Shown here: positions 1 through 43,475 of the stretch, piece by piece | How the letters are laid out: every line of letters begins with the position of its first letter | How positions within the stretch are numbered: position 1 is the first letter of the stretch | Origin: Oscillatoriales cyanobacterium PMM_0008 | GTDB taxonomy: Bacteria > Cyanobacteriota > Cyanobacteriia > Cyanobacteriales > Aerosakkonemataceae | DNA length: 43,475 nucleotides | Reading direction: 5' to 3' | NCBI GenBank assembly: GCA_949128025.1 | Contig: CASBRD010000264.1 | Span: 1-43,475 of the forward strand | Program-made: the position numbers and the translations under genes | The notes under the pieces: model-generated | What the model was told of the DNA's origin: nothing | Seen by the model: the letters and a program-made list of their open reading frames with translations, nothing else | Database searches by the model: none

Positions 1-75
1 AACAACATACCTAAGTAAGAGCGCTGAAGCGCAACAACATACCTAAGTAAGAGCGCTGAAGCGCAACAACGTTCC
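1..75 (-). repeat. REP-type palindrome array, two tandem units plus part of a third
   Basis: Read on the minus strand, a 32-bp unit begins GGTATGTTGTTGCGCTTCAG and continues through a short hairpin (GCGCTTCAGCGC) to a CTTACTTA spacer. Two units are tandem and the array is cut by the window edge. The unit differs from the arrays at 689-805 mainly by GCGC in place of GGGC in the stem. It lies immediately downstream of the transposase gene at 82-672. Confidence 0.85.
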
Positions 76-81
76 TGAATT

Positions 82-672
82 TTAATCATCCCAACCTTTT
101 CCATAATCTTTTACCGGATATTCTACCCATGTACTTCTTAGCCATTCTCTTCCTTGATACTCCAAATACCAATGTACGCTACTCGCTGACCAATCATAAG
201 GAGATTTTGCCCAACCATGTTTCACCGGATTGTAATGAATATAATTAATAGTTGTATAATAATGCCTTTCCGATCGAATTGCCCGATCGCTAAACGAACA
301 CCACACTTTACCTGTAATATTATCCTCCAGATTCCATTGTCGAGACAAAGGGCCATGAATGAAGCGAAATAAGGTACTTAACCGTAACGTATTAATATTA
401 CGAACTAAGAGATGGTAATGATTTGGTAAAATCACCCAAGCATCAATTTCTATACCATCTGAAATAAATTTATCAAAGATTAGATCTAAAATTTGGTGAC
501 GGCGTTCCTGAGTATTAATCCTAGCTTGATGTTCAAAGCAACCGACTGTGATATGGTAAAATTGAGCATCTTGCACTGGATGAGGTGGAGAATGAGGAGG
601 AAATCCCTTAGCCAACCTTTCCTTAACAAGTTCCACCCGTTGTTCTGGTGTCAATTTTCGATATTCGTACAT
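82..672 (-). CDS. REP-associated tyrosine transposase (RAYT, Y1/HUH family)
   Basis: This 196-residue protein looks like a single-domain Y1 HUH endonuclease of the RAYT group. These enzymes nick single-stranded REP hairpins and are thought to spread them; they are domesticated relatives of the IS200/IS605 transposase. The visible HUH motif is PNHYHLLV (His85 and His87). Downstream is the family signature NYIHYNPVKHG (143-153), with Tyr144 as a plausible nucleophile, followed by the usual W-S-S stretch. The length is normal for the family. REP palindromes flank the gene on both sides (1-75 and 689-805), the classical RAYT arrangement. The family call is firm; the link to these particular repeats is inferred from position. 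Confidence 0.9.
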   Translation of the reverse strand: MYEYRKLTPEQRVELVKERLAKGFPPHSPPHPVQDAQFYHITVGCFEHQARINTQERRHQILDLIFDKFISDGIEIDAWVILPNHYHLLVRNINTLRLSTLFRFIHGPLSRQWNLEDNITGKVWCSFSDRAIRSERHYYTTINYIHYNPVKHGWAKSPYDWSASSVHWYLEYQGREWLRSTWVEYPVKDYGKGWDD

Positions 673-688
673 AATAATTCTTGTTCCA

Positions 689-805
689 GGTACGTTGTTG
701 GGCTTCAGCCCTCTTATTTAGGTACGTTGTTGGGCTTCAGCCCTCTTATTTAGGTATGTTGTTGCGCTTCAGCGCTAAAGAAGGGCTAAAGCCCAACAAC
801 GTACC
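689..805 (+). repeat. REP-type array: three direct units and one inverted unit
   Basis: Units start at 689, 721 and 753 with an exact 32-bp period. Each opens GGTACGTTGTTG or GGTATGTTGTTG, followed by a small hairpin (GGGCTTCAGCCC or GCGCTTCAGCGC) and a TCTTATTTA spacer. A fourth unit at 783-805 is inverted, so units 3 and 4 can pair into a large cruciform like a BIME. It lies between the start of the RAYT gene and the 3' end of the CHAT gene, so it may also act as a terminator for the latter. Confidence 0.9.
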
Positions 806-807
806 TT

Positions 808-3555
808 TTATTGATTTTTCTTTGTTCCCGATGACGAAGGCGGAGGCGAACCTAATCTCGTCCTATTTTCCAACAATCTTTCGTTAAATTCCCTCGCCAC
901 TTCCTCATCGGGTTTACTCTCCGTTCCTCCTGCACCCAGTTGGCCTAATTCATTATCCATATTCTCCTTAATTCGCGGTTTATCTCCACACCAAACATCT
1001 ATCTTTTTGGCGATTTCCTTAACGCTATCTGTCGGGTTCGTATTTAATTCATCTAGCGCTTCTAAATGTCCATCAAATATATCTGATGTTTCCAATAAAT
1101 TGAAAAAAGCATCGATAATTTCTTTCGGGGTGCTTTCTGGTGAAAATGGCATAGTCAGTTCCTTTTGTTCAACGTTTTGGGTTTCAATCGATAAACTTTC
1201 GGTTTCACCAATTAAGGTAAATGCTGCCCAAGCTGCGGGATGGGGAAATCGCCCTTTCGTAATTAGCATAGCATATCGCAAAGCGGCGGCTCGATCCATG
1301 CCGCGTTCCAAATTTTGATAGAATTCAGTCATCAGTAATTTGGCGGAAAGTGCGCCCATGTTCCACAGGGAAACGATGACGCTGGGAACGCCTGCGAGGA
1401 TGAAGCAACGGGAAAGTCCGATGATCCCATCTCCGGTAATTTTACCTTTTCCGGTACTGCAAGCACTCAAAACTACGATTTCGGAATTGAGTTTTAAGGC
1501 GAGAATATCTATTGCCCTAATTGCACCATCATCGGTAGCCGAATTGGGTGCTAAAATAATCGCACCGGGTATGCCGGAATCTCCGAAATCATCTAACAGT
1601 CCGTGTGCGGAAATATGGGCGATTCGCACTCCTAAAATTCGATCCAAGATTACCGCTTTCGTCGCTTTTTCCCCGGTAATTGCTTCGGTTTCCAAAAGGG
1701 CAGCAATTGCTTGTGCTGCTTCTTTTGCTGCGGGAATGGGTTTGAGTTTATAGGGTTCTTGGCTGAATTTTGGGTCAATAATTGGATCGCCTACTACTAA
1801 CGTCGCTTGGTTTAATCCGCGAATATTTTCGTGGTGTTGATGGGTGAGGTCTAATATTTGGATGGAAGGGGCGGTGAGGATGGTATGATTTTCAATTAAG
1901 TAGCTGCCATCTGCGGGGTTTTGTAGGGCGGGAAAGGGAACTAGAAATAAGTTGTAATGGGGGATAAAGATAACTTTGGCATTGGGGTGTTTGGGGAGTA
2001 AGTCGGCGATGGGGGAAATCAGGATTTCATAGAGGAGTTGTAATAATGGATATCGCCCTTGGTTGTCGCGTTTAAATTCGGTTTCGAGTTGAATTTTTTG
2101 TTTCTCTGCATCTTTTTCTTCTATGCCAATGGAAACGCGAGATTTGAGGATGATTGATTCTAAGTTGGCGAGGGTTTGGTTTAGTTGTTGGAGGGGTTGG
2201 AGGTTGGCGCGACGAAAGGCGATTTCTCCGTTGGGTAGAATTACCCAAATGTAAATGTCTTCAAAGAGAAGTGAATATTCAATGATGGTGGCTTTTTGGG
2301 ATTGGGCAATTTGTTGAATTTGGGCAGAGGATAGATTAACGTTAGCTTCTAGGGGCGGGTTTTGTGGGGAAGTTATCTGTTTTTCCTTAATATCTTCTGC
2401 TAAACCCGCCCCTACGTTTGTTGTGAATAAGGTTTTTGTTAATAATTCCACGAAGGCGCGAGTACGTCCCCGTTCGGATATTTCTAAGGCGGTATCGAAT
2501 TTATTTTGGGCGACTAAGACTTCTTGAAGGAGGCGATAGGTTCTTAGTTGGGTTTCAAAGATTGATACTTTATGGTCATAATTGGTTAATTCAGATCGCA
2601 GAGTTTCATAAATTTGCATTGCGGCATAAAGACTTTCTTCGGCTTCTGCAAGTTGGTTAGTTTTGAGGAAAGTTGCGCCTAGATTGTTTAGAGATAAAGC
2701 TTCCCCTTGATAATATCCGATTGACCGTGCAATTGCCAAATACTCCTGATAGTAATCGATCGCTACTTGGTATTGTCCCAAGGAATGGTAAGCAATTCCC
2801 AAATTCCCCAGGGAAATAGCTTCCCCTTGACGATCTCCGATTTCCCGTTTAATAGCGAGAGACTGCTGATGGTAATCGATCGCTACTTGGTATTGTCCCA
2901 AGGAATCGTAAGCATTTCCCAAATTCCCCAGGGAATTAGCTTCCCCTTGACGATCTCCGATTTCCCTGGCAATAGCGAGAGACTGCTGATGGTAATCGAT
3001 CGCTACTTGGTATTGTCCCAAGGAATCGTAAGCACTTCCCAAATTCCCCAGGGAAATAGCTTCCCCTTGACGAGATCCGATTTCCCTTTCAATAGCGAGA
3101 GACTGCTGATGGTAATCGATCGCTACTTGGTATTGCCCCAAGGAATAGTAAGCACTTCCCAAATTCCCCAGGGAATTAGCTTCCCCTTGACGATCTCCGA
3201 TTTCCCGATAAATAGTTAATGCCTGTTGCCAAGACTGCAAGGCGGCGCGAAATTGACTTTTTTTATGCTGCTCATTTCCTAGATTTAACAATCTATCTGC
3301 TTCTGCTTTTGAGGTAATTACTGCTGAGGAATTGCCAGACACTCCAAGGAGAATTTCTGCCATATTCCTCAACCAATTAGCATTATTTAAACTCCCTTCC
3401 CTTCTCAAATTATCTGCTACTTCTAACATTGCCTGCACCAAACCTGCATCCTGCAAATCTGGGTGTGCCTGCAAAATTTCCGCTTCTTCGCCGCTAGGAC
3501 AATTTAGCAGTGCTTCAATTAGCTGGTGATAGGCGTTTTGGCGTTCTTCGTTCAT
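808..3555 (-). CDS. TPR-CHAT domain protein (caspase-like peptidase)
   Basis: This 915-residue protein has an N-terminal helical region (1-80), TPR repeats (about 90-365) and a CHAT domain (about 415-785). CHAT is a caspase/separase-like peptidase fold. The likely catalytic dyad is His651 in AHISAHG and Cys699 in VVLSACST. The TPRs at about 119-280 have an exact 40-residue period and are almost identical, mirrored by a 120-bp DNA repeat. A tail of about 130 residues (786-915), rich in charge and ending in Pro, Ser and Lys, follows the CHAT domain and is not part of it. The linker at 379-402 is coded by an inverted repeat (2350-2414). The target protein is unknown; CHAT proteins cleave partners in signalling, cell differentiation or phage-defence settings. 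Function here is inferred only from the domains. Confidence 0.88.
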   Translation of the reverse strand: MNEERQNAYHQLIEALLNCPSGEEAEILQAHPDLQDAGLVQAMLEVADNLRREGSLNNANWLRNMAEILLGVSGNSSAVITSKAEADRLLNLGNEQHKKSQFRAALQSWQQALTIYREIGDRQGEANSLGNLGSAYYSLGQYQVAIDYHQQSLAIEREIGSRQGEAISLGNLGSAYDSLGQYQVAIDYHQQSLAIAREIGDRQGEANSLGNLGNAYDSLGQYQVAIDYHQQSLAIKREIGDRQGEAISLGNLGIAYHSLGQYQVAIDYYQEYLAIARSIGYYQGEALSLNNLGATFLKTNQLAEAEESLYAAMQIYETLRSELTNYDHKVSIFETQLRTYRLLQEVLVAQNKFDTALEISERGRTRAFVELLTKTLFTTNVGAGLAEDIKEKQITSPQNPPLEANVNLSSAQIQQIAQSQKATIIEYSLLFEDIYIWVILPNGEIAFRRANLQPLQQLNQTLANLESIILKSRVSIGIEEKDAEKQKIQLETEFKRDNQGRYPLLQLLYEILISPIADLLPKHPNAKVIFIPHYNLFLVPFPALQNPADGSYLIENHTILTAPSIQILDLTHQHHENIRGLNQATLVVGDPIIDPKFSQEPYKLKPIPAAKEAAQAIAALLETEAITGEKATKAVILDRILGVRIAHISAHGLLDDFGDSGIPGAIILAPNSATDDGAIRAIDILALKLNSEIVVLSACSTGKGKITGDGIIGLSRCFILAGVPSVIVSLWNMGALSAKLLMTEFYQNLERGMDRAAALRYAMLITKGRFPHPAAWAAFTLIGETESLSIETQNVEQKELTMPFSPESTPKEIIDAFFNLLETSDIFDGHLEALDELNTNPTDSVKEIAKKIDVWCGDKPRIKENMDNELGQLGAGGTESKPDEEVAREFNERLLENRTRLGSPPPSSSGTKKNQ
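2350..2414. repeat. Inverted-repeat element inside the CHAT gene
   Basis: The arms TAGGGGCGGGTTT (from 2350) and AAACCCGCCCCTA (2402-2414) are perfect complements separated by about 39 bp. Related elements sit between genes at 12787-12842 and 24284-24349. Here the element is in frame and encodes the TPR-CHAT linker, about residues 379-402 of the 808-3555 protein. Confidence 0.8.
2710..3220 (-). repeat. Near-identical 120-bp tandem repeats encoding TPRs
   Basis: At least four units of exactly 120 bp differ at only a few bases, for example at the Tyr/Asp/His codon after the NLG.AY motif. Such identity implies recent unit duplication or gene conversion, so the repeat number may vary between strains or be collapsed in assemblies. 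Confidence 0.88.
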
Positions 3556-3575
3556 ATTTGGCGTTGGGTGGGAGA

Positions 3576-3715
3576 GGTACGTTGTTGGGCTTTAGCCTTG
3601 ATATTTAGGTACGTTGTTGGGCTTTAGCCCTCTTAATTTAGGTATGTTGCGCTTTTAAGAGTATATGTTGTGACACTTCAGGGCTTTTAAGAGGGCTGAA
3701 GCCCAACAACGTACC
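3576..3715 (+). repeat. REP-type array entering the 3' end of the antitoxin-like gene
   Basis: Direct units begin at 3576, 3608 and 3641 (the third is truncated after GGTATGTTGCGC). An inverted unit occupies 3693-3715. Sequence family and 32-33 bp period match 689-805. The inverted unit supplies the last codons of the minus-strand gene at 3655-3936. Confidence 0.85.
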
Positions 3716-3936
3716 TCACCTCCATTTTTGATCTTCTCTTGTTTGCTCTCAGCTTTTAATTCTTCCCATGAAATAACTGGTTCATCTTTTCTAGACTTGG
3801 AAACCAAAACATCATAAAAATCTTCCCAGACTTCTCCCCACTCTGCTAAGTCAATGATGACTGCTGTTTTTTCTCCCGTATCGTCTACTACGAATTGGAT
3901 GCCTTTGATCGCAGTTATGCTCTGTTTAAAAGTCAT
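3655..3936 (-). CDS. Antitoxin-like small protein with REP-encoded C-terminus
   Basis: This 93-residue protein has a core (1-68) resembling small cyanobacterial RelB/Phd-like antitoxin proteins: a beta-rich start (IKGIQFVVDDTGEKTAVIIDL), then an acidic helical part (WGEVWEDFYDVLVSKSRKDEP). No toxin gene lies beside it, so it looks orphaned. From about residue 74 the frame runs through a REP unit, giving the tail EVRCWASALLKALKCHNIYS. That tail is repeat-derived and probably replaced the native end. The family assignment comes from recalled resemblance and is moderate. Confidence 0.6.
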   Translation of the reverse strand: MTFKQSITAIKGIQFVVDDTGEKTAVIIDLAEWGEVWEDFYDVLVSKSRKDEPVISWEELKAESKQEKIKNGGEVRCWASALLKALKCHNIYS

Positions 3937-3975
3937 ATTACTAATCCTAATGCCCCTACAGTTGGTTTGGGTGAA

Positions 3976-4104
3976 GGTACGTTGTTGGGCCTAAGTACCT
4001 GGATGAGAGAGGTACGTTGTTGGGCTTGGGGGCTATTGGGGCTAAAGCCCAACAACGTACCTAAAGGCTTGGGCGCTATTGGGGCTAAAGCCCAACAACG
4101 TACC
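3976..4104. repeat. REP-type array, mixed orientation
   Basis: Direct half-units begin at 3976 and 4011; inverted units occupy 4039-4061 and 4082-4104 (43-bp period). The consensus GGTACGTTGTTGGGC is the same as at 689-805. It fills most of the spacer 3937-4189 between the antitoxin-like gene and ycf33. A short plus-strand frame here is built from the repeat and is not a gene. Confidence 0.85.
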
Positions 4105-4189
4105 TAAAGGCAAGGTCGATCGACTTGCCGAACTACTCCACAAATGCTACGAGTTAAGATGCAGTCGCTCTTAACTCCTCTGAAGACAG

Positions 4190-4396
4190 ATGTTTGAAGG
4201 ATTTTGGCTTAATATTTCGCGTTACTTCAGCTACTTTATTACCATCACCCTGGGGGTATTATTCTTTGCTTTTGGGTGGTTAATACCCCTGTTCAAGCGT
4301 CCGGTAACCGCGATCGCACTAATTGGCTTCTTCGTCGCCAGCTTAATTTTTGTTGCCCTCACCCTAAAGGCAATGCTGGGCTTGAGTCCCGTTTAG
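4190..4396 (+). CDS. ycf33: Ycf33/DUF751 family membrane protein
   Basis: This 68-residue protein contains two hydrophobic segments (about 12-32 and 40-62) and starts MFEGFWLNISRYFSYF, as expected for DUF751 proteins. These are encoded in cyanobacterial genomes and some plastids (ycf33); a role in the photosynthetic membrane has been suggested but is not settled. It lies 52 bp upstream of rbfA on the same strand, a common cyanobacterial neighbourhood that suggests co-transcription. Confidence 0.88.
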   Translation: MFEGFWLNISRYFSYFITITLGVLFFAFGWLIPLFKRPVTAIALIGFFVASLIFVALTLKAMLGLSPV

Positions 4397-4423
4397 GTAC
4401 GATGGTTAGAGGCATTGCTCATA

Positions 4424-4439
4424 CTGCCTAAAAAGGCAG
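4424..4439 (+). promoter_or_regulatory. Hairpin covering the rbfA ribosome-binding region
   Basis: CTGCCT (4424-4429) and AGGCAG (4434-4439) form a 6-bp stem with an AAAA loop. It ends 9 bp before the rbfA ATG and includes the AGG that would serve as the Shine-Dalgarno core. It could limit rbfA translation or weakly terminate after ycf33. Function is inferred only from position. Confidence 0.4.
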
Positions 4440-4448
4440 CTGTTTATT

Positions 4449-4874
4449 ATGGCTACAGATCGTCGCGTCTCTCGCGTTGCGGCACTAATTCAACGCGAAG
4501 TCAGCCAATTGCTCCAAAACGGCATCAAAGATGACCGGGTGGGCTCAGGTATGGTCAGCGTAACTGATGTGAATGTTTCTGGCGACCTTCAGCACGCCAA
4601 GATATTTGTCAGTATCTACGGCACACCTGAAGCAAAGGCGGAAACGATGGCGGGGTTAAAGGCGGCGACTGGTTATGTGCGTCGGGAAATCGGTCAACGG
4701 GTGCGTCTGCGCCGGACGCCAGAAGTGGTGTTTATGGAAGATAAATCCCTGGAACGAGGCGATCGCATTCTCACCCTCCTTAACCAAATTAACCAAGACC
4801 GCCATGATGATAATCTAACTGAGGAGGTTCGTGAAAACGACTACGAAGTCTCGGCCCAGGAAGAGGAAGATTGA
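4449..4874 (+). CDS. rbfA: Ribosome-binding factor A
   Basis: RbfA binds the 30S subunit and assists late maturation of the 16S rRNA 5' end, especially in the cold. The 141-residue protein opens [22 protein letters not shown] and has the KH-like core with [21 protein letters not shown] (37-57), which is diagnostic. An acidic tail (115-141, ending EEED) follows the core. The stop codon overlaps the TTG start of nagZ by four bases, so the two are translationally coupled. Confidence 0.97.
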
Positions 4875-6484
4875 AAACTTCTAAATTACCCGATCTAAAT
4901 GCGCTTACCCTAGCAGAACAAGTAGCCCAGATGGTTGTAGTAAGAGCCTCTGGCTACTTGTTCGATCACCAAATCAAGTATCCCCAATGGGAACCACCCG
5001 CAGCTAAGTTAAGGCATTTAATCGCTGACCTTGGCGTGGGTGGCGTGATTCTACTTGGGGGTAGTGCGGCTGAATTGGCGCTGCGATCGCAACAGATCCA
5101 AAACTGGGCCAAAATTCCCCTCCTGATCGCCGCCGATATTGAAGAAGGCGTCGGTCAGCGTTTTTCGGGTGCTACCTGGTTTCCGCCGCTGATGGCAATT
5201 GGTGCGATCGCTCAAAAAGATCTTAACCTCGCCGAACAATATGCCGAGCAGATGGGCGCGATAATTGCTCAAGAAGCAATTGCGATCGGCATAAACTGGG
5301 TACTGGCACCAGTCGTCGATGTTAATAACAATCCCGATAATCCAGTTATCAATGTCCGCGCTTTTGGCGAAACTCCCGCCGTCGTCAGTCAACTCGCCGC
5401 TGCTTTTATCGAAGGTGCGAAACGTTATCCCGTTTTAACCACCGCCAAACATTTTCCCGGACACGGCGACACTGCGGTAGATTCTCACTTGGAATTACCC
5501 GTAATTCCTCATTCTTCAGCCAGATTGGCAGAAATTGAGTTACCACCCTTCGCCGCCGCTATTTCTGCTGGTGTAGATACGGTAATGACGGCTCATCTGC
5601 TGATCCCGAATTGGGATCGGGAACGACCTGCCACTCTATCTCATCCCATTTTGACTGGTCAGTTACGCGAAAACCTGGGTTTTGAAGGTTTGATTGTCAC
5701 AGATGCTTTGGTGATGGGTGCGATCGCAAATCAATATGGTACTAATGAAGCACCCGTTTTAGCAGTCGAAGCTGGTGCTGATATTTTACTCATGCCGGTA
5801 GATCCAGAAGGTGCGATCGCAGCGATATGCCATGCCGTAACATCTGGACGCATCTCTTCTGACAGAATTCGCGCCTCTGTGGAACGCATCTGGTCAGCTA
5901 AGCTCAAGGTATTTCAGGATCTCTCAAGTGAAAGCAGAGGGGCGGAGGGGCAGAGGGGCAATTTTATCCTTCAGCCTTTGGAGGAAATTGCACAACTAGC
6001 AGCACTTGCTGCACCTGTCAATATCTTGCGAGAGACTACAGAAGTTTTCGGGTCTGTGCCTTTACAGGTAGCCAATTTAGTTAATTTACGTAACTTAATA
6101 GTGGTGGATAATCTGCTGGACTGTAAATTTATCGATCGCCAAGCACCTGCGATCGCTATCCCCCAACAACTGGGCTACACTACTCAGTTATGCGATATTC
6201 ACACACCCAGCGCTTCCAACTCCGATGACCTACAACCCACGCTCATGCAAGTCTTTATCCGAGGCAATCCTTTCCGAGGCAGTGCTGGAATATCATCTGT
6301 TGCCGAAGATTGGTTTAAGAAACTATTAAGAGCAGGTAAACTTCAAGCCCTAATACTTTACGGTAGCCCTTATATCAAAAAACAATTTTTAGAGCATCTC
6401 CCTTCCGATATACCTTGTCTATATTCCTACGGACAGATTTATGCAGCACAGGCGATCGCCCTAGAAGCATTATTTGGTAAATAA
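4871..6484 (+). CDS. nagZ: Beta-N-acetylhexosaminidase, glycoside hydrolase family 3
   Basis: NagZ removes N-acetylglucosamine from muropeptides during cell-wall recycling. The (beta/alpha)8 domain spans about 10-345. The signature KHFPGHGDT is at 193-201 and provides the catalytic His; Asp278 in IVTDAL is the likely nucleophile. A second domain (about 365-537) makes this longer than E. coli NagZ (341 residues), as is usual in cyanobacteria. The TTG start at 4871 overlaps the rbfA stop; no better ATG lies before the conserved region. Residues about 355-363 (SRGAEGQRG) come from a G-rich octamer repeat at 5934-5960 between the two domains. Confidence 0.92.
5934..5960 (+). repeat. G-rich octamer tandem repeat inside nagZ
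   Basis: Three near-copies of CAGAGGGG/CGGAGGGG in a row. Three octamers add 24 bases, so the frame is kept. The insertion falls in the linker between the two NagZ domains. A related G-rich tract lies in the spacer at about 31014-31050. Confidence 0.7.
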
Positions 6485-6837
6485 TGCTATTTTCTTCCAA
6501 AAAATTTAATATTCAGTGTTGTCATCCATCACTCTGTTTTGATAATGCCAAGAGCCATTTTTTGCCTATATTGCTCCCTTAATCTGACTTAACGTAGGGA
6601 TTACCCAATGCTTACCGGCTGCTAAACCAACTGCCATAAGATTGCTAGTACGAAGAATAGTGGTGTATCACTGTAAATCCATGCGGCACAAATGTCAAGG
6701 TTTGATGACTTTTGAAATATTTGTTAATATAACAGCAGAGCAGATAGCGTAAAAATGAAAGGAGTTTAGTATATAGAGCTACAAACTATCTACTCTCAAT
6801 CAGCAAATTCTAGGCCCATAGTTTAAGAGTGAATACA
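6485..6837. other. Spacer between nagZ and the DUF4327 gene
   Basis: This 353-bp stretch holds no convincing gene. A promoter is visible at 6702-6730, leaving a leader of roughly 100 nt before the ATG at 6838. The first 200 bp show no repeat or terminator I can support. Confidence 0.6.
6702..6730 (+). promoter_or_regulatory. Sigma70-type promoter for the DUF4327 gene
   Basis: TTGATG (6702-6707) and TAATAT (6725-6730) are separated by exactly 17 bp in an AT-rich stretch. It is the best promoter match in this spacer and points toward the gene at 6838. Confidence 0.55.
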
Positions 6838-7077
6838 ATGAGCGTAAACACAGTTTCCCCTAAATCCATTCAATACTCTCTAGATGTAATCCAAGAAGAA
6901 GCGCGTCGGCTTGTACATAAAGGAGTTGTCAGCCGTCAGCAACCCATCTACACTCTCTGCCAGTATATTCCTGCGCGTGAATGGGCCTGGGTTGAGTGCG
7001 AGCTGGAAAAATCCAACTATTTACTTAGAGATCGGATAGCCGATTTAATGGGTCGCGAAGAATGGGAAAACGACTAG
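6838..7077 (+). CDS. DUF4327 family protein
   Basis: This 79-residue protein of unknown function is conserved across cyanobacteria. The typical core is IQYSLDVIQEEARRLVHKG, followed by QPIYTLCQYIPAREW and a C-terminal LLRDRIADLMGREEWEND. I chose the ATG at 6838 (MSVNTVSPK) over a GTG nine bases upstream because family members start this way. It has no signal peptide or membrane segment and is a single-gene unit with its own promoter and a downstream palindromic terminator. Confidence 0.85.
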   Translation: MSVNTVSPKSIQYSLDVIQEEARRLVHKGVVSRQQPIYTLCQYIPAREWAWVECELEKSNYLLRDRIADLMGREEWEND

Positions 7078-7142
7078 AAGCCCACTATGACTGAGATTGA
7101 TAAATAGTGCCAAGCCTTAAGATCGAAATCTTGACATCCACA

Positions 7143-7170
7143 CCCGCCAAGTGCGATCGCACTTGGCGGG
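7143..7170. terminator. Perfect 28-bp palindrome with a HIP1 core, bidirectional terminator
   Basis: CCCGCCAAGT and its complement flank a central GCGATCGC (7153-7160), giving a perfect palindrome. It lies between convergent genes (6838-7077 plus; 7221-7613 minus) and is followed by TTATT on the plus strand. Confidence 0.65.
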
Positions 7171-7180
7171 TTATTCACAA

Positions 7181-7213
7181 CTGCCCCTAGCCTCCTAGCC
7201 CCTAGCTATAGCT
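7181..7213. repeat. CCCCTAG-type short repeat tract
   Basis: Repeated CCTAG/CCCCTAG words end in the palindrome TAGCTATAGCTA. A related tract (CCCCTAG words ending CTAGCTATA) occurs at 43114-43173. The tract lies just after the stop of the minus-strand gene 7221-7613. Confidence 0.6.
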
Positions 7214-7220
7214 AGCCACC

Positions 7221-7613
7221 TCATGACTGAGAATCTTGATTCCGCAGCCTTTCTAGCTCAGCACGCATAGCAGCGATTTGTGCTGTCAGTTCCTGTAGTT
7301 CTAGCTGCACACCTGGAGAAGCAGTCGGAGTAGATGTTTCGGTGGTAGTACCTGACGTCCCTGGTGTCTCTCCAGGCGTTTGATTGCTTTGTTGACTCAA
7401 GAGGGAATCAACAAAATTGCGAGCTTCCTGCTCAGTTACTTCACCTTTTTCAGCCCACTCCTGAGTCAGCTGAGCAAATTCTGAGTTTGTCAGCTTGGAA
7501 AGAATTTCCTCTCGCTTTTGAGAATCTTGCAGGCTTTCAATCAGGGAAGCGGTCGCCCCCAGAGAGATGCGAAATCCTGTTTGCAGTACCTGAATCGGGT
7601 TATCGACGTTCAT
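7221..7613 (-). CDS. Conserved cyanobacterial protein, possibly phasin-like
   Basis: This 130-residue soluble protein has an N-terminal amphipathic helical region (QVLQTGFRISLGATASLIESL), a charged helical middle, a low-complexity Thr/Pro/Gly stretch (about 82-102) and a C-terminal coiled coil (LQELTAQIAAMRAELERLRNQ). This layout resembles phasin-type granule-associated proteins, but I cannot confirm the family. The start is set at the ATG (MNVDNPIQ) rather than the TTG six bases upstream. It lies 122 bp downstream of another minus-strand small gene, so the two may share a transcript. Confidence 0.65.
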   Translation of the reverse strand: MNVDNPIQVLQTGFRISLGATASLIESLQDSQKREEILSKLTNSEFAQLTQEWAEKGEVTEQEARNFVDSLLSQQSNQTPGETPGTSGTTTETSTPTASPGVQLELQELTAQIAAMRAELERLRNQDSQS

Positions 7614-7735
7614 CGGCAATTTGAGCTAGGAACACGCAGTCGCAGACAGCAGCACAAGGATATCGAAGCCGCGATCGGCTGCTTTGCCTTATGCCGCAGT
7701 CGTACCTAGTAGTCTACAGTATTGAGCTACCAAAC

Positions 7736-8089
7736 TTAACCAACCTGGTCTAGATATAGGTTGATGTCGTCAATAATGCGAGTGAGTTCTGCTTCAACAG
7801 TCACGCGAATCCGGTCATCCCGAAGAGTGATTAACACTTTGGCCGCAAAGGGAGTAGGCCAGATATTGGGATTGCAGAACATTTCCAGAAATACATCACC
7901 TGTGTACTGATATTCCATCGGTTTTTGGGGACTGGCTTTGCCACCACCACCAGAGGCTTGAGCGCTGGCTGCTTTCAAGCGATCCATCAATTGAGCGATC
8001 GCAGCTTGCAACTCCCGCGCCGCACCCGGCGTGAAGCTAAAGGAGACAGAACCCTCTCCCAGGTTGAATCTGAGTTGAGAAGACGACAT
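7736..8089 (-). CDS. Conserved cyanobacterial hypothetical protein
   Basis: This 117-residue protein of unknown function has no signal peptide or membrane segment. It starts with a beta-rich segment (LRFNLGEGSVSFSF), then a helix (AARELQAAIAQLMDRLKAA), a Gly-rich hinge at about 47-55, and an alpha/beta C-terminal part (GDVFLEMFCNPNIWPTPFAAKVLITLRDD). I chose the ATG giving MSSSQLRF; a TTG lies six bases upstream. It is probably transcribed with the gene at 7221-7613. Confidence 0.65.
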   Translation of the reverse strand: MSSSQLRFNLGEGSVSFSFTPGAARELQAAIAQLMDRLKAASAQASGGGGKASPQKPMEYQYTGDVFLEMFCNPNIWPTPFAAKVLITLRDDRIRVTVEAELTRIIDDINLYLDQVG

Positions 8090-8330
8090 TGGCAATTAAT
8101 CTTTACATCCTGGTATTAATGCTAATAGATCTGGTCGCTTTACGGAATACCATGTCAAGAGAATCAGGCAAGACAGCTGTTATTAATTAAAATTTATGTC
8201 AACAAACAAATAAAATTTATAGATATTAAAGACAACTCCAATCTAGATTCGGTAAGCTTTGTAGGTATCCTCTTCTTGGTTTGCGGTCTACACTGGAGGC
8301 GGAAGAAATTTATAACTAATAATCCGTATC

Positions 8331-9257
8331 ATGGTTTTAGATAACCGCTCTGAAGTAAAAAAAGTGTTGCTCATCACCTTGCTACTTAATTTATTGGTGA
8401 TGGCGATTAAAGCCGGTGTAGGATGGTCAACTGGTTCCCTCAGTTTGCTAGCAGATGCCTTGCACAGTGTTACCGATAGCGCCAACAATATTTTAGGACT
8501 GATAGCGACGCGCTTGGCTTCTCCCGAACCAGACCGCGATCACCCTTACGGACACCAGAAATTTGATGCCTTGGGAGCCTTGGGAATAGCTGCCTTCTTG
8601 GGAATCGCCTGCTTTGAAATTCTCAAAGGTGGCATAGAACGGGCGATCGACGGCTTTCAACACGGTTTGCAACCAGTGAAAATATCACCATCAGAATTGT
8701 GGATATTGCTAATTGTCCTGGGAATCAATATTTTCGTCACATTTTACGAGCGCGGTGTCGGTGTGCGAGTGGGCAGTCCAATTCTAATCGCTGATGCTCA
8801 ACATACGATGAGCGATGTTTGGGTGACGATAACCGTTATTTTGGGGTTGATTGGCGTCTGGCAAGGGCGACTTTTACACCTGCCAATACTACAGTGGTTG
8901 GATGTAGTACTGTCTTTCCCAGTCGCCTTATTGGTATTTCGCAGCGGTTGGTCAGTTTTGAAAGATAATTTGCCCTGGTTGGTGGATGAAATGGCGATCG
9001 CACCGGAAGCTATTCATACTCTAGCCATGCAAGTTCCTGGCGTCATCAATTGTCATGAAATTGCCTCCAGAGGTGTCGTAGGACGCCAGGTGTTTATTGA
9101 AATGCACCTGATTGTGGATGCCCAAGATGTCGAAGGATCTCACCGAATTACCGAGGAAGTAGAAGCCCGCCTAGCAGAACGGTTCAGCCCGGTAAGAGTC
9201 TTAATTCACGTTGAACCACCCGCCTACAAATCTGACCAGATCACCTACCACTCTTAA
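8331..9257 (+). CDS. Cation diffusion facilitator family transporter, zinc type
   Basis: This 308-residue inner-membrane antiporter exports divalent metal in exchange for protons. There are six predicted transmembrane helices. The metal site in TM2 is HSVTD (His45, Asp49) and in TM5 HTMSD (His158, Asp162); the HD-HD set is typical of zinc-selective CDFs. The motif DRDHPYGHQKFDALG (68-82) is characteristic. The cytoplasmic dimerisation domain (about 210-300) contains a VNCHEIASRGVVGRQVFIEMHL stretch. It stands alone; no metal regulator is next to it. Confidence 0.93.
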   Translation: MVLDNRSEVKKVLLITLLLNLLVMAIKAGVGWSTGSLSLLADALHSVTDSANNILGLIATRLASPEPDRDHPYGHQKFDALGALGIAAFLGIACFEILKGGIERAIDGFQHGLQPVKISPSELWILLIVLGINIFVTFYERGVGVRVGSPILIADAQHTMSDVWVTITVILGLIGVWQGRLLHLPILQWLDVVLSFPVALLVFRSGWSVLKDNLPWLVDEMAIAPEAIHTLAMQVPGVINCHEIASRGVVGRQVFIEMHLIVDAQDVEGSHRITEEVEARLAERFSPVRVLIHVEPPAYKSDQITYHS

Positions 9258-9273
9258 TCAAAATAGGGGTAGT

Positions 9274-9324
9274 TTTCCACAGCAACACCCATTTTTCCAC
9301 AGATATTGTGCAGTTTTTCCACAA
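9274..9324. promoter_or_regulatory. Cluster of three phased DnaA-box-like sites
   Basis: TTTTCCACA occurs exactly three times at 9274-9282, 9294-9302 and 9316-9324, all in one orientation, with start-to-start distances of 20 and 22 bp (about two helical turns). This matches the DnaA box form described for cyanobacteria. AT-rich DNA follows (about 9340-9420). It lies between the 3' ends of two convergent genes. It may be an origin, a DnaA titration site or a chance cluster. Confidence 0.55.
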
Positions 9325-9423
9325 AAAGTTAAGAAAGCGATCGAAATTTTAAATTTCAGATGGCAAATTGGAAATTGAACTTTGAACGCCATCTGCAATC
9401 TTAAATTAATTAAATCCATTGGT

Positions 9424-9448
9424 AGGGTGGGTATTGCCCACCCTACTT
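9424..9448. terminator. Stem-loop between the CDF gene and guaA
   Basis: GTAGGGTGGG and CCCACCCTAC form a perfect 10-bp stem around TATTG. It lies between convergent genes and could end transcripts from either side. The sequence is also a common interspersed repeat type in cyanobacteria. Confidence 0.5.
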
Positions 9449-9486
9449 GTTATACGCAATCCGCTAACCTAAACCCCCTTTTCCTA

Positions 9487-9528
9487 CCTTGTTGTAGAGA
9501 CGTTTCATGAAACGTCTCTACAACAAGG
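9487..9528. repeat. Perfect 42-bp palindrome
   Basis: A perfect palindrome is centred on CATG at 9506-9509; the half-site reads CCTTGTTGTAGAGACGTTTCA. The inner 28 bp recur exactly at 39849-39876. It lies just beyond the guaA stop and may also act as a terminator. Confidence 0.9.
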
Positions 9529-9544
9529 CAGCCGAGATTTGGTA

Positions 9545-11164
9545 TTACTCCCATTCAATAGTTCCAGGCGGTTTAGAGGTGACATCGTATACCACGCGGT
9601 TTACTCCAGGCACTTCGTTGACAATCCGGGTCGAGATAGTTTCCAAAAGCTCATAAGGAACCCGCGCCCAGTCAGCCGTCATCCCATCTTCGCTGGAAAC
9701 AAAACGCAAAACGATCGGGTAAGCGTAAGTGCGCTTGTCGCCCATCACGCCTACACTGCGGATAGGCAGCAAGACTGCAAAAGCCTGCCACAACACGCTG
9801 TACATCCCCTGACGGTTAATTTCCTGGCGGACGATTAAATCTGCATCTCGGAGAATCTCCAGCCGTTCTTCCGTAACTTCGCCCAGGATGCGAATTGCCA
9901 GTCCGGGGCCGGGGAAAGGATGCCGGTTGACAATTTCCTCTGGTAAGCCGATCGAACGACCGACTTTTCGCACTTCATCCTTGAAGAGTTTCCGCAGAGG
10001 TTCTACCAGCTTGAAGCGCAGGTCTTTGGGCAACCCGCCAACGTTATGATGGCTTTTAATCTTCACAGCTACCCTTTCCCCCGTCTTGGGGTCAACGTTG
10101 GTATCCGCTGATTCAATCACATCCGGGTAGAGAGTGCCTTGGGCGAGGTAATCAAAAGGGCCTAGACGTCTGGATTCCTCTTCAAATACACTGATAAATT
10201 CGTGACCGATACGCCGACGTTTTTCTTCGGGATCGGTTATATTGGCGATCGAACTTAAGAAGCGATCGCGAGCATTCACATACTCCACCCCAATATGGAA
10301 TTGCTCGTCAAACAGCTTCACCAACCGCTCTGGCTCATGTTTACGCATGAAGCCTTGGTCGATGAACATACAAGTCAGTTGGTCGCCGATCGCCTTGTGC
10401 AGCAAGAATGCCAGCGTCGAAGAATCGACCCCGCCAGAAAGAGCCAGCAATACCCGCTTATCGCCTACTTTGGCTTGGATTTCTCGAATTGATTGCTCAA
10501 CGAAGGCGGCAGTAGTCCAGGTGGGTTCGCAGTCGCAGATGTGGTAAACAAAGTTGCGGATTAAAGCCTGTCCGCCAACCGAATGTACGACTTCTGGATG
10601 GAACTGGACGCCGTACAGCTTTTTCTCGTGATGAGCGATCGCCGCACAGGAAGTATTATCTGTATGAGCTAAGATTTCAAACCCAGGTGGTAGAACGTTA
10701 CAAGAATCTCCGTGGCTCATCCACATTGTCGTACCATCTTCCACATTGGTCAGCAAATCCGTGGGATCGTCGATAAACAGCGACGCTTTGCCATATTCAG
10801 CCCGCTCAGCCCGCGTTACTTCGCCTCCCTGCTGTTGTACCATCAGCTGCATCCCATAACAAACGCCCAGTATAGGAATGCCTAGTTCCCAAATCTCGCG
10901 ATCGCAATGAGTAGCTCCCCGATCGTACACCGAGCTTGGGCCACCGGAGAGAATTATTCCCTTGGGATTGAGCTTTAGCAGCTGTTCGGCGGTAGTCCGA
11001 TAGGAAAGAACTTCCGAATATACTTGAGTTTCGCGAATCCGGCGAGCAATCAACTCCGAGTACTGCGAGCCGAAGTCCAGAATCACAACTATCTGGCGAT
11101 TCAACCGGGCCAAAGATTCGATCGGGAGCGGTTCAGAGGTTTGGAGTGTCACTGATAATTCCAA
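9545..11164 (-). CDS. guaA: GMP synthase (glutamine-hydrolysing)
   Basis: GuaA converts XMP to GMP using ATP and glutamine. The N-terminal class I amidotransferase domain (about 24-215) has Cys102 in GVCYGMQL and His189/Glu191 in FHPEV. The ATP-pyrophosphatase domain has the P-loop SGGVDSS (243-249). The C-terminal dimerisation domain ends [17 protein letters not shown]. The length of 539 is slightly above E. coli (525) because of a short N-terminal extension (1-23). cbiD lies upstream on the same strand, separated by a repeat-filled spacer. Confidence 0.98.
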
Positions 11165-11301
11165 AAAACAGAGCGTAAAAATGTCGCATTATATATTTAT
11201 TTATATCTTGATGTCTACCAATAGCGCTTTGGATCTCAGCATCTGGACAAGCCAACTTGGCGGAATACTACCCAAAGGTAGGGTTTTTTTGCCCTCCGTG
11301 A

Positions 11302-11454
11302 TTTATATCATGTCCTTACGCATCGGTTACCTAAAAAATTCCTGTTCTTATTCTTATCTGCGTTCATTTGCGTGTATCTGTCTACCCTACGGGAAGGCGA
11401 AGCGCCTACATCTGCGGTAAAAATTTAACCAACGATGACAACAGACAATTTGAC
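11302..11454 (-). repeat. Dispersed repeat of about 150 bp, copy A
   Basis: Read on the minus strand it begins GTCAAATTGTCTGTTGTCAT and includes GGCGCTTCGCC and CCCGTAGGG hairpins. It ends near AGGACATGATATAAA. Copy B is at 16799-16941 and copy C at 38464-38580; a fragment lies at 24411-24455. It fills much of the 370-bp spacer between cbiD and guaA; no gene was seen in that spacer. Confidence 0.85.
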
Positions 11455-11533
11455 GAAATCGCTCTTATGCTATCAAAGCTTCTAAAAATAGAGCCAAAGC
11501 CAGGAATCGAGTTGGTCGAAAGTACTTAGAAAA

Positions 11534-12673
11534 TTAACACAATTGCGACAGCAACGCAGAACCAATTTGGCTTTTGATAAAGATCTGACGATCGCGATCG
11601 AACAAAACTGACCCGACGCAAACCTCCCGTTCGCTGTGAGTGCGAATATAAGCTTGAGAACGCTTGTCAATAGCTTGAGCGATCGCACCATAAACCAAAT
11701 CTACCCAATTGCTACCGCTTTTGGCGTCCAACTCCCGCAGGTATTTCAAGGCATCCTCAGCTGTTGCGCTCTTCAAAACCCTCTGCAATACTGGTGTCGG
11801 TAAACCCACCCCAGCGCAATGAGCTGTAAGAATTTCCAGGCGTCCATCAGCAAGGTGATGGTGAGTGTGAAAAATGCCTCCAGCCAATTTGATCAGCTTA
11901 CCGTGGTAGCCAAACAACAAAATTCCCTTAACGCCCTGTAGTCCAGCCTCTACTAGCATTGGCCCCAGCCAGTTGGCAGTTTTCAGCAACCTCTCTGGTG
12001 CGATCGTCAATTGTCGTGCCAAGTCTAAACCATTTTCTCCCACACAGAATACTAAAGTTGGGTATTGAGCATTGGGCATTGGAAATTGGGAAAACTCTCT
12101 AACTTTCGCTCGTAATTCCTCAAGGGAAGCGTCCAAGTGACCAGCCGCACTCAAAGGCTGGGATATGCCCGTGGTGCCTAGCAGAGAAAGTCCATCCACA
12201 ACGCCAAAAGCTTCGTTCGAGGTGCGTAAGCCAAGCGTTCGCCCTTCTGGTAAAGCGATCGTCACCTCAATTTTCTGGCCTGGTTCTAACAGACGCTCAA
12301 GGTTTTCTCGCAACAGCCGCTGGGCATAAGCATAGATAGCCGCTTCTCCTGAAGCGTCAACTATTTGCCCAATCCCTTCACCGCCTTTAATGATAATCTG
12401 TTCGCCTGCTCCCTCGCTTAATTCCACCAGCGACCAGATTGGCGTGTTGCGGGTGAGATCGAGGTTATCGCCAGGATCGCTGCGCGTAATTGCCAAAGCC
12501 TCGCCCTCTCTTATTCCGCTCACTTGCTCAATAGGAATATCCACAGTTTGGGCAGGTTCAATTAAATCCACCGACACCGATAAGGTAGGCTTACGGTGCT
12601 TCAGCCATAGTAAAGCTGCGATCGCGCCAGCACACGCAAACACCGGCAAGGTATATCCAGAACGGGGTATCAT
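11534..12673 (-). CDS. cbiD: Cobalt-precorrin-5B C1-methyltransferase
   Basis: CbiD methylates C1 of cobalt-precorrin-5B in the anaerobic cobalamin pathway. The 379-residue protein begins with the family motif SGYTLPVFACAGAIAAL. It contains ARNTP-like LTRNTPIWSLV, a glycine-rich GGEGIGQIVDASGE and the conserved LFGYHGKLIKLAGGIFHTHHHLADGR. Residues about 194-205 (FSQFPMPNAQYP) are coded by a short noncoding-type repeat (12061-12095). A guaA gene follows on the same strand. Confidence 0.93.
   Translation of the reverse strand: MIPRSGYTLPVFACAGAIAALLWLKHRKPTLSVSVDLIEPAQTVDIPIEQVSGIREGEALAITRSDPGDNLDLTRNTPIWSLVELSEGAGEQIIIKGGEGIGQIVDASGEAAIYAYAQRLLRENLERLLEPGQKIEVTIALPEGRTLGLRTSNEAFGVVDGLSLLGTTGISQPLSAAGHLDASLEELRAKVREFSQFPMPNAQYPTLVFCVGENGLDLARQLTIAPERLLKTANWLGPMLVEAGLQGVKGILLFGYHGKLIKLAGGIFHTHHHLADGRLEILTAHCAGVGLPTPVLQRVLKSATAEDALKYLRELDAKSGSNWVDLVYGAIAQAIDKRSQAYIRTHSEREVCVGSVLFDRDRQIFIKSQIGSALLSQLC
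12061..12095 (-). repeat. CCAATGCCCAAT-type repeat inside cbiD
   Basis: On the minus strand the run CCAATGCCCAATGCTCAATA resembles an intergenic cyanobacterial short repeat. It is read in frame as PMPNAQYP and lies where CbiD proteins vary, between the N-terminal domain and the LVFCVGENG stretch. Confidence 0.6.
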
Positions 12674-12678
12674 GGCAA

Positions 12679-12718
12679 TTTTGGATTTTGGATTTTAGAT
12701 TTTAGATTTTAGATTTTG
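12679..12718 (-). repeat. Heptamer repeat tract (TAAAATC/GATTTTA)
   Basis: About five copies of GATTTTA lie immediately upstream of the cbiD start (minus strand). The same heptamer occurs at 15211-15237, 16936-16971 and 20593-20645. Confidence 0.8.
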
Positions 12719-12786
12719 GGGATAGGTGTGGTCATAAGTAGTCGGTTGGGAGGAAGAGTCGCCCTTGTCCCTACTGACTTTTGTAC

Positions 12787-12842
12787 GGGCGGGTTTAGCC
12801 CACACATCTCATTACCAACAGAATATTTTACAAAACCCGCCC
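12787..12842. repeat. Inverted-repeat element, intergenic copy
   Basis: GGGCGGGTTT (12787-12796) and AAACCCGCCC (12833-12842) flank a 36-bp centre. CTACTGACTTTTG is repeated next to both ends, like a duplicated flank. It belongs with the copies at 2350-2414 (inside the CHAT gene) and 24284-24349. No gene was seen from 12674 to 12986. Confidence 0.7.
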
Positions 12843-12986
12843 CTACTGACTTTTGACTTGTGTGATTTAAATCATAGGTTTGTAGTGACCGATCGCAAAC
12901 CAACGAGCGCTATTTTGTTTCACTGTATAAGAGTATCGTTGGGCTACAAACCCTGCATTTTTGACCACCGCGTCCTGGAGCTTCCC

Positions 12987-13322
12987 ATGGAACCCCTCAT
13001 GGACTTAATGTCTAATTTCCCTCATTTACTTAACCCAGTAGAAAGTGGACGACCCCGCACCGTTGTCCTCAGACCCAATGGCTGTCTGGATGGCATGAGC
13101 TGCCCAGCCTTCACGAAAGCCCTAGAACAAGCCCTGGAAATAACAACCGATACCGTGGTTGTCGATCTTTTATGGGTAGACAACGTAGAAGCGGAGGGAG
13201 TCAACAGTCTGATTACTGGACTCAAACGAGCCGCAGCCCTGGGCAAAACGCTTTCGTTGCGATTTATGGATGTCGGAACTCAAGCAGCAGTTGAAGCGGC
13301 GCGTACTCACCAGTATGCCTAG
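12987..13322 (+). CDS. STAS-domain-like protein
   Basis: This 111-residue soluble protein resembles anti-sigma-factor antagonists (STAS fold). The beta/alpha pattern is TVVLRPNGCLDGMSCPAFTKAL, then DTVVVDLLWVDNVEAEGVNSLITGLKRAAA, then LSLRFMDVG. The usual phosphorylated Ser/Thr in D-S/T-x-G is not preserved (DNVEAEG), so if it is a regulator it may not be switched by phosphorylation. The start is uncertain: ATG at 12987 (MEPLMDLM) is preferred; ATGs at 12999 and 13008 are alternatives. No partner kinase or phosphatase is adjacent. Confidence 0.72.
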   Translation: MEPLMDLMSNFPHLLNPVESGRPRTVVLRPNGCLDGMSCPAFTKALEQALEITTDTVVVDLLWVDNVEAEGVNSLITGLKRAAALGKTLSLRFMDVGTQAAVEAARTHQYA

Positions 13323-13474
13323 CGATACATTGCTGGTAAGGCGAGCTACTACTGCTTTGCTACTTACTGAAAAACAAGATCTCATACCCAGGCTTTAGAC
13401 ATGGGGAAGTAAGAGTGTAAATGGATTCACCCCTCTACGGAAATGAGCTTAGTTTTTTTGTGATAAATATAATC

Positions 13475-13502
13475 GCCTCATCTGGTTGGAGATAGATGAG
13501 GC
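13475..13502 (-). terminator. Stem-loop downstream of the pentapeptide-repeat gene
   Basis: GCCTCATCT and AGATGAGGC form a perfect 9-bp stem with a 10-nt loop, starting 11 bp after the minus-strand gene ends at 13514. An AT-rich stretch follows in the direction of transcription. Confidence 0.65.
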
Positions 13503-13513
13503 AAAATCTTTTT

Positions 13514-14716
13514 CTACCGTTTCATCAATTCCCTTGCCTTAGCCTCAACGATCGCTAGAGCCTTCTCTTCAAGGGAAACCCTGAGTTCCTCCAAGTCCCG
13601 ATACCGATAGGTCTGGAGTAACCAAGGGTATGGCTGTCCATCCTCAAATAAGGCGCATTCAGCAGATGTTGCTTGCACTAACGGCTGCACGGGTACACGC
13701 TTCTGTTGGAAAGCAAGGTGCTGCAATTGCTGCGAAATGCCCATAGCATCGGTAAGGTCAACAATGATGAAGCGAGCCATATTAGCCAAACAGGAAATAG
13801 TCTCGGTAAAATCGCGATCGGCTGGTTTGTCCAGATCGAATACCACTGGCAAATAAGAACGAAGGCGAAGTCGATCCCGAATGACATCCAGAATATCTTT
13901 GCGGTCTGCCGATGTGAAATTACCCAACACCAGCACTACTTCCGAGGGAACGGTATTGACGATCTGGCGGATTTTCTTGTGGTTGAGTAGCAGATAAATG
14001 AACTGAGCTACCTCAAGATTATCTACTGCGATCGCAGGTTCACCAGGAGGAGCGATTTGCAAATTGGACTGCGAAGCTCCTTGCAGGTTTAAGTCCCAGC
14101 AAGAAATCCCGTAAATTGAACAACCAGTCAGGTTAGCATCCTCAAAATTCGTCTTCAGCAACCTTGCCCCCATCAAGTTTACCTTATCCAGATTTGCCCG
14201 CCGCAGATCCGCCGCTTGTAGATCGGCTCCGCTCAAATTTGCTCCCCGCAGATTCGCATCGCTAAGGTTTGTCCCCAGCAAGTAGGCCCCCCGCAAATCT
14301 GCCTCGCTCAGGTTTGCCTCAATTGCGTATGTTCCAGATAAGTCTGCCTGACCCAGGTATGCCCATTGCAGATCCGCCCCATTCAGGTTCACCCGGCTCA
14401 AATTCGCCTCAAATAGGTAAGCTTCGCTCAGGTTTGCTTCGCAAAGATTAGCCTCAAAGAAATCTGTATTGCTCAGGTATGCCTGACTCAGATTAGCGCC
14501 ACTAAGGTCGCAAAAGCGCAGAGTTGCCCCCATCAAATTAGCTCCGCTGAGGTCGCAAGAGCGCAAATCAGCCTCCATTAAGTTAACTCCACCGAGATCT
14601 TCCTGTTGGAGTTCTGCCTCACTCAGGTCTGGCCGTATTTCAGGATTCTTTTCCCTCCATTCATTCCAGACATTCACCCCTTTCTTGAGCAAAGCCAACT
14701 GTTGCTCGTTTGCCAT
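13514..14716 (-). CDS. Pentapeptide-repeat protein with a C-terminal TIR-like/Rossmann domain
   Basis: The 400-residue protein has a short helical start (MANEQQLALLKKGVNVWNEW), then about 33 pentapeptide repeats (A[DN]LSG type, about 30-205). These form a right-handed beta helix. The C-terminal part (about 215-400) is separate: VVLVLGNFTSADRKDILDVIRDRL, then YLPVVFDLDKPADRDFTETISCLANMARFIIVDLTDA. The alternating strands and helices and a conserved-looking Glu in FTET recall TIR-like domains. A TIR-like NADase or signalling role is inference. I chose the ATG at 14716 rather than the TTG nine bases upstream. Confidence 0.8.
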   Translation of the reverse strand: MANEQQLALLKKGVNVWNEWREKNPEIRPDLSEAELQQEDLGGVNLMEADLRSCDLSGANLMGATLRFCDLSGANLSQAYLSNTDFFEANLCEANLSEAYLFEANLSRVNLNGADLQWAYLGQADLSGTYAIEANLSEADLRGAYLLGTNLSDANLRGANLSGADLQAADLRRANLDKVNLMGARLLKTNFEDANLTGCSIYGISCWDLNLQGASQSNLQIAPPGEPAIAVDNLEVAQFIYLLLNHKKIRQIVNTVPSEVVLVLGNFTSADRKDILDVIRDRLRLRSYLPVVFDLDKPADRDFTETISCLANMARFIIVDLTDAMGISQQLQHLAFQQKRVPVQPLVQATSAECALFEDGQPYPWLLQTYRYRDLEELRVSLEEKALAIVEAKARELMKR

Positions 14717-14859
14717 GCCACTCAACCCCTGTTTTTGTTTGCGTATTTGCGGTTCGTATCTTAGGACTTACGCACTCTCGTCTGTGGCCCTTGCGCGATG
14801 TACCCCTATCGATCGCGCGATCGTGTCATTCATCTAGCGGCAGAGACACGGATAAGCAC

Positions 14860-15213
14860 AATTTGTTGCGATGGACACTATGTATAGTCCTAGCAAGCAA
14901 TATATTAAACTCTTTGGGATGCGCCTCCTCCTCCTGGCTGAGTTGAATGGCTACTTTGGTTCCAGGACGGTTGCGTGGGAGATATTTGGGCATTCGTAAT
15001 AGTGCTGCTAACTTGACAAATCTTATCTCTATACCTTTACTGGGTTTAGCAGTGTCGGCTTGGCCTGGTGGCACGATTCAGGGTTACGGTGCGGTCTTGT
15101 TACTCGGAGTCGTACTTGGCCTAATTAGTTTGGGCTGTCAGCGGTTTATGAAGGATGTTAATCCCCAGGAGCAGGAGAGCAGGGGAGTAAGATATCCACA
15201 GGTTTTATTTTAA
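14860..15213 (+). pseudogene. Remnant of an MFS transporter, C-terminal part with internal stop
   Basis: In one frame the DNA reads LLRWTLCIVLASNILNSLGCASSSWLS, a TGA at 14944-14946, then MATLVPGRLRGRYLGIRNSAANLTNLISIPLLG and a further hydrophobic segment. SSWLSWMATLVPGRLRGRY is the expected MFS motif, so the TGA replaces a Trp (TGG) codon. Everything before the last few helices is missing. It points toward the adaptor gene at 15235 and is probably a decayed neighbour of that efflux locus. Confidence 0.75.
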
Positions 15214-15237
15214 ATCTAAAATCTAAAATCTAAAATG
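15211..15237 (+). repeat. Heptamer repeat tract overlapping the adaptor start codon
   Basis: TCTAAAA/TAAAATC heptamers run directly into ATGATATTAGG, so the tract occupies the ribosome-binding region of the gene at 15235. No Shine-Dalgarno sequence is visible. Confidence 0.75.
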
Positions 15238-16761
15238 ATATTAGGTGAAGCAGGTAAAAAAAGATTCAAAAACGGAGTTAGACTGTTAGTTTGGTCTGGA
15301 ATATTAGCTGTTGTTAGCGCCGGAGGTTGGCTAGTTTACGTCCAAAGATTGAATCGACCGCCCGAACCTGTTGCAGTGCGTTTAGTAACCGTAGAACTTG
15401 GCACTATTGAAACTACAATTAATGAAAGCGGTACGGTTGAACTGGGCGGTCAACAAACCCTCACATCCCCAACAGAAGGAGCAGTGGAGCGGGTGTTGGT
15501 GACATTGGGCGATCGCGTTCGCTCCGGTCAACAGCTAATCGTCCTACGCAACCCCGATAGACAAACTATCCTCAGTACCCAACAATTAGCAATTCAAAAA
15601 CAAGAACTTACCCTCGCAAGCAATCGCCAAAAAGTTGCTGAAGCTGCCGCTAAACTCAAAGCTTACCAAGAAGAATTTAAAGAAATTATTAAACAGCGAG
15701 ATATTAAACAAAAAAATGACATTGCCACCAAACAATTAGAGATTCGCGAACAGGAATTCACCCTGGCACGCAGCCGCCAAAAACTTAAAGAAGCTGAAGA
15801 AAAGGTGACATCTGAACAACGAAAACTTAAGGATCTGGAAGATTTAGACCGCAGAGGTTTTATTCCCAGAAATGAACTACAAACTCAGCAAGAAGCGGTT
15901 CGCGGCGCTGAATCTGGGCGGCGGGACGCTCAGTTAGCCGTCAGCACCGATACTCTCAAACTTCAACGCCTTGAGATTAAAACCGAACTTATTGCACCGC
16001 AACTGCCAGAAAAAGCGATCGCAGCTCAAAACGACTTGCGGGAGGCTCAGTTAGCTGTCAGCACTGACATTCGGGAACTCCAGCGCCTACAACTGGACTT
16101 GCAAAAAAGTCAGCAGCAACTCCAGGAATCGAGCGTGATTGCGCCAATTAGCGGTAAAGTTCTCAATATTATGGTCAAAGATGGTGATGGAGTCGATCGC
16201 AAGAATAACCTGCTTACTTTAGGCTCACCCGCACAAGAACTGGTAAAACTCCAGTTGTCTACTCTCAATGCCGCTCAAATAAAGTTGGGTCAATTGGCTC
16301 GCATCAGCGTAATTGGCCCAAATCCGCAGATTTACACCGGCAGGGTACAAAGTTTGTATCCCCAAGCAACGACGGGGGAAAAGGAGGGAGAAAACAGTTC
16401 ATCGGGCCGATCGAATCAAGCGACGGTGCCTGCAACGGTAAAATTAGATCAGCCTACAAGCACGCTCATTCCTGGCAGCAAAGTCAATGTAGAGATTATT
16501 TTGCAGCAGCGACAGAATGTAGTTGTTTTGAATACAGAAGCAATTCAACGCGATCGCGCTAAGCCGTTTGTATGGGTGCGAGACTCACAAGGTAAGGCTC
16601 ACAAACGCAGCGTTAATTTGGGTTTAGAGGGGTTAACAACTGTCGAGGTATCCTCTGGTTTGCAAGCTGGGGAACAGATTTTATTGCCTTCTGCTGAGGA
16701 ATCTTTAGAAGAAGGAACGCCAACGATCCCCCAAACCAACTCGGATGAACTAAAAAAATGA
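15235..16761 (+). CDS. HlyD/MacA-type periplasmic adaptor of an efflux system
   Basis: Such proteins bridge an inner-membrane transporter and TolC. The 508-residue protein has an N-terminal membrane anchor (about 15-36), two lipoyl half-motifs (about 68-107, PTEGAVERVLVTLGDRV, and 302-333, APISGKVLNIMVKDGDGV), a long coiled coil between them (about 108-300) and a beta-rich membrane-proximal part ending near 495. The coil is long, with an internal near-repeat (EAQLAVSTDIRELQRL and DAQLAVSTDTLKLQRL). The next gene is the MacB/TolC chimera; no ATPase gene lies nearby. Confidence 0.9.
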   Translation: MILGEAGKKRFKNGVRLLVWSGILAVVSAGGWLVYVQRLNRPPEPVAVRLVTVELGTIETTINESGTVELGGQQTLTSPTEGAVERVLVTLGDRVRSGQQLIVLRNPDRQTILSTQQLAIQKQELTLASNRQKVAEAAAKLKAYQEEFKEIIKQRDIKQKNDIATKQLEIREQEFTLARSRQKLKEAEEKVTSEQRKLKDLEDLDRRGFIPRNELQTQQEAVRGAESGRRDAQLAVSTDTLKLQRLEIKTELIAPQLPEKAIAAQNDLREAQLAVSTDIRELQRLQLDLQKSQQQLQESSVIAPISGKVLNIMVKDGDGVDRKNNLLTLGSPAQELVKLQLSTLNAAQIKLGQLARISVIGPNPQIYTGRVQSLYPQATTGEKEGENSSSGRSNQATVPATVKLDQPTSTLIPGSKVNVEIILQQRQNVVVLNTEAIQRDRAKPFVWVRDSQGKAHKRSVNLGLEGLTTVEVSSGLQAGEQILLPSAEESLEEGTPTIPQTNSDELKK

Positions 16762-16798
16762 TATTGAGAAGTGGCATCATTAGTAGATGAGTGAGATC

Positions 16799-16941
16799 GT
16801 CAAATTGTCTGTTGTCATCGTTGGTTAAATTTTTACCGCAGATGTAGGCGCTTCGCCTTCCCGTAGGGTAGACAGATTAACGCAGATAGGAATAATCACA
16901 CGAATTTTTTAGGTAACGGATGTGTAAGGACATAATATAAA
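16799..16941 (+). repeat. Dispersed repeat of about 150 bp, copy B
   Basis: It starts GTCAAATTGTCTGTTGTCAT and ends near AGGACATAATATAAA, matching copy A over nearly the full length. It separates the adaptor gene from the chimera. A heptamer tract follows directly. Confidence 0.88.
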
Positions 16942-16971
16942 ATCTCAAATCTAAAATCTAAAATCTAAAAT
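16936..16971 (+). repeat. Heptamer repeat tract
   Basis: Four to five TAAAATC-type heptamers lie between copy B of the dispersed repeat and the start codon at 16983. Confidence 0.75.
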
Positions 16972-16982
16972 TCCTCAATCCC

Positions 16983-19328
16983 ATGAGCCTTTCCGCTTTC
17001 GACCTGATCGTGCTAACCTGCAAATCTCTGCTTGGCAACCCCTTACGTTCTGGTTTAACCACCTTGGGAGTGTTTATGGGTGTAGCAGCGGTGAGTGCAA
17101 CGCTTCAAGTTGGCAACATCAGTCGCGCCGTGATAGAAAAGCAACTAGCAGAACGGGAAGCTCCTCAAGTTAACATATATGCGGACGAACTGAAGTTAGA
17201 CGACCTAGAATTCTTGCGACAGCGGCTGACGGGTTTAAAAGCAATTAGTGCGGCTCAGTGGATGTACCCTTCTCAAACAGTGTTTCGAGATCGGCTGGTT
17301 GAGCCTTTTATATATGCTGTTACGTTAGACCATTTTCTCACATCTGGTAAGCAAAAGATCGCAGGGCGTTTTTTTACTCCAGCCGATTTTGATAACTATC
17401 GACCTGTAGTAGTAATCGATCTATTTCTGGCCGAAAAACTTTTCCAAGGCGAAGATGCGATCGGTCAGCGCATTTATGCAGAAGGCAGACCCTACATCGT
17501 TGTGGGAGTAGTGCCGATCGAAGCAGGTGCGATCGTACAGCCAAAGATTCAGTCTACTATCGTACCCATCCAATTACAGAAAAATCAAGCAGCTATCAAT
17601 AGGGAAAATATTGTCCAAACTACGATAAATAAGCAATCCCCTCAAACAGTTATTCAATCTCCAAATCCTTCATCAGAGTCTCCCATTCCTACACCTAAAA
17701 CTACTTTACAGACACCTGTTGCTACTGCTTCACAACAAGATCCAAATATTACTATATCAAAAGAAGTTTCCGAACAGGAAAAAGAACCAGCGCAAATCAA
17801 TCTTCAGGGTAAGTTGCCATCGTCAAATATCCAAACAAATCTAATTACAGAACATAAACTTTATCATCACTTACCAGTTGGTGTAAATCCTCAAACTGAA
17901 TCTGAAGTAAGCAAACAAGCGGCTCAGTTATTTCCCACAAATACAAAGCAGAACCGACAAGAATCGCCTGCATCTAAACGAAGGCTAGAATTGAGGCTTC
18001 CTGATGTTGTTGTTTTGGCTTTGCAAAATAACAGAGACATCAAGAATGCCTATTTAGAAAGAATAGCACAACGACAAGACCTGGAAGTAGCTGAAAGTAA
18101 ATTTAAACCAACTTTTACACCTGCTGTAGGGGTGTCAGTCGATCGCGCCGAGTCAGGTGGAATTGTTAGAAGCACTGGTAATGTCGGTGTTTCAGCAAGC
18201 GTTGAATTAAGGCTTCCTTCTGGCGGAGATATCAGTTTTGGATGGCAAGCTTCCGCGCCAAACTCTAGCAGCAATCTTTTAAATGTTAGTGGTGTAAATT
18301 CGGTTGGCCAAAATTTACAGCTAAGGTTTAATCAACCTTTGTTGAGAGGTGCGGGACTAAATGTTAATCGAGCTTCGGTTGAAATTGCTCGATTGGCTGA
18401 GAAAGGAAATATCTTAGCTTTGAGAACAACTTTAATCGATACAGTTACTTCGGCTATTTTGGTTTATCGGCAGTTACTTCAGGCTCAAGAACAACTGAAA
18501 ATTGAGGAGCTATCTCTTCAAAGTGCTAAAGAATTCTTGGAAATTAACCAAGTTTTGATTGAGGCTGGTAGGGTGGCACCAGTGGATCTCGTGCAAAATC
18601 AAACGTCGATTGCGAATCAGCAAGTCAGTTTATTATCTGCTAGAAATAATCTGGAAACTTTCCAGCTTAATTTGCTGAAAATCTTAGATATAGACCCGAA
18701 GATAGATATTGTGGCTGTAGAAAATTTAGCGGCTAAACCTCTAAATTTAGATTTAGATAAACTCAGGGAAATAGCCTTACAAAATAGGGCAGATTATTTA
18801 CAAGCACAATTGAGGCTGGATAGAACTAAATTTGAGCAGTTGATAGCAGAAAATAATAAACGGTGGAATCTGGATTTTGTGGCAAGTTACGGTAATGAAA
18901 TAGACAGCACAAACCAAGTTAGTGCGGGACTAGCTTTCACTCGTACTTTTGGCGATCGCACTTTGGAACAAGCTGTGGTGCGAAGCCGAGTAAACCTCCA
19001 ACAAGCCGAGAATAATTTGCGGGAGTTTCGCGAAACTTTAAACTTAGAATTAATAGATGAAGTTAAAAATGTGAATTTAAGTTTTGAGCAGGTTAAGCTT
19101 GCTCAACAAGCTAGAGAGTTAGCAGAAAAAAAACTAAATATAGAAAAAGAAAAGCTGAGGTTAGGTAGGTCGCAAATTTTCCAAGTTTTAAGTTTTCAGG
19201 ATGATTTAGTAGCGGCAAAAAATACCGAATTGAATGCCATCATAGATTATCTCAATGCTTTAACTCGCCTCGATAAAACCGTGGGGACTACGCTAGAAAC
19301 TTGGCAAGTTACAATAGAAACTAAGTAG
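16983..19328 (+). CDS. Chimeric MacB-permease N-terminus fused to a TolC-family channel
   Basis: The 781-residue protein joins two parts normally made separately. Residues 1-196 match the start of a MacB/DevC-type ABC permease: NPLRSGLTTLGVFMGVAAVSATLQVG (TM about 23-42) and a periplasmic core ending YIVVGVVPIEAGAIVQPKIQ. The remaining FtsX membrane helices are absent. Residues about 197-335 are a Gln/Pro/Ser-rich linker. From about 336 (LRLPDVVVLALQNNRDI) to 781 it is a TolC-type outer-membrane efflux protein with the usual helical repeats. The frame is open throughout. It could be an inner-membrane-anchored TolC, or the product of a deletion. The adaptor gene is upstream; no ATPase is present. 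Confidence 0.88.
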   Translation: MSLSAFDLIVLTCKSLLGNPLRSGLTTLGVFMGVAAVSATLQVGNISRAVIEKQLAEREAPQVNIYADELKLDDLEFLRQRLTGLKAISAAQWMYPSQTVFRDRLVEPFIYAVTLDHFLTSGKQKIAGRFFTPADFDNYRPVVVIDLFLAEKLFQGEDAIGQRIYAEGRPYIVVGVVPIEAGAIVQPKIQSTIVPIQLQKNQAAINRENIVQTTINKQSPQTVIQSPNPSSESPIPTPKTTLQTPVATASQQDPNITISKEVSEQEKEPAQINLQGKLPSSNIQTNLITEHKLYHHLPVGVNPQTESEVSKQAAQLFPTNTKQNRQESPASKRRLELRLPDVVVLALQNNRDIKNAYLERIAQRQDLEVAESKFKPTFTPAVGVSVDRAESGGIVRSTGNVGVSASVELRLPSGGDISFGWQASAPNSSSNLLNVSGVNSVGQNLQLRFNQPLLRGAGLNVNRASVEIARLAEKGNILALRTTLIDTVTSAILVYRQLLQAQEQLKIEELSLQSAKEFLEINQVLIEAGRVAPVDLVQNQTSIANQQVSLLSARNNLETFQLNLLKILDIDPKIDIVAVENLAAKPLNLDLDKLREIALQNRADYLQAQLRLDRTKFEQLIAENNKRWNLDFVASYGNEIDSTNQVSAGLAFTRTFGDRTLEQAVVRSRVNLQQAENNLREFRETLNLELIDEVKNVNLSFEQVKLAQQARELAEKKLNIEKEKLRLGRSQIFQVLSFQDDLVAAKNTELNAIIDYLNALTRLDKTVGTTLETWQVTIETK

Positions 19329-19427
19329 GTGGGCGTAAATAAACTCAACTCCCAGAAACCCGGTTTCTTGGAGAAACCGGGTTTCTTTGGGCTTGAAGTT
19401 TTACGTTTAATTATGCCCACCTACTTA
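19322..19427. repeat. Nested inverted repeat over the 3' end of the chimera gene
   Basis: Outer arms TAAGTAGGTGGGC (19322-19334) and GCCCACCTACTTA (19415-19427) enclose an inner hairpin AGAAACCCGGTTTCT...GAGAAACCGGGTTTCT. The left arm contains the stop codon (19326-19328). An AGAAACCCGGTTTC relative occurs near 34864. It may terminate transcription. Beyond it, to 19597, I see no gene or further repeat. Confidence 0.75.
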
Positions 19428-19597
19428 GATCGAGTTTTGCATAATTTCGATCGGGAAAAGAAAACGTAATCGCAATCAACGCCCCTATTTTCACAGAACA
19501 GTTCTACCATAGTCAGTGTACCCCGGCCAAACCTTTTGCAGCTACACATATAAAACCGGATCGGTTTATCCTACAGCAAACTGAGCAGAATCAACAG

Positions 19598-20584
19598 ATG
19601 AACCAAGTAGATTACCTCCGTATCAGCTTAATCGATCGCTGCAATTTCCGGTGTCAGTATTGTATGCCGGAAGGAGCGGAGCTAGACTATATCTTGCAGC
19701 AACAGCTGTTGACCGATCGCGAACTGCTGACACTGCTGAAGGAAGTTTTTATCCCTGTGGGGTTTACCCGATTTCGCCTGACTGGGGGTGAGCCGCTGCT
19801 GCGTCCGCGTGTTGTAGAGTTGGTAAGGGCGATCGCATCTCTTCCCCAAACCCAAGACCTCTCAATGACTACGAATGGGTTTTTACTCGCTGGGATGGCG
19901 CAAGATTTGTACGATGCTGGTTTGCGGCGAATTAATATCAGTCTCGATTCCCTCGATGCCGAAACTTTTGATAAAATTATTGGCAATCGCAGTCGATCGC
20001 GCTGGCAGCAGGTTTGGAATGGGATACAAGCTGCTTATCGGGTCGGATTTGACCCCCTCAAGCTCAATGTAGTGCTGATTCCAGGAGTGAACGATCGCGA
20101 AGTTCTCGATTTAGCAGCTCTGACTCTTGACAGAGAATGGCACGTTCGGTTTATTGAATTTATGCCGATCGGCAATGCAGATTTGTTTGGCTCTAGCGGC
20201 TGGGTGTCTTCCGAAGAATTGCGCCAACAAATTCGCGCCCGTTGGGGCTTGACAGAATCGCAAATTCGTGGTAACGGCCCCGCCGATGTGTTTAAGATAC
20301 CGGGAGCCAAGGGAACGTTAGGATTTATCAGTCAGATGTCCGAGTGTTTTTGCGATCGCTGTAATCGGATGCGCCTTTCAGCAGATGGCTGGTTGCGTCC
20401 CTGTCTGTTGAACGAAGCCGGACAGATTGACCTAAAAAGCTCACTTAGAGCCGGAGTTAGCACAACCGAGTTATGCTCTAGCGTGCGTGAGTTACTGGCA
20501 ATTAAACCAGAGATTAACTTCAAGCAACGCTATTCAGGCAGCGCTGGTACTTACACCCGCACCATGTCGCAAATCGGTGGCTGA
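19598..20584 (+). CDS. moaA: GTP 3',8-cyclase
   Basis: MoaA is the radical-SAM enzyme of the first step of molybdopterin synthesis. The N-terminal [4Fe-4S] motif is Cys15, Cys19 and Cys22 in [21 protein letters not shown] follows. The C-terminal second cluster is in [21 protein letters not shown]. The 328-residue length is normal. The C-terminus lacks the usual terminal GG; it ends TMSQIGG, which serves the same place. It stands alone here; no other moa genes are in the window. Confidence 0.96.
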
Positions 20585-20592
20585 AATAATTT

Positions 20593-20645
20593 CAGATTTT
20601 AGATTTTAGATTCAATCCAAAATCTAAAATCCAAAATCTAAAATC
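20593..20645. repeat. Inverted heptamer repeats between moaA and rpsD
   Basis: GATTTTAGATTTTAGATT is followed by its complement AATCTAAAAT-CC-AAAATCTAAAATC, so the tract can fold into a long AU-rich stem. It lies between convergent genes and could stop transcripts from both sides. Confidence 0.7.
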
Positions 20646-20646
20646 G

Positions 20647-21255
20647 TTAAGCTTGCCGTGAGTAGTACTCAACAATCAGCAATTCATTAACTTGTAGCGC
20701 CACCCATTCGCGCTCAATCACACCATTCACCTTGCCAACGAGCTTGTTCTTATCAAACTCAAGATGATTGGGTAGGTTGGCCAAACCGGGGTATTGCAGG
20801 TTAGCTTCTACCAGCTTGCGGGAGTGTTCCTTGTCTCTGACGGCAATAACTTCTCCCGCTCTGCAACTGTAGCTGGGAATGTTCACCACACGACCGTTAA
20901 TCGTAATGTGACCGTGATTTACCAGCTGACGGGCTGCTGGTATAGTGGGAGCCATACCCATACGGAAAACCGTGTTATCCAGGCGCATTTCCAGCAATTG
21001 CAGCAGCACTTGTCCGGTTGAGCCGGTAACGCGACGGGCTCTACGCACGTAGCGAAGGAGCTGTCTTTCTGTTAAACCATAGTTAAAGCGAAGCTTTTGC
21101 TTTTCTTCTAAACGGATGGCATACTCAGAGCGCTTCTTGCGGTTCTGACCGTGCTGACCTGGGGGGTAGGCTCGTCTTGCGGACTTACGGGTTAAGCCGG
21201 GTAAGTCACCCAAACGACGAACTATTCTGAGGCGTGGGCCTCTATATCGGGACAT
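20647..21255 (-). CDS. rpsD: 30S ribosomal protein S4
   Basis: S4 nucleates 30S assembly by binding 16S rRNA. The 202-residue protein begins [21 protein letters not shown], the cyanobacterial/plastid form. The S4 RNA-binding fold is at about 90-155 ([40 protein letters not shown]). It is monocistronic, as usual in cyanobacteria, away from the main ribosomal operon. Confidence 0.98.
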
Positions 21256-21493
21256 TCCGCTTCCTCTCTAAACCTTTATCAAATAATAGCCAGACTTTCT
21301 AGTATCGCAAAGTTTTACCAAAAATATCAATAAGGCGGTAAAATTTGTGCGATCGCATGACCCTCTACTTAAATCTGGAAACAGCACTTAAGCAAGGTTA
21401 CTCGATCGAGCAAGAATCCCCAACATCTTAAAGTTGGGAAAGTCAATAGAATTTAGACCCGCAAAAATTTGTCAAAGTAAAACCATTATGGGA

Positions 21494-22117
21494 ATGCGTT
21501 TGGGCAATAAATCGTTTCGTTTAATTGGCTTTTGGGCCACGCCGCTTTGGACGCTGCTGTCGCTGACAGTTGTGATGCCCAGCAAACCTGCTGAGGCAGT
21601 TTACCGCAATAATTTCCAACTGTGCGCCTCGGAGTTGTTGCGTGGTGGTATATCTGCTGCTACCGCAGCAGACGCCTGTGCGGCATCGCTCTATCCTAAA
21701 GACTTAACCATCTGCGTTACTCAGATTTACCAGCAGACGAACATCGCGGCCCTTGATGCCCTTTCCACTTGTACAAAGGTGCGCCGTCCCCGCGATTTGG
21801 CAACTTGCGTGGTGAACATCAGTAACCGCACCCAAAACTCACCTGCGCCAGATGTTTTGGATAACTGCCGCCGCAGTCTTTTGCCGGTACGTTTTGCTGA
21901 GTGCGTGGTGGGATTGAATCGCGAAGTAGATTTTTCTGTGGGTCAAGTGATGGGAACCTGTATTGATGCCAGCGATCGGCCCCAGGACTTCTACCCCCCT
22001 GGTGTAGTACCAAGGCGGACTTCGCCACCCGATCGGCCAATATTGGTGCCCCCGAATGCACCGCCGGTTGGGCCAACGAGATTGCCAGTGGTGCCGATCG
22101 AGCCGCGAGGTTTCTAA
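21494..22117 (+). CDS. Secreted Cys-rich repeat protein, conserved in cyanobacteria
   Basis: The function is unknown. From the preferred ATG at 21494 the 207-residue product has a signal peptide (hydrophobic LIGFWATPLWTLLSLTVV, cleavage near PAEA-VY). It then has four degenerate repeats of about 40 residues with paired Cys: CASELLRGG...ACAASLYPKDLTIC, CTKVRRPRDLATCV, CRRSLLPVRFAECV and CIDASDRPQDF. A Pro-rich tail (about 160-207) suggests an envelope or surface location. An upstream in-frame start exists at 21434. It is preceded by rpsD on the opposite strand. Confidence 0.7.
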   Translation: MRLGNKSFRLIGFWATPLWTLLSLTVVMPSKPAEAVYRNNFQLCASELLRGGISAATAADACAASLYPKDLTICVTQIYQQTNIAALDALSTCTKVRRPRDLATCVVNISNRTQNSPAPDVLDNCRRSLLPVRFAECVVGLNREVDFSVGQVMGTCIDASDRPQDFYPPGVVPRRTSPPDRPILVPPNAPPVGPTRLPVVPIEPRGF

Positions 22118-22179
22118 AGAATCTTGGCTTTTACGGCTTTGGCAAATGCTTGTGATAATTTATTGGTCAGATACAAAAT

Positions 22180-22285
22180 GGTGCGATCGTAAGTAGTTAG
22201 TAGATGCAGTTGCACAGGGAAAAGGGAAAGAGATCTTGTTTTACCTTTTCCCTTTTCTCCATCCCCACCAACTTACGATCGCACC
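22180..22285. repeat. Nested inverted repeat downstream of the Cys-rich gene
   Basis: Outer arms GGTGCGATCGTAAGT (22180-22194) and ACTTACGATCGCACC (22271-22285) are perfect 15-bp complements. Inner arms GGGAAAAGGGAAAG and CTTTTCCCTTTTC form a second stem. This two-tier shape matches 19322-19427 and resembles a small nonautonomous element; it may also terminate the upstream gene. Confidence 0.75.
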
Positions 22286-22336
22286 CGGTGCCTACTTTCA
22301 TAACCTATAGTCCAAAAATCATATCAGCTTCTTGCA

Positions 22337-24178
22337 ATGCACCCTAAACACACTATTAAAAAGTCAAAAGTGAAAAGTAAAAAGGTAAAAGAAAGAGGGA
22401 AAAAAGATATCTCAGTTTTGTCTAGTGCCCTTTGCTTTTTACCTGCCAAAGCCGCATCCTATCTGGCCCTAAGTCTAATAGTCCTGACTGGAAACCTGTA
22501 TACTGAAGCGCTGAAAGCTCAGACGATTACCCCGACTCCAAGCCAAATACCCAACCCGATTCTCCCCACACCGCAGCCTCTGCCTGAGCTTGCCCCACTA
22601 CCGCCGCCTTCGGAACTTCTGCAACCGCCCGCCCCCTCGACTCCCACAGTTCCAGAACAACTTCCCAGTAACCTTCCTAACGCCATCAAAGTTGAACGCT
22701 ACGAGATTGTCGGTAGCACTGTGTTCAGCCGCGAAGAGTTTGACAAAGTACTGGCTCCTTTCGTCGGGTCAGTTTCCTTTGCCCAGCTGCTTCAGGCTCG
22801 TTCTGCGGTGACTAAGCTATACGTTGACAATGGGTATATCACTTCTGGTGCTTTTATCCCGCCCCAAGAGCTTACAGGTGGCACAGTCAAAATTCAAGTG
22901 GTGGAAGGTGCTGTAGAAGAAATCAGAGTCAACGGTAGTGGGCGTTTGAATCCCAACTATGTGCGATCGCGCGTAGCCCTGGGCACCAACAAACCCCTAA
23001 AGGTCAGCCGCCTGCTGGAATCCTTGCAAATACTGCAACTCAACCCCTTAATCAGAAATATCTCCGCAGAACTATCAGCGGGATCGCGTCCTGGATTAAG
23101 TGTGCTGGAAGTAACAGTACGACCGGCCAGAACCGAAGATGTTCAAATCACCCTCGATAACGGTCGTGCCCCCAGCGTGGGTACCTTCCGCCGGGGCATA
23201 GCCTTTACCGAAGCCAATTTGCTGGGACAGGGAGATACCCTAACCGTGTCCTACGCCAACACCCTGGGCAGCCACGAAGTAGACGCCAGCTACATCTATC
23301 CCGTAAATGCCCACAACGGCACCGTCCGTCTCAGCGTCGGCTTCACCAAAAGCAGCATCATCGAGGAACCCTTCGACCAAGTGGACATTGAGGCGGTTTC
23401 CCGCGATTACGAGCTGACGTACCGCCAGCCAATTATTCAAACTCCTACCCAAGAATTCGCCCTTGGTTTGACCGCTTCTAGACGCGAGAGTAAGACTTTC
23501 CTTTTAGATGAACCTTTCCAGCTTTCCCCAGGCGCTGACGACGAAGGACGCACCAGCATCTCAGCGATCAGGTTTTTCCAGGAATGGACCCAGCGAGGCA
23601 GTCGTTCTGTCTTTGCTGCTAGGTCGCAGTTCAATTTCGGAATAGGTGCCTTTGATGCCTCGATTAACGAACGTTTTCCCGATAGCCGATTTGTCGGTTG
23701 GCGGGGACAGGCTCAGTGGTTGCGCCTGCTAGGCTCCTCAGAAAACCAAGCCTCCAGTTCTCCTGTACTGTTGCTCCGCGCAGATATGCAGTTAGGCGAT
23801 CGCGCCCTGTTACCATTGGAGCAGATCGGTTTGGGCGGCTTTGATAGCGTGCGGGGATACCGCCAAGACACCTTGCTAACCGATAACGGCGTTTTTGCTT
23901 CTGCCGAAGTCCGATTTCCGGTTTACCGTCTCCGCGATCGGCAAGGTGTTTTGCAAATCATCCCGTTTGTTGATGTGGGCAAAGGGTGGAACAGTTCTGG
24001 AAGATTAAATCCAGACCCCAATACCCTGGCTGCCGTCGGACTTGGCTTACAGTGGCAAATGGGTGACAAGCTGCGGGCTCGCATAGATTATGGCATCCCG
24101 CTAATTCATATTAATGACACCGATAGGACTTTGCAGGAAAAGGGGTTGTATTTTTTCTTGCAATATAATCCGTTCTGA
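22337..24178 (+). CDS. TpsB/ShlB-family outer-membrane transporter with POTRA domains
   Basis: This 613-residue protein belongs to the two-partner secretion pores that export large TpsA proteins. The Lys-rich N-terminus (1-25) is coded by an AAAGT-type repeat. The hydrophobic stretch SYLALSLIVLTGNLYTEALKAQ (about 41-62) is the signal peptide. A Pro-rich linker (64-105) precedes two POTRA domains (about 112-190 and 191-262). The beta barrel follows, with the conserved VRGYR motif near 505 and a terminal Phe (YNPF). No TpsA partner gene lies in the window. The start is uncertain because of the repeat; an in-frame TTG near 22418 would shorten it. Confidence 0.88.
   Translation: MHPKHTIKKSKVKSKKVKERGKKDISVLSSALCFLPAKAASYLALSLIVLTGNLYTEALKAQTITPTPSQIPNPILPTPQPLPELAPLPPPSELLQPPAPSTPTVPEQLPSNLPNAIKVERYEIVGSTVFSREEFDKVLAPFVGSVSFAQLLQARSAVTKLYVDNGYITSGAFIPPQELTGGTVKIQVVEGAVEEIRVNGSGRLNPNYVRSRVALGTNKPLKVSRLLESLQILQLNPLIRNISAELSAGSRPGLSVLEVTVRPARTEDVQITLDNGRAPSVGTFRRGIAFTEANLLGQGDTLTVSYANTLGSHEVDASYIYPVNAHNGTVRLSVGFTKSSIIEEPFDQVDIEAVSRDYELTYRQPIIQTPTQEFALGLTASRRESKTFLLDEPFQLSPGADDEGRTSISAIRFFQEWTQRGSRSVFAARSQFNFGIGAFDASINERFPDSRFVGWRGQAQWLRLLGSSENQASSSPVLLLRADMQLGDRALLPLEQIGLGGFDSVRGYRQDTLLTDNGVFASAEVRFPVYRLRDRQGVLQIIPFVDVGKGWNSSGRLNPDPNTLAAVGLGLQWQMGDKLRARIDYGIPLIHINDTDRTLQEKGLYFFLQYNPF
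22361..22398 (+). repeat. AAAGT-type short repeat in the tpsB start region
   Basis: The tract AAAAGTCAAAAGTGAAAAGT with further AAAGGTAAAAG is a typical intergenic repeat type. It is read in frame as KSKVKSKKVK in front of the signal peptide. Confidence 0.6.
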
Positions 24179-24283
24179 CGAAGCGCCACAAGATTTTGTA
24201 GAGGCGAACGCGAGTGCGTGCCGTAGGCATTAGCATTCCGTGCAAAATATAAGCTTTGCGAGTGGGTGAGGTACAGGCAAGCT

Positions 24284-24349
24284 GTAGGGGCCATTTTGGC
24301 AGATAATTTCTGGTTCTCAGACAAGAATAATGGCAAAACCCGCCCCTAC
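24284..24349. repeat. Inverted-repeat element, third copy
   Basis: GTAGGGGC (24284-24291) and GCCCCTAC (24342-24349), extended by imperfect pairing of CATTTTGGC with GGCAAAACC. It belongs with 2350-2414 and 12787-12842. No gene was seen in 24179-24539. Confidence 0.65.
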
Positions 24350-24410
24350 GAACGCGCTTAATAATTCGCCTTTTCATATCTGCGGAACGGAGCATTCATC
24401 CCTTTTCATA

Positions 24411-24455
24411 TGCGGTAAAAAATTAACCAACGATGAAAACAGCCAATTTCAGGAT
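24411..24455 (-). repeat. Fragment of the dispersed 150-bp repeat
   Basis: TGCGGTAAAAAATTAACCAACGATGAAAACAGCCAATTT matches the end of copies A to C with several substitutions. It ends 85 bp before the hydrolase start. Confidence 0.7.
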
Positions 24456-24539
24456 ATCGCTTATTTACTGCCGATCCAACCGAACAGGATATCAAACCAA
24501 AAATGTTAGTTGGTGACCGAAAGCAGTATATAATAAAGT

Positions 24540-25415
24540 ATGGCTAAAATTTTAGTTCTATCTTTAATAAAATTGCTAAAAGTTTCGGTCGCGCTGGTCG
24601 CGCTAGCCTACGCATCCGCCTGTCTATATCTTTTTTTCTGGCAGAATCACTTCATCTTTTTCCCATCTTCTATAATTGAAATAACGCCTGCTACTTTTGC
24701 CAGCTTTGAGGATGTTTGGTTGCCAGTATTAAACAGTCCCGGCCAAGTCGAACGCATTCATGGCTGGTGGATTCCCGGAAAAGGGCAAAGAACACTATTA
24801 TATCTGCATGGTAATGGGATTAATATAGGAGCCAATGTCGCTCATGCGATTCGGTTACATAAGCTGGGGTTTTCAGTACTGTTAATTGATTATCGCGGTT
24901 ACGGACGCAGCGAAGGCAAATTTCCCACCGAAAAAAGTGTCTATCGGGATGCAGAAACTGCTTGGAATTATTTAATTAAAGAACGGCAAATTTCGCCAAA
25001 AGATATTTTTATTTACGGTCATTCTCTGGGAGGTGCGATCGCGATCGATCTAGCAGTGCAACATCCAGACGCAGCAGCGTTAATCGTGCAAAGCTCGTTT
25101 ACCTCAATGGGTCAAATGGTGAATGAAAGACCCACTTTTAGGATATTTCCGACAAATCTAATTCTTCGCCAGCGGTTTGATTCTATTCGTAAAGTCCGTT
25201 TGCTGAAAATGCCTGTCCTTTTCATTCACGGTATGGACGACAGTGTGGTACCATATAGGATGAGTCAAATGCTGTTTGCTGCGGCTCCCGAACCCAAACA
25301 ATTGTTCCTCGTTCCCAAGGCAGACCATAATAATGTAGCTGACATCGCGGGGGTCAAATATCTTCAAACTGTTCAAAAGTTCGTTCTATTGGCAGCGCCT
25401 AAAACTAACAAATAA
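24540..25415 (+). CDS. Membrane-anchored alpha/beta hydrolase
   Basis: The substrate is unknown. The 291-residue protein has an N-terminal transmembrane anchor (about 10-34). The oxyanion region is LHGNG (89-93); the nucleophile is Ser162 in GHSLGG (160-165). The acid is Asp233 or Asp234 in HGMDDSVVP, and the base is His263 in KADHNN. This is the BEM46/YqiA-like layout with an intact triad. It ends 14 bp before dnaE, so the two genes are probably co-transcribed. Confidence 0.87.
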
Positions 25416-25429
25416 CAACTAAAAATCCT

Positions 25430-28400
25430 ATGTCTTTTATTGGTTTACACACTCACAGCGATTATAGCCTACTTGATGGAGCCAGTCAGTTACCCGATCT
25501 GGTAGACCGAGCCGTAGCGTTAGGTATGCCTGCGATCGCACTCACAGATCACGGCGTCATGTACGGTGCGATCGAACTGATCAAAGTTTGTCGCACCAAA
25601 AACATCAAGCCGATAATCGGTAACGAAATGTATGTAGTAAATGGCGACATTGAGAAACAAGAACGAGGTCGAAAAAAATATCACCAAATCGTATTAGCTA
25701 AAAATCAACAAGGATATAAAAATTTAGTCAAGCTAACAACCATTTCTCATCTCAAAGGTGTGCAAGGAAAAGGTATATTTTCTCGTCCTTGCATTAACAA
25801 AGAATTGCTCGAACAATACCGCGAAGGACTGATTGTCACCAGCGGTTGTCGAGCCGGGGAAGTACCGCAGTTTATTCTTCAAGGTAAACTGAAAGAAGCA
25901 CGCGATTGCGCCAAATGGTACAAAGAATTGTTTGGCGACGATTATTATTTAGAAATCCAAGATCACGGTTATCTGGAAGACAGAATTATTAATGTCGAAA
26001 TAGTTAAAATAGGCAAAGAATTAGAAATAAAAGTTGTAGCGACAAACGACTCCCATTTTACAGAATGCTCTGATGTAGAAGCTCACGATGCGCTGCTTTG
26101 CATTAACACTAAGCAGTTAATTAGTGATGAAAAACGAATGCGGTATAGCGGTACTGAATATCTTAAATCCGCTGAGGAGATGGCGCATTTATTCCGGGAT
26201 CACTTACCTGATGATGTCATTCAAAATGCGATCGGCAATACCCAGGAAGTAGCTAACAAAGTAGAACCATACAACATCTTAGGTGAAGCTCGACTTCCAG
26301 ACTATCCCGACGTTCCAGCGGGTCACACGCCAGATACCTACCTCCAGGAAAAAGCCTGGTCAGGACTCCTAGAAAGATTAAATACTAAATCCCGCACGGA
26401 CATCAATCCCGTTTACAAAGAACGGCTAGAATACGAACTGACAATGATCGAGCGCATGGGATTTTCCACTTATTTTCTAGTGGTTTGGGATTACATCAAA
26501 TACGCCAGAGATAACCAAATTCCCGTTGGGCCGGGTCGCGGTTCAGCCGCCGGTTCTCTTGTCGCTTATGTTCTGAAAATTACTAATATCGATCCAGTTC
26601 ACCACGGACTTCTGTTTGAGCGTTTTTTGAATCCAGAACGTAAATCAATGCCAGATATTGATACAGATTTCTGTATCGAAAAACGGGATGATGTGATTAA
26701 ATACGTCACCAATAAATATGGCGCAGATAGGGTAGCGCAGATCATTACATTTAACCGCCTAACTTCCAAAGCGGTTTTAAAAGATGTCGCCAGAGTCTTG
26801 GATATTCCCTACAAAGAATCCGATGAAATGGCAAAGTTAATCCCGGTAGTGCGAGGGAAACCGACTAAACTAAAGGTGATGATTTCAGATCAAACACCAG
26901 CGCCAGAATTTAAAGATAAATACGACAACGACGATAAAGTACGCCGCTGGGTTGATATGGCGATGCGGATTGAAGGAACTAACAAAACTTTTGGCGTACA
27001 CGCTGCTGGTGTAGTGATTTCCGCACAACCTCTGGATGAAGTTGTACCGCTACAAAAGAATAACGACGGTTCTGTAATTACTCAGTATTTCATGGAAGAT
27101 TTGGAATCGCTGGGTTTGTTAAAGATGGATTTTCTGGGGTTAAGAAACTTGACGATTATCCAAAATACGATTGATTTGATTTGGCAAACTCATGGTCATA
27201 AAATCAATCCAGATGAAGTAACTGATGAGGAAAGAAAGACTTATAAAATATTATCGAAAGGCGAACAAAACAAAAGACCAAGAGGTGTTGAAAATACGTA
27301 TAAGAAGTTAGAAGCAGGAGATTTAGAAGGAATTTTTCAATTGGAGTCTTCTGGAATGCTTGATGTGGTGGCAAAACTGAAGCCGTCAAGTATAGAAGAT
27401 ATTTCCTCGATTTTAGCGCTCTATCGACCGGGGCCATTGGATGCTGGTCTGATTCCTAAGTTTATTGACCGGAAGCACGGTCGAGAGGCGATCGAATACG
27501 AAGATAAAGCTTTAGAGCCGATTCTCAATGAAACTTATGGAATCATTGTTTATCAAGAGCAAATTATGAAAATTGCTCAAGATTTAGCTGGGTATTCTTT
27601 GGGTCAAGCCGATCTATTAAGGCGCGCAATGGGAAAAAAGAAATCGGATGAAATGCAGAAGCAAAGGGAGGCGTTTATTGAGGGTTCAACTAAGAATGGA
27701 ATAAAAAAAATAATTGCCGATAAACTATTCGATCAAATGGTTTTGTTCGCGGAATATTGCTTTAACAAATCCCATTCAACCGCTTACGCCTATGTGACAT
27801 ATCAAACAGCATATTTAAAAGCAAATTATCCGGAAGAATATATGTCGGCGCTGCTGACGGCTAATAGCGATGACCAAGATAAGGTGAAAAAATATATCGG
27901 CAACTGTCAAGTATTGGGAATTACGGTAGAAGGGCCAGATATTAATCGATCCCAGATAAATTTTACGCCGTCTAAGGGCAAGATTTTGTTTGGATTGTCA
28001 GCAGTCAAAACTGTGGGAGAGGGCGCGATCGAGAATATTTTGGCAGCGCGTCAAGGAGGGCCATTTACATCTCTGCCGGATTTGTGCGATCGCATTAACC
28101 TCCACACCGTCAACAGCCGCGCCTTGGAATCCCTGATCAAATGCGGTGCGTTGGATAGTATCAGCGCCAACCGGAAACAATTAATCGAATATTTACCATT
28201 AGTTGTAAGTTGGACGCAGAAAAGTAAAGAAATATCCGAACAACCCACACTTTTCGATCTTGGTTCGGTGAGAAGTCCAGCGCCCAAAGTACCAGAGGTA
28301 GATGATTTTCCTCTGAAAGAAAAGTCGGAGTTTGAACAAGAACTGCTGGGCTTTTATTTATCTTACCATCCTCTTAAATCGGCGGAGAAAGTAGCGAAAC

Positions 28401-29017
28401 GGGAGGGGATTGAGCCTATTAATCTCAGCGAGATCGACGAGTATATCCGCAAGGGAAATGTAATTGCGATCGTGATGCTCAAAGAAGTCAAGCAGATCGT
28501 GACTAAGAAAGATGGACGCATGATGGCTATTCTCCAAATTGAAGATTTAGAGGGTCAACAAGCGCCTGCGGTAGTATTTCCGGACACCTATGAAAAAATT
28601 AGTTCATTGCTGGTAACAAACACCGCTGTCATTCTCTTTGGTAAGGTAGGTCGAGATCAAAAGGATGAACAAACCCAGCTGATTGTAAATGACGCCAAAC
28701 CCCTGGAAGCGGAAAATTTGACAGAGGAAATATCGCCGCCACTAGAAGACGATCTAGAACTCATCGTGATGCTGCAACTGACACTACAGCAAGTCAACGA
28801 CGAAGAACAACTTGAGCGTTTAAAAGATTTTTTGGAAGAATACTCAGGCGAGACAGGCAGAGTAAAAGTTCCGGTGATGGCAATTGTAGCAGGTCAAGAC
28901 AATCGTCAATTGGTTAGCTTCGGACAAAATTTCTGGGTGCAAGACCCTCAAGGTGCTGTCTCGCGCCTTAAGGACGCAGGGTTTCCAGCTTGCACCCAAC
29001 CTCCCATTTCACTTTAA
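25430..29017 (+). CDS. dnaE: DNA polymerase III alpha subunit, uninterrupted
   Basis: This is the replicative polymerase catalytic subunit. The 1195-residue protein has an N-terminal PHP domain ([11 protein letters not shown], 7-17), and a polymerase core with the catalytic pair Asp409 and Asp411 in MPDIDTDF. A helix-hairpin-helix region and a C-terminal OB fold (about 990-1090, [21 protein letters not shown]) follow. Many cyanobacteria split dnaE into two genes joined by a split intein. Here the junction Tyr776-Cys777 ([14 protein letters not shown]) is continuous and the gene is whole. It ends directly against the convergent kinase gene. Confidence 0.96.
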
Positions 29018-31003
29018 TTAACCAAAACTTTGCCAGATTTTGATAGTATTATCCCAACTGCCACTGGCAAGTATCTGTCCATCGACACTCATAGCTAGGG
29101 AATTAACTGGGTTGGTATGTTGTTCCAAAGTATCGATCGCTTCTCCGGTGGCTAGATTCCAAACTTTGATCGTCTTGTCGCTGCTGCCGCTAATAATAGT
29201 TTGTCCATCGGGGGTGATGAGAACGCAATTTACTGCGCCTGAATGTCCGGAAAAACTGCGGATATTTTCGCCATTATTGGCATTCCACAGTTTAATTGTC
29301 TTGTCCTTAGAGGCGCTGACAAGCATTTTCCCATCTGGGTTAAAAGCAACAGAATGAATTGAATTCAAATGCCCTTTGAGGGTAAAAAGCAATGCGCCGG
29401 TAGTTAAATTCCACAGTTTGATTTGGTTGTCAAGACCGCCGCTGGCGAGGATAGGCTGATTAGGCGCGATCGCAACCGATTTAATTATTCCCGCCGCCCC
29501 CGATAGGGTGCGGATCTGTGCCCCATTTTGTAGTTTCCAAACTTTGATAGTTCGGTCTTCGCTACCGCTAGCTAGGATTTGTCCGTTGGAGCTGATGGCA
29601 ACAGAAGTAACATCTCTATTATGCTCGTTTAAGGTATGAAGGAGCTTTCCAGAGTAAAGATCCCAAATTTTTACTGTATCGTCATCACCGCAGCTGACGA
29701 GGATTTTTCCATCTGGGCTAATAGCGAGGGAATTAATAGCTTTGGCGTGTCCAGTGAGAGTTTGCAGCAATTCTCCACTCTGGAGGTTCCAAATCATAAT
29801 TTTGTCGTCGAGACTGCCGCTAGCAAGAAGTTGCTTGTTGGGGCTAATGGCAACTGCCATTACCCAGGATGAATGTCCGCTTAAAGTATTTATACATTTC
29901 CAAAGCTTACCTGCAAACTTAGAACTAGGAAGTTTAGATGGGATAGGGCTAGAAGTAAAATGCTTAGAAATAGTAGGTTGGGAAGTGAGTTGACTGGTGA
30001 TATTATTGTTAAAATTACTGGGTCTGGAGGCTGGCGGTTTGGAAGTTGGGGGTGGGCTAACTCTGCCTGGTTGTGTGGGTATTGTAGCTGTTGAAATTGA
30101 AGGTTGGGAAAGATGAGAATTTAGGTCTTGCAGCACCTGTTGTGCTGATTGGTAACGTTGGTTAACTAAATCTTGTAGCATTTTGTCTAAAATCTGCCCC
30201 AAGCGATCGCTGACTACTCTCCCTTTTTTGAGCAGATGGTCTTTCCATATCCAACGACCATCGAGGGGATTGTAGAGATGATCGGGTTTGGTTTGGGTCA
30301 TCAGAAATATGCAGGTTGCGCCTAAACTGTAGATGTCGCTGGCGGGATATACTTGACCGCTTCGCAGTTGTTCTAGGGGTGCATATCCTTCTGTGCCAAT
30401 TCTTGTGCCCGGTTGAGCGTTCGATGTTTCTGTGATCTGTTTGGCAATTCCAAAATCAATCAGCACCAATTTGCCATCTATCTGACGGCGGATTATATTG
30501 GTTGGTGTAATATCCCGGTGAATTACTTGGCGATCGTGGATAAATTTTAGAATTGGCAAGATATCCAGCAAAAGTTCTCGGATTTTTTCTTCGCCAAATG
30601 CTCCCTGCCGCTGCAATTCTTGGAATAAATTCGGCCCTTCAATAAACTGCTGTACCAGATACAGGCGTTTGTCATGCTCGAAGTAAGCTAGCAGGGTGGG
30701 AATTTGGGGATGTTCTCCCAGCTGATGAAGTCGAACTGCTTCTTGGTTGAAGAGTGCGATCGCTTTTTCTAGAGATTTGGTTCCTTGCGTTTGGGGCGAA
30801 AATTGCTTAATTACGCAGCTGGTTTGCAGCATATCTTCATCGACTGCTAGGTAGGTTCTGCCAAAACCTCCCTGACCGATCGGTCGGATGACCCGGTAGC
30901 GGTTTCTCAGCAGTGGTTCTATTTTCATCCCACAGCTTTGGCAAAATTTGGTATCTTTACTATTCAGAGGTTGCTGACAACTGGGATTAATACAGCAAAT
31001 CAT
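29018..31003 (-). CDS. Serine/threonine protein kinase with zinc ribbon and seven WD40 repeats
   Basis: The 661-residue protein starts with a four-Cys zinc ribbon (Cys4, Cys9, Cys21, Cys24). The kinase domain spans about 36-300, with glycine-rich GQGGFG, Lys66, catalytic HRD (Asp164), Asn169 and DFG (Asp183), all intact. A Pro/Ser-rich linker (about 310-365) precedes seven WD40 repeats (about 372-661) forming one propeller. It is a Hanks-type signalling kinase; the propeller probably binds partner proteins. The stop codon abuts the dnaE stop, with no spacer. The 87-bp spacer upstream, to the next minus gene, contains a G-rich repeat (about 31014-31050). Confidence 0.95.
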   Translation of the reverse strand: MICCINPSCQQPLNSKDTKFCQSCGMKIEPLLRNRYRVIRPIGQGGFGRTYLAVDEDMLQTSCVIKQFSPQTQGTKSLEKAIALFNQEAVRLHQLGEHPQIPTLLAYFEHDKRLYLVQQFIEGPNLFQELQRQGAFGEEKIRELLLDILPILKFIHDRQVIHRDITPTNIIRRQIDGKLVLIDFGIAKQITETSNAQPGTRIGTEGYAPLEQLRSGQVYPASDIYSLGATCIFLMTQTKPDHLYNPLDGRWIWKDHLLKKGRVVSDRLGQILDKMLQDLVNQRYQSAQQVLQDLNSHLSQPSISTATIPTQPGRVSPPPTSKPPASRPSNFNNNITSQLTSQPTISKHFTSSPIPSKLPSSKFAGKLWKCINTLSGHSSWVMAVAISPNKQLLASGSLDDKIMIWNLQSGELLQTLTGHAKAINSLAISPDGKILVSCGDDDTVKIWDLYSGKLLHTLNEHNRDVTSVAISSNGQILASGSEDRTIKVWKLQNGAQIRTLSGAAGIIKSVAIAPNQPILASGGLDNQIKLWNLTTGALLFTLKGHLNSIHSVAFNPDGKMLVSASKDKTIKLWNANNGENIRSFSGHSGAVNCVLITPDGQTIISGSSDKTIKVWNLATGEAIDTLEQHTNPVNSLAMSVDGQILASGSWDNTIKIWQSFG

Positions 31004-31090
31004 ATTGGCAAGGGAGCGGAGGAGCAGAGGCGCAGAGGTAGGGGGAGCAAGAGAGAAGGATTTCTTATTTTACTTTACTTTTTGTCGCAC

Positions 31091-31423
31091 TTAGATTTTC
31101 TCTTTTGGCGATCGTTCGATCTCCATCACCGCTCGTCTGAAGCCTAGCACAACCAAAATATTGGCGATCGTCAAGAAGAACTCCGCGCCGCCATGCAGCC
31201 AATCGACATCAGCTAAAGACTTCCCATCAGCAATTTTGGCATAAATCCCGGCAGGGATAGTGACGCCGACAAACACCAACGTCATGTAAAATCCAATCAA
31301 GGCTAAACGCGGCGTTTGTCCCGAACGGGTGAGAAACCACAAGAAACCCAGGTAGGGAAATAGAGATAAGCCGAACAGGGCCTCTTTGGAAATATGGAAG
31401 TTCAACCATGAAGGATAAATCAT
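31091..31423 (-). CDS. DUF3593 family membrane protein
   Basis: This 110-residue protein has three or four hydrophobic segments, including LFGLSLFPYLGFLWFL and ALIGFYMTLVFVGVTIPAGIYA. The conserved stretch DVDWLHGGAEFFLTIANILVVLGFR is typical of DUF3593, found in cyanobacteria and plant plastids, role unknown. The start is set at the ATG that overlaps the DUF2499 stop (ATGA at 31420-31423) rather than the longer frame. The two genes are translationally coupled. Confidence 0.85.
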   Translation of the reverse strand: MIYPSWLNFHISKEALFGLSLFPYLGFLWFLTRSGQTPRLALIGFYMTLVFVGVTIPAGIYAKIADGKSLADVDWLHGGAEFFLTIANILVVLGFRRAVMEIERSPKEKI

Positions 31424-31731
31424 GAGTTTGCCTTCTCTCTTACTGAACGCCAAATCCACCAGCCAGCCATCAAAAGGGTGAAGTTACCCACCATTGTCAT
31501 GGTAGCTTGTAGGGTGACGAGCCATTCCAGAGATTCAAGGTTATCGAAAAAATGCCAGGTACAGGCACACATGGCACCGATCAACGCTGGCAGCATGGCT
31601 AGTGACAAAGCCCACCAAGCTCGGTTCCCGCTGACTTCGCCGTAAGTCCAGATCGCCCAAATGGCGGCTATCCACTCGATCACGCTGGAAATATGGATAA
31701 TCCAGGTCGGAATTGAAAGCGCGTGCATCAA
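31420..31731 (-). CDS. DUF2499 family membrane protein
   Basis: This 103-residue protein has three predicted membrane helices and Trp-rich motifs (HALSIPTWIIHISSVIEW, ALIGAMCACTWHFFDN) typical of DUF2499. Plants and cyanobacteria have this family together with DUF3593, so the proteins may act together in the photosynthetic membrane. The second Met (MHALS) may be the true start. Confidence 0.88.
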   Translation of the reverse strand: MMHALSIPTWIIHISSVIEWIAAIWAIWTYGEVSGNRAWWALSLAMLPALIGAMCACTWHFFDNLESLEWLVTLQATMTMVGNFTLLMAGWWIWRSVREKANS

Positions 31732-31854
31732 TAATTACACAAAACAGATATTATTAATAATTTTACCCTTGTAGCTCCCGGTTTTATCTTCAAAAACGGG
31801 TATTTCCGGCTCTTGGGTTTGGCGATCGCATTTTTCGGAGCGGTTCATCTCCAA

Positions 31855-32046
31855 TTAATCCTGGCAAATAGTTAATTCCACAGGATTAGACAACTTAATC
31901 TGAGCGTAAATTTCTCCTGTACCCTCCTGTTTTAGGTCTTCAATGTAACCAGATTGTTCGAGTTGAGCTTCTCTTAAGCTATCGAAAGGCCCAAAGTAGT
32001 AGATACAGTAAGGTTCTTTAGTAATAATCTCTAGCCACCAAAACAT
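31855..32046 (-). CDS. DUF1816 family protein
   Basis: A 63-residue cyanobacterial protein of unknown function. The family core WWLEIITKEPYCIYYFGPFDSLREAQLEQSGYIEDLKQEG is complete. It has no signal peptide or membrane segment. The family shows a similarity to CpcD-like linker domains of phycobilisomes, which is only a weak hint of role. Confidence 0.87.
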   Translation of the reverse strand: MFWWLEIITKEPYCIYYFGPFDSLREAQLEQSGYIEDLKQEGTGEIYAQIKLSNPVELTICQD

Positions 32047-32241
32047 TTACTACCTTCCCTTTTTTTATTGATTTTAGGCAAGATTTTTTCCTTTTTCTGC
32101 AAACCTTGCTCAGGCCCAGCGCTGACCGATGACAAAACCAATCATTATTAAGAGAATGATTAAACAGATGTGATATTATCTTGGCAATTATGCCTCAGCC
32201 AGAAAGGAAAAACTGATAACAAGAATACATTTACGAAAAAT

Positions 32242-33294
32242 ATGGGACAGATGCGGGCGGTCTTGTGCGGCTACTACGGGAAAGGCAATGGGGGGGATGA
32301 AGCGTTGCTAGCCTCGCTGCTGCAAATGTTACCGGCTGACGTGACGCCCTTGGTTCTTTCTGGCAAGCCAAGAGAAACACGCGATCGCTACAATGTGGAA
32401 AGCTGCGATCGCATGGCACCCGCCCAAGTTCTCCAAGCGCTACGCCGATCGGATGTCCTGATTTGGGGCGGCGGTAGTCTGATGCAAGATGTTACCAGTG
32501 CCGCTAACCCATTTTACTACGGCGGATTGATGGGATTAGCTCAGCAGATGGGCTTAACAACGATCGCTTGGGCACAGGGAATTGGCCCTTTGAAACGTCG
32601 CCTGACTCGTTCTGTGGCGCGACGAGTATTTGCAGGTTGCTCGGCAGTGAGCGTGCGCGATCGGGCCAGTGCTGCCCTATTATTAGATTGGGAAATTCCC
32701 TCAAGGCTTGCTCCAGATCCGGTATGGGCGTTAGACTCCTTACCAGTCAAGGGTCTGTGGGACTTACCGGCACCCAGAGTAGCAGTGACATTGCGATCGC
32801 ATCCCCAACTTACATCCGCCCGACTTGCCAACTTAACTCGTGCCTTAATTCACTTTCAAAAAGCAACTCAAACCTGTATTTTATTAGTGCCGTTTCAGAA
32901 ATCTCAAGACTTAGCTATTGCCCAGTCAATTCACTCGAACTTACCCGATTCCAGCCATATTATCGCGCCAGAAAACCCCAGGCAGTTGAAAGGCTTGTTT
33001 CGAGGCGTGGAAATGGCGATCGGTATGCGTTTGCATAGTTTAATTATGGCAGCAGCAGCAGAATGTCGCTGTTTCGCCCTTAGCTACGACCCCAAAGTTA
33101 ATCAATTGATGGAAGAATTGGCAATGCCGGGATGGGATTTATCTCAAATCCCAGATGACCCCAACTCGATCTGTCAAACTTGGTTAGAATGTTATGCTAA
33201 TGGTGATGCGTTAGCGCCCGCTCAAATTGAATCTTTAGTAGACCGAGCTTTGATTCATCGCGATTTGTTAAATCAAGTTCTAGTTGCAAATTGA
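32242..33294 (+). CDS. csaB: Polysaccharide pyruvyl transferase CsaB
   Basis: CsaB-type enzymes add pyruvate ketals to cell-wall polysaccharide so that S-layer (SLH) proteins can bind. The N-terminal motif is CGYYGKGNGGDEALLASLLQ, then VLIWGGGSLMQDVTS. The C-terminal signature is GMRLHSLIMAAAA with SYDPKVNQLMEE. About 350 residues is normal. Starts: ATG 32242 (MGQMRAVL) or ATG 32251 (MRAVL); the longer frame from 32170 carries non-family residues. Confidence 0.92.
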   Translation: MGQMRAVLCGYYGKGNGGDEALLASLLQMLPADVTPLVLSGKPRETRDRYNVESCDRMAPAQVLQALRRSDVLIWGGGSLMQDVTSAANPFYYGGLMGLAQQMGLTTIAWAQGIGPLKRRLTRSVARRVFAGCSAVSVRDRASAALLLDWEIPSRLAPDPVWALDSLPVKGLWDLPAPRVAVTLRSHPQLTSARLANLTRALIHFQKATQTCILLVPFQKSQDLAIAQSIHSNLPDSSHIIAPENPRQLKGLFRGVEMAIGMRLHSLIMAAAAECRCFALSYDPKVNQLMEELAMPGWDLSQIPDDPNSICQTWLECYANGDALAPAQIESLVDRALIHRDLLNQVLVAN

Positions 33295-33297
33295 TTT

Positions 33298-33339
33298 GGT
33301 AAGTTGTTGCGCTTTAGCGCTAAAGCGCAACAACTTACC
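33298..33339. repeat. Perfect 42-bp REP palindrome
   Basis: GGTAAGTTGTTGCGCTTTAGC meets its own complement, so two REP units lie head to head. It starts three bases after the csaB stop and may act as its terminator. It is far from the RAYT gene, showing that the repeat family is dispersed. Confidence 0.9.
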
Positions 33340-33430
33340 TACGACCAGAAATTATATAACTGGCAACTTGAGTTAATTATTAAGATAAGTTAGACAGTAT
33401 CCACCCATACGGGGTCTGCCGTCCGTTTTG

Positions 33431-34753
33431 ATGCCAATGACTGAGAAACATAATGCTGAGGAACCGTTAGCTGATTCTCCGCAATTGAGCGAACCGACTG
33501 GGGCGTTAGATAATTCCCGGACAAACCCCATTGCTGATGTCTGGAACAATGCCACGATGAGCTTGATGCGATTGTTACCTGTCGATCGCGTAGCGCAGAC
33601 GGTTGTAAACTGGTTTAGTGTCAGCGACGATCGGGTGGCAGAGATTTTGGAGACTGTTCGAGCCGAATTGCCAACGACACAAGCGCTGCTGATTGGTAAG
33701 CCACAGGCTGGAAAAAGTTCGATCGTGCGGGGACTGACGGGAGTTTCGGCCCAGATTGTCGGTCAGGGATTTCGTCCTCACACGCAACACACGGAACGTT
33801 ATGCTTATCCTTCCAACGATTTGCCGTTGCTGATTTTTACAGATACGGTGGGACTGGGGGATGTCAAACAGGACACGGAAACAATTATTCAGGAATTGAT
33901 TGGAGATCTGCAACAAGAAAGTCGCGGTGCTAGAGTTCTGATTCTGACTGTCAAAATTAATGATTTTGCGATCGACACTTTGCGACAAATTGCCCAGCAG
34001 CTGCGTCAGCGGTATCCAGATATTCCTTGTCTGCTGGTAGTTACCTGTTTGCATGAGGTTTATCCTCCCGGTACGGAGGATCATCCTGTCTATCCACCAG
34101 ATTATGAGGAACTCAATCGAGCTTTTGCGGCGATTCAACAAGCTTTTGCGGGATTGTACGATCGCGCTGTGTCGATCGACTTTACACTGGAAGAGGACGG
34201 CTACACGCCAGTATTTTACGGCTTAGAGGCGCTGAGAGATTCCCTGGCTGACTTACTCCCAGAAGCTGAAGCGCGTGCGATTTATCAGTTATTGGATAAC
34301 GAAGCTGGTAACCAAATTGGCAATCTCTACCGGGATGTCGGACGCCGTTACATTTTGGCATTTTCCATTATGGCAGCTGCGTTGGCGGCTGTACCCCTGC
34401 CGTTTGCTACGATGCCTGTGCTGACTGCGTTGCAAGTATCGATGGTGGGGCTGTTGGGTAAATTATACGGGCAAACGTTGACGCCATCTCAGGCTGGGGG
34501 TGTTGTAAGTGCGATCGCAGGTGGCTTCTTAGCACAAGCAGTGGGACGGGAGTTGGTCAAATTCTTACCTGTTTTCGGGAGTGCGATCGCAGCTTCCTGG
34601 GCAGCTGCCTACACTTTAGCACTCGGTGAAGGAGCTTGTGTTTATTTCGGTGATTTGATGGGTGGCAAAAAACCCGATCCCAAGCAAATTCAGTCTGTGA
34701 TGAAAGAAGCGTTTAAGTCAGCGCAAGAACGGTTTAGAGGGATTAAAAGTTAA
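33431..34753 (+). CDS. GTPase with C-terminal DUF697-like membrane domain
   Basis: The 440-residue protein has a GTPase core with G1 IGKPQAGKSS (about 88-97), G3 DTVGLGD (138-144) and G4-like VTCLHE. The C-terminal part (about 290-420) is hydrophobic and Gly/Ala-rich (LAFSIMAAALAAVPLPFATMPVL; GGFLAQAVGRELVKFLPVFGSAIAASWAAAY), resembling DUF697. These proteins are probably inner-membrane associated and of unknown role. The start is ATG 33431 (MPMTEK); ATG 33437 is possible. It precedes the vapBC/CRISPR block. Confidence 0.85.
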   Translation: MPMTEKHNAEEPLADSPQLSEPTGALDNSRTNPIADVWNNATMSLMRLLPVDRVAQTVVNWFSVSDDRVAEILETVRAELPTTQALLIGKPQAGKSSIVRGLTGVSAQIVGQGFRPHTQHTERYAYPSNDLPLLIFTDTVGLGDVKQDTETIIQELIGDLQQESRGARVLILTVKINDFAIDTLRQIAQQLRQRYPDIPCLLVVTCLHEVYPPGTEDHPVYPPDYEELNRAFAAIQQAFAGLYDRAVSIDFTLEEDGYTPVFYGLEALRDSLADLLPEAEARAIYQLLDNEAGNQIGNLYRDVGRRYILAFSIMAAALAAVPLPFATMPVLTALQVSMVGLLGKLYGQTLTPSQAGGVVSAIAGGFLAQAVGRELVKFLPVFGSAIAASWAAAYTLALGEGACVYFGDLMGGKKPDPKQIQSVMKEAFKSAQERFRGIKS

Positions 34754-34769
34754 AAGTTGGGATAGCAAT

Positions 34770-34844
34770 GTAGGTTGGGTTGAGGAACGAAACCCAACTT
34801 CGACGTCTAAGTTGTTGGGTTTCGCTTTGCTCAACCCAACCTAC
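34770..34844. repeat. Inverted repeat downstream of the GTPase gene
   Basis: The left arm GTAGGTTGGGTTGAGGAACG and the right arm ending CAACCCAACCTAC pair almost completely over about 30 bp. It is a widespread cyanobacterial repeat type and probably helps end the GTPase transcript. A second short hairpin relative, CCCAGAAACCCGGTTTC, follows at about 34861. Confidence 0.75.
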
Positions 34845-34897
34845 AAATAGATTAACTGAACTCCCAGAAACCCGGTTTCGCAGGAGTTACCGAGTTT

Positions 34898-35365
34898 CTA
34901 AGGGCGGTAGTTGTTGGGGTTTTCAACTATTAACCCTTCACTTGCTGCTGCTGCATTCAACTCATCGTCAGCAGACACAAATATCGCAGGGTGCAAACTG
35001 TTAGCTACACAGAGAGCATTTATCTCAAGACCTACTGCTAACTGAACTGCGTCATAACCTCGTAATCCATAGGTTTCAGCTAATGCCATTGCCGAATTGA
35101 TTATGTTGTCTGCTATCTCGACAACTTGATACTCAAAGCGTAGGTCATTCTTGAACTGATTGCACGCTGCCGTCCTGTCTGTAGCGCTGATACTTCCCCC
35201 ACGTGCCCGTCGTGTAATTGCAGCGACAATCTCAACACCTGTAATGGCGGCAATCACTATGTCGTTGTTCAACGCAGGGTCGAACAAAGTTAAAACCCAT
35301 GTTGAACCACTTTCACTGATGTAGCGTTTGACCAGCGCACTGCTATCTACAAAATAAGTTGCCAT
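34898..35365 (-). CDS. vapC: PIN-domain RNase toxin, VapC type
   Basis: The 155-residue toxin of a type II module is predicted to cleave RNA. The PIN acidic residues are Asp7 in YFVDSSALVKRY, Glu46 in ITGVEIVAAI, and Asp104-region in GLRGYDAVQLA, plus a late FVSADDELN. These active-site positions look intact. It begins immediately after the vapB stop codon (TAG directly followed by ATG), so the two are coupled. Confidence 0.9.
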   Translation of the reverse strand: MATYFVDSSALVKRYISESGSTWVLTLFDPALNNDIVIAAITGVEIVAAITRRARGGSISATDRTAACNQFKNDLRFEYQVVEIADNIINSAMALAETYGLRGYDAVQLAVGLEINALCVANSLHPAIFVSADDELNAAAASEGLIVENPNNYRP

Positions 35366-35629
35366 CTAGCGGCGTTCCTCAATAATTGTCTCAGAAACAG
35401 GCTTACCCTGTACCTGAATTAGTCGCCGTTCAGTTTGCCGACTGTAAGAGGGCTGCTTGACTTGTTTAACTAAGCCAGAATTTAATAGTGCTTGGTGAAA
35501 TTTTGTTTGTAGAGTGGCTTTTTGTTTATCAGCCAGATGTGTTTGAATAGCCTGATTAAGTTGATGTAGTTCGTCCATATCGAGCATCTGTAGTCGCTCG
35601 ATAATTTGGTTAAGGATTGCTTGTTCCAT
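35366..35629 (-). CDS. vapB: VapB-type antitoxin
   Basis: The 87-residue protein precedes vapC with no gap and starts with a helical segment (ILNQIIERLQMLDMDELHQLNQAIQTHL). A basic stretch (VKQPSYSRQTERRLIQVQGKPV) follows and could bind the toxin. I do not see a clear AbrB or ribbon-helix-helix fold, so the antitoxin role rests mainly on position. The start lies 39 bp from CRISPR repeat 1; its promoter must overlap the repeat-spacer unit. Confidence 0.8.
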   Translation of the reverse strand: MEQAILNQIIERLQMLDMDELHQLNQAIQTHLADKQKATLQTKFHQALLNSGLVKQVKQPSYSRQTERRLIQVQGKPVSETIIEERR

Positions 35630-35668
35630 AAGTTTTTAGATTTTAAACGAAGTTATTTAAAGTGGAGT

Positions 35669-35779
35669 GTTTCAATCCCTGAAAGGGATTAACAAGCTTT
35701 GAAAGTTGATGACTGGGAACACTTGCAGAGTCTATATATGCAGTTTCAATCCCTGAAAGGGATTAACAAGCTTTGAAAG
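35669..35779 (+). CRISPR. Minimal CRISPR: two identical 37-bp repeats and one 37-nt spacer
   Basis: The repeats at 35669-35705 and 35743-35779 are identical (begin GTTTCAATCCCTGAAAGGGA, end CTTTGAAAG) and contain the stem AATCCCT-GAA-AGGGATT. The spacer is 35706-35742. GTTTCAATCC...GAAAG is a typical cyanobacterial repeat form (type I-D or III associated). No third copy or cas gene was found in the window. It could be an orphan array or a remnant served in trans. Confidence 0.85.
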
Positions 35780-35953
35780 GTTAGCTAGCTCAAATGCTGA
35801 TTGTATTTAGTTTTCAAGGTGCTTTTGCGACTACCGAGTAACAACATAGCATTTCCGATATCAACTTGTAAAGAACCCGATCGCTTTTTTTAGACTCAAA
35901 GCCAGTTTTGGCAAGCTTTCCGACGATCGCGACTACCGCATTTCAGGTATAAT

Positions 35954-36009
35954 GCCAGCCAAACCTTTGTGGAGAGAGGGTTTCAGGCAAAAATTTCTGT
36001 TGGCTTGGC
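35954..36009 (+). ncRNA. Possible small structured RNA
   Basis: A perfect TATAAT (35948-35953) is followed by GCCAGCCAA...TTGGCTTGGC (outer arms, one bulge) around AAACC...GGTTT. The -35 region is poor, and the -10 is adjacent to the arms, so the transcript would start within the stem. It is only a candidate. Confidence 0.25.
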
Positions 36010-36129
36010 AAAACACCTACCCACAGGCGCGAAGGATTAGGTCTTTGGGAATTATTATGCTTATGTTCATAATCAACATTTTTGTAGTAGGAAACCGCAT
36101 CCTAAATGTGTCGGTCATACAAAAATTTT

Positions 36130-36157
36130 AAATATGCTGTGCTATTACAGCATATTT
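36130..36157 (-). terminator. Terminator-like hairpin for the minus gene at 36175
   Basis: AAATATGCTGT and ACAGCATATTT form a perfect 11-bp stem with a 6-nt loop, followed on the minus strand by AAAATTTTTG. It lies 18 bp after the stop at 36175. Confidence 0.65.
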
Positions 36158-36174
36158 GACCCGAAAGATCCCAC

Positions 36175-36417
36175 TTATTTACAAGATGTTGCTAAAAGTA
36201 ACTCTTCTACATCTGCTGGCAATTCAATAGAATAGAAACGATTTGCTGAAAAAGCATAATCCTCACCGCTCTCATCAATAATGCGGACGAGTCCATGAGC
36301 TTGCGCCTGTAAGTCGGGGACAATGCGGTACAACTTTCCAACTTCGAGAGAAGCTTGATATCCCTCATTATTGAGGCAGATTGCAAAATGTACTGCTTGT
36401 GTTTGTTCCTTTTCCAT
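36175..36417 (-). CDS. Conserved small cyanobacterial protein
   Basis: The 80-residue soluble protein has beta-rich segments (HFAICLNNEGYQASLEVGKLYRIV) and the motif GLVRIIDESGEDYAFSANRFYSIELP. Similar small proteins occur widely in cyanobacteria, often near toxin-antitoxin modules, but no function is known to me. It is a separate unit with its own terminator. Confidence 0.65.
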   Translation of the reverse strand: MEKEQTQAVHFAICLNNEGYQASLEVGKLYRIVPDLQAQAHGLVRIIDESGEDYAFSANRFYSIELPADVEELLLATSCK

Positions 36418-36539
36418 CGCTAATCTAAAAATGGTAACTTGAGTTTGAATTCTCTTTTACCACACCCTACAAGCGCCAGTACACCGAGTATGGTGTAGCT
36501 TAAGACAGTGGGCGATGGACACTAGGCAGGCATAAAGCA

Positions 36540-38459
36540 ATGGTGCGCTTAAAACTGTGGCAATGGATCGTATTAGCAACGCCGATCGCAACGATCGTCA
36601 CTTTCCTAATGGTATCGGCAGGATTGCAGATCCAGTCGTGGGGCATTAGTTGGATCTGGGCGGTATTCACCTTTATCTTAGTGGGCTGGCGTTGGCTGCT
36701 AGTCAGATGGACTCAACCGATGGTAGAACAGATGGAAGCTGTAATGGCAGAAGTCAGCAAAGAACTGGAATCCACCGCAGCCGATACCGCCGCGCTACCA
36801 GCAGGAAATGACGCCATTACTAGAGCAGAAACCGCACTACAAGATATCCTGAAGACTGCACAGAACGATCGCGCAATTTGGGAAGATTGGCCAACCTTTT
36901 GGACGCGATGCCAAGATCTCGTGGTTGCGATCGCACATATTTATCATCCAGAAGTAAAATATCCTCTGCTTTCCATCTACGTTCCCCAAGCTTACGGACT
37001 GATTCGGGGCACAATGGATGACTTAGATCGGTGGATGCAAAAACTATCTCCAGCCCTCAATCAAGTCACCGTTGGGCAAGCATACCAGGCTTATGAAGTA
37101 TATCGCAAACTAGAACCATCCGCTCGCAAACTCTGGCAAGTATGGAACTGGGCCCAGTGGTTATTGAACCCGGCAGTAGCGGTAGCAAAAGTTGCCAGTC
37201 AGCGTTACAGTAACCGCGCCACTCAGGAACTGCTGGTAAACTTGAGCCAGCTGATGCGGTCAGCCGCGCTGAGGAACTTATGTAAGCAAGCTGTAGCCCT
37301 CTACGGAGGCGCTACCCTGCCAGTTGCAGAATTTTCGGTTTCCACACCTACATTACCGAAAGCGAAGACTCAAACCCTACGAGAAATCCTATCACAAGCA
37401 GAACCTGTAGCGGAGGTTGAGGAGAAACCCGTCAATATTCTGCTGGCGGGAAGAACGGGATCTGGAAAAAGCAGCTTGATTAACACCCTGTTTCAGGCAG
37501 AATTAGCAGCAGTAGATATTTTACCAAGTACCGATCGCATTCAGAATTATCGCTGGCAAGCCGAAAGCACAGAAACACTTACCCTTTGGGATACTCCCGG
37601 CTACGAACAAGCCAACCGTGCAGACTTACGAGAGCTAGTACTAGATTATGCCAAAAATGCCGATCTGCTGCTGTTAGTCACCCCGGCGATCGATCCTGCC
37701 TTGCAAATGGATGTAGACTTTCTCAAAGATATCAAAGCCGCAGTTGCAGACTTACCTGCGATCGCAATTGTCACCCAAGTCGATCGTCTGCGTCCGATCC
37801 GCGAATGGCAACCACCTTATGATTGGGAATGGGGCGATCGGCCCAAAGAAATTGCCATTCGAGAAGCTACCGAATATCGGCAAAAGCAACTAGGTGAGTT
37901 TTGCGATTTTGTTTTACCAGTCGTTACAGGCGATCTAAAAACGGGTCGAACCGCTTGGGGAGAAGACACGCTATCCTTAGCATTGGTGGAAGCCATTTCT
38001 CCTCTCAAGCAAATTCGCCTGGCCCGATTTTTGCGTAACTTAGACGCCCGTGCGATCGCAGCTGCTAAAATCATCGATCGCTACACATTCCAAATGGCAA
38101 CAACCCAAGGATTAACTACACTAATCAAAAGTCCCGTTCTCAGATTCATTTCTACCCTATCCACAGGATCGCCAACCCTAGCTTATCTACTAGCAGAACA
38201 AATTCCCGTAGAACAGTTGCCTGTAGTTATTGGCAAACTCCAGATGGCTTATGACCTCAACTCACTTTTGAATACAGACGACGCCAACAAACTTAACTTC
38301 GATCTGCTATCTCTGTGGCCCCTGCTGCTCGAAAACTCAGATTTACCCGATCGCAACGCCTGGGCATTTGGTCACGCCCTAGTCGAGTACTGGACTGCGA
38401 ATCTGACGATTCCACAACTGCGAGAGAGATTTGAATATTATCTCAAATTACATGAGTGA
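36540..38459 (+). CDS. Membrane-anchored Era/IRG-like GTPase
   Basis: The 639-residue protein has two N-terminal membrane helices (about 8-28 and 37-54). A helical region (about 60-285) follows. The GTPase core has G1 AGRTGSGKSSL (about 302-312), G3 DTPGYE (about 351-356) and G4 TQVD (about 412-415). The C-terminal part (about 495-639) is helical. The role is unknown; dynamin- or IRG-type proteins are the nearest general class. Copy C of the dispersed repeat starts five bases after the stop. Confidence 0.85.
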   Translation: MVRLKLWQWIVLATPIATIVTFLMVSAGLQIQSWGISWIWAVFTFILVGWRWLLVRWTQPMVEQMEAVMAEVSKELESTAADTAALPAGNDAITRAETALQDILKTAQNDRAIWEDWPTFWTRCQDLVVAIAHIYHPEVKYPLLSIYVPQAYGLIRGTMDDLDRWMQKLSPALNQVTVGQAYQAYEVYRKLEPSARKLWQVWNWAQWLLNPAVAVAKVASQRYSNRATQELLVNLSQLMRSAALRNLCKQAVALYGGATLPVAEFSVSTPTLPKAKTQTLREILSQAEPVAEVEEKPVNILLAGRTGSGKSSLINTLFQAELAAVDILPSTDRIQNYRWQAESTETLTLWDTPGYEQANRADLRELVLDYAKNADLLLLVTPAIDPALQMDVDFLKDIKAAVADLPAIAIVTQVDRLRPIREWQPPYDWEWGDRPKEIAIREATEYRQKQLGEFCDFVLPVVTGDLKTGRTAWGEDTLSLALVEAISPLKQIRLARFLRNLDARAIAAAKIIDRYTFQMATTQGLTTLIKSPVLRFISTLSTGSPTLAYLLAEQIPVEQLPVVIGKLQMAYDLNSLLNTDDANKLNFDLLSLWPLLLENSDLPDRNAWAFGHALVEYWTANLTIPQLRERFEYYLKLHE

Positions 38460-38463
38460 TATC

Positions 38464-38580
38464 GTCAAATTGTCTGTTGTCATCGTTGGTTAAATTTTTA
38501 CCGCAGATGTAGGCGCTTCGCCTTCCCGTAGGGTAGACAGATGAACGCAGATAAACGCAGATAAGAATAAGAACAAGATT
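38464..38580 (+). repeat. Dispersed repeat of about 150 bp, copy C (shorter)
   Basis: It matches copies A and B from GTCAAATTGTCTG through the GGCGCTTCGCC and CCCGTAGGG motifs to GAATAAGAACAAGATT, then diverges. It begins just after the GTPase stop codon. Confidence 0.85.
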
Positions 38581-38613
38581 TTTTTCACTTTCCCCTCACA
38601 ATAAATCCAGATC

Positions 38614-38643
38614 TTCATCTGTGTTCATCTGTGTTCATCTGTG
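38614..38643 (+). repeat. 10-bp tandem repeat
   Basis: Three exact copies of TTCATCTGTG in a row, next to copy C. The unit is related to the AACGCAGAT-type words seen inside the dispersed repeat. Confidence 0.75.
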
Positions 38644-38685
38644 GTAAAAAAATCCACTTAAATTAGGACTTACACAATCGCCCCC

Positions 38686-38716
38686 TTGCCCCCCAGATTT
38701 GGGGTCGGGGGGGCAA
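38686..38716 (-). terminator. GC-rich hairpin downstream of the methyltransferase gene
   Basis: TTGCCCCCC and GGGGGGGCAA form a strong stem of about 9 bp beginning 11 bp after the stop of the minus-strand gene at 38727. It is also a common cyanobacterial repeat. Confidence 0.6.
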
Positions 38717-38726
38717 AACCTTAGTT

Positions 38727-39758
38727 TTAAATAGGAACCAATTCCATCACACTACAGGGAGTTTCCATTGTCAAAATACGTTGCAATTGAAAACCTGCCT
38801 TCTCAAACAATTCTCTAAATTCGATCTCAGTACGCGGGCCTCCATCACTGAGGGTCAGTTCATCTAGATCTACCCATTTTATCCAACTATATTCATCACC
38901 AGGAGGAACAATAGAATCGATCGCCAACAACTTACCATTTTTAGACATGGCATTGCGGATATTGTTGAGGATTTTAATCAGACTATCATCATCCCAGTCA
39001 ATGAAAATGAACGATAGAGTATAAATATCGCCCCCAGTCGGTACAGATTCAAACATATCTCCTCCGACTCTTTCACAGCGATCGATCACTCCTTCCTTTT
39101 CTAGAAACTCTGCTGCTTCAACAACAGTTTGTGGCATATCGAAGAGAACGCCTTTCAGGTGAGGGTTTGCTTTGAGAATCGCCGATATTAGCGATCCTCT
39201 GCCACCAGCCACATCTACAACTTTGCTACTATCGGAAAAGTCATAAGATTTAATGAACGGCGCGTGAAAGTTTCTAGCAGCAGCCAGCATGGTCCGATCG
39301 AACAACGCCTGAGACTCAGGATTTTTTACTAAATATTCCCAATAGCTATTTACTTGATAAAGGTGATGTATAGCAGATTTACCATCTTTGACAGCACGAA
39401 ACATCTCCCCTGTAGCACGCCAATGCCAGTCGTCGCAGTGCATCAAAACTTGTGCGCGGAAGGAATAAGGATTATCGCTGCGAAGATATTCAGCAATTGG
39501 GGTAAGTGCGAATTGATATGGGTCAACTTCGGTAAACACACCAACACTAGCGAGGCAGCGAAGCACTCGGTATAGTGAAGGAGCGTGACTGTTGGTAGCT
39601 TGTGCGAGTTCATCAACACTCTTGGATTCTGTCGTCAACAAATCGGCAATACCCAGTTTGGCCGCAATGTTTAGCGCTTGGGTAAGCCAAAGCTTACTTG
39701 TCAGTTCGACAAAAGCCATCATTGGTGATTTGGTTTGGGGGTTACTCACGATTGTCAC
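38727..39758 (-). CDS. SAM-dependent methyltransferase, O-methyltransferase family 2, atypical active site
   Basis: The 343-residue protein has a winged-helix dimerisation domain (about 12-100) and a SAM-binding motif DVAGGRGSL (182-190), as in plant COMT-like enzymes. At the catalytic position, the usual L-H-D-W becomes F-I-D-W (Ile253 in FIFIDWDDD), so the general-base His is missing. It may use another chemistry or residue; related proteins without the His can be non-methylating. It neighbours arylsulfatase and sulfotransferase genes on the same strand, but the substrate is unknown. Confidence 0.82.
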   Translation of the reverse strand: MTIVSNPQTKSPMMAFVELTSKLWLTQALNIAAKLGIADLLTTESKSVDELAQATNSHAPSLYRVLRCLASVGVFTEVDPYQFALTPIAEYLRSDNPYSFRAQVLMHCDDWHWRATGEMFRAVKDGKSAIHHLYQVNSYWEYLVKNPESQALFDRTMLAAARNFHAPFIKSYDFSDSSKVVDVAGGRGSLISAILKANPHLKGVLFDMPQTVVEAAEFLEKEGVIDRCERVGGDMFESVPTGGDIYTLSFIFIDWDDDSLIKILNNIRNAMSKNGKLLAIDSIVPPGDEYSWIKWVDLDELTLSDGGPRTEIEFRELFEKAGFQLQRILTMETPCSVMELVPI

Positions 39759-39848
39759 TTCTTGTGTGGGAATGAGATGTTTATTCTTTTAAAGACATCA
39801 TACCAAATCCGGGTTTGTTACCCCATGAGAATTTTTGGCCTAAACATT

Positions 39849-39876
39849 GTAGAGACGTTTCATGAAACGTCTCTAC
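39849..39876. repeat. Perfect 28-bp palindrome
   Basis: GTAGAGACGTTTCA and its complement, identical to the centre of 9487-9528. It lies between the arylsulfatase stop and the methyltransferase start. Confidence 0.9.
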
Positions 39877-39916
39877 TCTACTAATGACTTTTTTCCCCCT
39901 TCGATCCGATCGGCAG

Positions 39917-41644
39917 CTAGAGTCCCATGTCAAACACTTCGTCTTCGTTATCAGAACGATAGACAACACCCTTATCCTTTTCGTATTGCTTGTACAAAGC
40001 AATCATTTTGTTTAACTGGTCTGGATTTTGTTTAGACAAGTCAACCAATTCTCTGGGGTCTTGTACAATGTTAAACAGCTTCCACTTATTATCCCCATAG
40101 GGCTTGTTGATTTTGGTAACTTTCCAGTTTCCTAGGAACAAAGCCCTGTTCCCATCGCCGAACAGCTCGAAACCGATCGGATCGTTTTCACCGTAAATGC
40201 GAGTAGCTGTACCTTCCAATAAAGGACGCAGAGAACGCCCTTGCATCGGAATAATGGGATTACCTTGATAACTGGTTCCTGGATGCTGAGCCCCAGCGTA
40301 ATCCAAGAACGTTGGCATCATGTCCATCACGGAAGCAAACGCAGCACTTTGGGCTCCTGCCTTGATAGCACCTGGGTAGTAGAAAATAGCTGGTATGCGA
40401 ATACCGCCTTCATAAACTCTTCCCTTGAAGCCAAAGAAGGGAGTTGCACTTGTGTCGGCCCAACCCCCGCCATAGCTGACGAAGGAGTTAGTATTCCCTA
40501 TGTTTTGATAGCTGTTGTCGATTTTCTCCTCTTTAAACCAGTCCTCAAATTCCTTATGTCCCTTGGAAAAATCGTGAGCCGCCGCACCATTGTCGGAGAT
40601 AAATACGAAGATGGTATTCTCGTACTCGCCGATACTCTTCAAGTGAGCGATTAGTCGGCCAATGTTGCTATCCAGGTTGTCAACCATCCCTGCATATATA
40701 GCCATTAGCTTGGAATTGTACCGCCGCTGTTCGGGGGTGAGGCTATTCCAGGCCGGAACTCCAGCTGCTCTGGGAGGCAATTGTAGATTACTGGGAATGA
40801 TGCCAAGCTGCTTTTGGCGTTGGAAACGCTGTTCGCGAATGCGATCCCAGCCAATATCGTACTTGCCCATGTGCTTCTTAATGTATTGCTGGGGAGCCTG
40901 CAAGGGATCGTGGGGGGAGGTGTAGGCAGCATAAATGAAGAAGGGTTTGCCATCTCCACGATTCTTGTTGATATTCTCTATGAGCTTGTTGGTATAAAAA
41001 TCAGCAGAGAAAAAGTTTTGGGGTAGGTTGACATCTTTACCGTTGTTGTTGTATGTCGCTACTTTTTTTCCTGGGCTGTATCCCCTTTGGTTCATATGAT
41101 TCGCGGCACCGTCGATTAAGGCAAATGATTCCGAGAAGCCTCTACCTGCGGGGACATGGGCTGCCTCGTGACCCAGGTGCCACTTGCCGATCATATAGGT
41201 GTGATAGCCAGCATCTTTTAACACTGTGGCTACACTGACAACGCGATCGTTAAGGCGGCCTTCATAGCCCGGCTTACCCTTTTGGCGATCGGTTAAATCC
41301 TCACCCATACTACCAAGACCAGCTTGGTGGTTATCCACTCCGCTCAACAGCATTGAGCGGCTAGGCGAGCAAGCCGCCCCACCGTAGAATCTGGTCAACT
41401 TCATGCCGCCCTTTGCCAAGGAATCTATGTTGGGAGTAGGAATCTCACTCCCAAAGGCACCCACATCGGAATAGCCCATATCATCGGCCATCAGTAGCAC
41501 AATATTTGGCCCTTTCTTTTTGGCCGTTTCGGTCTGGGCCGTTTCGGTTTGGGCGTTGGAGCTTTTTCTCAAAACTGAACAGGCTATCAAGGAAAAGGAG
41601 GAGAAAGCTACAAGCAGGATAAATTTTGAAACTCGGTTCTTCAT
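39917..41644 (-). CDS. Arylsulfatase lipoprotein
   Basis: The 575-residue sulfate-ester hydrolase has a lipoprotein signal (MKNRVSKFILLVAFSSFSLIAC; lipobox LIAC, Cys22). The metal ligands are Asp54/Asp55 in LLMADDMGYSD. Cys92 in CSPSR is the residue converted to formylglycine. IGKWHLGH and FVFISDNGAA are further family motifs. The start is the ATG at 41644, with AAGAGAG upstream; the longer frame adds 20 unlikely residues. A six-residue duplication (TAQTETAQTE) lies at about 33-42. The FGE maturase is not in the window. Confidence 0.92.
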   Translation of the reverse strand: MKNRVSKFILLVAFSSFSLIACSVLRKSSNAQTETAQTETAKKKGPNIVLLMADDMGYSDVGAFGSEIPTPNIDSLAKGGMKLTRFYGGAACSPSRSMLLSGVDNHQAGLGSMGEDLTDRQKGKPGYEGRLNDRVVSVATVLKDAGYHTYMIGKWHLGHEAAHVPAGRGFSESFALIDGAANHMNQRGYSPGKKVATYNNNGKDVNLPQNFFSADFYTNKLIENINKNRGDGKPFFIYAAYTSPHDPLQAPQQYIKKHMGKYDIGWDRIREQRFQRQKQLGIIPSNLQLPPRAAGVPAWNSLTPEQRRYNSKLMAIYAGMVDNLDSNIGRLIAHLKSIGEYENTIFVFISDNGAAAHDFSKGHKEFEDWFKEEKIDNSYQNIGNTNSFVSYGGGWADTSATPFFGFKGRVYEGGIRIPAIFYYPGAIKAGAQSAAFASVMDMMPTFLDYAGAQHPGTSYQGNPIIPMQGRSLRPLLEGTATRIYGENDPIGFELFGDGNRALFLGNWKVTKINKPYGDNKWKLFNIVQDPRELVDLSKQNPDQLNKMIALYKQYEKDKGVVYRSDNEDEVFDMGL

Positions 41645-41758
41645 AGGGTAATCTCTCTTTTTGCTCTTAACTAAGAGGGGATTTGATGTAGTTGAACTTG
41701 ACAACTGCTGACGCTTTGGCCCAGAAGAGGTGCGATCGATAACCTCGTTCCCTCACCA

Positions 41759-41792
41759 AGTGAAACCTTACCACCAAAAGTATTGTTTCACT
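41759..41792 (-). terminator. Hairpin downstream of the sulfotransferase gene
   Basis: AGTGAAAC (41759-41766) and GTTTCACT (41785-41792) pair perfectly with an 18-nt loop. It sits in the 173-bp gap between the sulfotransferase stop and the arylsulfatase start. Confidence 0.45.
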
Positions 41793-41817
41793 GATAACTG
41801 GCAGATACACATAGCCT

Positions 41818-42720
41818 TTACTCAGGAGTCATCGCCTCTTCTATGGCATCATCTAATGCTTGTTGAATTAATCCGGGCAAATACCCTCCGTTTTTCACCC
41901 AATGGGCGCATTCTAGTCCCAATTTCTCCACAATAAATACCTCATATTTCTCAATCTTTTCCGAAGGTAACAAATCTTTCCAACGGCCATTTTTTCCTTT
42001 TCCGAAGAATCTTTTCGGAAGAAATCCTGGCGACTGGAATTTTTCCCAATTTTCTGTCATGTATTCTAGGGAAGACTCCTGCAAGACAAGGTCTTTTTTG
42101 GCTGCATCCATTTTCACACCTAGAAGTTCAGCCATTCTTTCGACTTCTTTTGGCTTATCGGTGATTAAATTAGCATAATGAACCAAAAGCACGTTTGGGA
42201 GGTGTCTAACCTGCCACCAACTAAGTATATTTTCCCAAAGAGGCCATAAATGTCTTCCTGTTTCTAACCAGTTATCCCAAAACTCTGGAAAAGTTTCTTC
42301 CACCTTCTCTTCTTCGTACAAGCTGGGATCGTAACCTCCCCCAGCATTATACAGGGACAGGGCAACGTCTCTGCCGTCTCTTACCAGATAAATGTACTTT
42401 GTTTCTCGATTATATGGCAAAGCGTCAAAAGGTAGGTGAGTCTTGAGAAATCTAGGGTCGGGTAAGTTTTCTATATGGTTCAGTTTTACTTCTAACGAGG
42501 CAAAAGTTGGGTCAGGATTGTATTCTACCCACGGACTTAATTCGTGTATAGATTTATATCCCCTCAGATCGCTGTTGCCATTAAGTAGTAGATTAACGAT
42601 TTGTTGAGTCAAGGTTGTGCCTGACTTGTAACAAGAAGCAATGACTACATCGGTTTTTCGGGGGGAAACACTATTCCAAATAGTCGAATCGCAATACTTG
42701 TTTTTTACTTCTACATTCAT
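41818..42720 (-). CDS. Cytosolic-type sulfotransferase (PAPS-dependent)
   Basis: The 300-residue enzyme transfers sulfate from PAPS. The 5'-phosphosulfate loop is CYKSGTTLTQQ (30-40). KTH (93-95) supplies the catalytic His95. The 3'-phosphate motif is YLVRDGRDVALSLY (111-124), with Arg114 and Ser122. The C-terminal FFGKGKNGRWKDLL matches the RKGxxGxWK motif. The start is set at the ATG at 42720 (MNVEV); the frame extends to 42966 without family similarity. It is followed by an arylsulfatase on the same strand, suggesting related handling of a sulfated compound. Confidence 0.88.
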   Translation of the reverse strand: MNVEVKNKYCDSTIWNSVSPRKTDVVIASCYKSGTTLTQQIVNLLLNGNSDLRGYKSIHELSPWVEYNPDPTFASLEVKLNHIENLPDPRFLKTHLPFDALPYNRETKYIYLVRDGRDVALSLYNAGGGYDPSLYEEEKVEETFPEFWDNWLETGRHLWPLWENILSWWQVRHLPNVLLVHYANLITDKPKEVERMAELLGVKMDAAKKDLVLQESSLEYMTENWEKFQSPGFLPKRFFGKGKNGRWKDLLPSEKIEKYEVFIVEKLGLECAHWVKNGGYLPGLIQQALDDAIEEAMTPE

Positions 42721-43280
42721 TGTTCTGGCTGAGGATTTTTTCAAGAGAACTGGAGTCAATGTATAAAGCGATACAATTCGGCAAGTTTTTAAGTAGATGC
42801 CAATCGATCGCTTGGGCCGATCGCAGCGGTTAAAGGAGAGGTAGCCTAATCGGGCGAGATTGAGCTTTACCGCTACACCCGAATATTTTCTCACAACTCG
42901 TGAAGGATTGCTATATAAAGTTAAGCACCCAAAACTGGCAAAAACTTGAAAGTTGGTGGGAACCAATAAAAAAACCTACTTTTCCTACCAATTCAAAAAT
43001 TCCAGTCCGGCGGTTTTTTGTTATATTTACATTTTTAATGTCCTAATGTAAAGTTTGTAGCCTCTCAAGTAAAGCTAAGCGCAAGGCAGTTAGGACGTTC
43101 TTAATTGCTGAAATCCTAGCCCCTAGACACTTCTTCCCTAGCAAGAAAGCCCCTAGCCCCTAGTCCCTAGCTATAACTCCATCAGCAATCAAACTTCGCG
43201 CCTACTTGACCTAGGGGCTGATTTTTGGCAAAGTTGTCTTGAACTAACAGATTTATTGTGGTGTGAGTATCAGTGCAACT
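42721..43280. other. Spacer between the sulfotransferase and the edge gene
   Basis: The minus frame continues to 42966, but shows no domain. From about 43010 the DNA is AT-rich and could hold promoters for both divergent genes. A CCCCTAG-type repeat tract lies at 43114-43173. Confidence 0.5.
43114..43173. repeat. CCCCTAG-type short repeat tract
   Basis: Repeated CCCCTAG/CCCTAG words end CTAGCTATA, as at 7181-7213. It lies 107 bp upstream of the partial gene at 43281. Confidence 0.65.
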
Positions 43281-43475
43281 ATGGCTAAACTCTTTGGCAA
43301 AACTTTGGTAGCCATTCTAACCGTCTTGAGTACTGGACTGCTGGGGTCTGAGGGTGCAATGGCTGGAGATCCTTCGATCGAAGGGCTAACCCCTTTACCC
43401 GATCCAGCTGTTTCTGTGGAAGTGCCTTACCAGAATATTGGCATTGAAGGGCAAACCACTTCACCCGATCCAGCT
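43281..43475 (+). CDS. Secreted protein, 5' part only
   Basis: The first 65 codons are present; the gene continues beyond the window. A signal peptide is clear (basic MAKLFGK, hydrophobic TLVAILTVLSTGLLG, cleavage near AMAG). The mature part begins with a near-repeat: DPSIEGLTPLPDPA then NIGIEGQTTSPDPA. The function is unknown. Confidence 0.7.
   Translation, partial: MAKLFGKTLVAILTVLSTGLLGSEGAMAGDPSIEGLTPLPDPAVSVEVPYQNIGIEGQTTSPDPA

What the first reader, a model, noticed from the sequence alone, without database searches (positions are those of the whole stretch)
16983..19328. Single-chain MacB permease/TolC chimera
The first 196 residues are the anchor and part of the periplasmic core of a MacB/DevC permease; residues from about 336 are a full TolC family channel, joined by a 140-residue Gln/Pro-rich linker. 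The three later permease helices and the ATPase are absent. The adaptor is encoded just upstream. Normally these parts are separate proteins in two membranes. Either a deletion created a dead fusion, or the TolC is now tethered to the inner membrane across the periplasm. The long intact frame argues against simple decay.
Basis: partly seen in the sequence, partly recalled or inferred. Interest (0 to 1): 0.68.

Follow-up and report, generated by a model that had tools for sequence, protein, structure and literature searches.

The report
Deletion-fused permease and TolC genes
In one Argonema cyanobacterium a single recent 1,084-base deletion glued the front half of an efflux-pump permease gene to the neighbouring outer-membrane channel gene; a sister species still has the two intact genes, so this is most likely a broken pump rather than a new kind of machine.

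Summary
The 781-aa frame at 16983-19328 is real: MacB/DevC permease residues 1-181, then a TolC-family channel. The sister genome G002 (Argonema antarcticum A004/B2, ~96% identical, collinear) keeps two separate genes: a 384-aa permease and a 658-aa TolC with a signal-peptide-like N-terminus. The window differs by one clean 1,084-bp deletion with a 4-bp GTGC microhomology at 17527-17530. It removed half of the Porter subdomain, TM2-4, the coupling helix, the spacer, and TolC's start and signal sequence. The "linker" is the native N-terminal extension of this TolC. The missing ATPase is ancestral: almost no relative in the order carries one at this locus. The locus is eroding in this family: a second Argonema has lost all three genes, another relative keeps only a TolC stub, and the neighbouring MFS gene is a remnant. 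A second, independent fusion of the same type (G130) has frameshifts. No intact second fusion appeared in searches of ~870 genomes. The open frame is weak evidence for function because the fusion is young. Best reading: a recent dead-end deletion fusion. A tethered TolC is not excluded but unlikely (~6%).

The parts
16983..19328 (+). Fusion ORF, 781 aa: permease N-terminal half joined in frame to signal-less TolC
16983..17526 (+). Permease-derived part: TM1/stalk, first Porter beta-alpha-beta, most of Sabre (residues 1-181)
   Evidence: 97% aa identical to L033:4233-5387; aligns to MacB 5lil 276-454; element map from the model of the G002 permease
17527..17530 (.). Deletion junction, GTGC present at both parental breakpoints; 1084 bp missing relative to G002 (L033)
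17531..17987 (+). Gln/Thr/Pro/Ser-rich segment = native N-terminal extension of the parental TolC, downstream of its lost signal sequence
17988..19325 (+). TolC/OEP domain (residues 336-781), two OEP repeats, alpha-beta pattern of an outer-membrane factor
15235..16761 (+). Intact periplasmic adaptor (HlyD/RND_mfp family) of the same pump
16772..16941 (.). Dispersed ~170-bp repeat (about 40 similar places in the genome) in the adaptor-fusion spacer; 70 unrelated bp sit here in G002
14845..15213 (+). MFS transporter remnant with in-frame stop, upstream of the adaptor; intact (519 aa) in G001

Best explanation
The ORF is the product of a single recent deletion of 1,084 bp inside an adaptor-permease-TolC operon for a MacB/DevC-type tripartite efflux or export pump. 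Shown: the deletion relative to the sister genome, its breakpoints and what it removed. Inferred: it arose by microhomology-mediated (illegitimate) recombination at GTGC. Inferred: the pump is dead, because the permease lost the second half of its Porter subdomain, TM2-TM4 and the coupling helix that receives ATPase force, while TolC lost its own start codon and cleavable signal. If translated, TM1 would act as an uncleaved signal anchor. It would place the TolC part in the periplasm, attached to a permease remnant that probably does not fold, and the protein is most likely degraded or non-productive. The frame stays open because the event is young, in a family where this locus is being lost repeatedly.
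For: G002 has separate 384-aa permease and 658-aa TolC genes in an otherwise collinear region. One clean 1084-bp gap with 4-bp microhomology; 1084 mod 3 = 1 equals the frame offset between the parents. The deleted coding segments occur nowhere else in the genome; only dispersed spacer repeats match. Sister G001 has an intact MFS gene followed directly by moaA, with all three pump genes gone. G005 keeps adaptor and permease but only a ~76-residue TolC stub. Six other family genomes lack the close homologue. Independent fusion in G130: an 892-bp deletion relative to G168, then -1 and +4 frameshifts. Only residues equivalent to MacB up to about 454-458 remain; the second Porter motif of A. actinomycetemcomitans MacB is 466-503 (PMC5985334). 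AlphaFold gives the remnant pLDDT about 25-67 against 64-95 for the same residues in the whole permease. Pairwise omega with G002: permease part 0.70 and linker 0.90, against adaptor 0.17.
Against: The frame is intact, with no secondary lesion. The junction is in phase (a 1-in-3 chance). TM1 happens to replace the lost signal in the right topology. The TolC domain still shows omega 0.20 and no excess of derived changes on the window's side (11 against 15 on the G002 side), though most of that divergence may predate the deletion. The omega of the permease part rests on about 11 substitutions. Low pLDDT can also reflect a shallow alignment. Two independent fusions at almost the same place are a mild coincidence.
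Confidence: 0.88

Rival explanations
1. Functional tethered TolC: the fusion is expressed, TM1 anchors it in the inner membrane, and the ~150-residue flexible segment spans the periplasm so the TolC part still inserts in the outer membrane as a trimer, working with the adaptor or another transporter.
For: Frame open; TM1 N-in/C-out topology is compatible (inference from MacB topology); the linker is long enough in extended form (own estimate); adaptor intact; OEP part conserved and modelled at high pLDDT.
Against: No relative preserves an intact fusion. The only analogue, G130, is frameshifted. Permease coupling parts are gone and the Porter subdomain is halved. The fusion is too young for its open frame to mean selection.
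Confidence: 0.06
2. Assembly artefact: the genome really has separate permease and tolC genes and a draft-assembly misjoin produced the chimera.
For: Draft of 469 contigs; the deleted spacer contains dispersed repeats.
Against: The breakpoints lie inside unique coding sequence on both sides and share only 4 bp, far shorter than an assembler overlap; the missing coding DNA is not found on any other contig. An independent deletion of the same type exists in another genus.
Confidence: 0.06

Closest known systems
MacAB-TolC (type VII ABC tripartite efflux pump; PDB 5LIL, 5NIK)
   Same: Adaptor, MacB-fold permease and TolC family parts; the parental permease model matches MacB structures (Foldseek E ~1e-24).
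   Different: MacB carries its ATPase and permease in one chain with four TM helices; here the ATPase is not at the locus and three TM helices plus half the Porter are deleted.
Cyanobacterial DevBCA-HgdD and related adaptor-permease-ATPase plus TolC systems
   Same: Separate adaptor, DevC-like permease and TolC genes in relatives; in G561 a complete ATPase-adaptor-permease-TolC gene run.
   Different: In the window's order the ATPase gene is usually elsewhere; in the window permease and TolC are fused by deletion. Orthology to DevBCA itself was not tested.
Intact orthologous locus of Argonema antarcticum A004/B2 (L033)
   Same: Gene order, 96-98% nucleotide identity, same linker and TolC.
   Different: Permease and TolC are separate full-length genes; 1084 bp more.
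Permease2-TolC deletion fusion in G130 (L045:3683-5038)
   Same: N-terminal permease half fused in frame to signal-less TolC by a clean deletion (892 bp).
   Different: Different breakpoints, in a tandem-permease locus, and frameshifted, hence a pseudogene.

Membership tests
MacB/DevC-type (type VII) ABC permease | Four transmembrane helices with the periplasmic domain between TM1 and TM2 | tested here: not met
   One hydrophobic helix (23-41); parent has four
MacB/DevC-type (type VII) ABC permease | Complete periplasmic core (two Porter motifs flanking Sabre) | tested here: not met
   Ends at the equivalent of MacB ~454-458; second Porter motif 466-503 missing
MacB/DevC-type (type VII) ABC permease | MacB_PCD sequence signature | tested here: met
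   PF12704 E 3.3e-22 on residues 23-202
MacB/DevC-type (type VII) ABC permease | Dedicated ATPase encoded at the locus | tested here: not met
   None in the window; none at the locus in relatives examined from the order except L061, on the opposite strand. Nearest MacB-class ATPase is beside another permease on C309
TolC / outer membrane factor | Two OEP repeats with the OMF alpha-beta pattern | tested here: met
   PF02321 two stretches, E 8.7e-40; predicted elements at residues 335-773
TolC / outer membrane factor | Cleavable N-terminal signal peptide | tested here: not met
   The hydrophobic N-terminal segment of the G002 TolC (residues 18-36) lies within the deleted part; cleavage itself not tested
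TolC / outer membrane factor | Trimer in the outer membrane | not testable with these tools
   needs fractionation or a solved structure
Deletion-derived fusion pseudogene | Intact separate parents in a close relative and one simple event explaining the junction | tested here: met
Deletion-derived fusion pseudogene | Further inactivating lesions in the fusion itself | tested here: not met
   Frame open in the window; lesions only in the independent G130 fusion
Deletion-derived fusion pseudogene | Relaxed selection after the event | tested here: inconclusive
   omega 0.70 in the permease part and 0.90 in the linker, from few substitutions; 0.20 in OEP, mostly older divergence

The most novel reading that the evidence does not exclude
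The deletion created a working inner-membrane-anchored TolC, a one-chain bridge between both membranes, tolerated or selected in this Argonema lineage.
Probability: 0.06. Interest if true: 0.7.

Novelty: new member of a known kind. Interest (0 to 1): 0.2.

Why it matters
As decay, it is a well-resolved snapshot of how an export operon is lost: intact, fused, stub and fully deleted states all exist among near relatives. It warns that automatic annotation would call this an intact 'TolC family protein' or a novel domain architecture. If the fusion were functional, it would test whether TolC biogenesis tolerates an uncleaved inner-membrane anchor.

Tried and rejected
A fusion conserved in relatives: rejected; the 60-relative, order-level (391 genomes), class-level (390 genomes) and G130-family scans show separate frames except in G000 and G130. 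Match lists of the large scans were truncated or thresholded, so weaker or unlisted fusions could be missed. Long 'open frames' in G171, G217, G561 and G580 looked like further fusions but are separate genes. A second copy of the permease or deleted segment elsewhere in the genome: not found. The genome-contig scan returned only the A. antarcticum locus. A missing ATPase caused by the event: rejected, ancestral. A sharply bounded recombination tract explaining the low adaptor divergence: the windowed mismatch profile is mosaic, so this was left open. A first breakpoint script used a wrong anchor and was redone. Papers on natural MacB-TolC fusions: none evident in the one library search made.

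Full report
OBSERVATION. The frame at 16983-19328 is open for 781 aa. Pfam places MacB_PCD at 23-202 and OEP at 341-568 plus a second OEP stretch. NCBIfam agrees: a TolC family match at 441-769 and weak ADOP/MacB permease matches at the N-terminus, all below curated cut-offs. The best solved relatives of the N-terminus are MacB chains. The adaptor at 15235-16761 is intact.

ORIGIN. Searching relatives gave the decisive comparison. Genus-mate G002 has a contig of 153,960 bp that matches Argonema antarcticum A004/B2 NZ_JAIQZN010000003.1 in length and content. It is collinear with the window at ~96-98% identity but holds two genes: a 384-aa permease (L033:4233-5387) and a 658-aa TolC (L033:5686-7662). 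The window lacks exactly 1,084 bp. Left parent ...GAAGCAG-GTGC-TAAGG, right parent ...GCAAA-GTGC-GATCG, window ...GAAGCAG-GTGC-GATCG. So 4 bp of microhomology lie at window 17527-17530. 1084 mod 3 is 1, which is the frame offset of the two parental genes, so the result is in frame. The breakpoints are in unique coding sequence, and the missing coding DNA is not elsewhere in the genome. This argues against a repeat-driven assembly misjoin, although reads were not available.

WHAT WAS LOST. In the modelled parental permease the order is TM1/stalk, Porter part 1, Sabre, Porter part 2 (205-243), TM2 (246-287), coupling helix, TM3, TM4 (domain names assigned by analogy with MacB). The model matches MacB structures. 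The review PMC5985334 gives the A. actinomycetemcomitans MacB Porter as 306-346 plus 466-503 around Sabre 347-465. It says the major coupling helix pushes TM2 to transmit ATPase force. Window residue 178 aligns to MacB 454, so the fusion keeps Porter part 1 and most of Sabre and loses everything after. AlphaFold gives residues 1-180 pLDDT about 25-67 in the fusion and 64-95 in the whole permease, while the TolC part models well; alignment depth is a caveat. The TolC side lost its start and its hydrophobic N-terminal segment, which sits at residues 18-36 of the G002 protein. The Gln/Pro-rich linker is inherited from that TolC. It contains no Met, so no ATG-started stand-alone TolC can be made; one TTG codon exists at residue 278.

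THE ATPASE. About 25 relatives' loci were scanned with several kb of flank. Only L061 showed an ATPase gene, on the opposite strand. A more distant member of the class, G561, has ATPase-adaptor-permease-TolC in one run. In the window's genome the closest MacB-class ATPase is at C309, beside another adaptor and permease. The lack of an ATPase is thus ancestral and not part of this event.

LOCUS EROSION. G001, by size the A. galeatum genome (6.9 Mb; PMC9065122), has the pentapeptide gene, an intact MFS gene and moaA, with the three pump genes gone. G005 has adaptor and permease but a stub of TolC. Other family members lack the close homologue. The MFS gene next to the operon is a stop-containing remnant in the window and is truncated differently in G002. 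In another family, G130 carries an independent 892-bp deletion fusion of the same type relative to G168, followed by -1 and +4 frameshifts.

SELECTION. Pairwise omega (window against G002) is 0.17 for the adaptor, 0.70 for permease residues 1-180 (7.5 nonsynonymous and 3.5 synonymous changes), 0.90 for the linker and 0.20 for the OEP part; neighbours are 0.08-0.20. Four of six permease changes are polarised to the window's branch and cluster in residues 91-106. The OEP value mostly reflects time before the deletion, and window-derived changes in TolC (11) do not exceed G002-derived ones (15). With at most ~36 substitutions on the window's branch, a neutral frame of this length stays stop-free with probability 0.22. 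The open frame therefore neither proves nor excludes function.

CONCLUSION. The simplest account is a young deletion fusion that ended a tripartite pump already dispensable in this family. A tethered TolC remains possible at about 6%. Nothing here lies outside known genome-decay processes; the value is in the clean reconstruction.

Noticed in passing
L045:2954-6099 (G130): Independent, frameshifted permease2-TolC deletion fusion next to a permease1 with an in-frame stop; genus-mate G168 (L067) has tandem permeases and an intact TolC.
   Followed up: yes
window 16772-16941, also 11302-11472 and 38449-38553: A dispersed ~170-bp repeat with about 40 similar places in this genome (also many in G001) lies between adaptor and fusion; no unusual RNA folding was seen (z 0.87).
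   Followed up: partly
window 14845-15213: Remnant of an MFS transporter gene with in-frame stop; intact in G001, truncated at another point in G002.
   Followed up: partly
L086:425-5591 (G561): Complete ATPase-adaptor-permease-TolC gene run, a likely full version of this pump.
   Followed up: no
window 17253-17300 (fusion residues 91-106): Four window-derived amino-acid changes clustered within 16 residues of the permease remnant.
   Followed up: no
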